Origin: Oscillospiraceae bacterium
GTDB taxonomy: Bacteria; Bacillota; Clostridia; Oscillospirales; Acutalibacteraceae
NCBI GenBank assembly: GCA_031271865.1
Contig: JAISUW010000055.1
Span: forward strand, 1-64,000
DNA: 64,000 nt
Direction: 5' to 3'
Shown here: positions 1 to 64,000 of the stretch, one piece after another
Numbering within the stretch: the stretch's first letter is position 1
How the letters are laid out: every line of letters starts with the position of its first letter
Notes under the pieces: model-generated
Database searches by the model: none
What the model was told of the DNA's origin: nothing
The model's input: only the letters and a program-made list of their open reading frames with translations
Program-made: the position numbers and the translations under genes

Positions 1-59
1 GTCCGCCGAAAAAAGCCCTCGCCCCTAATCATCTTTTCATACAGGCAAAAATGAACGAA

Positions 60-93
60 GCCCGAAAGTGGCTTATTTCAAGCACTTTCGGGC
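60..93 (-). terminator. Rho-independent-like hairpin downstream of the tRNA-Ser pair
   Basis: GCCCGAAAGTG / CACTTTCGGGC, 11-bp perfect arms; T-rich sequence follows on the minus strand. Confidence 0.6.
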
Positions 94-148
94 TATGTGT
101 GAACCATCTACCGACAAAAGTCCTTTTATCAATAGATGGTAGATATTA

Positions 149-240
149 TGGCGGAGAAGGGGAGACTCGAACTCCCGCGCCGGTTACCCGACCTACGCCC
201 TTAGCAGGGGCGCCTCGTCACCAACTTGAGTACTTCTCCG
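149..240 (-). tRNA. tRNA-Ser (GCT anticodon)
   Basis: Reverse complement CGGAGAAGTACTCAAG...CCTGCTAAGG...GGTTCGAGTCTCCCCTTCTCCGCCA-like; class II long variable arm, encoded CCA. Confidence 0.92.
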
Positions 241-283
241 TGTGGGACTGCCTGTATTCAGTTCTTCTCCGGCAGCCACCGGC

Positions 284-373
284 TGGCGGAGAGAGTGGGA
301 TTCGAACCCACGGTACCTTTCGGTACGACGGTTTTCAAGACCGTTCCGTTATGACCGCTTCGGTATCTCTCCG
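284..373 (-). tRNA. tRNA-Ser (TGA anticodon)
   Basis: Reverse complement CGGAGAGATACCGAAGCGG...GGTCTTGAAAACC...GGGTTCGAATCCCACTCTCTCCGCCA; class II, encoded CCA. Confidence 0.92.
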
Positions 374-478
374 AACAAGAGATATTATATCACAATCCTA
401 TGGGTTCTGTCAAGAGAAAATTCATTTTTTTCGGTGTGTTTTTTTCTTATCCGATTCTCTTATGGGACAGGACACAGG

Positions 479-3400
479 TCAGAAACCGAACAGCGTCACC
501 TGATTCGAGGCTGCCATGCCCTTGAGTGCCCCCGCTGCTTCCAAAGCATCGATGACTTGGGAGGACACTTTGGTCCGGTCTTTCAGTTCCTCTATGGAGA
601 GGTACGCGCCGCGGCCGTCCTTACGGGCTGCGGCAAGGCTCTTGGCGGCATTCTCTCCCACCCCGGAGAGCGCAGAGAACGGCAAGCGGATTTTCCCTCC
701 CTCAATCAGGTACTCTTTCACATCGGAGAGGTTTAGGTCCACCGGCAGCACTTCAATGCCCCTGGCGAGCATTTCTTGGCACACAAGCATCGCGGAGAGC
801 AAGTCCTCGTCTTTCTTGGAGAGGTCTTTGCCCTGCACCTCCAGGGCGGCAATGCGGCGGCGCACTGCTGCCTTCCCCTCCATGAGTGCAACGGTATCTA
901 AGTCGCTGCCGCGCACGGACATATAGGACGCATAGTATGCCACCGGGTGGTAAAGCTTGAACCACGCCAAACGCATGGCAGCCATGACATAGGCGGCAGC
1001 GTGCGCTTTGGGGAACATATATTCGATTTTCATGCACGAATCTAAATACCAATTACCGGCTTTCGTGCGAATCTCCTCTTTCATCTCCTCGGTGAGGAGC
1101 TTCTTGGCCTTGCCTTTTCGGACAATCTCCATGATCTTGAAGGCCTGCAGGGGTTCAACCCCATGGTGAATCAGGTAGGTCATGATGCTGTCACGCGTGC
1201 CGATGACGTCGGAGATGGTACAGACCCCCTGCGCAATTAGTTCGGCGGCGTTGCCGAGCCATACGCCCGTCCCATGGGACAGCCCGGAGATTTGCAGAAG
1301 ATCGGAGAAGTTCTTCGGCTGTGCCTTTTGGAGCATGCCGACCACAAAGGGGGTTGCCAACTCCGGCAGGGAGAGCGTTCCCAACGGGAAGCCAATCTCC
1401 TCTGCCGTCACGCCCAGAGGCTTCGGGCTTGCAAACAGCTCATAGAGTTTGCGGTCGCAGACATCCGCGTCGGCAACGTCTATGCCCGTATTCTTTTCTA
1501 AGTAGTGGTAGATGGTCGGCACATCATGCCCGAGGTTATCCAGCTTGAGAATGGTATCGTGCAGGGAGTGGAAGTCAAAGTGCGTGGTCATGCCCACATC
1601 GCCGTCGCTCTTGTCTGCCGGGAACTGGATGGGCGTGAAGTCCTCCGCCTCATAGGCGGCAGGGATGACGACCATCCCGCCCGGATGCTGCCCTGTCGTG
1701 CGCTTGACACCTGTGATGCCCTTTGCCCAGCGCTTCATTTCCGCCTGGGAGGGTTCGGGCTGCCCCGTGGTCTCCAGGTACTTCTTGACATAACCTAAGG
1801 CGTTCTTCTCTGCTATGGTGGCGATGGTGCCTGCTTTGAACACCTTATCCTTGCCGAAGATCTCCTCCGTTTGGCGGTGGGCGTACCACTGGTCCTCCCC
1901 GGCGAAGTTCAGGTCTATATCCGGGGACTTGTCGCCGTCAAAGCCCAAGAAGGTTTCAAACGGGATGTCGTGGCCGTCGCGGCGCATGGGGGTGCCGCAC
2001 TTGGGACAGTCCCGGGGCAGCAGGTCATAGCCGGAGCCTTTCGAACCATCCGTGAAGAATTCCGAGTGCTTGCAGTTCTTGCAGAGGTAGTGCGGCACCA
2101 AGGGATTCACTTCGGATATGCCCGCTGCATAGGCCGCAAAGGAGGAGCCAACGGAGCCGCGGGAGCCGACCTTGTAGCCGCGATCCTCGCTGCCCTTCAC
2201 GAGTTCTCGGGCGATGACGTACAGGACTGCGAAGCCGTTCTTGATGATGCTGTCCAGCTCTTTGTCCAGCCGCTCCTGTACATATGCGGGCAGCGGGTCG
2301 CCGTACTCCGCTTTCATCCGTCGGTAGCAAGATGTGCGGAGCTTCTCGTCCGATCCGGAGATGACCGGCGTGTACGTGCCCTCCAAGAATGGCGGCACGG
2401 ATTCCAGCGTGTCCGCAATCTTGCGCGGGTTGGTCACGACAACCTCCAGCGCTTTATCCTTGCCCAAATAGGCGAATTCTTCTATCATCTGTTCGGTTGT
2501 TTTGTAGAAGAGCGGGGCTTGGTTTGCGGCATCCGTGTAGCCTTGGCCGCCCATCAGCACTTCGCGGTACTTGGCGTCTTTCTCGTCCAAGAAATGCACG
2601 TCCCCCGTGGCGCACACCGGGATACCCAACTGATCCCCCAGTGCTGCGATGCGGCGGTTGACTTCCCGCTGTTCCTCGGCTCCGCCCAAGGGGATGCGTC
2701 CGGTATTCTTATCGGGGCGTGTGAGGTACGCCGTATTCCCCAAGGGTTGAATCTCCAGGTAGTCATAGAAAGAGGCGATCCTGCGTAGTTCCTCATCGTC
2801 GGCTTCGTCCAGAATGGCTCGGTAGAGCTCCCCGGCATCACAGGCGCTCCCCAGCACCAAGCCTTCCCGGCGCTCCAGCAGCGCAGAGCGTGGAATACGC
2901 GGTGAGTTGCCGACAAGCCACTCCACATTGGATGCCGTAATCAGTTTATACAGATTCTTCAGCCCGGTGATGTTCTTGACCAGTAGGATAATATGGTAGG
3001 GCCGCAGCCGCTTGGGGTTTGGCTTCTGGACATCCATATTGAACCACAGGAGGTCTTCACCGCACGTCGGGTAGTTCCGGCGCGCCTCTTCCATCAGGCA
3101 CAGAAGGGCAAGTGCCGTCACACGCGCATCATCGTCCGCGGAGTGGTGCGCAAAGCTGCCCAGCTTGTAGTGCCCGGTAAGGGTGTCTAACTTGTAGTTC
3201 GCCAAGTCGGGCAAGAGCTTTTGCGCCAATACCATCGTGTCTATACAGGGTGCGGTGTGTGCCGCCGTTTTCACGGCGGAGGTCGGCGTATGCCGTCTTG
3301 CCGCGGCGCGCAGGAAGCTCATGTCAAAGGCGGCATTGTGCGCACAAAGTACACAGCCCTCGGCAAATGCGAGGAAGCGCTCCAGTGCCTCCGCTTCTTT

Positions 3401-4912
3401 CGGAGCGCCGACCAACTGGATCGGCTGAATGTGCGTCAGTTCCAAGATGCGCTCGGGTATCTCGCGCTCCGGGTCTATGTACGTATTGAAGGACTCTTCA
3501 GTTTTGCCGCCGGCTATCCGCACTGCCCCGATCTGTATCATGCGGTCTTTGCTCGGGGAAAGCCCGGTGGTCTCTACATCAAAGACGCAAATGGGCGCAT
3601 CGAACGGTATGGAATCCGGCTTCTCGGTACCCAAAAGAACTGCGGGGCGCAGGTCATCCACATAGTAGCCTTCCATGCCGTAGAGTATCTTTACGCCGTA
3701 TTTCTTACCGGCTTCTCTTGCCGCCGGGAAAGACTGCACCACACCATGGTCGGTGACGGCAATCGCCGGATGCCCCCAAGCGGCTGCCCGCTTGCATAGA
3801 TCCTCTACAGAAGGCAGCGCATCCAAGCGGCTCATGTTGGTGTGGCAGTGCAGTTCTACGCGCTTCTCGGGCGCATTGTCTGTTGGCTGAATCGGCCGGA
3901 CAGTAGCTATGGATTTCGGTTTCAGGATGTAGCTCTGCGAGAACCTGTCCATCTCAAACTCACCGCGCAGGAGGACAAATACACCATCGCTCAGCGCAGA
4001 CAGCAGGGTGTCGCAGTTCTTGAGATCCTCAAAGAGCTTGCAGCTGTAGGAGGATGTGTAGTCCGTCACACAGAAGTTCATAATCTTCTTGTCACCCTTT
4101 CGGGTTTGCCGTTCCTCAAAGCCGAACACTTCCCCCCAGATTGTGGCGCTCCCATCCTGCGGGTCCAAGGTGCAAATGTCCATCGGTCGGCTTTTAATCG
4201 GCGGTCCGTATATGGTCTTGCTCCCCTCTACTGTGAAGGGTAAGCCTTTATAGAGGTCGGCATCTAAAGCGGCTGCCGGGTGGCGCGGTGCCCCTTGCGG
4301 GGCATTGGGTGCCCCTTGCGAGGCATTGGGTGTCCCTTGCGGGGCATGGTTAGCCCCTTGCGGGGCATTGGCTGCCCCTTGCGGGGCACTTCCATATACC
4401 AACGCCTCGGGTACAATATCGCCCGGCGCGGCGGACCCTACGCAGATATGCACATTCAGCTTCAGACCGAAGTGGCTTTCTATGAAAGCAGAGAGCCGCA
4501 CATCCGCTTTTTGCTGCAGGAGGACATTGACACCTGCCTCCTGCAAGAGAAGGAGGCGCAAGGTAAGGGCAAGCCCATCGATTTCGATGCCGGCGCCGCG
4601 CAGGAAGCCGTTGGCAATAGGCTCTGCGGTTTTCAGTGCACGGAGCACCCAAGGGAAGGCTTCACGGGTAAAGGCTTCGGGAGGGTAATAAAACTCCAAG
4701 TTTACTCTGCATGGGGAGAGAACTTGCTCCAGAGCGGCTTTGAAGCCATCCAAAGCGGAAGGCTCCAACCAGGTATCGGCATAGAGGTGCAGCGTCAGTT
4801 TGCGGTTCGGCAAATCCACATCCGGGCGGACACGCAAAGCAGCCGCCTCTGCCGGAGCCGCAAAGCCGGGGAGGCAGTCCGCCAAGAATTCCGCCAAGGT
4901 GTGGGTTGGCAT
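479..4912 (-). CDS. polC: DNA polymerase III subunit alpha, PolC type (OB fold, PHP, exonuclease, polymerase)
   Basis: ORF 479..5005; internal Met MPTHTLAEFL chosen as start. Exonuclease motif FDVETTGLSP inside the PHP region and PolC-like C-terminus (GIEVLPVDLNLS, GVGENAAKSL). Confidence 0.95.
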   Translation of the reverse strand: MPTHTLAEFLADCLPGFAAPAEAAALRVRPDVDLPNRKLTLHLYADTWLEPSALDGFKAALEQVLSPCRVNLEFYYPPEAFTREAFPWVLRALKTAEPIANGFLRGAGIEIDGLALTLRLLLLQEAGVNVLLQQKADVRLSAFIESHFGLKLNVHICVGSAAPGDIVPEALVYGSAPQGAANAPQGANHAPQGTPNASQGAPNAPQGAPRHPAAALDADLYKGLPFTVEGSKTIYGPPIKSRPMDICTLDPQDGSATIWGEVFGFEERQTRKGDKKIMNFCVTDYTSSYSCKLFEDLKNCDTLLSALSDGVFVLLRGEFEMDRFSQSYILKPKSIATVRPIQPTDNAPEKRVELHCHTNMSRLDALPSVEDLCKRAAAWGHPAIAVTDHGVVQSFPAAREAGKKYGVKILYGMEGYYVDDLRPAVLLGTEKPDSIPFDAPICVFDVETTGLSPSKDRMIQIGAVRIAGGKTEESFNTYIDPEREIPERILELTHIQPIQLVGAPKEAEALERFLAFAEGCVLCAHNAAFDMSFLRAAARRHTPTSAVKTAAHTAPCIDTMVLAQKLLPDLANYKLDTLTGHYKLGSFAHHSADDDARVTALALLCLMEEARRNYPTCGEDLLWFNMDVQKPNPKRLRPYHIILLVKNITGLKNLYKLITASNVEWLVGNSPRIPRSALLERREGLVLGSACDAGELYRAILDEADDEELRRIASFYDYLEIQPLGNTAYLTRPDKNTGRIPLGGAEEQREVNRRIAALGDQLGIPVCATGDVHFLDEKDAKYREVLMGGQGYTDAANQAPLFYKTTEQMIEEFAYLGKDKALEVVVTNPRKIADTLESVPPFLEGTYTPVISGSDEKLRTSCYRRMKAEYGDPLPAYVQERLDKELDSIIKNGFAVLYVIARELVKGSEDRGYKVGSRGSVGSSFAAYAAGISEVNPLVPHYLCKNCKHSEFFTDGSKGSGYDLLPRDCPKCGTPMRRDGHDIPFETFLGFDGDKSPDIDLNFAGEDQWYAHRQTEEIFGKDKVFKAGTIATIAEKNALGYVKKYLETTGQPEPSQAEMKRWAKGITGVKRTTGQHPGGMVVIPAAYEAEDFTPIQFPADKSDGDVGMTTHFDFHSLHDTILKLDNLGHDVPTIYHYLEKNTGIDVADADVCDRKLYELFASPKPLGVTAEEIGFPLGTLSLPELATPFVVGMLQKAQPKNFSDLLQISGLSHGTGVWLGNAAELIAQGVCTISDVIGTRDSIMTYLIHHGVEPLQAFKIMEIVRKGKAKKLLTEEMKEEIRTKAGNWYLDSCMKIEYMFPKAHAAAYVMAAMRLAWFKLYHPVAYYASYMSVRGSDLDTVALMEGKAAVRRRIAALEVQGKDLSKKDEDLLSAMLVCQEMLARGIEVLPVDLNLSDVKEYLIEGGKIRLPFSALSGVGENAAKSLAAARKDGRGAYLSIEELKDRTKVSSQVIDALEAAGALKGMAASNQVTLFGF
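4286..4390 (-). repeat. 21-bp coding tandem repeat (5 units) in polC, each containing GCCCC-TTGC-GGGGC
   Basis: Units begin near 4290, 4311, 4332, 4353 and 4374; encode APQGAPN-like heptapeptides. Confidence 0.9.
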
Positions 4913-4953
4913 TGACACTCCTCCTCGGTATAGGCTCTGCAATGCAAGCAGGC

Positions 4954-5505
4954 TTAGGACTTCTTGCAGTAGTCCAATGCTGCATAGCCCTCGCGCATGA
5001 ACCACTCTTCGTAGCCGTCATAGGTGTTCCAAATCTTCGTGTATGCCACAAAGCCCCAGGTATAGCCGCCGGCTTTCTTGGTGCTTGAAACGGTCAGGAC
5101 GGTGCCTTTGGGGAGGAGAACGATTTTCTTGCTCGCTGCGGAAGCCCCGGTGCGCAGCCACAGACCGCCGGCGACCGTAACTGTGTACTTCACGGGGGCA
5201 CCCTTGGGGCAGGGCGCAAGATTCACCCAGCCGCCGGAGGTCTTCCCCCAACTGCCGGAAACCTTGGAGGTCTTGCTGACATAGCCCCAGGTACTGCCGT
5301 ATGTATCGGTCTTGGTTTCGCTGACGGTGATGGCGGCACCGATGCCTATGGCTCCCAAGGATTTATAGGACTGCCCGGGACCGGAGCGCACAGCTACGCC
5401 GCTCGTAGAGGCAACGGTATAGACCTCGGACTTGGCGGAAACACCCACGCCGAAAGCGCACAGTACCAGCACAAAGGCCAACAGGAAAGAAGCGGCTCTC
5501 TTCAT
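4954..5505 (-). CDS. Secreted SH3-domain (bacterial SH3) protein
   Basis: Signal peptide MKRAASFLLAFVLVLCAFGVGVSA; two SH3b-like repeats (VRSGPGQSYKSLGAIGIG, LRTGASAASKKIVLLPKGTVL). Confidence 0.75.
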   Translation of the reverse strand: MKRAASFLLAFVLVLCAFGVGVSAKSEVYTVASTSGVAVRSGPGQSYKSLGAIGIGAAITVSETKTDTYGSTWGYVSKTSKVSGSWGKTSGGWVNLAPCPKGAPVKYTVTVAGGLWLRTGASAASKKIVLLPKGTVLTVSSTKKAGGYTWGFVAYTKIWNTYDGYEEWFMREGYAALDYCKKS

Positions 5506-5594
5506 GGAAAAAATCTCCTTAAATGAAAGGTTTGGGAGATTTACGGACTTTCTAAGCGTGATTGTTCGTTCGTTTTATAGCATAAGCGTATGTT

Positions 5595-6122
5595 TTATTG
5601 ATCGGTGAGGTCGGAGACCTTTGCCGACTCCTTGCGGAAACGCAGGCGGCAGGCATCGCTCCCATGAGCGATTGCAGACTCAAGATGGAGCAATGCGCCG
5701 AACTGTTTTGCTATCTCATGGTCGCCGCACATGGCCCAGTCGCAGAGCTTTCCGCAGGTTTCGGCATCGCAGCCTTGCTTTTGCCACGCCTCGAGGAGGG
5801 GGCAGTAGTGGAAGTCGATGTCCAGGCGGTCATCGGTACAGTCCAGTATCTCCATGTCAAAAATGAGGCGCGCAAAGTAATGGAACGTGGCTTTCTGCAA
5901 GCCTTTCAAGCTGTCGGTACCGGCTTTTTTCAGCAGGTTATTGCCGGAGAAGATGCCGTTACGGGCGATGGCAGACGGCGCAAATGCCGCAGGGTCAATG
6001 CCGGCTTTCTTCGCTTCGTCCGTCAGGAGGTAGAGCCAGAGGGCGCGGTGTTCCATCTGCTCACGCAGGGCGGTGATGAGAGGGTTTTTGCGTGTGCGGG
6101 GTTCGTTTTTAATTTCCGGCAT
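5595..6122 (-). CDS. Probable L-2-amino-thiazoline-4-carboxylic acid hydrolase family protein
   Basis: 175 aa with FHYCPLLEAWQKQGCD...LCDWAMCGD pattern recalled for this family; not searched. Confidence 0.55.
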   Translation of the reverse strand: MPEIKNEPRTRKNPLITALREQMEHRALWLYLLTDEAKKAGIDPAAFAPSAIARNGIFSGNNLLKKAGTDSLKGLQKATFHYFARLIFDMEILDCTDDRLDIDFHYCPLLEAWQKQGCDAETCGKLCDWAMCGDHEIAKQFGALLHLESAIAHGSDACRLRFRKESAKVSDLTDQ

Positions 6123-6185
6123 AAGGCACCCTTCTTTCTCGGCAAACGGAATTTGACTGCGGACTTTTTGCTGTCTGCGAACGGA

Positions 6186-7115
6186 TTAAGCTTTCCCTGC
6201 GCAGCCCAAGACGGTTTCTATCTTGTGCTCGACCATCTTCTGAATGGCGTCACGGGCAGGAGCCAAGTATTGGCGCGGGTCAAAGTGGGAGGGGTTGAGC
6301 GCCATGTACTTGCGGATGGCGGCGGTCATCGCCAAGCGCAAGTCGGAGTCGATGTTGATTTTGCAGACGGCGGACTTTGCAGCCTCGCGAAGCATCTCCT
6401 CCGGGATGCCGATAGCATCGTCCATTGCGCCGCCGTATTGGTTTATCTCCGCCACGAACTCCGGCACCACGCTCGAGGCGCCGTGCAGGACAATCGGAAA
6501 CTCCGGCAGGCGGCGGCTGACTTCCGCGAGTATGTCAAAGCGCAGCTGCGGCTTCTGCCCGGGCTTGAACTTGAACGCCCCATGGCTTGTACCGATAGCT
6601 ATCGCCAAGCTGTCAACGCCTGTGCGGCCTACGAAATCCTCCACTTGGTCCGGTTGGGTATAGCTGTGTTCGCTGACGTTGACATCGTCCTCCACGCCGG
6701 CCAGCTGCCCCAGTTCGCCCTCGACGGTTACGCCTTTGCTGTGGGCGTAGTCGACGACCTTTTTCGTAAGTTCTACATTTGTTTCATAGGGGTGGTGGGA
6801 GCCGTCAATCATCACGGACGTAAAGCCGCCGTCTATGCAGGACTTGCAGGTCTCAAAGTCCGGACCGTGATCCAAGTGCAAGGCGATCGGCAGACCGGTG
6901 GTCGCCTCCGCCGCCTCCACGAGCTTTACGAGGTAGGTGTGGTTAGCATAGGCGCGGGCACCTTTGCTGACTTGGAGGATGAGAGGGGCATTCAGCTTCT
7001 GCCCGGCTTGGACGATGCCTTGGATAATCTCCATATTGTTGACATTGAAAGCGCCGATGGCATAGCCGCCGGCATAGGCATCGGCGAACATCTTGCGTGT
7101 AGTTACGAGAGGCAT
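6186..7115 (-). CDS. fba: Class II fructose-bisphosphate aldolase
   Basis: MPLVTTRKMFADAYAGGYAIGAFNVNNME, LHLDHGPDFE, VMIDGSHHPYETN. Confidence 0.93.
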   Translation of the reverse strand: MPLVTTRKMFADAYAGGYAIGAFNVNNMEIIQGIVQAGQKLNAPLILQVSKGARAYANHTYLVKLVEAAEATTGLPIALHLDHGPDFETCKSCIDGGFTSVMIDGSHHPYETNVELTKKVVDYAHSKGVTVEGELGQLAGVEDDVNVSEHSYTQPDQVEDFVGRTGVDSLAIAIGTSHGAFKFKPGQKPQLRFDILAEVSRRLPEFPIVLHGASSVVPEFVAEINQYGGAMDDAIGIPEEMLREAAKSAVCKINIDSDLRLAMTAAIRKYMALNPSHFDPRQYLAPARDAIQKMVEHKIETVLGCAGKA

Positions 7116-7186
7116 TTCGGGTTACTCCTTCTGTGGTATAGCTTTCCGGCTGCGCATAGGGCTGCCGATGGATTTTTTACCTACCT

Positions 7187-7215
7187 ATTATATCATAACG
7201 GTGCCGGGATTGCAA
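7187..7215 (-). promoter_or_regulatory. Sigma-A-type promoter for fba
   Basis: Minus strand TTGCAA-17 bp-TATAAT. Confidence 0.65.
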
Positions 7216-7313
7216 TATATTTCTTAGGAGAGCTGTCTGTGCCGCATCCGGACAGAACATAATGACTGATTATAATGCTTATGTATTTTTTATAGCAAGG
7301 AGAGGGTGGCACT

Positions 7314-8189
7314 ATGTTTGCCTGCGTTTGTATCGGGAAGCCGGAGGGTCGCTTATCCAAGCACACGGAGCCTGTATTGACCCGCGTGAACATCCCCGGC
7401 GGCGCTCCCTTCTATCGGCTGGACACGAAGCCGCGGCGCGGCATCCTTCCCTGGAACGAGATAGAGCGCTGTGCAGGCCGCCTGCGCACCAAGCTCCTCT
7501 TGCCGGCGGACGTTTCCCTGCCGGAAAGCCATATCCTTCCGGCGGATTCCCGTCACCCCGACCCCGGGATGCGGGAATTCAAGGCGCGGCGCTTGCCGCT
7601 GATGCTTGCCGTGCGCTTGGCGGCGGAGATTTTGCGAAACTGTGCTGTGCCGCCGCAGGACTTGCGCATCACGTTCGTTGACCCGGACGGCAACTGTACA
7701 AAGGGCTTGGAACCGCTGGTGATGCTCGCCGGTTCACTGCGCGTTTATACCCATGAACCGGCCGCCTACCGCCAAACCGCCGCCTCCCTCCTGAACCGTT
7801 ATGGGGTCACGCTCCTGGTGAGTGACTCCCCGCAGTCCTTCGCAAATGCCGACTTGGTCATTTGCGACAACCTCTCCCTCCTCACCGGACGTGAGCGCGG
7901 GCTGATCTGCACTTCGGATAATACGCGTTCTCTCCCGGATTGCCGCGTTGCCCGTATCGGGCAGGTCTTCCTGCCGCCGCCCTTGGATAGCCTAATTCCG
8001 CCGGACTTTGACCCGGTTCGCTTTGCGGCGGCACTATATGAACTGTGCGGCGTAAAAGAGATGGATCGCCTCAGCTCGGCACCAACCCTCGGCGGGGAAA
8101 AGCCGCAGCCCATAGAGGTCAAGGCACTCGGCGAACTGCTCCAAAGCGTCTGTGACCACGGACTGCGGCTGGTGAAGAGCGGGCGGTGA
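7314..8189 (+). CDS. Conserved-looking hypothetical protein
   Basis: 291-aa ORF, RBS-like AAGGAGAGGG upstream; no family recognised. Confidence 0.7.
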   Translation: MFACVCIGKPEGRLSKHTEPVLTRVNIPGGAPFYRLDTKPRRGILPWNEIERCAGRLRTKLLLPADVSLPESHILPADSRHPDPGMREFKARRLPLMLAVRLAAEILRNCAVPPQDLRITFVDPDGNCTKGLEPLVMLAGSLRVYTHEPAAYRQTAASLLNRYGVTLLVSDSPQSFANADLVICDNLSLLTGRERGLICTSDNTRSLPDCRVARIGQVFLPPPLDSLIPPDFDPVRFAAALYELCGVKEMDRLSSAPTLGGEKPQPIEVKALGELLQSVCDHGLRLVKSGR

Positions 8190-8215
8190 GGCTGCAATCA
8201 CTTGATACCTATATT

Positions 8216-8248
8216 CTTGCCTCCTGCCTCATGCTTCTTGCCTCTTCC

Positions 8249-8250
<2 letters not shown>
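8216..8250. repeat. Degenerate CTTGCYT heptamer tract
   Basis: cttgcct cctgcct catgctt cttgcct cttcctc; abuts the groEL stop. Confidence 0.7.
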
Positions 8251-9952
<1,702 letters not shown>

Positions 9953-9990
9953 CTATGCGCTGCGGCGGGGAAGAAGTGCGGCCGTATGCC

Positions 9991-10296
<306 letters not shown>

Positions 10297-10365
10297 TTAA
10301 GATGATGTAATTTGGATTTGGAGAGCCTGCCTCCCCTGCTGCCCTTCCGCTTAGCGGGCGGGCTG

Positions 10366-10392
10366 TTAGCACTCTCTTAGTTTGAGTGCTAA
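10366..10392 (-). promoter_or_regulatory. CIRCE element (HrcA operator)
   Basis: Exact TTAGCACTC-N9-GAGTGCTAA. Confidence 0.97.
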
Positions 10393-10397
10393 TTCAT

Positions 10398-10426
10398 ATT
10401 TTAATACAATCCCGCCCAAATGTCAA
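10398..10426 (-). promoter_or_regulatory. groESL promoter
   Basis: Minus strand TTGACA-17 bp-TAAAAT, upstream of CIRCE. Confidence 0.8.
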
Positions 10427-10483
10427 GGGGATATTTGTTGATTTAACAGAGATTTCACATTTTCGTAAGGCGATATACAATAT

Positions 10484-10934
10484 CTTGCCTCTTGTTTCTT
10501 GCTTTGCACTTTGGTTGGGTTCTTCCCAATGGATTCATAAAAGGATGGGTGTGTTCCTCCACCCCGGGGGCCGGCCCCCGGGCCCCGCCCGGGGGCGCGT
10601 CCCGCGGCGCCCCCTGGACCCCCCGCGGCCGGGGAGTCCCCCGGACCCCCTTGCAGAATCGCCCGCTTGGATGGAAAATTTGCCTTATGTCCTGTTGGGC
10701 AAATATTCCATATGCGCTGCTTGGGTGCCTCTGTGTGGGTTGGGGGCAGGGTTTTGGTGCTCTGTATGGGCGGGACGTGGCCATGGGGACGTGCCTATAT
10801 GGACGTCTCTACGCCTTGTCTCTTGCTTCTGGCTTTGTGCATTATGACGATGATTCGGTCGTTTATTGGCTGAACAATCGTGATTATGACGAGGATTGGT
10901 GCCTCTTGCTTCTTACCTCTTGCCTCCTGTTAGG
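10484..10934 (+). repeat. GC-rich structured repeat element, copy A
   Basis: Homologous (inverted) to 20166..20690; shared blocks tttggttgggttc, GC hairpin core, ttggatggaaaatt...cttatgtcctgttggg...ttcca, gcgctgcttgggtgcctctg, ggttgggggcagggttt. Confidence 0.88.
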
Positions 10935-11053
10935 TTAACCTTTGCGGTTTTCTTTACCGTTATGCCTTGAAAGTCTATCTGACAGGGCACTCCCGCAAGT
11001 CTACCCCAACAACAGCGCATTCGCACTTCACCGTGCTGAGCCGACAGGAACAA

Positions 11054-11087
11054 GCGGATGCCGAACCGTTAAGGATTCGGCATCCGC
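11054..11087. terminator. Strong hairpin, T-rich downstream on + strand
   Basis: GCGGATGCCGAA-N10-TTCGGCATCCGC, 12-bp perfect arms. Confidence 0.7.
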
Positions 11088-11197
11088 CCTGCATATAGAA
11101 CTGTTGTTTTGTTTTTTTGTGAGAATCCGCTATGAGATCTTCATATCATGGAAGCTGCCTATGCAGCCTGCGCATCGAACGCGCCGGAATGGAGGTC

Positions 11198-13837
11198 TCA
11201 CTTTGCACCCGCGATTGCTGCCTGCGCGGCGGCGAGGCGGGCGATCGGCACACGGAAGGGGGAGCAGGAGACATAATCCAGCCCGATGGAGTGGCAGAAC
11301 TTGACGGAGGTGGGATCGCCGCCGTGTTCGCCGCAGATACCGAGCTTGATGTCGGGGCGTGTAGCCTTACCTTTCTCGGCAGCCATCTTGACGAGGGCAC
11401 CGACACCGGTCTGGTCGAGGCGCGCAAAGGGATCGTTCTCGAAGATTTTCGCTTCATAGTAGGCATCGAGGAACTTACCTGCGTCATCGCGGGAGAAGCC
11501 GAAAGTCATCTGGGTGAGGTCATTGGTACCGAAGGAGAAGAACTCAGCCTCAGTGGCAATCTGATCGGCGGTAACGGCGGCGCGCGGTATTTCAATCATG
11601 GTGCCGACCTTGTAGTGCAGATCTGTGCCGGAAGCGGCGATAAGCGCGTCGGCTGTCTTGACTACGATGTCCTTGACGAACTTGAGTTCCTTGACTTCGC
11701 CGACGAGCGGAATCATGATTTCGGGGACGATATTGTAGTCGGGGTGGGCGGCGTTGACAGCGAGGGCTGCATTAATGACGGCTGTGGTCTGCATCTCGGC
11801 AATCTCCGGGAAAGTGACGGCGAGGCGGCAACCGCGGTGGCCCATCATGGGGTTAGATTCGTGGAGGGACTCAATCTTGGCCGCGAGCTCCTCATAGCTG
11901 ACACCGAGTTCCCCAGCCAGCTCTTCAATCTCGTTCTTCTTGGTGGGTACGAACTCATGCAGGGGCGGGTCGAGGTAGCGGACGGTCATCGGGCGTCCTT
12001 CAAGGGCCTCGTACATGGCGGTGAAGTCGCCTTGCTGATAGGGAAGGAGTTCTTCCAAAGCTGCCTTGCGTGCCTCGGCATCTTTCGCTATAATCATCTT
12101 GCGGATGCTCTTGATGCGGTCGCCCTCAAAGAACATATGCTCCGTGCGGCAAAGGCCGATGCCTTCCGCGCCGAACTTCACTGCCTGAATGGTATCGCGG
12201 GGGTTGTCGGCATTGGTGCGGACTTTAAGGGTGCGTTTGGCATCCGCCCAGCCCATGAACTTTTCAAAGTCACCGGAGATTGTAGCTTCTACTGTTGGGA
12301 TGGCTTCGCCGTAAATCTTACCGGTGGAACCGTCGAGGGAGATATAATCGCCTTCCTTATAGTCCTTGCCGCCGAGTGTGAAGTACTTCTCCGCAGCGTG
12401 CATGGTGATATCGCCGCAGCCGGAGACGCAGCAGGTGCCCATGCCGCGGGCAACAACGGCCGCATGGGAAGTCATGCCACCGCGAACCGTCAGGATGCCC
12501 TGGGCGGCTTCCATGCCCTCGATGTCGTCGGGGGATGTTTCGAGTCGGACGAGGATGACTTTCTCACCGTTTGCTGCCCAAGCTTTGGCATCGGCGGCAT
12601 CAAAGACGACGCGGCCGGTTGCGGCGCCCGGAGAGGCCGGGAGGGCGGAGCCGATGGGCTTGGCGGCCTTCAGCGCTTTGCTGTCAAACTGCGGATGCAG
12701 GAGCGCATCGAGTTGCTGCGGTTCCACACGCAGGACGGCGGTGTCCTCATCAATCATGCCTTCCTCTACGAGAGCAACGGCGATCTTGAGGGCGGCAGCA
12801 GCGGTGCGTTTGCCATTGCGGGTCTGGAGCATATAGAGCTTCTTGTTCTCAATTGTGAACTCCATATCCTGCATATCTTTGTAGTGATTCTCAAGGCGGT
12901 TGGCGATTTCGACAAACTGCGCGTAGACTTCGGGCATATCCTGCTCGAGCTGTGCTATCGGCGAGGGCGTACGCACGCCGGCAACCACATCCTCGCCCTG
13001 CGCATTAATGAGGTACTCGCCGAAGAGGGCTTTCTTTCCGGTCGCGGGGTCGCGCGTGAAAGCCACGCCGGTGCCGGAATTGTTGTTCAGGTTGCCGTAG
13101 ACCATGGGCTGCACGTTGACGGCTGTGCCCCAGCTGTACGGAATCTCGTTCATGCGGCGGTATACATTGGCGCGGGGGTTGTCCCAAGAACGGAACACGG
13201 CCTTGACGGCTTCGATGAGCTGCACTTTCGGGTCGGACGGGAAGTCCTCGCCTGTCTGCTCTTTGTAGAGTGCCTTGAACTTCGCCGTAAGCGTCTTCAT
13301 GTCGTCTGCGGAGAGGTCGATATCCTGCTTGGCACCTTTCTCCTCTTTGAATTTGTCGATGACATGCTCAAAGTCGTGTTTGGAAAGCCCAATGACAACA
13401 TCGGAGAACATCTGGATGAAGCGGCGGTAGCTGTCGTAGACAAAGCGCTCGAAAGCCGGGTCGGGGTTTGCGGCAATCATGCCGGCGGCAACCTCGTCAT
13501 TCAAGCCGAGGTTTAGGACGGTGTCCATCATGCCGGGCATGGAAGCACGGGCGCCGGAGCGCACAGACACCAGAAGCGGATTCTGCGGGTCGCCGAATTT
13601 CTTCTCGTTGATTTCCTCTGTAACTGCAAGAGCAGCGTCGATTTGGTCGAGGATTTCTTGCGCGATGACTTTCCCGTCATCATAGTAGCGCGTGCAGGCT
13701 TCGGTGCTGACCGTGAAGCCTTGGGGTACGGGCATTCCCATGTTCACCATCCCGGCGAGGTTTGCGCCCTTGCCGCCGAGCAGTTCGCGCATGGTTTCGT
13801 TGCCTTCCTTGAATAGGTAGACGTACTTGTGAGCCAT
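11198..13837 (-). CDS. ppdK: Pyruvate, phosphate dikinase
   Basis: MAHKYVYLFKEGNETMRELLGGKGANLAGM; GGMTSHAAVVARGMG; FGTNDLTQMTFGFSRDD. Confidence 0.96.
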   Translation of the reverse strand: MAHKYVYLFKEGNETMRELLGGKGANLAGMVNMGMPVPQGFTVSTEACTRYYDDGKVIAQEILDQIDAALAVTEEINEKKFGDPQNPLLVSVRSGARASMPGMMDTVLNLGLNDEVAAGMIAANPDPAFERFVYDSYRRFIQMFSDVVIGLSKHDFEHVIDKFKEEKGAKQDIDLSADDMKTLTAKFKALYKEQTGEDFPSDPKVQLIEAVKAVFRSWDNPRANVYRRMNEIPYSWGTAVNVQPMVYGNLNNNSGTGVAFTRDPATGKKALFGEYLINAQGEDVVAGVRTPSPIAQLEQDMPEVYAQFVEIANRLENHYKDMQDMEFTIENKKLYMLQTRNGKRTAAAALKIAVALVEEGMIDEDTAVLRVEPQQLDALLHPQFDSKALKAAKPIGSALPASPGAATGRVVFDAADAKAWAANGEKVILVRLETSPDDIEGMEAAQGILTVRGGMTSHAAVVARGMGTCCVSGCGDITMHAAEKYFTLGGKDYKEGDYISLDGSTGKIYGEAIPTVEATISGDFEKFMGWADAKRTLKVRTNADNPRDTIQAVKFGAEGIGLCRTEHMFFEGDRIKSIRKMIIAKDAEARKAALEELLPYQQGDFTAMYEALEGRPMTVRYLDPPLHEFVPTKKNEIEELAGELGVSYEELAAKIESLHESNPMMGHRGCRLAVTFPEIAEMQTTAVINAALAVNAAHPDYNIVPEIMIPLVGEVKELKFVKDIVVKTADALIAASGTDLHYKVGTMIEIPRAAVTADQIATEAEFFSFGTNDLTQMTFGFSRDDAGKFLDAYYEAKIFENDPFARLDQTGVGALVKMAAEKGKATRPDIKLGICGEHGGDPTSVKFCHSIGLDYVSCSPFRVPIARLAAAQAAIAGAK

Positions 13838-13907
13838 TGTTTCTCTCCTTACTGAATGTCGGGCAGTGCGCAGACTTGCCCCTGATACTGACTTCTCTAA
13901 CTGGAGT

Positions 13908-13936
13908 ATTATAGCAGATTTTGCCCCGAAATGCAA
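13908..13936 (-). promoter_or_regulatory. ppdK promoter
   Basis: Minus strand TTGCAT-17 bp-TATAAT. Confidence 0.75.
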
Positions 13937-14079
13937 GGGGAAAATCGCAAAATTAGGAATTTGTACATGAATTTGTTTCGCATTATCATTTTTTTGGACA
14001 GTATTCTCCGCAAGATGAACCCCTTGCCGGCCTTTTTCATAGAATGCTATGATAGGGCAAGCCATTTTTGGATTTTTTT

Positions 14080-14094
14080 GTTACCAATTGTAAC
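14080..14094. promoter_or_regulatory. GTTAC-N5-GTAAC dyad upstream of ZIP transporter
   Basis: GTTACCAATTGTAAC; exact reverse complement recurs at 41165..41179. Confidence 0.5.
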
Positions 14095-14147
14095 CGGTAT
14101 CGCCATATCGGCAAAAAGAAAGATGTTAAACGAAAGGGGGGGAAACA

Positions 14148-14924
14148 ATGCCAACATGGTGCATGGCACTCATAGCGACGACCATTGCGTGGTCGGTGAC
14201 AGCGGCAGGAGCCGCTGCTGTACTCTTTCTCAAGAATACCCCCTCCGAGCGGACACACCGCGCTTTACTTGCATTTGCGGGAGGGGTTATGGTAGCGGCT
14301 TCGGTCTGGAGTCTGCTGATTCCCGCTATGGAACTTTCGGCAGACCGTGGAAGCATTCCCCCGACGGCTGTGGCTGTTCTCGGCGCCATGGCCGGAACCA
14401 TATTCCTTTGGGGTGTGGATAAACTGCAAGACAAACTGATTTCCAAAGGCACGGCATTGCAGAGTCACCAGATGCTCATGCTTTCCATAACGCTCCACAA
14501 CCTCCCGGAAGGCTTGGCTGTCGGCGTGGCATTCGGCGCGATTCCGGGCAGTCCGGATGAGAAAGCAGCTTTCGCCGCTGCGGTTTCCGTGGCGCTGGGC
14601 ATCAGCATCCAAAACTTTCCGGAAGGGGCGGCGGTATCCTTGCCGCTGCGGCGCGCCGGCTGTTCCAAAGCGCGGAGCTTTTTTCTGGGACAGTCTTCTG
14701 CTCTCGTGGAGCCGCTGGGCGGCGTATTGGGGGCGCTACTCGTGTCCGCTGTGCGTGCCGCCTTGCCGTGGAGCTTGGCATTTGCTGCCGGGTGTATGCT
14801 TCTCGTGTGCTTCAAGGAACTGTTTCCGGCGCTCAGCGACGGCGGCAGTGCAGATTATTTCCCGGCAGTTGCCGGCATTGTGGGATTTTTACTGATGATG
14901 GGTTTGGATCGTTTGACTTTTTGA
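14148..14924 (+). CDS. ZIP family metal transporter
   Basis: HNLPEGLAVGVAFGAI and IQNFPEGAAVSLPLR motifs; RBS gaaagggggg. Confidence 0.85.
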   Translation: MPTWCMALIATTIAWSVTAAGAAAVLFLKNTPSERTHRALLAFAGGVMVAASVWSLLIPAMELSADRGSIPPTAVAVLGAMAGTIFLWGVDKLQDKLISKGTALQSHQMLMLSITLHNLPEGLAVGVAFGAIPGSPDEKAAFAAAVSVALGISIQNFPEGAAVSLPLRRAGCSKARSFFLGQSSALVEPLGGVLGALLVSAVRAALPWSLAFAAGCMLLVCFKELFPALSDGGSADYFPAVAGIVGFLLMMGLDRLTF

Positions 14925-15104
14925 TGCATTTCCATATTATGGTATTCAGTCGTTTTTTTTCGGACAAGCTGCTTTTCACCAAATTCACAGAAATTGGGGC
15001 TTGTACTTTTCTGTCGGGTGTGCTATAATAAGATTAGTGCAGTATGCCGTGAATTATTGGAAAAACTGTGCTTACCTGTCCACCACAGTAGGAGGGATGC
15101 CGGC

Positions 15105-16493
15105 TTGACCGCCCGAGCGAAGAAAAAAGTTGTTAGGCATGGACGCCTGACGCCGGAAGAGCGGAAAAAGGAGGCCCGCAGGAAAGTTTTAGCTTTTGCG
15201 GGTGCTGCGGCGGCTATGGGCTTGACTGCTATATTGGTATTTTTGGCCATTGCGCATGCGGCGTTGGATGAACTTGGCCACAGTGACGGTGTGGAGACTA
15301 CGAATCCTTACACCACGGCTGGGGAAACGACAACGGAACCGGAAGACCCGGATTTCCCCGTCATTTTAGACATTACGGATGCCTCCGGTCTGCGGCAATT
15401 CCTGAAAGAATGGTGGCACCAAGGCGGCGAGGACTATATACGCTACTCCAAGGATGTTGTCAATGTCCTGCTCATCGGCGTGGATAACTCTCAAGACGGC
15501 GATGGCGGTCTGCGCCGCAGTGACACCATGATGCTCGCTTCGGTGAACAAGAAGCTCGGCAAAGTAACGCTGCTTTCTTTCTTACGCGACAGTTATTGCT
15601 ATCTGAATATAAACGGGAAAGAATCCTATGAACGCATGAATGCCGCCTATGCTTACGGCGGGGCGGCGGCGATTATGGATAATATTTCCCATATCTACAA
15701 AATCAAAGTAGATAAATACATTTCCGTAGACTTCGATTCTTTCCCAAAGATTGTGGATGCTTTGGGCGGTGTGACGGTGGATGTGTCGGCGGCGGAGGCG
15801 CGGTATTTAAACAAATCCTCCCCCTCCCTGAAAGGACAGTTCCCTGCGGGGGACGGCGTGACACTCACCGGGCGGCAAGCGCTCTACTATAGCCGTATCC
15901 GCAAACTGGACAGTGATAACAATCGGGTACTTCGTCAGCAGAAAGTAATAGAAGCCATCATCAACAAAGCCCGCGGCTCTTCCTATGGGCAGATTGCCGC
16001 CGCCGTGAAGCAGACGATGCCCTATGTGGTCACCAATTTCACCAACGCGGAAGTTCTATCGCTGCTCCCGCAGGCGATCAACTGGCTCAGTTTTAAAATG
16101 GACAGGAAAACATTCCCGATTCCTTATGGAGAAGGCCGCAACGCCTTGGGTTCCTCCATCGGCGGAGCCATGGTATGGCTGGTGGATTATCCCTATGCCG
16201 CGCAGCAAGTGCAGACGCTCCTTTACGGCGAATCCAATATTGACGTTGCCGCCGACCGGCAGCGCAATTCCTATATTGACAGGCTCTTCCGCAATGCCTC
16301 CGACAGCGGTATTGAGTACGAGAACTATTACTCCGGCGTATTGGAGTACCTTGGGCAGCCGACGACAGTTCCGGAAGCCGGGACAGCAATCGAAAGCACC
16401 CAGGCGCCTGCCGATGCGGATGCAGCCGAAGAAGAAACCACCGTGGATGTGTTGCAAAGTATGCTGGACGAAGCGTTCGGCACAACAGGTTAA
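15105..16493 (+). CDS. LCP (LytR-CpsA-Psr) family protein
   Basis: NVLLIGVDNSQDGDGGLRRSDTMMLASVNKK; DGVTLTGRQALYYSRIRKLDSD; probable TTG start after AGGAGGG. Confidence 0.88.
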   Translation: MTARAKKKVVRHGRLTPEERKKEARRKVLAFAGAAAAMGLTAILVFLAIAHAALDELGHSDGVETTNPYTTAGETTTEPEDPDFPVILDITDASGLRQFLKEWWHQGGEDYIRYSKDVVNVLLIGVDNSQDGDGGLRRSDTMMLASVNKKLGKVTLLSFLRDSYCYLNINGKESYERMNAAYAYGGAAAIMDNISHIYKIKVDKYISVDFDSFPKIVDALGGVTVDVSAAEARYLNKSSPSLKGQFPAGDGVTLTGRQALYYSRIRKLDSDNNRVLRQQKVIEAIINKARGSSYGQIAAAVKQTMPYVVTNFTNAEVLSLLPQAINWLSFKMDRKTFPIPYGEGRNALGSSIGGAMVWLVDYPYAAQQVQTLLYGESNIDVAADRQRNSYIDRLFRNASDSGIEYENYYSGVLEYLGQPTTVPEAGTAIESTQAPADADAAEEETTVDVLQSMLDEAFGTTG

Positions 16494-16578
16494 TTGGGGG
16501 ATGCGGATGCCCTTTACGATAGACTGACCGGTGCAGCCCCATGCGCTGCCCGCTTAAAAACAGAAAGAGGAGATACCA

Positions 16579-18207
16579 ATGGCACCGGAAGAAAGAGAGA
16601 ACCTGCCGCCTACCGATGAAACCGTGAATGAACCGCCTGCGGCAGAAACAGAAAACACCGATGTCCTGCCGCCGTCGGAAGCCCCGCCGACAGAACCGGA
16701 TTCGGCGATGCCGTCAGAAGAAGCTCCTGCCGAGGCCGCAGCCGAAGCAGAGGCAAAGCTGACGCGCAAGCAAAGAGCGAAAGCGAAAATCCGCCAACGA
16801 ATCCGAACGTTTGCTTTGTTATTGACCCTTCTGTTGGTCGTGGGGGGTGCTTTGACGTTCTTTTTCATTTACAATAAAGCGGACAAAACAGAGAAAGACG
16901 AGGGTTATAACTACGGAACCACCGTACCGGAGGAAGAGGTCACCGGCTTGGAAGTCGGAATGGAAAACGTGGATGCCACAAGCCTCAACGAGTACCTGAC
17001 CACTTGGGCCACCAACGGGATGCAGCATTTGCAGGACAAGAATGTGCTGAACATCCTCCTGTGCGGCGTGGATTCCGAGGACGGAAACGCGTTGCTCGGG
17101 CGCAGCGATGCCATCATGCTGGTGACAATCAATAAGAAGAAGAAAGCTATCACCGTCACGAGCTTCTATCGGGACAGCTATACATACATTGACCTCACGA
17201 AGAACCCCGAAAACGGCTATACCCTCATGGAGAAAGTCAACGCCGCCTACTCTTTGGGCGGTCCTGCGACGTTGATTGAAACGCTCGAGAACAACTACAA
17301 AATCGCCATCGACGACTATGTGGCAGTTGATTTCAATACCTTCCCGAAGCTCATTGATTCCCTGGGCGGGGTGACGGTAGATGTGACGGAGAAAGAAGCG
17401 AAGTACATTAACCGCACCGCGCCCTCGATGAAAGGCGAATTCCCGGCCGGGGACGGCGTTACACTGACCGGCCGCCAAGCGCTTGTTTACAGCCGTATCC
17501 GTCACCTGGACAGCGATATGGAGCGCACCAACCGCCAGCGGAAGATTATATCCGCCCTCATGAAAGCCGCCCAGGAGGCAGGAGCTGCCCGCGTGAACGC
17601 CGCACTCAATGATTTGCTCCAGTACGTAGTAACCAACCTTTCCAATTGGGAAATCAGTTCCTTGGCGGCGAATGCACTCTCGCAAGGTTGGCTGAATTAC
17701 TCCCTGACGCAGCTGAACACGCCTGTGGTAGAGACAGATGATGCCACGGGCGTTTCCTCCTATATCCGAACGAAATGGGTTTGGATTGTGGACTACCCCC
17801 GCGCAGCCCGGGATTTGCAGATGGAGCTGTACGGCGTGACCAATATCTTGCTCTCCGAAGACGAGAACCGGGAGGACTACTTGGCGAATCTTTTCCGCAA
17901 CGCCGCCGACCGCCGCAGCTACGGCGGTTCCTCCTCCGGCGGGAGTGCGGGCGATGACTACGAAGAAGAATACGACATCCCCACCGAAGAGACGGAAGAA
18001 ATTACGCAGCCGTTCAGCGGCATCTTCGGCTGGCTGAATCCGCCGACCGCCCCCGTGCAGGAAGAAGAGGATGATGCCGATGCAGGCAGTGAGGCAAGCG
18101 GCGAGGCAGAGTCCGATGCCGCGGATGTAACATCCCCTTCGGCAGAGGAAACCACCGCCAAAGAGGCGCGGACAACGACCACCCATATTTTCGGTTTCGA
18201 GTGGTAA
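16579..18207 (+). CDS. LCP family protein, paralogue of the upstream gene
   Basis: NILLCGVDSEDGNALLGRSDAIMLVTINKKKK; DGVTLTGRQALVYSRIRHLDSD; RBS AGGAG. Confidence 0.9.
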   Translation: MAPEERENLPPTDETVNEPPAAETENTDVLPPSEAPPTEPDSAMPSEEAPAEAAAEAEAKLTRKQRAKAKIRQRIRTFALLLTLLLVVGGALTFFFIYNKADKTEKDEGYNYGTTVPEEEVTGLEVGMENVDATSLNEYLTTWATNGMQHLQDKNVLNILLCGVDSEDGNALLGRSDAIMLVTINKKKKAITVTSFYRDSYTYIDLTKNPENGYTLMEKVNAAYSLGGPATLIETLENNYKIAIDDYVAVDFNTFPKLIDSLGGVTVDVTEKEAKYINRTAPSMKGEFPAGDGVTLTGRQALVYSRIRHLDSDMERTNRQRKIISALMKAAQEAGAARVNAALNDLLQYVVTNLSNWEISSLAANALSQGWLNYSLTQLNTPVVETDDATGVSSYIRTKWVWIVDYPRAARDLQMELYGVTNILLSEDENREDYLANLFRNAADRRSYGGSSSGGSAGDDYEEEYDIPTEETEEITQPFSGIFGWLNPPTAPVQEEEDDADAGSEASGEAESDAADVTSPSAEETTAKEARTTTTHIFGFEW

Positions 18208-18248
18208 CGGCAAACTGACCGAAATTTTTACGGAGTTTGAATTTACTG

Positions 18249-18277
18249 TTGCATTTTTTCTTTGTATGTGTTACAAT
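18249..18277 (+). promoter_or_regulatory. Promoter upstream of two tiny hydrophobic ORFs
   Basis: TTGCAT-17 bp-TACAAT (extended TGTT). Confidence 0.7.
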
Positions 18278-18339
18278 TATAACAGAGGGCGATCCACCTT
18301 ATCTGCCCCGATAGATTCTTACATTAAGGAGATGCTGAA

Positions 18340-18435
18340 ATGATTCTCGCCGCTGTACTCGAATTCATCCTACAATTGCCCGTCTGGCTATGGTCCACGC
18401 TGTTCTCCGCCATCCGCAGTCTGTTCGGCCTGTAA
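18340..18435 (+). CDS. Tiny hydrophobic peptide (31 aa)
   Basis: ATG...TAA encoding MILAAVLEFILQLPVWLWSTLFSAIRSLFGL; RBS AAGGAG at suitable spacing; not in the ORF track (below length cutoff). Confidence 0.55.
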   Translation: MILAAVLEFILQLPVWLWSTLFSAIRSLFGL

Positions 18436-18491
18436 GCTGTGCTTCTGCCCGGCTTGAAACCGCATTCCAATGAAGTAAAGGAGCTGTCCGT

Positions 18492-18647
18492 ATGATTGTA
18501 CTATGGAGCCTTGGTTCTGTCCTGCTGATTCCGCTGTTCTTTCTGTTGGATCTTGTAGATGCGGTGTTCCATATCTTCGGCATCTTCAGCGGGTACGAGT
18601 TTTTCCCGTATCTTGCCGATTGGTTCGCCTGCTTAAGCACGTTCTGA
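18492..18647 (+). CDS. Tiny hydrophobic protein (51 aa)
   Basis: ATG...TGA encoding MIVLWSLGSVLLIPLFFLLDLVDAVFHIFGIFSGYEFFPYLADWFACLSTF; RBS AAAGGAG. Confidence 0.6.
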   Translation: MIVLWSLGSVLLIPLFFLLDLVDAVFHIFGIFSGYEFFPYLADWFACLSTF

Positions 18648-18673
18648 GTTGCCGGCAAATCTCTGCAAAGTCT

Positions 18674-18704
18674 TCACCCTGCCGCTGTTTCCTTGCGGCA
18701 GGGT
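18674..18704 (+). terminator. Terminator-like hairpin after the tiny ORFs
   Basis: CACCCTGCCGC-N9-GCGGCAGGGTG, 11-bp perfect arms. Confidence 0.75.
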
Positions 18705-18741
18705 GATAGTCTGTTTGCCTCGGCATCCCTTTCCTATGGAT

Positions 18742-19965
18742 TCAAACCACGGCTTTCAGCTCTTCCAATGCGCCATGCAGCCGGGCGAAAGCGCAGGGAG
18801 CCGATTTCTCCAAGATTCTGCCGACGGCTTTGTCGAGTGCCGCAATCTCATCAATACGAATGGCAACAGCTGTATCCGGGTCGTCCATGTACTCGTCTGA
18901 CTCATCTCCCGCCGTGAAGCGCCACCCGCTGTCGTTCTCGTTTGCGGGCATTTCGCGGTAGCAGTATCCGACCGGCGCACCCTCATCGGTAATGCGCCGT
19001 GTGCAGAGGCAGAGCAAAGTGTCCATTTGCGGCAGTTCAGCGTCAAAGACCGGAGGTTCGGCAGTCTGCATCTCTCTCGGTTGCGGGACGGACGGTTCTA
19101 TAGGCGAAGTCGGAAAAGGCTCGGCCGCTGTATCGGCAGGGAGGGTCTCCGGCTCTGTTTCCTCCGCAATCCGCAGCGGCGGGTCCCCAATTGCGGAGCT
19201 GCCGCAAAAAGCGCCGTCACTGTCGGAAGCGGCAGCCGCAGCCGCAGCATCCCGCTCTTCCCCGCTTGCAGCGAAAGCGTCCTGCACCGGTTCCCAAACT
19301 GCCGCAGGGCTGAATTCCTCCGGCGGCGGCGCCGGGAGGCGCGGCGCATGCAACGGACTGCTTCTGCGTATGTCCGTCACAAAAGAGAAAGAGGAGCCGA
19401 GCTTTTCCAAAAGAGCTTCCGCACCATGGGCGACGGCGAAATCCAGTTCCTCCGGATAGAGAGGCAGAAGCTGGTAGAAGCAGCAATCCTCCCCCCCCGG
19501 CAGCCGAAACGCCGCCTCCCGCACAGGGTCAACCAAAACAAAAGCACTCAGATCCGTATTCCCGGCCAGAGCGCCGCCGCCGGGGATTGTGTGACCGAAG
19601 CCCAGCCATGTGCCTGTCTCCATAGGCAAGCGGGCCAGAATCCGCAGCCAACGCAGCGGCCAATAGTCCTCCTCCGCCCTCCCCGAAAGGTTCCAGTCCA
19701 AGGGCAATTCAATCATCAGTTCACACCGCGCAGGGATGGAGTCATCCGGCACCTGCATAGGGAAAGCACCCATGCCGCACGTGGCGATGACCAAGTGATT
19801 CTCCAAGCGCGCCGCGCAGAGGTCTATTCTGCACCCGCCGGCAGCTTTGCCGCCGAGGACAAGCGTTACAGGTCCTGCCGCCGCTTCGAATGCCGCTAAA
19901 CACTTCTCCCTCTGCAAAGGGGAATACACATACTGTTTTACCGCCGTTTCCGCCATAGCAGACAC
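18742..19965 (-). CDS. Suppressor-of-fused-like domain plus DUF2185-like domain protein
   Basis: N-terminal ELMIELPLDWNL...WPLRWLRILARLP...GFGHTIP (SUFU-like); C-terminal CTRRITDEGAPVGYCYREMPANENDSGWRFTAGDESDEYMDD (DUF2185-like); low-complexity linker. Confidence 0.65.
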   Translation of the reverse strand: MSAMAETAVKQYVYSPLQREKCLAAFEAAAGPVTLVLGGKAAGGCRIDLCAARLENHLVIATCGMGAFPMQVPDDSIPARCELMIELPLDWNLSGRAEEDYWPLRWLRILARLPMETGTWLGFGHTIPGGGALAGNTDLSAFVLVDPVREAAFRLPGGEDCCFYQLLPLYPEELDFAVAHGAEALLEKLGSSFSFVTDIRRSSPLHAPRLPAPPPEEFSPAAVWEPVQDAFAASGEERDAAAAAAASDSDGAFCGSSAIGDPPLRIAEETEPETLPADTAAEPFPTSPIEPSVPQPREMQTAEPPVFDAELPQMDTLLCLCTRRITDEGAPVGYCYREMPANENDSGWRFTAGDESDEYMDDPDTAVAIRIDEIAALDKAVGRILEKSAPCAFARLHGALEELKAVV

Positions 19966-20053
19966 CTCACCCGATTCACTTGTTGTCCAATTCTATGCAG
20001 GGGGAGAAGGTTTCATGAATCTCCATGGTGTAAACACTTCTCTAAAAAAACAC

Positions 20054-20082
20054 TTGACAAATCCAAAAAAAAATAGTACAAT
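20054..20082 (+). promoter_or_regulatory. Near-consensus sigma-A promoter
   Basis: TTGACA-17 bp-TACAAT. Confidence 0.75.
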
Positions 20083-20165
20083 AATAAGTAGAGGAGGCAA
20101 CCGCATCTGCGGGAGTATCTTTGTTTTTTTTTCGTTTAAGCGGCAAGAACACCTTGCCTACTACT

Positions 20166-20690
20166 TTCGTCAAATTCACGATTGTTAAAGCAAAAAAACC
20201 GCATTTCTCCGTCATATTGCACAAAGCAAGAAGTAAGAGCAAGAATACGGCCCCACAACCTTCGTCAAATTCACGATTGTTCAAGCGAAAAAACAGCTAT
20301 TCTCCGTCATTATGCACAAAAAAAGGAAAGAGGCAAAAACCCACAACCACATCCGACCCATACAGAACACCGAAACCCTGCCCCCAACCCAAACAGAGGC
20401 ACCCAAGCAGCGCCAATGGAAAATTCGCCCAACAGGACATAAGGCGAATTTTCCATCCAAGCGGGCACATCTCCGCGGGGGTCCGGGGGACTCCCCGGTC
20501 GCGGGGGGTCCCGGGGGCGCCGCGGGATGCGCCCCTGGGCGGGGGTTTGGGGGCGGCGCCCCCAAGGTGGAGGAACCGAGCCATCCATTTATACAACTTT
20601 CAGGCAGAACCCAACCAAATCCATAAAACCTTCGTCAAATTCACGATTGTTCAAGCAAAAAAACCGCAATTCATCGTCAAAGTGCACAAA
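20166..20690 (-). repeat. GC-rich structured repeat element, copy B, with three 60-nt direct repeats (20166-20225, 20261-20320, 20631-20690)
   Basis: Reverse complement aligns to 10484..10934; direct repeats start TTCGTCAAATTCACGATTGTT and end GTGCACAAA/TGCACAAA. Confidence 0.9.
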
Positions 20691-20709
20691 AAGAGGTGTG
20701 AAAGGAACC

Positions 20710-29780: not shown

Positions 29781-30799
29781 ACAAGCCCCCCTTTCGTCAG
29801 ATAGGCAGCTATCAGCTTTGCAGTCGCCTCGATGTCTTTCAAATCCGCGGTTTCCACAGGGGTATGCATATTCCGGATAGGGATGGAAAGAAGGGCTGTG
29901 CGCAAGCCGTCCCCGGCTGCTTGAATGCGTTCGGCATCTGTGCCGGTGCGGCCGGACATAATCTCCCGCGTATGGGGGAGGTCTAAGCTCTCCGCGAGGT
30001 AATCCAAGTAGCGGCTGAATTCGTCGTCCAATGCCGGGGAGAATCCGATTGCCGCCCCGGAGCCGAGCGGCAAAGTCTCCCGCCTGGTGAGTCCGGGAGC
30101 AAAACCGAATGTAACATCCACCGCGATGGCTTCCTCCGCCCCGGCGGTAAAAGCGGCAAAAGCGGCGGCGGTTGCCCCGGCTTGCGTACTTTCTTCCTGC
30201 ACGGAGAATTGCACCAGCACCGGTGGGTGCGGTTTACCTTGAATCCGATCCAATGCTGCCAGAATGGCAGTGACCCCCGCACGGTTATCTATGGCGGGTG
30301 CGGTCACCATACCCTCCCCAAGAGCCGCATAAGCCGTGCGGTAGAGTACACGGCTCCCCAAGGGGATCTGCGCTTCGGCGGTCTCTTTGGGCAGCCCGGT
30401 GTCGATGCGCAGCGCTTTGTGGGAGGGCGTGTCCTCTTTTCCACCGGAGAGATGCGGCGGCCGGTCTGTTATAACTCCGTAGTAGGTTTGCTTGCCGTAG
30501 ATTGTTACCTCTTGGCTTGCCAGAATGCGCACATCCCCGCCCTCAAAGGAAAGGAAGCCACTCTCCTCTATGCCCGTCACTACGAGGGCAACCTGATCCA
30601 GATGCGCCTCCAGCAGAACAGGTGCCGCTGAAGCCGAAGACCCTTCCCCCGGTATTGAACATAGTACTGAACCAAGTCGGTCAATTCTGACGGGACCATA
30701 TTTTTCCAACAAAGAAGCGGCAACATCCGCAACTTCCCGTTCGTTCCCGGTCGGACCCGGTGCAAGGCACAGAGTGCGGAGTGTTTCAGATAAGTTCAT
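29777..30799 (-). CDS. M42 family metallopeptidase, second tandem copy
   Basis: LAPGPTGNEREVADVA, LEAHLDQVALVV, PAIDNRAGVTAIL, FSVQEESTQAGA. Confidence 0.85.
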   Translation of the reverse strand: MNLSETLRTLCLAPGPTGNEREVADVAASLLEKYGPVRIDRLGSVLCSIPGEGSSASAAPVLLEAHLDQVALVVTGIEESGFLSFEGGDVRILASQEVTIYGKQTYYGVITDRPPHLSGGKEDTPSHKALRIDTGLPKETAEAQIPLGSRVLYRTAYAALGEGMVTAPAIDNRAGVTAILAALDRIQGKPHPPVLVQFSVQEESTQAGATAAAFAAFTAGAEEAIAVDVTFGFAPGLTRRETLPLGSGAAIGFSPALDDEFSRYLDYLAESLDLPHTREIMSGRTGTDAERIQAAGDGLRTALLSIPIRNMHTPVETADLKDIEATAKLIAAYLTKGGLV

Positions 30800-30811
30800 C
30801 TTATACCCTCA

Positions 30812-32200
30812 TTACAGCTTGACGACTTTCGCCCCTTGCGGTGTGTCCTCAATCCGATAGCCTTTGGCTTTCAGTTCGTCACGTATGGCATCGGCACGCG
30901 CCCAGTTCTTGGCTTTCCGCGCTTCTGCACGCTCTGCCAGCAGGGCGGAGAAGTCCTCTTCATCAGCCGCGGGCTTGTTGTAGAGCAAACCCAATACATC
31001 GGTCAATTCATTGAAGAGCCCAAGCGCAGCTTCCAGAGCCTCTTTGGAAGCGGATTCGCCGAGGAATTTGATATTGATGCAGCTGACCAAATCAAACACA
31101 GCGCCCAGCGCGGCGGCTGTATTGAGGTCATCCTCCATGCCCGCAATGAACTCCTCCTTGCGCTCGCCAAGGATGGCTTGCTGTTGGGGCGTTATGTCGC
31201 CGCTCGGCGCCCGCTGAATGGCAAACTCCAGATTTTCGCGGCAGGTGTAGAGCCGCTGGAGAGCGGATTTCGCCTGCGTGATTGCCTCCACGGAGTAGTT
31301 GAAGGGGGAACGGTAATGGGAGGAAATCAGCAGGAAGCGAATCGGTTCATAGCCGTAAGCCTCAGCCACGTCACGTACGGTGAAAAAGTTCCCGAGGGAT
31401 TTGCTCATTTTCACATGGTCCACGTTAATGAAACCGTTATGCATCCAATAGTGTGCAAAGGGAACACCATTGCAGCACTCGGATTGGGCAATCTCGTTTT
31501 CATGGTGCGGGAAGATAAGATCCGCCCCGCCGCCGTGAATGTCTATCGTATCCCCCAAGTGCTTCTTTGCCATAGCGGAGCATTCGATGTGCCAACCCGG
31601 GCGGCCTTTCCCCCAAGGTGAATCCCAGGATGGTTCACCGGGTTTGGCGGCCTTCCAGAGGGCAAAGTCCATGGGGTCTCGTTTCACTTCGCCGACCATA
31701 ATCCGCGCCCCGGCCTCCAAGTCTTCGAGCGGCTGGTGGGAGAGCTTGCCGTATTCCGGGAAAGCTTTTGGGGAGAAGTACACATCCCCGTCTGCTTCAT
31801 AGGCATAGCCCTTTTCCTCTAACGCAGACACCATGGCTATGATTTCGTCCATGGTCTCGGTAGCTTTCGGATGGACGGTAGCCGGCTTTACATTCAAGCC
31901 CTTGGCATCCGTCCAGTATTCGGCGATGTATTTCTCGGCGATTTCTGCGGAAGTGACACCTTCTTCGTTGGCGCGGCGTATGATTTTGTCATCCACATCC
32001 GTGAAATTCTGCACAAAGCGCACATTCCACCCGCGCCACTCCAGATAACGACGCAGTGTATCAAACACACACAGCGGGAGTGCGTTCCCAATGTGAATGA
32101 GATTGTATACGGTCGGGCCGCAGCCGTAGATTCGCGCCTCATTGGGCGTGAGGGGTACAAACTCCTCTTTCCGGCGTGTAAGCGTGTTGTAGATACGCAT
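30812..32200 (-). CDS. cysS: Cysteinyl-tRNA synthetase
   Basis: MRIYNTLTRRKEEFVPL...YGCGPTVYNLIHIGNA; KMSKSLGNFFT. Confidence 0.97.
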   Translation of the reverse strand: MRIYNTLTRRKEEFVPLTPNEARIYGCGPTVYNLIHIGNALPLCVFDTLRRYLEWRGWNVRFVQNFTDVDDKIIRRANEEGVTSAEIAEKYIAEYWTDAKGLNVKPATVHPKATETMDEIIAMVSALEEKGYAYEADGDVYFSPKAFPEYGKLSHQPLEDLEAGARIMVGEVKRDPMDFALWKAAKPGEPSWDSPWGKGRPGWHIECSAMAKKHLGDTIDIHGGGADLIFPHHENEIAQSECCNGVPFAHYWMHNGFINVDHVKMSKSLGNFFTVRDVAEAYGYEPIRFLLISSHYRSPFNYSVEAITQAKSALQRLYTCRENLEFAIQRAPSGDITPQQQAILGERKEEFIAGMEDDLNTAAALGAVFDLVSCINIKFLGESASKEALEAALGLFNELTDVLGLLYNKPAADEEDFSALLAERAEARKAKNWARADAIRDELKAKGYRIEDTPQGAKVVKL

Positions 32201-32276
32201 ATAGGCTACTCCTAAATATATAAATATCGCTTATGTAGGCTCTGTTGCGGTTGGACAAAAACGCAACACATTGTAT

Positions 32277-32305
32277 ACTATACCATATTCGGGGAGAAAA
32301 TGCAA
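32277..32305 (-). promoter_or_regulatory. cysS promoter
   Basis: Minus strand TTGCAT-17 bp-TATAGT. Confidence 0.7.
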
Positions 32306-32361
32306 GCCTTCTGCAAAAATAAAGCTGTAACTGTGTAATAAAATAATTCACAAATAACGAC

Positions 32362-32390
32362 TTGCATTTTCCATGTTTTTCTGCTACAAT
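32362..32390 (+). promoter_or_regulatory. ftsY promoter
   Basis: TTGCAT-17 bp-TACAAT. Confidence 0.7.
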
Positions 32391-32434
32391 AGGGCATGAT
32401 AGATTGGGAAAACAAATTGTGAGGTATACAGCCC

Positions 32435-33343
32435 ATGGGCTTCTTTGAACGCCTCTTCGGCGGGGCGAAAAAAACGCGCGACAAATTGGATACCGCAATT
32501 GATGCCGCTTTTATTGATGACCGCGAACCGGATGAGGAGTTTTATGATTCCTTAGAAGAAGCATTGATTCTCAGCGATACCGGTGTGGAAACGGCAATGG
32601 AGGTCGTGGCAGAACTGCGTAACCGCGCAAAGAAAAAGCGTTTCAAGACCGCCGGGGATGTGAAGCTGGCTCTTTCCGAGATTGTCGCGGAGAGACTCTC
32701 CGGGGAGGGCATGACGGATATGATAACCATGCCCGCGATTATCCTCGTCATCGGTGTCAACGGCGTGGGGAAAACAACCTCCATCGGAAAGCTGGCTTCT
32801 TATTATAAAGGGCAAGGGAAGAAAGTGATTCTCGGTGCAGCCGATACGTTCCGCGCCGCCGCGATTGAACAGCTCGAAATCTGGGCCGAGCGCGCCGGTG
32901 TGGAAATCGTCAAGCACCGCGAAGGCGCCGACCCCGCCGCGGTTATCTTCGATACTATCCAAGCCGGGAAAGCGCGGGGCGCCGATTTGATTATCTGCGA
33001 CACCGCGGGGCGTCTGCATAACAAGAAGCATCTCATGGAGGAACTCGGAAAAATCTATCGCGTCATAGACCGCGAACTCCCCTACGCTGACCGTGAAGTG
33101 CTCCTCGTCCTCGACGCCACTACAGGTCAGAACGCAGTGAACCAAGCCCGAGAGTTTATGTCCATCGCGGAGGTCAGCGGTATTATTCTTACCAAACTCG
33201 ATGGTACAGCCAAAGGCGGCGTGGTGCTGCAGATTAAAGATGCGCTCAAGATTCCAGTTAAGTTTATCGGCGTCGGTGAGAAAATCGACGATATGCAGCC
33301 TTTCGTGCCAAAGGACTTTGCGCGGGCTTTGTTCCGCGGTTGA
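32435..33343 (+). CDS. ftsY: Signal recognition particle receptor FtsY
   Basis: GVNGVGKTTSIGKLA, DTFRAAAIEQL, ICDTAGRLHNKKHLMEEL, TKLDGTAKGG. Confidence 0.96.
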   Translation: MGFFERLFGGAKKTRDKLDTAIDAAFIDDREPDEEFYDSLEEALILSDTGVETAMEVVAELRNRAKKKRFKTAGDVKLALSEIVAERLSGEGMTDMITMPAIILVIGVNGVGKTTSIGKLASYYKGQGKKVILGAADTFRAAAIEQLEIWAERAGVEIVKHREGADPAAVIFDTIQAGKARGADLIICDTAGRLHNKKHLMEELGKIYRVIDRELPYADREVLLVLDATTGQNAVNQAREFMSIAEVSGIILTKLDGTAKGGVVLQIKDALKIPVKFIGVGEKIDDMQPFVPKDFARALFRG

Positions 33344-33351
33344 TTCTTACC

Positions 33352-33370
33352 GGGGCGGCAGCGCCGCCCC
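33352..33370. repeat. Single intergenic 8-3-8 palindrome between ftsY and GH13 gene
   Basis: GGGGCGGC-AGC-GCCGCCCC. Confidence 0.85.
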
Positions 33371-33396
33371 TAAAAGAAATTCCGGGAGGAGTAAAA

Positions 33397-35064
33397 ATGG
33401 ACATAAGCACTTTACCTTGGTGGAAAACCGCAGCGTTTTATCAAATCTGGCCGCGCAGCTTCAAAGACGGAAACGGTGACGGCATCGGCGATTTGCAAGG
33501 TGTATTGGAGAAACTGGATTATATCAAAGACTTAGGCTGCGATGCCATTTGGTTTTCGCCGCTGTACCCTTCGCCGAATGCGGATTATGGCTATGACATT
33601 GCGGATTACAGGGATATTCACCCGGAATACGGTGATTTGGAACTGTTCAAACAGGTCATAGCTGCCTGCCGCGAACGCGGGATTAAAGTGGTGGTGGATT
33701 TGGTCGTCAACCACACCTCTGATGAGCATCCGTGGTTCAAGGCCTCCTTGGATCCGACTTCACCCTATAGGGAGTACTATTTTTGGCGGGAGGGACATGA
33801 GGACAAGCCGCCGAACAACTGGCTGTCTGTGTTTGAAGGAAAGGCATGGGAACTTGACCCGGATACGCAGACATGGTACCTCCATGTGTTCGCCAAGAAG
33901 CAGCCGGATCTGAATCATGAGAACCCGAAAGTGCGTGAGGAAGTTAAGGACATCATGCGCTTCTGGCTGGAGATGGGAGTCGATGGCTTCCGAGAGGATG
34001 TCATCACCTATATCGCCAAACGCGAGGGTTTGCCCAATGGTTTGCCCCTCCCTGTAGGTACGGGCATTGAACACTATACCGGTTTGCCGAAAGTCAAAGA
34101 GTACCTCAAGGAATACCGTGAGGGGGCACTTTTGCCCTATGATGCCTTTACCGTCGGTGAGGCTCCGATGATGACGCCGGAGAAAGCACTGGAGTATATT
34201 GACGAAACCGCCGGCAGCAAGACACTGGATTTGATGTTCCACTTTCAGCATATGGAAGCCGATTCCCTCCTGACCGATTGGGTGCCGCTGCCGTTCAACC
34301 TTATTAAGCTCAAGCGCGCGTTCAATGCTTGGCAGCAAAAAATGCGCGGCAAAGGCTGGAATGCACTGTATATCGAGAACCATGACCACCCGCGCATCAT
34401 CTCCCGATACGGCTCGGAAAAGTACCGTGTCGAGAGCGGCAAGACCTTGGCTGCTATGTATCTTCTGCAATCGGGTACACCCTTTATCTACCAGGGGCAG
34501 GAAATCGGCATGGTGAATACCGAGTTCGGCAGCGTGGATGAATCCAAGGACGTGCTGACATACAACAACTGGCGGATGGTGCAGAAAGTGCGCTTATCCG
34601 AACACAACTTCCTTAAAATCGCCAACCGGCGTTCCCGCGACCACGCCCGCACCCCCATGCAGTGGACAGCGGAGAAAAATGCAGGTTTTACCTCCGGCAC
34701 GCCTTGGTTTGCCGTCAATAAGAATTACCCCGAAATCAACGCCACCGCCGCCCTGCGTGATGAAAACTCTCTTTGGCATTGGTATCAGAAGCTCTTGGCT
34801 TACCGCAAAAACAATCCCCTTGTGCTGTTTGGTACGTATCTGGATTTGGCGCCGTTGGACCCGCACCGCTATATCTATGTGCGCGAATATGCCAACCAAA
34901 AGCTGCTTGTCATGCTGGCTTTCGGGGAGAAGCCGCTGAAGATGAAGCTCCCGGAGGGTTTTGGAAACGCCAAACTGCTTTTCTCCAATTATGCTGCACC
35001 GGAAACACCGGAGGACACCTACACCGCCCGCCCCTATGAGTGCCGCGTATACCAAGTCGGGTGA
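33397..35064 (+). CDS. GH13 alpha-glucosidase / oligo-1,6-glucosidase-like
   Basis: WWKTAAFYQIWPRSFKDGNGDGIGDLQGV, VVDLVVNHTSDEHPWF, GVDGFREDVI, IENHDHPR. Confidence 0.92.
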   Translation: MDISTLPWWKTAAFYQIWPRSFKDGNGDGIGDLQGVLEKLDYIKDLGCDAIWFSPLYPSPNADYGYDIADYRDIHPEYGDLELFKQVIAACRERGIKVVVDLVVNHTSDEHPWFKASLDPTSPYREYYFWREGHEDKPPNNWLSVFEGKAWELDPDTQTWYLHVFAKKQPDLNHENPKVREEVKDIMRFWLEMGVDGFREDVITYIAKREGLPNGLPLPVGTGIEHYTGLPKVKEYLKEYREGALLPYDAFTVGEAPMMTPEKALEYIDETAGSKTLDLMFHFQHMEADSLLTDWVPLPFNLIKLKRAFNAWQQKMRGKGWNALYIENHDHPRIISRYGSEKYRVESGKTLAAMYLLQSGTPFIYQGQEIGMVNTEFGSVDESKDVLTYNNWRMVQKVRLSEHNFLKIANRRSRDHARTPMQWTAEKNAGFTSGTPWFAVNKNYPEINATAALRDENSLWHWYQKLLAYRKNNPLVLFGTYLDLAPLDPHRYIYVREYANQKLLVMLAFGEKPLKMKLPEGFGNAKLLFSNYAAPETPEDTYTARPYECRVYQVG

Positions 35065-35099
35065 ATCAGCCCAAAAAACAACAAACTGCAAAATTTCCC

Positions 35100-35128
35100 T
35101 TGCGTTTTCCTTTGCTTTGTGTTACAAT
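35100..35128 (+). promoter_or_regulatory. Promoter for the GPH transporter gene
   Basis: TTGCGT-17 bp-TACAAT. Confidence 0.65.
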
Positions 35129-35215
35129 TGTAGGGCAGGGGTACGCAAGGGATGATTCTGTGCCGCAGTACCCCCGGCGGGTATTCCGCTGTATATGAAA
35201 AAAGGATGTGACTTC

Positions 35216-36805
35216 ATGGCTGAGCAAGAACCGGGTGTCATCAAAAAGCTGTTTACCGCAGAGGATAACTCAGCAGCAAAAATCGACAAGGAAAAGCTCG
35301 ACCGCCACGCAGCCCTCGCCACAAGAGTTTTCCACACACCTGTACTTACTCTCAAGGAGATGATGTTCCCGGCTGTCTCCGACTTCGCGAACCGTTTCAT
35401 CAGTGCCGTCAACTCGTACCAAAAGACTTACCTCGTTATGGTGTTCCGGCTTGATATGGTCTACGTCGCCGGCATCAGTGCACTCATTTCCATCTGGGAT
35501 GTCCTCAATGACCCGCTCATGGGCATTGTTTATGACCGAACCAGAACACGCTACGGCAAAGCGCGCCCTTATCTTTTGGCAACGCCCATCCCTTACTATG
35601 TGTCCTTGGCTCTGACCTATTTGGGAGCTATATTCTTCAATAATGCCAACACATCCGACCCGCGGAAAGTGCTGTATTTGTTTATTGTCATGTTCCTGCA
35701 GGAAACGTTCGCGACGATATACAACCTCCCAAAAGGCAACCTGCCGATTCTGATGACGCCGCACCCCAACGACCGGATTGTTATGGGGCTGATCAAAAAC
35801 TATGCGGACTTCATCGGCGGTCAGATTATGTACGCCACGTTCATTCCGTTCATGGACCTCAACAACCACGGCATCATCAATATCCCGATGTCCTACTTCT
35901 TTGCGTTCATGGCTGTTTTTGCCGCCACCATAGCCATTGTCGGGAATATCGGTTTGGCACTGGGGACAAGAGAGCGCATCATGCTCCAACCCAAGCCCGT
36001 GCACTTCACCAAATCCATGTTCTACATTCTCAAAAACAAGTATGCGCTTCGTAACTTTATCGCCAGCTTTGCTGTTTCGTGGTTTGAGAAAGGCGGCTAT
36101 GACTGGGACGTCGTCCGCCAGATGGATCTCTTCGGCGGATGGATTGGCACGACCATTACCGAAGGAATACCGACGATGACCGGGGAGTTTGCCTCCGCTG
36201 CCCTTGTTCCGCTTACCATGAAGATTTTCGGCGGCAATAAGCGCAACGGTCAGATTTTCTTCTTCTCCCTTGATTTTGTGCGTGCCCTTGCGCAGTATCT
36301 CCTCGGCGCGGCAGTCATCAATAAACGGCTCTTGTTCTGCATCGTATGGGGCGTCCTGAAACTGGTGAACTCCATGGACAACGCGCCTTCCCGCGTCATC
36401 GGTGATGAACTGAACCGCGAAATCGCCGACTATACGGAATACGTGACAGGCGAGCGTCCGGACGGAACCGCCGGCATCTTGACCGGGTTCATCACGCGCC
36501 TGACTGCCCCGCTGAAAGCCATCTTTACCGTCGCCGTGTTCAAATGGACAGGCTATAATGCTTCCTTGGGTATGGGTTCCTACCGCCAAGGCAACTTCAC
36601 GGTTTATAAACGGCTTTACTTCCTCGAAACATTCTCTTCTTGCCTGCCCGGTTTGGTGAGCATATTGCCTTGGTTCTTCTATGATTTGGTCGGCGAGAAG
36701 CGGGAAGCTATGTATGTTGCCCTCAACGAACGCCGCGCACTCCTCACGAAAGAACCGCCGGAAGAGCTTTCCATGATTGAAGCGACACTCGATGCCGAAC
36801 TGTAA
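35216..36805 (+). CDS. MFS / GPH-type (glycoside-pentoside-hexuronide) sugar transporter
   Basis: Polytopic; ISALISIWDVLNDPLMGIVYDRTRTRYGKARPYLL motif. Confidence 0.82.
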   Translation: MAEQEPGVIKKLFTAEDNSAAKIDKEKLDRHAALATRVFHTPVLTLKEMMFPAVSDFANRFISAVNSYQKTYLVMVFRLDMVYVAGISALISIWDVLNDPLMGIVYDRTRTRYGKARPYLLATPIPYYVSLALTYLGAIFFNNANTSDPRKVLYLFIVMFLQETFATIYNLPKGNLPILMTPHPNDRIVMGLIKNYADFIGGQIMYATFIPFMDLNNHGIINIPMSYFFAFMAVFAATIAIVGNIGLALGTRERIMLQPKPVHFTKSMFYILKNKYALRNFIASFAVSWFEKGGYDWDVVRQMDLFGGWIGTTITEGIPTMTGEFASAALVPLTMKIFGGNKRNGQIFFFSLDFVRALAQYLLGAAVINKRLLFCIVWGVLKLVNSMDNAPSRVIGDELNREIADYTEYVTGERPDGTAGILTGFITRLTAPLKAIFTVAVFKWTGYNASLGMGSYRQGNFTVYKRLYFLETFSSCLPGLVSILPWFFYDLVGEKREAMYVALNERRALLTKEPPEELSMIEATLDAEL

Positions 36806-36885
36806 AGAGAAAGCCGAACGCAGGATCCGATTATGCTTACTGTTCCTTGTTAATCATTCATTATTTTGAATCGGGAGTGAAACAA

Positions 36886-37845
36886 ATGGCTGATTGCCCA
36901 AACTGTAACTACCATCTGAAAATTACGGACTGGAAACCCAATTGCCCCAAATGCGGTGTCAATGTCCTCTATGCGGAATTCGAACCGCGCTTCTACTTAG
37001 ATGCCAAGAAAGCCGAGCTTTCTATCGCGAGTGTCCGCGTATGGGCCAAACAGCTCGTTGCAGGGCTGTGGGGCAACATATGGGCGAAACTGCGGATATG
37101 CCTCTGCTTCCTGCCCGCAGCCGCGCTGCTTCTCCCTGCCTTGACCGCGGAGATTGAGCTTCCCTATGGAGGGACAAGCTTTTCCGCAGGTCTGCTTGGG
37201 ATCGTCAACATCATCACCGGCGGCCAGCTGAACTTTCTGCTTGCCTTTAATGAATTTCCCATCCCCGGCAATGCGGTTACTTTCCTCTATGCTCTTTTGG
37301 GGCTGACGGTAGTTGCTGTTTTGCTTGCCGTGCTGACGCTGTTCGGTTCGCTGTTCTCTTTCACAAAGAGTAAGAGAGCATCTTGGACGGTCTTCGTATT
37401 CTGTTGCCTCGGCTTCCTTGCCTCGGCTGCGGCTTTTGGACTGTCTTTCTTTACCAACAAAGAGTTGCTTGCCGCCCCCGGTTTGATTTCCGTCCAACTG
37501 CAGTACGGTCCGATTCTTTGGGCGGCTATGTTCGGCGGCTTAGGCTTTATCCACTTCATGGCAGCGCACCAGGAACTTGAGCCTGTGTATAAAGAAGGCG
37601 ACTACGAGCGTAGCCGGATTTGGAAAGAGGTCAAGACCGGAAAAACCGACATTTACTCCCTGCCCTATCCTGTTGTAGAGACCGCCGAAACACGTGAACG
37701 CGAAGAAAAAATCAACGAAGAACTCATCGCCCTCGGCATCTCTCCTGCGCTTGCCGCTGAAGCCAAGGCAGAGGAAGCTCTCGCCGCCGCCGGCATAGAT
37801 CCCGACCATGCAGAAATCGCTAAGGAGGACACCGACAATGGCTGA
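36886..37845 (+). CDS. Zinc-ribbon polytopic membrane protein
   Basis: CPNCNYHLKITDWKPNCPKCG N-terminal ribbon followed by about four TM segments. Confidence 0.7.
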   Translation: MADCPNCNYHLKITDWKPNCPKCGVNVLYAEFEPRFYLDAKKAELSIASVRVWAKQLVAGLWGNIWAKLRICLCFLPAAALLLPALTAEIELPYGGTSFSAGLLGIVNIITGGQLNFLLAFNEFPIPGNAVTFLYALLGLTVVAVLLAVLTLFGSLFSFTKSKRASWTVFVFCCLGFLASAAAFGLSFFTNKELLAAPGLISVQLQYGPILWAAMFGGLGFIHFMAAHQELEPVYKEGDYERSRIWKEVKTGKTDIYSLPYPVVETAETREREEKINEELIALGISPALAAEAKAEEALAAAGIDPDHAEIAKEDTDNG

Positions 37846-39352
37846 CGAATTTAAAAACGACCCGATCAAAGAAACTGCCGAAGCCCAAGCCTCGGCAAAG
37901 CGAAGCCTCTCGGATATTTTGCAGGATGAAGCCAATGTCAAGCTCCGCAACCGCATATTCGGCGGCATTATCATTCTGCTTGTTGTCATTTTCTTCGGTG
38001 TCATGGTTTACGGTGTGAACAACCTCTTAGCCAATGAAGGGCAGCATCCGGTCGAAAGCGCTGTGGACGACAGCATATCCGCCTCCCCGCAGGATGCCGA
38101 GGCTGTTTTGACTTACCTGGAAGCAAAGGTCATTGAAGCCGGTGCGGCTACGCCCGCCATTGGCATTGAAACGAAATATGAACTCCGCGGCGAGGATGAC
38201 GCAGTGACTGTCTCGGGCGACAATGCCAACGTGCTGACCGAAACCGCAAAGCTTCTCCTCCCAAAAGCACTCGAGGAGGTTAACGGAAAGACCGGCAATG
38301 TTTCCGCCGATTACGGCGAGAATATTACCGGCTCCCTCTGGCGGTTGGACAGCCTCTCTCCCGCGGATATAGCCGCCGTCACCAATAACTTTACCTATTA
38401 CCAATGCACAGCTTGCAAGGAGACCTTTGACGAGGCTTTCACGGAGTGCCCCAAGTGCGCGGCAAAGAATACCTGCAATAAGCTCTACCGCGACAATTAT
38501 GATTTCAACGGTACCCTCAATGATACCCCGGATGTGCAGGCATTCTACAAGCCTTTGACTGCTTCTGATGTTGCTGCACTGCTCACCGGGCTGAACGGAT
38601 TTGAGGTATTGGATACCAAAGTCACTTATGCGAACCCTGCATTCTCCGCCGCCTCCGGGCGCACCAACGGCAGGCTCTATAACATCGTGTTTTCCCGTAA
38701 TGTGGACCTTACCTTGCAGTTGAAAGGCCAAGATGCCTATGCCGCTTTCGGAGAATTCACACTCAGTCTGAAGCTGATAAAAATCAATCGTTTCAACTTC
38801 ACGTGGCCGACCGTTAATCTTTCGGCGGAGATGGTCGTCGGCGCGAAAGAGAGTGTCCTGCTATCCGCGAGTATCAACGCCCCGGAAGGTACGATTGTAC
38901 ATTGGCGTTCCCTCACGCCGGAAATTGTGACCGTAGATGATGTGGGTTACATCCAAACCGGCGACACCTACGGCGATGGCACGGTGCAAGCCTACTATGA
39001 ACTGAACGGAGAAGAAATCTCCGCCGACTGCGTCATTCATGTCCGTGTCCCTGTAGAGGGCGTTGCCCTCAACCGCCGCCGCGAAAAACTGTCCGTCGGT
39101 GAGACTGCCCAACTCAAAGCGACTTTAGAGCCGGACAATGCAACCATAGCGGGCTGTCAGTGGTTCACGGACGACCCCTCCATTGCCACCGTTGACGGTA
39201 TTATCATCGAGCATGAGAAAGTCCTCGGCATCTTTGGCGGCAAGACGGAAAACATCGGTACCATAACCGCTGTTTCCCCGGGAACCGTTCGCATCTACTG
39301 CCTGACGGAAGACGGTGCTTGGCGATCCTCCTGCACAGTTACCGTGGAATAA
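37838..39352 (+). CDS. Membrane-anchored protein with internal zinc ribbon and C-terminal BIG2-like Ig domains
   Basis: TM near N-terminus; YQCTACKETFDEAFTECPKCAAKN; Ig-like VEGVALNRRREKLSVGETAQLKATLEPDNATIAGCQW. Confidence 0.7.
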   Translation: MADEFKNDPIKETAEAQASAKRSLSDILQDEANVKLRNRIFGGIIILLVVIFFGVMVYGVNNLLANEGQHPVESAVDDSISASPQDAEAVLTYLEAKVIEAGAATPAIGIETKYELRGEDDAVTVSGDNANVLTETAKLLLPKALEEVNGKTGNVSADYGENITGSLWRLDSLSPADIAAVTNNFTYYQCTACKETFDEAFTECPKCAAKNTCNKLYRDNYDFNGTLNDTPDVQAFYKPLTASDVAALLTGLNGFEVLDTKVTYANPAFSAASGRTNGRLYNIVFSRNVDLTLQLKGQDAYAAFGEFTLSLKLIKINRFNFTWPTVNLSAEMVVGAKESVLLSASINAPEGTIVHWRSLTPEIVTVDDVGYIQTGDTYGDGTVQAYYELNGEEISADCVIHVRVPVEGVALNRRREKLSVGETAQLKATLEPDNATIAGCQWFTDDPSIATVDGIIIEHEKVLGIFGGKTENIGTITAVSPGTVRIYCLTEDGAWRSSCTVTVE

Positions 39353-39395
39353 GCTACACCGCCGGCGGAGGACAACTTCCGCCGGTGCATTTTGT

Positions 39396-39410
39396 GTTAC
39401 CGATTGTAAC
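39396..39410. promoter_or_regulatory. GTTAC-N5-GTAAC dyad
   Basis: TGTTACCGATTGTAACA. Confidence 0.45.
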
Positions 39411-39438
39411 ATACTAAGCCTGAATGGAGGTGTTATTC

Positions 39439-40035
39439 ATGGGTGCCCCGCAATGTCAAGAGGAATACAGACCGTATACTTACTCCGAATACAAGACGTG
39501 GGGTGAGAACCGTCGTTGTGAACTCCTCGATGGCTATGTCTACAACTTTGCAAGCCCAACCCGTACGCACCAGAATCTGACGTTTATGTTCGGCAGGCGT
39601 ATAGCTGATTACCTTGATGACAAACCTTGTTAAGTATATATTGCGCCTTATGATGTGCGCCTCTTTCCCGCAAAGGACGAATCAGATAAAACCGTTGTGC
39701 AACCGGACATCTTTGTTGTTTGCGATACGGACAAACTCACCGAAAACAGCTGCGACGGTGCCCCGGATTTTATCGCCGAGATTCTTTCCCCTTCCACAGG
39801 CCGTAAAGACAGACTGCTGAAGATGAACTTGTACCTGGAGGCCGGTGTCCGGGAGTACTGGATCATATCGCCCGAATACTCTATTGTGGAAACTTATGTG
39901 CTTCAAGATGGGCACTATATCGCCGCCGGTAACTACACGACCGGCGACCATGCACTCATATCTATCTTCCCCGGTTTCTCCATAGACCTCAGCACCCTCT
40001 TCCCGCCGGAAGAGGAAGAAGCCGAAGCAACCTGA
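39439..40035 (+). pseudogene. Uma2 / DUF820-family endonuclease interrupted by an in-frame TAA (39631-39633)
   Basis: Same-frame ORFs 39424..39633 and 39655..40035; YRPYTYSEYKTWGENRRCELLDGYVYNFASPTRTHQ...DDKPC*VYIAPYDVRLF...VVQPDIFVVCD...DFIAEILSPSTGRKDRLLK. Confidence 0.8.
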
Positions 40036-40048
40036 AGGATAAGGATAA

Positions 40049-40080
40049 CCGGCGAGGAAAAACGCCTCGCCGGGATATTT
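40049..40080. terminator. Hairpin between convergent genes
   Basis: CCGGCGAGG-N7-CCTCGCCGG then ATATTTTTTG. Confidence 0.8.
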
Positions 40081-40133
40081 TTTGTTACCATTTGTTACAA
40101 TATAGTAGCAACCAACCGAATACAGGTTCCTTT

Positions 40134-40161
40134 CTTGCTTCTTACCTTATTCCTCTTGCTT
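40134..40161. repeat. CTTGCYT heptamer tract at the nadC 3' end
   Basis: cttgctt cttacct tattcct cttgctt. Confidence 0.6.
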
Positions 40162-49304: not shown

Positions 49305-51257
49305 ATGCTTTCCTTTTCAGCAACAGACACACACTTCAACCTTTCTGCGGAGGATACCCTCCTTCTTACCGGCATCCTGCCCGAAATCGTCTGGCGTAAG
49401 GCGGGAGATAAGGCACCGTGGACAGTCGAAAAAGCCTACGGCTTTGGCGTTACTTCTGACAGTTCCGCCGTTTTCGGTTTTTCTGAATGCGGCTTCTTCT
49501 TATCTGTTAAAGCGCAGGAACTGCCCGGCGGTGCTGTCCTGCTTAAACCTTCTCTGTACCAGACAAGCAAAATACCGGTGCAGCTTGCGCGGGTGAATCT
49601 ACTGCGCGGGACGCTGACGGAGGCATTTGGGACGTTTCTGTCCTTGACGGATATGAAACGCAACGTCTTCACAAAAGAGGAGCGGCTGGAAAGCCCCTAT
49701 GCGCGTACCGTCGGCACCTGGGAGAGCGCGAGGGTGCTGTGGCCGCGCCTGGACGACCCCTACCATACGCAGGAGAATTGGGCCAACTCCACAGAGGTCG
49801 GGATTATTCGTGATTCAGGCTCGACCGGGCTTGTCCTCGGCGTAACAGGTCCCGGTTTGGGCTTCGGCGACATCGGCTTCGGGACTGCCCGCGGGAACCG
49901 TGCCGAAGTCTATGCTGCGGATTTACTTGACGGTATTCTGTTTGCACCGGACGATATACTGAAGCTCGACAGCATATTCCTTTCCTACGGCGACTGGGTA
50001 ACAGGTTTCAACGATTGGGCGGCACAGTGCGCCGCGGAATTCGGTGCGCGGGTGCCGAAGCGGCCGATGGCAGGATATTGCTCTTGGTACCAGCACTACG
50101 CCGGAATCACGCAGGCGCAGTATATCAAGGCAATTGACGAATTCGCGGACTGGCCGGGCGCGCCGGACATTGACAAAGTGATTCAGCTTGACGACGGCTT
50201 TCAACGCGCCCCGGGTGACTGGCGACCCAATGCGCGTTTCCCGGACTTTGATGGCATTGCGAATCATATCCGCAGCACTGACGGAATTCCGGGCTTGTGG
50301 CTGGCTCCGACAACTGTCTATAAAACCGACCCTATGGTCGAGGAGTGCCCCCAAGCCATACAGCGCATGGAGGACGGCAGCATTGCAACCGCTTTCTCCA
50401 ACTGGGAGTGGTGTTCGCCTGCCATGAAGGGCGTGCGGCATAATACGGTCTATCTGGAACCGGACCATCCGGCGGCGCGGGAGCGCATCTTTCAGATTGT
50501 AAAGCAAGCTGCCGACGCCGGCTACGGCTACTTGAAGCTGGATTTCACCTATGCGCTGAGTACGGCACGCAAGCCCTACAACCCAAAGAAGACCTCGTTC
50601 CAAACCTTGCGTGACCTATATAAGCTCTTCCGCGACGCGGCGGGTGAAGACGTGTACATCAACGCCTGCGTGGGCGGTCTGTACCGCTACACGCTGGGCT
50701 TGGCGGATGTCGCCCGTATCGGCGGCGACAACGGCAGCTACTGGGGCAGCGTCAAGCGGAATATGCCGGAAGCCATACTCAAAGCCTGCGCCGCCGCCAA
50801 CTGGTGGCTGCCCGACCCCGATGTGTTCTATATGCGCAGCGGGTCCTCAAAACTCACAACCGAGGAAAACTGGCTCGTAACCGGCACCATCGGTCTGATG
50901 GGCGGCTTGTTCATGACGAGCGATTACCCCTCGCAGTGGGATGACACAGCCCGGGAGCGTGTGCGCTACTTCTGGAATGCGGACGGCCCCCAAAAGCCGG
51001 AATCCTTGCGTGCAATCTACAATGACAGCAATGCCATTCAGTTTTTGGCCGCATCCTACGCGGACGGCAGTCTGCGGGTAGGGGTATATAACTGGGAGGA
51101 TACCGAAAAGGATGTCCGGATTGGTTCGGAGGTCTATGGTGAGCGCAGGGCGGCGGATATCTATCCGCATGAGCAAGCCGCCGCAGAAACGGAAGCGGCC
51201 GGCGTTTGGGTACGTCATATGCCGCCGCATTCCATGCGCATCATCCATTTCTGTTGA
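49305..51257 (+). CDS. Alpha-galactosidase-like glycoside hydrolase (GH36-type)
   Basis: YCSWYQHYAGITQ, VIQLDDGFQ, YLKLDFTYALS, ARIGGDNGSYWG. Confidence 0.83.
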   Translation: MLSFSATDTHFNLSAEDTLLLTGILPEIVWRKAGDKAPWTVEKAYGFGVTSDSSAVFGFSECGFFLSVKAQELPGGAVLLKPSLYQTSKIPVQLARVNLLRGTLTEAFGTFLSLTDMKRNVFTKEERLESPYARTVGTWESARVLWPRLDDPYHTQENWANSTEVGIIRDSGSTGLVLGVTGPGLGFGDIGFGTARGNRAEVYAADLLDGILFAPDDILKLDSIFLSYGDWVTGFNDWAAQCAAEFGARVPKRPMAGYCSWYQHYAGITQAQYIKAIDEFADWPGAPDIDKVIQLDDGFQRAPGDWRPNARFPDFDGIANHIRSTDGIPGLWLAPTTVYKTDPMVEECPQAIQRMEDGSIATAFSNWEWCSPAMKGVRHNTVYLEPDHPAARERIFQIVKQAADAGYGYLKLDFTYALSTARKPYNPKKTSFQTLRDLYKLFRDAAGEDVYINACVGGLYRYTLGLADVARIGGDNGSYWGSVKRNMPEAILKACAAANWWLPDPDVFYMRSGSSKLTTEENWLVTGTIGLMGGLFMTSDYPSQWDDTARERVRYFWNADGPQKPESLRAIYNDSNAIQFLAASYADGSLRVGVYNWEDTEKDVRIGSEVYGERRAADIYPHEQAAAETEAAGVWVRHMPPHSMRIIHFC

Positions 51258-51314
51258 CGCGCATACTTTCAAGAGATGAACATGGGCAAATGAATCCGAT
51301 GGGAGCTATCAAAT

Positions 51315-52136
51315 ATGACGTACCCTTACGGGAAGACCGTCTTTGTCACCGGCGGCAGCAGCGGCATCGGCGCACAGGCTGTGCGGCTGTTTGCCGAATG
51401 CGGCTATACGGTTTATACCGGAGCCAGGCGCTTTACACATAAGGAATACCCGCAGGGTGCAGGCCGCGTGATTACCCTGCCGCTGGATGTAACACAGGAA
51501 GCCTCGGCAGTTGCCGCCGTTGCAGCAGCAACAAGGGATGAAAAGGAACCCTGCCGCATCCTCCTGCACTGCGCCGGAATGGGTATTGCGGGCGCGGCGG
51601 AGGATACGCCCGAGGAGGCCATCCGCACCCAGATGGAGGTCAACTACTTCGGTGTGCTGCGCATGAACCGTCTGCTTCTGCCGCATATGCGTGCCAATGG
51701 CGGCGGCTTGGTGATAATCATCAGTTCTGTGGCAGGGCGCGTGCCGCTGCCGTTTCAATCCCATTACGCCTCAGGCAAGTTTGCATTGGACAGCTATGCG
51801 CAGTCCTTGGCTATGGAAGCTGCGCCTTACGGCATCCGTGTGTCGCTGATTGAACCGGGTGATACAGCGACAGGCTTCACCGCAGCCAGGCGCATGACCG
51901 TCCCGGAGGACAGCATTTATAAAGAAGCCTGCCAAAGAGCCGTTGCCCGTATGGCGCACGATGAGGAGCAGGGAGCTTCGCCTGTATTGGCAGCCAAAGC
52001 GGCTCTGCGCTTAGCAAAAAAGACGAAAGTGCCGATGCACGTAACCGTCGGCGCGGCATATAAGCTCGTCATCTGCTTGCGGCGTTTACTGCCAACGTCA
52101 TTCTTCAATCGGATTCTGCGGAAACTGTATGGATAG
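51315..52136 (+). CDS. SDR family oxidoreductase
   Basis: TVFVTGGSSGIGAQAVRLFAE; IIISSVAGRVPLPFQSHYASGKFALDSYAQSL. Confidence 0.92.
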   Translation: MTYPYGKTVFVTGGSSGIGAQAVRLFAECGYTVYTGARRFTHKEYPQGAGRVITLPLDVTQEASAVAAVAAATRDEKEPCRILLHCAGMGIAGAAEDTPEEAIRTQMEVNYFGVLRMNRLLLPHMRANGGGLVIIISSVAGRVPLPFQSHYASGKFALDSYAQSLAMEAAPYGIRVSLIEPGDTATGFTAARRMTVPEDSIYKEACQRAVARMAHDEEQGASPVLAAKAALRLAKKTKVPMHVTVGAAYKLVICLRRLLPTSFFNRILRKLYG

Positions 52137-52202
52137 CATTGCCTGCTGCATTTTTTTGCAAAACGCAAGAATACAGAATGTCTTATTGACGGAGGTGTGC
52201 GA

Positions 52203-53276
52203 ATGTCCTACCAAGACGGTTGGGCCGCGCTGCATATGGAAATGCCGGCGCGCGTCCCGCACTATGAACCCAGTGCCAACACACACAACAAACTGATACA
52301 AGCCGTTACAAGGCTTCCCGTCGGCGACAAAGCCGCCCTACAAAACGGCGGTTGGTCAGCCAACGAAGCCGAACGGCGCTTTCTGGAGCTTTGGAACTTC
52401 GACTTCCTTTGGAACCAATGGGTTTATGGCAACGCTTTTGACAAAGGGCGGCAAACCAATATGGGTCATGCGGAATATGCCGAGAACGGCGCGGACCGTG
52501 ACGACAATGTGCATTGCCCTTGGACAGACCCCGAGGAGATTCTGAACATAGACTTTGAGGCAGAGTACGGTAGAATTGACATCCCCGCCGCCGTCAAGAG
52601 CTTCAACGAGAACTGGCGCAGCTGCCAAGAAACCTATCCGTTCTTGGTTGCCCCTACCGGTATCTATGAAACTTGCGTCAGCGGGCTAATACAAATGTTT
52701 GGCTGGGATATGCTCCTCTGGGCAGCCGGCGAGGATCAAAAACGCTTCGGTGAAATGACCGACCGCTACGCTGCCTATATGCAAAGCTATTTCGAAGCTT
52801 TGGCACAGAGTGACAGCCCCATTGCGCTTATCCATGACGACATGGTGTGGAGCTCGGGCCCGTTCATTCACCCGGACTGGTATCGCAAATACGTTTTCCC
52901 GAATTATAAGAAATACTTTTCTCCCCTTCTGGAAGCAGGCAAGCGTATTGTTTATTGCTGTGACGGCACTTTTACCATGTTCTTCGACGACCTCACGGCG
53001 TGCGGCATTCACACGGTGATGATGGAATGCACCACTGACATGGCTCTTTTTGCCGAACGCTACGGCCGTACCCACGGCTTTATCGGAAATGTGGACACGC
53101 GCATCCTCCTGCGTAATAACCGCGAGGAGATCGAGCAGGAAGTCCGGCGCGTTATGGACATTGGGAAGAAATGCCCCGGCTTTATCTGCTCCGTGAGCAA
53201 CCACATCCCCTGCAATACGCCTGTAGAAGCCGCACTGTGGTATTATGAGTGCTACGAAAAATATGCACGGCGATAG
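52203..53276 (+). CDS. Uroporphyrinogen decarboxylase (URO-D) family protein, probable corrinoid methyltransferase type
   Basis: IALIHDDMVWSSGPFIHPDWYRKYVFPNYKKYFSPL...GFIGNVDTRILLRNNREEIEQEVRRVMD. Confidence 0.75.
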   Translation: MSYQDGWAALHMEMPARVPHYEPSANTHNKLIQAVTRLPVGDKAALQNGGWSANEAERRFLELWNFDFLWNQWVYGNAFDKGRQTNMGHAEYAENGADRDDNVHCPWTDPEEILNIDFEAEYGRIDIPAAVKSFNENWRSCQETYPFLVAPTGIYETCVSGLIQMFGWDMLLWAAGEDQKRFGEMTDRYAAYMQSYFEALAQSDSPIALIHDDMVWSSGPFIHPDWYRKYVFPNYKKYFSPLLEAGKRIVYCCDGTFTMFFDDLTACGIHTVMMECTTDMALFAERYGRTHGFIGNVDTRILLRNNREEIEQEVRRVMDIGKKCPGFICSVSNHIPCNTPVEAALWYYECYEKYARR

Positions 53277-53297
53277 TCAAGCCGCTCGAATTCCCGC

Positions 53298-53326
53298 TTG
53301 CTTTTTCCGTATGCGTGTGCTACAAT
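53298..53326 (+). promoter_or_regulatory. Promoter for metallophosphoesterase gene
   Basis: TTGCTT-17 bp-TACAAT. Confidence 0.65.
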
Positions 53327-53414
53327 AGTATAAGCAATTTGAAAACGCTCCCGGATACAAGAATACAGCAGTTGCAAACAAATCTTCTATCTATAGAATC
53401 GGAGATGGAAACGT

Positions 53415-55010
53415 ATGAAAAGAAAGCTATCCTCGCGCCCCCTCGCTCTTCTCGCCCTTGCATTGTCTGCAATGCTCTGCCTGCCTTTGTTCGGCACGAC
53501 TGCCGCTGCGGCAGGCGGTCCCGCCGCGCCGCTTGCAGTTGGTGCAGAGGAGGGTCATGTGGTTTTCGGCGTGGTTTCGGATACCCATGTCAACGAAACG
53601 AACTTTACTACCCAAGGCCGCTTGGCGGAGGCGTTCAAGTTCTTCAGCGGCACAAGTGACGACCCGAATTCCGTGAAACTCAACGCCCTCTGCGTGGCGG
53701 GCGACCTCACGGATAACGGGAGTGCCTCGCAGTTAGGACTTTGGAGCCAAATCATGCAGGAGAACCTCTCGCCGGATGTGAAGCTCGTTGCCGCTATGGG
53801 CAATCACGAGAACTGCCAATGGGAGAACTTCGAGAACGCAACCGGGGAGCTGGCCAACGCCGTCTATGAAATCAACGGCTACACTTTCATCACCATCAGC
53901 CCCGGCGGCGGAACGCTCGTCAAGAGCACCATGCGTTCCACCATCTTCAACAACGGCTGGTACAATTACATCATTTCTTGGCTGGAGGACCAACTGGAGG
54001 CGGCGGAAGCCAAGGCTCCGGACAAACCCATCTTCGTGTTCTTCCACCACCCGATTCCGAATACGTTCTATGTTTCCCCGGAATGGAACGGTTTGGGTCT
54101 GGAGAAAGTCTTCAACAAGCACCCCCGCGCCGTCACTTTTGCCGGGCATATCCACTCCCCGAACAACAACCCCTTGAGCATTTGGCAGGACGGCGGCTAT
54201 ACGGCTATCAACACCGTCACGCTCAAGTACTTCGAATTGGAAAGCGGTATGACCTACGGCAGTGTTCCGCCCAATGCCGGGGAGGGTGCGCAAGGACTCA
54301 TTCTGGATGTTACCGGGAACACGGTCACCGTATATAACTATGACTTTATCTCTAAGTCATGGATTGACCAGACTTGGACGTTCACAACCGCCGACAAGCC
54401 CGAGGATGCGGATATGCCCTACACCACACAAAAGCGTGCGGCACTCGCGGTGAAGCCGGTCTTCGGTTCCGATGCGAACGTTACCGTTGCCAAGAACGAC
54501 AGCGGCAGCGTCAAAGTCACCTTTGACCAAGCCTCCGTCCCGGACAACACAGTCGGCGACATCGTGCATTCCTATCAGTATGAATTTGTAAACACCGCCA
54601 CCGGAAATACGGATGTGACCTACAAGGCTTTCTCTGAATACTACTTCCTTCCTACGCCGGCGACCCTCACCAATGACATCGGGGGCTTGACCGAAGGCAG
54701 TACCTATGACCTGACCATCCGCGCCGTGGATGCCTACGGATTGGTGAGTGATGATGCCCTATCCGTAAGCTTCACGCTTGAGAGCAGCGCTGTTGCGGGG
54801 ACCATGCTCGCAGAGAATGCGGGCGCGCTGTCCGCATCGCCCGTGTCCTACACTCTGCCGACCGGTTTGCCGACGCATACGCCCGGGCAGCGGCGCTTGC
54901 TGCATATACTTGTGGGATTCCTTGCGTTTGCCGGTCTCGGAGCCATTATCGCCGGGATAGTACTCCTCATCCGAGCCATCAAGAAGCGCAAGAAAGCCAA
55001 AACCGCATGA
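53415..55010 (+). CDS. Secreted metallophosphoesterase with C-terminal Fn3-like domain and TM anchor
   Basis: Signal peptide; VSDTHVNE, AGDLTDNG, AMGNHEN, FFHHP, FAGHIHSPNN motifs; TM plus KKRKKAKTA tail. Confidence 0.88.
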   Translation: MKRKLSSRPLALLALALSAMLCLPLFGTTAAAAGGPAAPLAVGAEEGHVVFGVVSDTHVNETNFTTQGRLAEAFKFFSGTSDDPNSVKLNALCVAGDLTDNGSASQLGLWSQIMQENLSPDVKLVAAMGNHENCQWENFENATGELANAVYEINGYTFITISPGGGTLVKSTMRSTIFNNGWYNYIISWLEDQLEAAEAKAPDKPIFVFFHHPIPNTFYVSPEWNGLGLEKVFNKHPRAVTFAGHIHSPNNNPLSIWQDGGYTAINTVTLKYFELESGMTYGSVPPNAGEGAQGLILDVTGNTVTVYNYDFISKSWIDQTWTFTTADKPEDADMPYTTQKRAALAVKPVFGSDANVTVAKNDSGSVKVTFDQASVPDNTVGDIVHSYQYEFVNTATGNTDVTYKAFSEYYFLPTPATLTNDIGGLTEGSTYDLTIRAVDAYGLVSDDALSVSFTLESSAVAGTMLAENAGALSASPVSYTLPTGLPTHTPGQRRLLHILVGFLAFAGLGAIIAGIVLLIRAIKKRKKAKTA

Positions 55011-56146
55011 GCAAGCACGCGCAGTCGTTGATTATCTATGGAATCGTCCTGTTGCTTACAGCTTTGCTGTTGGCAACGGGACTGGATTCTTATTCGCGCT
55101 TTATCAGTCTGGCGGAGGCGGGTGTGGCGTATTGCAAGGCGGAAGTGACCGCCGCAGACAATTCTGAGATGACGCGCCAGCCAACGCCGGATGCTCGGCT
55201 TTACGGCAACCAGTATGTCACTATGGTACTCCTGAGCGGGGAACACAAAGGGGAAACCGTCATGGCGCAGACTTTCGTTACGGCGGACAGTTACCTCTTC
55301 GTGGAGGAAGGCGACCGCATTATTGCCAGCGTTACGCCGCGGGAGGAGGGACAGATTTACTGCCGGGTGGTGAGTTTCTACCGCCTGCCGGGCATCGTGT
55401 TTTTAATCGCGGTGTTTATTATCGGAACGGTTCTGATTTATCGCCGCAAGGGGTTACGGGCTTTGGTGGGGCTGGCGTTTACGCTGCTTTCTATTATTTG
55501 CTTCACGATTCCGCAGATCTACTTTGGTGCCTCGCCCATACTCTGCGCCATCGTGACCGGTGCCGGAACATCTGCGGTAACGCTCCTGCTTCTCAATGGT
55601 TTCCATCGGAAGACGCTGGCAGCCACGCTCTCCACCTGTGCCGGGTTCGGGATTGCGGGACTGCTGTTTGCAGGGTTCTCCCTCTTGGGGAACGTAACGG
55701 GCTATAACTCACAGCAACTCGGGATGCTCTCCTACTTTTCCGTGCGTACAGAATTGGATGTGAAGCATATTCTCTTTGCCGGGGTGCTGATTGCATCACT
55801 CGGGGCGGTCATGGATGTCAGTATGTCCGTGTCCTCAGCGGTTTACGAAATTCATAACGCCGACCCCTCCCTCAGGATAAGGAAGCTCTTCCGCGCCGGT
55901 ATGGAGGTTGCCAAAGACACTATAGGCACTATGGTCAATACGTTGATTCTGGCTTTCACGGGCGGATCGCTGGCTGCACTCATTGCCCTCACCGGTTATG
56001 GAATTCAATTCAATCGCTTCCTAAATTCGGACTTCATCGCCATTGAGATAGGGCAAGGCCTTTCGGCAAGTGCGGCATTGGTGCTGATGGCTCCGCTGAC
56101 GGCACTCACAGCCTCTGCCCTGTTGGCGAACCGTAAAAACACATGA
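55007..56146 (+). CDS. YibE/F family membrane protein
   Basis: EHKGETVMAQTF; FAGVLIASLGAVMDVSMSVSSAVYEIH; 4-bp overlap with preceding gene. Confidence 0.85.
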   Translation: MSKHAQSLIIYGIVLLLTALLLATGLDSYSRFISLAEAGVAYCKAEVTAADNSEMTRQPTPDARLYGNQYVTMVLLSGEHKGETVMAQTFVTADSYLFVEEGDRIIASVTPREEGQIYCRVVSFYRLPGIVFLIAVFIIGTVLIYRRKGLRALVGLAFTLLSIICFTIPQIYFGASPILCAIVTGAGTSAVTLLLLNGFHRKTLAATLSTCAGFGIAGLLFAGFSLLGNVTGYNSQQLGMLSYFSVRTELDVKHILFAGVLIASLGAVMDVSMSVSSAVYEIHNADPSLRIRKLFRAGMEVAKDTIGTMVNTLILAFTGGSLAALIALTGYGIQFNRFLNSDFIAIEIGQGLSASAALVLMAPLTALTASALLANRKNT

Positions 56147-56183
56147 TATTTGAAAATAATTATTACAAAATGTAATTAATTGC

Positions 56184-56212
56184 TTGACAAAACAGATAAG
56201 CTGTGCTATACT
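56184..56212 (+). promoter_or_regulatory. Sigma-A promoter of the two-gene ATPase module; ATTACA-AAA-TGTAAT dyad at 56162-56176
   Basis: TTGACA-17 bp-TATACT. Confidence 0.82.
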
Positions 56213-56282
56213 ATTACCAAGATGTGGGAATTTCCGTGTGCCAAGGAGAGCGAACACTTTCCGACCGAAGGAGATTCCGACC

Positions 56283-56909
56283 ATGCGTAAATCCCCGCGT
56301 AAAACGCTTGCGGCCTTGGGAATAGCAGCAGCATTCGTGCTGTGTCTTTTTGTGCCTTATGGTTTGATTGCCGTACACCGCGCTACTGAAGCGGCAATCA
56401 GTCAAGCGGCGGGAGAAAAAGCAAATATAGTTGCCTCCGCGCAAATCGGTTCGGAGGCATTAGAGAGTGTATCCGTGCAAACCTCGCCCCTGTCCATAGC
56501 CTCGCAGACAGACTACCTCGAGTCTGTTGCTGCGGCTATGGCACTTTTGGCATCGGTAATCATCGGTGTGACCATGTACCAATACAGCAAGCAGCAGGAT
56601 ACAAGAGCACTGCGCTGTGCTGCGCGGATGGTATATGCGGATTTACAGCGTTTGGATAACGGAATCAATCAAATAGCAGACGGGAATGCGGCTTCGGTGC
56701 CGGAATGGACGACGCCGCCGGAGCAATTCTTACTTGTTAAAGAGTACATAGGAACAAAAACACAAAAGCATTTGGAGGATTCCAAGGCCGCGGCTGCGGA
56801 GTTGCAGGGCTGCAATCCGCAAGATGAGCATACCAAAGAAAAAGCCAGATCCGCAAAGGATACGCTCGAGATAAAATCCGCTATGCGTACGGTAATGAAA
56901 CTCACTTAA
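56283..56909 (+). CDS. Two-TM hypothetical membrane protein
   Basis: TMs LAALGIAAAFVLCLFVPYGLIAV and VAAAMALLASVIIGVTMY; cytoplasmic helical tail; RBS GAAGGAG. Confidence 0.75.
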   Translation: MRKSPRKTLAALGIAAAFVLCLFVPYGLIAVHRATEAAISQAAGEKANIVASAQIGSEALESVSVQTSPLSIASQTDYLESVAAAMALLASVIIGVTMYQYSKQQDTRALRCAARMVYADLQRLDNGINQIADGNAASVPEWTTPPEQFLLVKEYIGTKTQKHLEDSKAAAAELQGCNPQDEHTKEKARSAKDTLEIKSAMRTVMKLT

Positions 56910-56922
56910 GGAGGGAAATCCC

Positions 56923-59124
56923 ATGATCTACAAGTGCCCAAGTCTAAGCCGCATCCCGGGAGGCGACCGTTTCAAATGGGGGAATAACCAAATCTATCTG
57001 CGGTTCAAGCCTGCATTTGATATTCTGCTTTCAGACCGCAAGAAAGAAGGCACCTCACAAGGGACATTTTACCGCAGTGTCAACGGCGGTGTCAGTTCCA
57101 TTTACGTGGAACATGACAAGCAACTGACGACGGCAAACGAATGGATTAACTATGAAGAGCAGATACGCCGGTTTATTGACGAGATAGGTGACCGCGTAAA
57201 GATACTCATCGGCTACACGGGCATTGGGAAGACCACGTTGCTGCGCAATGCTCTGCAGATGGTTGACAGAGATGTTTACATAACGGCGAAGGAGCTTTAT
57301 ATTTACATCTCTTTTCACGACGGCACGATGGATATGCAGAATACTTTTGCTGCCGTTCATTCGGTGATTACGAAAAAGATAGGCTTAGCTGTCACAAAGC
57401 TGACAGGGAATGCCAGCGCGAATGCGGATTTCTATCGGTTTATAGAAGAGACCAGCCCGGATACATTGGATGCGCTCGATGACATACATCGTGCGGCGGC
57501 GGAAACCGAAGAGGCTTATCATCGGAGAAAACTGGAAGCACTAAAAACACAGGGCTCGCCGTACCTTTACGATTGCTTGCGTTTGCTATATACCATGGAC
57601 TGCGCAGCGCAGCGCTTTGAACGCGTGGTATTCATCTACGACGATATTGAATCGCGGGATGTCGTGTTCCATCAGCCGATGATCAGCGCGGCGCAAGCGA
57701 TTCATGACTATATGAAGATTGACGGCAGACATACACGCTGTTTCTATGTAAAGACGCTCTTCGTTTTCCGCGCCTACACAACGCGCCAGAACCAGCATCG
57801 CATGGAGCAGGCATTCCGTATAAACCCGGATACGGATTACATTATCAAAGAGAACATACCTATGATTGCGCAGATATTCAAATCCCGTTTTGAGGAAGCC
57901 ATCCGGCGGCCGGAATGCAAATTCTCGGATCAAAACAAGGATGCTCTTCAGAATGCAATGGATGCGCTTTTGGACTATTGTGATGATAATAACCGATATG
58001 ATGTGGATACAGTGGACATCATCACCGATGTGACCAACCGCAACATTGCTGCCTCAATGGACCTGTTTATCCGCCTACTGACCTATGGTGTACCGCCGCA
58101 GAAAGGAAGTTTCGGAGATAGCATTGAGATTGATAAGATAATACCGGGCGCATTGAGCGACAGAAAACGTGCCCTCATCTACGGCTCCGACTCTGTATAT
58201 AAGGACGGCAGCGACAGGCAGTTTACCAACATCATGCACATCAGCGATGCTTTCCCGGTTCGCCGCAGTACGGAACTGCTGGGGCTTTATATCATCCGTT
58301 ACTTTGAGAAGCATACCAATCTGTATGGTATTAACTACAAATTGGACACCGATGCAATTAGGGACTTGACGCAGATTCTCGGTTCCGGGACAAACGCAGA
58401 CAGCATCCCCTCTCTGGCTGAACGCCTGCAGAAGATGATTGAGAAGCTTTTTATCGGCGGTGCACTGCTGCACAGCATCAAAGATGAAGAAGACATCGAA
58501 AGCACCAATGCGTATGAAAGGGTATATCCGCAGAAAGAGATCGGCGTGAAGCTATACCTCTCCTTGCGTGGGAAGCGGCTATGGACAATGCTCGGGGAGG
58601 ATTCTATGCTCATGGAAGCATATAGGGAGGACATTCTTGTGCCGGATGGGGTGTTTCATCCGGAATTGTATGCCTCCAGGACTCCCTACGATGTCCGGGA
58701 ACGCTTCAGTTTCTGTGGGCAAATGATGCAGCCTGACCGCCTTCTCTACTTGATCGAATATATCCGGTACCTATTCGGATTCGAGAAGGAATATCTATGC
58801 AACGCGGTTCCGAATATCAATGCCTACCGGGATTACTTCGGTGATTCCTTTATGGTAGGGCATCTGTTGCTGGGCGTATCAAACAGCTTGAAACAGCTGA
58901 CGAGAAACAACGCGCCCGCTCGCGGCAATTCGCAGCTGTCCTATGCAACGGTTATCCAAGAGCTTAAGTCGTTGATTGCTGAAATCACAGCATATGCGGA
59001 CAATTTCAATAAGGACTACTCCACAGACTTTCATCTGAGCAGTCAGATTACAAATAATATTACTGATGCGGTGACAGCGGAAGAAAGCAAAGGCAGAATG
59101 CAGCTGAAGCATCTGAAAGGATAA
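56923..59124 (+). CDS. Large P-loop NTPase of unknown function
   Basis: Walker A ILIGYTGIGKTTLL; Walker B VVFIYDDIESRD; 733 aa; RBS AGGAGGG; 13 bp after upstream gene. Confidence 0.8.
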   Translation: MIYKCPSLSRIPGGDRFKWGNNQIYLRFKPAFDILLSDRKKEGTSQGTFYRSVNGGVSSIYVEHDKQLTTANEWINYEEQIRRFIDEIGDRVKILIGYTGIGKTTLLRNALQMVDRDVYITAKELYIYISFHDGTMDMQNTFAAVHSVITKKIGLAVTKLTGNASANADFYRFIEETSPDTLDALDDIHRAAAETEEAYHRRKLEALKTQGSPYLYDCLRLLYTMDCAAQRFERVVFIYDDIESRDVVFHQPMISAAQAIHDYMKIDGRHTRCFYVKTLFVFRAYTTRQNQHRMEQAFRINPDTDYIIKENIPMIAQIFKSRFEEAIRRPECKFSDQNKDALQNAMDALLDYCDDNNRYDVDTVDIITDVTNRNIAASMDLFIRLLTYGVPPQKGSFGDSIEIDKIIPGALSDRKRALIYGSDSVYKDGSDRQFTNIMHISDAFPVRRSTELLGLYIIRYFEKHTNLYGINYKLDTDAIRDLTQILGSGTNADSIPSLAERLQKMIEKLFIGGALLHSIKDEEDIESTNAYERVYPQKEIGVKLYLSLRGKRLWTMLGEDSMLMEAYREDILVPDGVFHPELYASRTPYDVRERFSFCGQMMQPDRLLYLIEYIRYLFGFEKEYLCNAVPNINAYRDYFGDSFMVGHLLLGVSNSLKQLTRNNAPARGNSQLSYATVIQELKSLIAEITAYADNFNKDYSTDFHLSSQITNNITDAVTAEESKGRMQLKHLKG

Positions 59125-59131
59125 TGGCGCG

Positions 59132-59395
59132 TTACGGTCTATGTGTCTTGCAGATGCAAAGTTCTACGCCAGGGTTGTGCTTGGGCGGACCGCCGTTTTC
59201 CTGCCATGCCGCCAAGAACTCCTTGTAGCACTTGCACTCCCATGGCGGGATGAACCAGGGACAGTCTGTGTCAGGATAACCGCAGGAAGTATAGGGATTC
59301 CAACCCTGCGGCGGACAGCCCCATGGACCCCATACCATTTTTGCGAGATAAGGGTACCAGAAGTCTTCATAGGAGGGGACAGGGCAGTTGACCAT
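59132..59395 (-). CDS. Small Cys/Trp/Pro-rich protein
   Basis: MVNCPVPSYEDFWYPYLAKMVWGPWGCPPQGWNPYTSCGYPDTDCPWFIPPWECKCYKEF... Confidence 0.65.
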   Translation of the reverse strand: MVNCPVPSYEDFWYPYLAKMVWGPWGCPPQGWNPYTSCGYPDTDCPWFIPPWECKCYKEFLAAWQENGGPPKHNPGVELCICKTHRP

Positions 59396-59434
59396 AGCGG
59401 AATCCTTTCGATGGTGAATCCTTATATCTATCCT

Positions 59435-59462
59435 CTTGTTTCTTGCCTCTTGCTTCTTGCTT
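59435..59462. repeat. CTTGCYT heptamer tract (4 units)
   Basis: cttgttt cttgcct cttgctt cttgctt. Confidence 0.85.
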
Positions 59463-59465
59463 TTG

Positions 59466-64000: not shown

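Follow-up and report, generated by a model that had tools for sequence, protein, structure and literature searches.

Covariation between the two arms of a stem is commonly held to be the strongest computational argument that an RNA is functional, yet paired changes alone do not prove RNA function. A GC-rich, hairpin-dense block at 10484–10934 of the window (the 64,000-nucleotide stretch of DNA analysed here, from an Oscillospiraceae bacterium) raises this question directly: the block (copy A) and a second, inverted one (copy B) differ by changes that keep their stems paired, and the original prediction read them as a structured RNA or a non-autonomous hairpin mobile element. We favor, with a probability of roughly 0.6, the reading that A and B belong to a non-coding, composite interspersed repeat that is restricted to one species, is of the same sort as BIME, NIME, and BOX, and has its hairpins maintained at dispersal or copying. 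The element is thus most likely a new composite intergenic repeat of a known kind and not a new regulatory RNA.

Two Inverted Copies and Their Parts

Copy A is non-coding and sits between groES and the 3′ end of ppdK, upstream of the complete groES promoter; copy B sits between two divergent genes, downstream of a TTGACA-17-TACAAT site, where it forms part of an ABC transporter gene's leader. Both lie in the interior of a 66.7-kb contig. Their parts are as follows, with the basis of the assignment in brackets where one applies.

start ~10275, − strand: groES, with its own CIRCE and promoter (TTGACA-17-TAAAAT at 10426–10398)
10484–10502, + strand: CTTGCC-type heptamer run CTTGCCTCTTGTTTCTTGC bordering copy A (sequence)
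10503–10563, + strand: m1 allele I, TTTGCACTTTGGTTGGGTTC ... GTTCCTCCACC, copy A (sequence; two interchangeable alleles among copies)
10564–10581, + strand: hairpin H1, CCGGGGGC/GCCCCCGG, copy A (sequence, allele counts)
10588–10616, + strand: hairpin H2 allele 1, GTCCC loop type, copy A (31-copy alignment, alleles)
10629–10644, + strand: hairpin H3 allele 1, CCGGGGAGTCCCCCGG, copy A (alignment, alleles)
10671–10711, + strand: hairpin H4, ATGGAAAATTTGCC - TTATGTCCTGTTG - GGCAAATATTCCAT, allele b, copy A (sequence, covariation)
10712–10774, + strand: module H5/tail, CGCTGCTTGGGTGCCTC ... GGTTGGGGGCAG ... TGTATGGG, copy A (alignment, RNAalifold consensus)
10785–10807, + strand: single GACGTGCCTATATGGACGTC unit, copy A (sequence; tandem in other copies)
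10834–10899, + strand: m4 repeat of ~62 bp in copy A (GTGCA..TGACGA .. GAACAATCGTGA..TGACGA)
3′ end at 11198, − strand: ppdK
20163–20225, − strand: m4 copy 1 of the copy B region
20256–20321, − strand: m4 copy 2 of the copy B region
20352–20619, − strand: copy B core, m1-H1-H2-H3-H4-H5, between divergent genes
20627–20691, − strand: m4 copy 3 of the copy B region, its end adjoining the ribosome-binding site of the ABC transporter gene

That A matches the reverse complement of 20166–20690, as predicted, was borne out by self-comparison of the window, in which A aligned with the reverse complement of 20226–20619 at 76% over 423 columns (E = 4e-82), and the motifs, stems, and shared H4 loop quoted at the time are present in both copies as described. 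Specifically, the H4 stem reads TGGAAAATTTGCC/GGCAAATATTCCA around the loop TTATGTCCTGTTG in A, with one extra mismatch in the right arm (AT for TT), and TGGAAAATTCGCC/GGCGAATTTTCCA around the identical loop in B. H1, the first of the GC hairpins, joins CCGGGGGC to GCCCCCGG in A and TTGGGGGC to GCCCCCAA in B and does carry the two compensatory pairs attributed to it, though the 2–3 nt loops differ between A and B. A long-range pairing of GGGCA (10744–10748) with GCCC (10661–10664) is possible in the model of copy A, and as this pair is nearly invariant it gives no covariation signal. The block also spans unrelated modules, namely CTTGCC heptamers at both ends, a partial GACGTGCCTATATGGACGTC unit, and one m4 repeat, of which the copy B region holds three.

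Collapsed protein-coding remnants, the outcome named at the outset as fatal to the hairpin reading, are excluded, as element lengths are out of frame, no frame is open in more than 12 of the 31 copies, and no Pfam hit was obtained. Intrinsic terminators were likewise considered and rejected (no T tract accompanies the GC hairpins, and terminator scans stay near shuffle level).

Hairpin Modules in Varying Combinations

Among the aligned copies the core is ~270 bp long and runs in the module order m1, GC-rich H1–H3, AT-stem hairpin H4, and H5/tail. Each module occurs as alleles: I or II for m1, TT/AA or CC/GG for H1, GTCCC or CTTGC-type loops on differing stems for H2, CCGGGG.. or CCAGGGGG.. for H3, TTCGCC, TTTGCC, or ATCTGC stems for H4, and two forms of H5. 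All four allele combinations were seen in 15 of 21 module pairs across the 31 copies, and the modules therefore reassort. Shorter forms also occur (m1-H1-half H2, tandem units, and m1-H1-inverted m1 fold-backs), and the fold-back m1-H1-m1′ copies at C50:2840–2980 and C9:519–775 are joined at the H1 axis.

The surroundings of the core vary as well. Element tails run on into different sequences among copies, and CTTGCC heptamers stand beside many of them on the same strand: the motif lies within 100 bp upstream in 14 of 30 copies and downstream in 9 of 26, compared with 0.6% of random 100-bp windows. The core is often joined to m4, an independent 62-bp repeat made of two short palindromes (TTGTG..CACAA and TCGTCA..TGACGA) ~20 bp apart, which has 77 copies in this genome—alone, in arrays, and beside the core—and none in 198 relatives. 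Tandem m4 arrays occur on contigs C13, C39, and C68 (stretches L142, L143, and L144); a CRISPR-like reading of them was discarded, each unit having two short palindromes and the spacing being irregular, with no repeat/spacer regularity. Two further modules were noted: GACGTGCCTATATGGACGTCCC units (the GACGTGCCTATATGGACGTC repeat) are tandem next to copies on C9, C46, and C64, with one unit at 10785–10807 of the window, and a module GGGGCAGTGCGGCGGATTTTGGCTATTTTTTGTTACCGATTGTAACTATTTCCGCCG, holding a GTTACCGATTGTAAC palindrome, replaces the usual tail in four copies (on stretches L019, L023, L025, and others).

Paired Changes and the Strand They Favor

Covariation in H4 was evaluated over 32 copies of the hairpin plus flanks, with shuffles and slid structures as controls. 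H4 cells were paired in 99.0% of cases (94.2% when shuffled; ≤47.5% for slid structures), and two-sided changes occupied 24 cells vs. 4.7 in shuffles. For H1, ~31 copies carry TT/AA, six CC/GG, and one TC/AA. With ~40 copies at hand, the proposal that the hairpin arms covary holds, A and B alone being insufficient to show it.

Compensation spans several bases at a time: one set of five copies has three H4 pairs altered jointly, and in H1 two pairs change at once with almost no intermediates. The two-sided changes thus go back to a small number of events that many copies have inherited, and the sole private one in H4—that is, a recent compensating change—is a G-C to A-T replacement in C70. Of the singletons, 13 fall on the 42 stem columns, 8 on the 13 of the H4 loop, and 26 on the 54 others (0.31, 0.62, and 0.48 per column, respectively, without overdispersion). 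The stem deficit of recent mutations is mild at most, though weak in-place selection on stems could account for it; 12 stem cells are left wobble or unpaired in present copies. As recent stem changes are neither much avoided nor, with rare exception, repaired, the fold is not evidently needed at each locus.

Nor is one strand favored overall by wobble pairs, since H4 points to one strand and H1 to the other: five of six one-sided transition-type changes in H4 give G.U when read antisense to the given strand of A, and those in H1 are, in our own reading, mainly G.T on the strand opposite to the one H4 favors (~5 vs. 1). Folding energy is lower on the given strand in 26 of 31 copies, but this comparison is not decisive because the unpaired parts of that strand are richer in G and T. 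Covariation in H4 and H1 that arises in blocks within one genome does not separate RNA from DNA hairpins.

Where the Copies Lie

The host genome is a 2.4-Mb draft in 70 contigs, with many copies at contig ends and not all copies evolutionarily independent, and the counts below are to be read accordingly. A blastn search found the element at 79 places; an iterated profile on genome stretches recovered 31 cores close to full length, along with partial ones; and a conserved 17-mer has 42 occurrences at ≤1 mismatch (0 for its reversed control), which puts the number of cores at ~42. DNA-level coverage of relatives came to ~150 genomes in all, including 13 congeners. Neither blastn of 59 relatives nor a calibrated covariance model on 148 relatives gave a match, and the 17-mer pattern did not reveal the element in the 13 congeners, where one single hit (in G007) was judged chance. 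The same judgment applies to 15 scattered single hits in unrelated phyla from a GTDB-wide exact 18-mer scan (own genome excluded) and to two single hits in viral contigs. Given these negative searches, the element is, at the level of sequence, private to this Clostridia species or its very close kin. Searches of Rfam at gathering and relaxed thresholds returned only tRNAs in the window, the best weak match being RsmW at 23 bits (gathering score 52).

All cores are intergenic, with none overlapping a predicted gene, and they lie in both orientations in convergent (5), divergent (2), and co-directional (15) neighborhoods; at least 17 copies have genes on either side within one contig. In 23 of 32 cases (p = 0.02) transcription of the 5′ neighbor runs away from the element, which is antisense to it; the 3′ neighbor points into the element in 18 of 27 (p = 0.12). 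Copies on C57, C48, C43, C25, and C22 stop 24–105 bp short of a start codon, and no promoter separates them from it, and copy A and those on C5, C50, C59, C60, and C61 are upstream of complete promoters. Some copies end just before a ribosome-binding site without an intervening promoter, so their transcription within a leader or operon spacer is probable, on the strand antisense to the given strand of A.

Other Palindromes of the Genome and Genus

Unrelated palindromes show the same behavior. The core palindrome of a second family in this genome, CCGCAATGCGG, occurs in 128 exact copies genome-wide (one for the reversed control), five of them in the window (at 28353, 28377, 28440, 44109, and 44133). 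The only Y1_Tnp-like (Y1/IS200-like, RAYT-like) gene of the genome (C56, ~7592–8302; stretch L177:1192–1902) has a marginal Pfam score of 23.5 bits with frame neighbors and 22.0 alone (cut-off 23) and is flanked on either side by clusters of CCGCAATGCGG palindromes (GAACCGCAATGCGGTTC, GGTCCGCAATGCGGACC, GCGCCGCAATGCGGCGC, and GAGCCGTAATACGGCTC) whose arms are variable but complementary. Together, this gene and the CCGCAATGCGG palindromes form a candidate REP/RAYT system. No H1–H5 hairpins or m4 repeats lie beside the gene, and the aligned cores are without CCGCAATGCGG.

The congener G001 carries a different mosaic family, whose GC-rich hairpins have perfect stems that can stand in for one another (such as GGGCGGCAATCTTGCCGCCC, GGGCGGATGCAAATCCGCCC, and GGGTGGCTTGCAAGCCACCC), at stretches L194:9780–10260, 11740–12060, and 4290–4640 and L193:4590–5120. 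This family is common to six congeners (G001, G003, G006, G010, G011, and G013) and absent from the window's genome. Block compensation is found likewise in the CCGCAATGCGG family and in this congener family, both unrelated to the core; compensated hairpin alleles are a general property of unrelated intergenic palindromes in the genus, which argues for a DNA-level cause. It is tentatively possible, if on balance doubtful, that intergenic repeats across the genus evolve by exchanging whole perfect hairpin cassettes, kept complementary by DNA-level copying (template switching or a hairpin-reading enzyme). If so, cassette exchange in unrelated families, each in its own species and with interchangeable stems at set positions, would yield RNA-like covariation without RNA selection.

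Weighing the Explanations

What, then, maintains the hairpins? A structured RNA—a cis leader or operon-spacer element, or a multi-copy sRNA, with its fold selected at each locus on the strand antisense to the given strand of A—would account for the H4 covariation and its mostly G.U one-sided changes (5/6 transition-type) on that strand, for the 23 of 32 5′ neighbors transcribed away, and for the copies 24–105 bp before start codons without a promoter between, as well as for copy B in the ABC transporter leader. However, the one-sided changes of H1 are mainly G.T on the opposite strand, in 26 of 31 copies the proposed RNA strand has a poorer fold than the given core strand, recent stem mutations go without compensation, no Rfam family matches, and copies are found in front of complete promoters and between convergent genes as well, with both orientations represented. 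We therefore regard this explanation as unlikely. Of the alternatives in the original prediction, the multi-copy, dispersed, non-coding hairpin element with covariation is upheld, and the structured RNA is left unsupported by the en-bloc hairpin alleles, the lack of a consistent wobble strand, the unrepaired recent stem breaks, and the recurrence of the pattern in other palindrome families.

The hairpins could instead be a mutational by-product with no enzyme or function of their own, in which template switching or quasipalindrome correction rewrites arms and sometimes swaps stems while recombination spreads the modules. Multi-base block compensation, the near-absence of H1 intermediates, fold-back joints at the H1 axis, and the like behavior of unrelated palindrome families in genome and genus all agree with this, and template switching is reported both to give rise to hairpin stems and to preserve them through compensatory mutation of several bases at once (PMC8794818). 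Such a process does not by itself explain dispersal to ~42 intergenic sites, and 12 uncorrected stem cells in present copies indicate that correction is infrequent; as a complete account we find it improbable. Still less probable is that the single Y1 transposase of the REP/RAYT system moves the copies as relatives of that system, either decayed or non-autonomous: the gene is flanked by palindromes, the 128 CCGCAATGCGG copies are spread genome-wide, and compensatory changes are reported in REPINs (PMC3116915), but the palindromes beside the gene are not H1–H5 or m4, the cores lack CCGCAATGCGG, and the Pfam match is marginal (22.0 bits alone). Chimeric joins at repeats and GC-rich hairpins could mimic mosaics, and with a 70-contig draft part of the mosaics may be due to misassembly; contig ends interrupt many copies, and C9 and C5 hold implausible G/C runs. 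That the element is largely such an artefact is scarcely credible, however, as A and B are inside a 66.7-kb contig, at least 17 copies are flanked by genes on one contig, and copies differ by 10–25%, enough to be resolved.

Strong within-genome covariation notwithstanding, most evidence thus favors DNA-level copying, and a composite interspersed repeat has in its favor the many dispersed intergenic copies, sub-sequences in varying combinations, and no conserved frame. Such a repeat would spread and be renewed as DNA, and a perfect hairpin would matter when a copy is made or exchanged, either because single-stranded DNA is recognized by an enzyme acting in trans (hairpin-dependent transposition) and/or because template switching rewrites one arm from the other; a resident copy would then decay. 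Secondary effects on the mRNA of some copies are plausible: insertion of a copy into a leader or operon spacer may incidentally change how the mRNA is processed or how stable it is, as for BOX, NEMIS, and ERIC. No target-site duplication, clean termini, mobilizing enzyme, or syntenic empty site in congeners was found (the ppdK–groES neighborhood is not conserved there), and inspection by eye, not exhaustive, of the 79 blastn places turned up no matching ends enclosing a gene, as an autonomous element would have.

If confirmed, this reading makes within-genome repeats a concrete source of false structured-RNA predictions and the element a clean natural test bed for stem maintenance by template switching or a single-stranded-DNA transposase.

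Relation to Known Repeats

Composite interspersed repeats are known as BIME, NIME, and BOX (PMC3049150; PMC2229807). The BOX element of Streptococcus pneumoniae, boxA-boxB(n)-boxC, is like ours in being composite, modular, and intergenic, with stable predicted stem-loops in both orientations, tandem module variation, unproven mobilization, and possible co-transcription with genes (PMC3049150). The two have no sequence relation, however, and ours has a GC-rich core and interchangeable whole-hairpin alleles with kept complementarity; the reported over-representation of BOX between convergent genes (PMC3049150) is not evident here. REP/BIME/REPIN repeats and their RAYT genes (PMC2817692; PMC3116915; PMC3733652) share extragenic palindrome clusters, two-arm compensation, mosaics, and species-specific families, and compensatory changes are reported for REPINs (PMC3116915) as well as for REPs located next to RAYT genes (PMC2817692). 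In contrast, our modules are not 20–40 bp REPs with a demonstrated GTAG or CGTC tag, nor do they flank a RAYT gene, and the separate REP-like CCGCAATGCGG family fits REP/RAYT better than the element does.

The MITE-like bacterial repeats NIME/Correia (NEMIS), ERIC, and RUP (PMC2229807) are likewise short, non-coding dispersed repeats with hairpin-forming transcripts, but we recognized no fixed terminal inverted repeats with TA ends and no target duplication, and the element's core exceeds 200 bp and is GC-rich, most of these others being A+T-rich (PMC2229807). The mosaic repeats of G001 and five other congeners resemble the element in kind—composite GC-rich hairpins with en-bloc compensated alleles—while being unrelated in sequence. 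Elsewhere in the window, a tandem repeat of another sort was noted at 25016–25646, where CCPPKPQTVCCT-type repeats form an array in a Cys/Pro/Gln-rich coding region (ORF 24430–26538, − strand).
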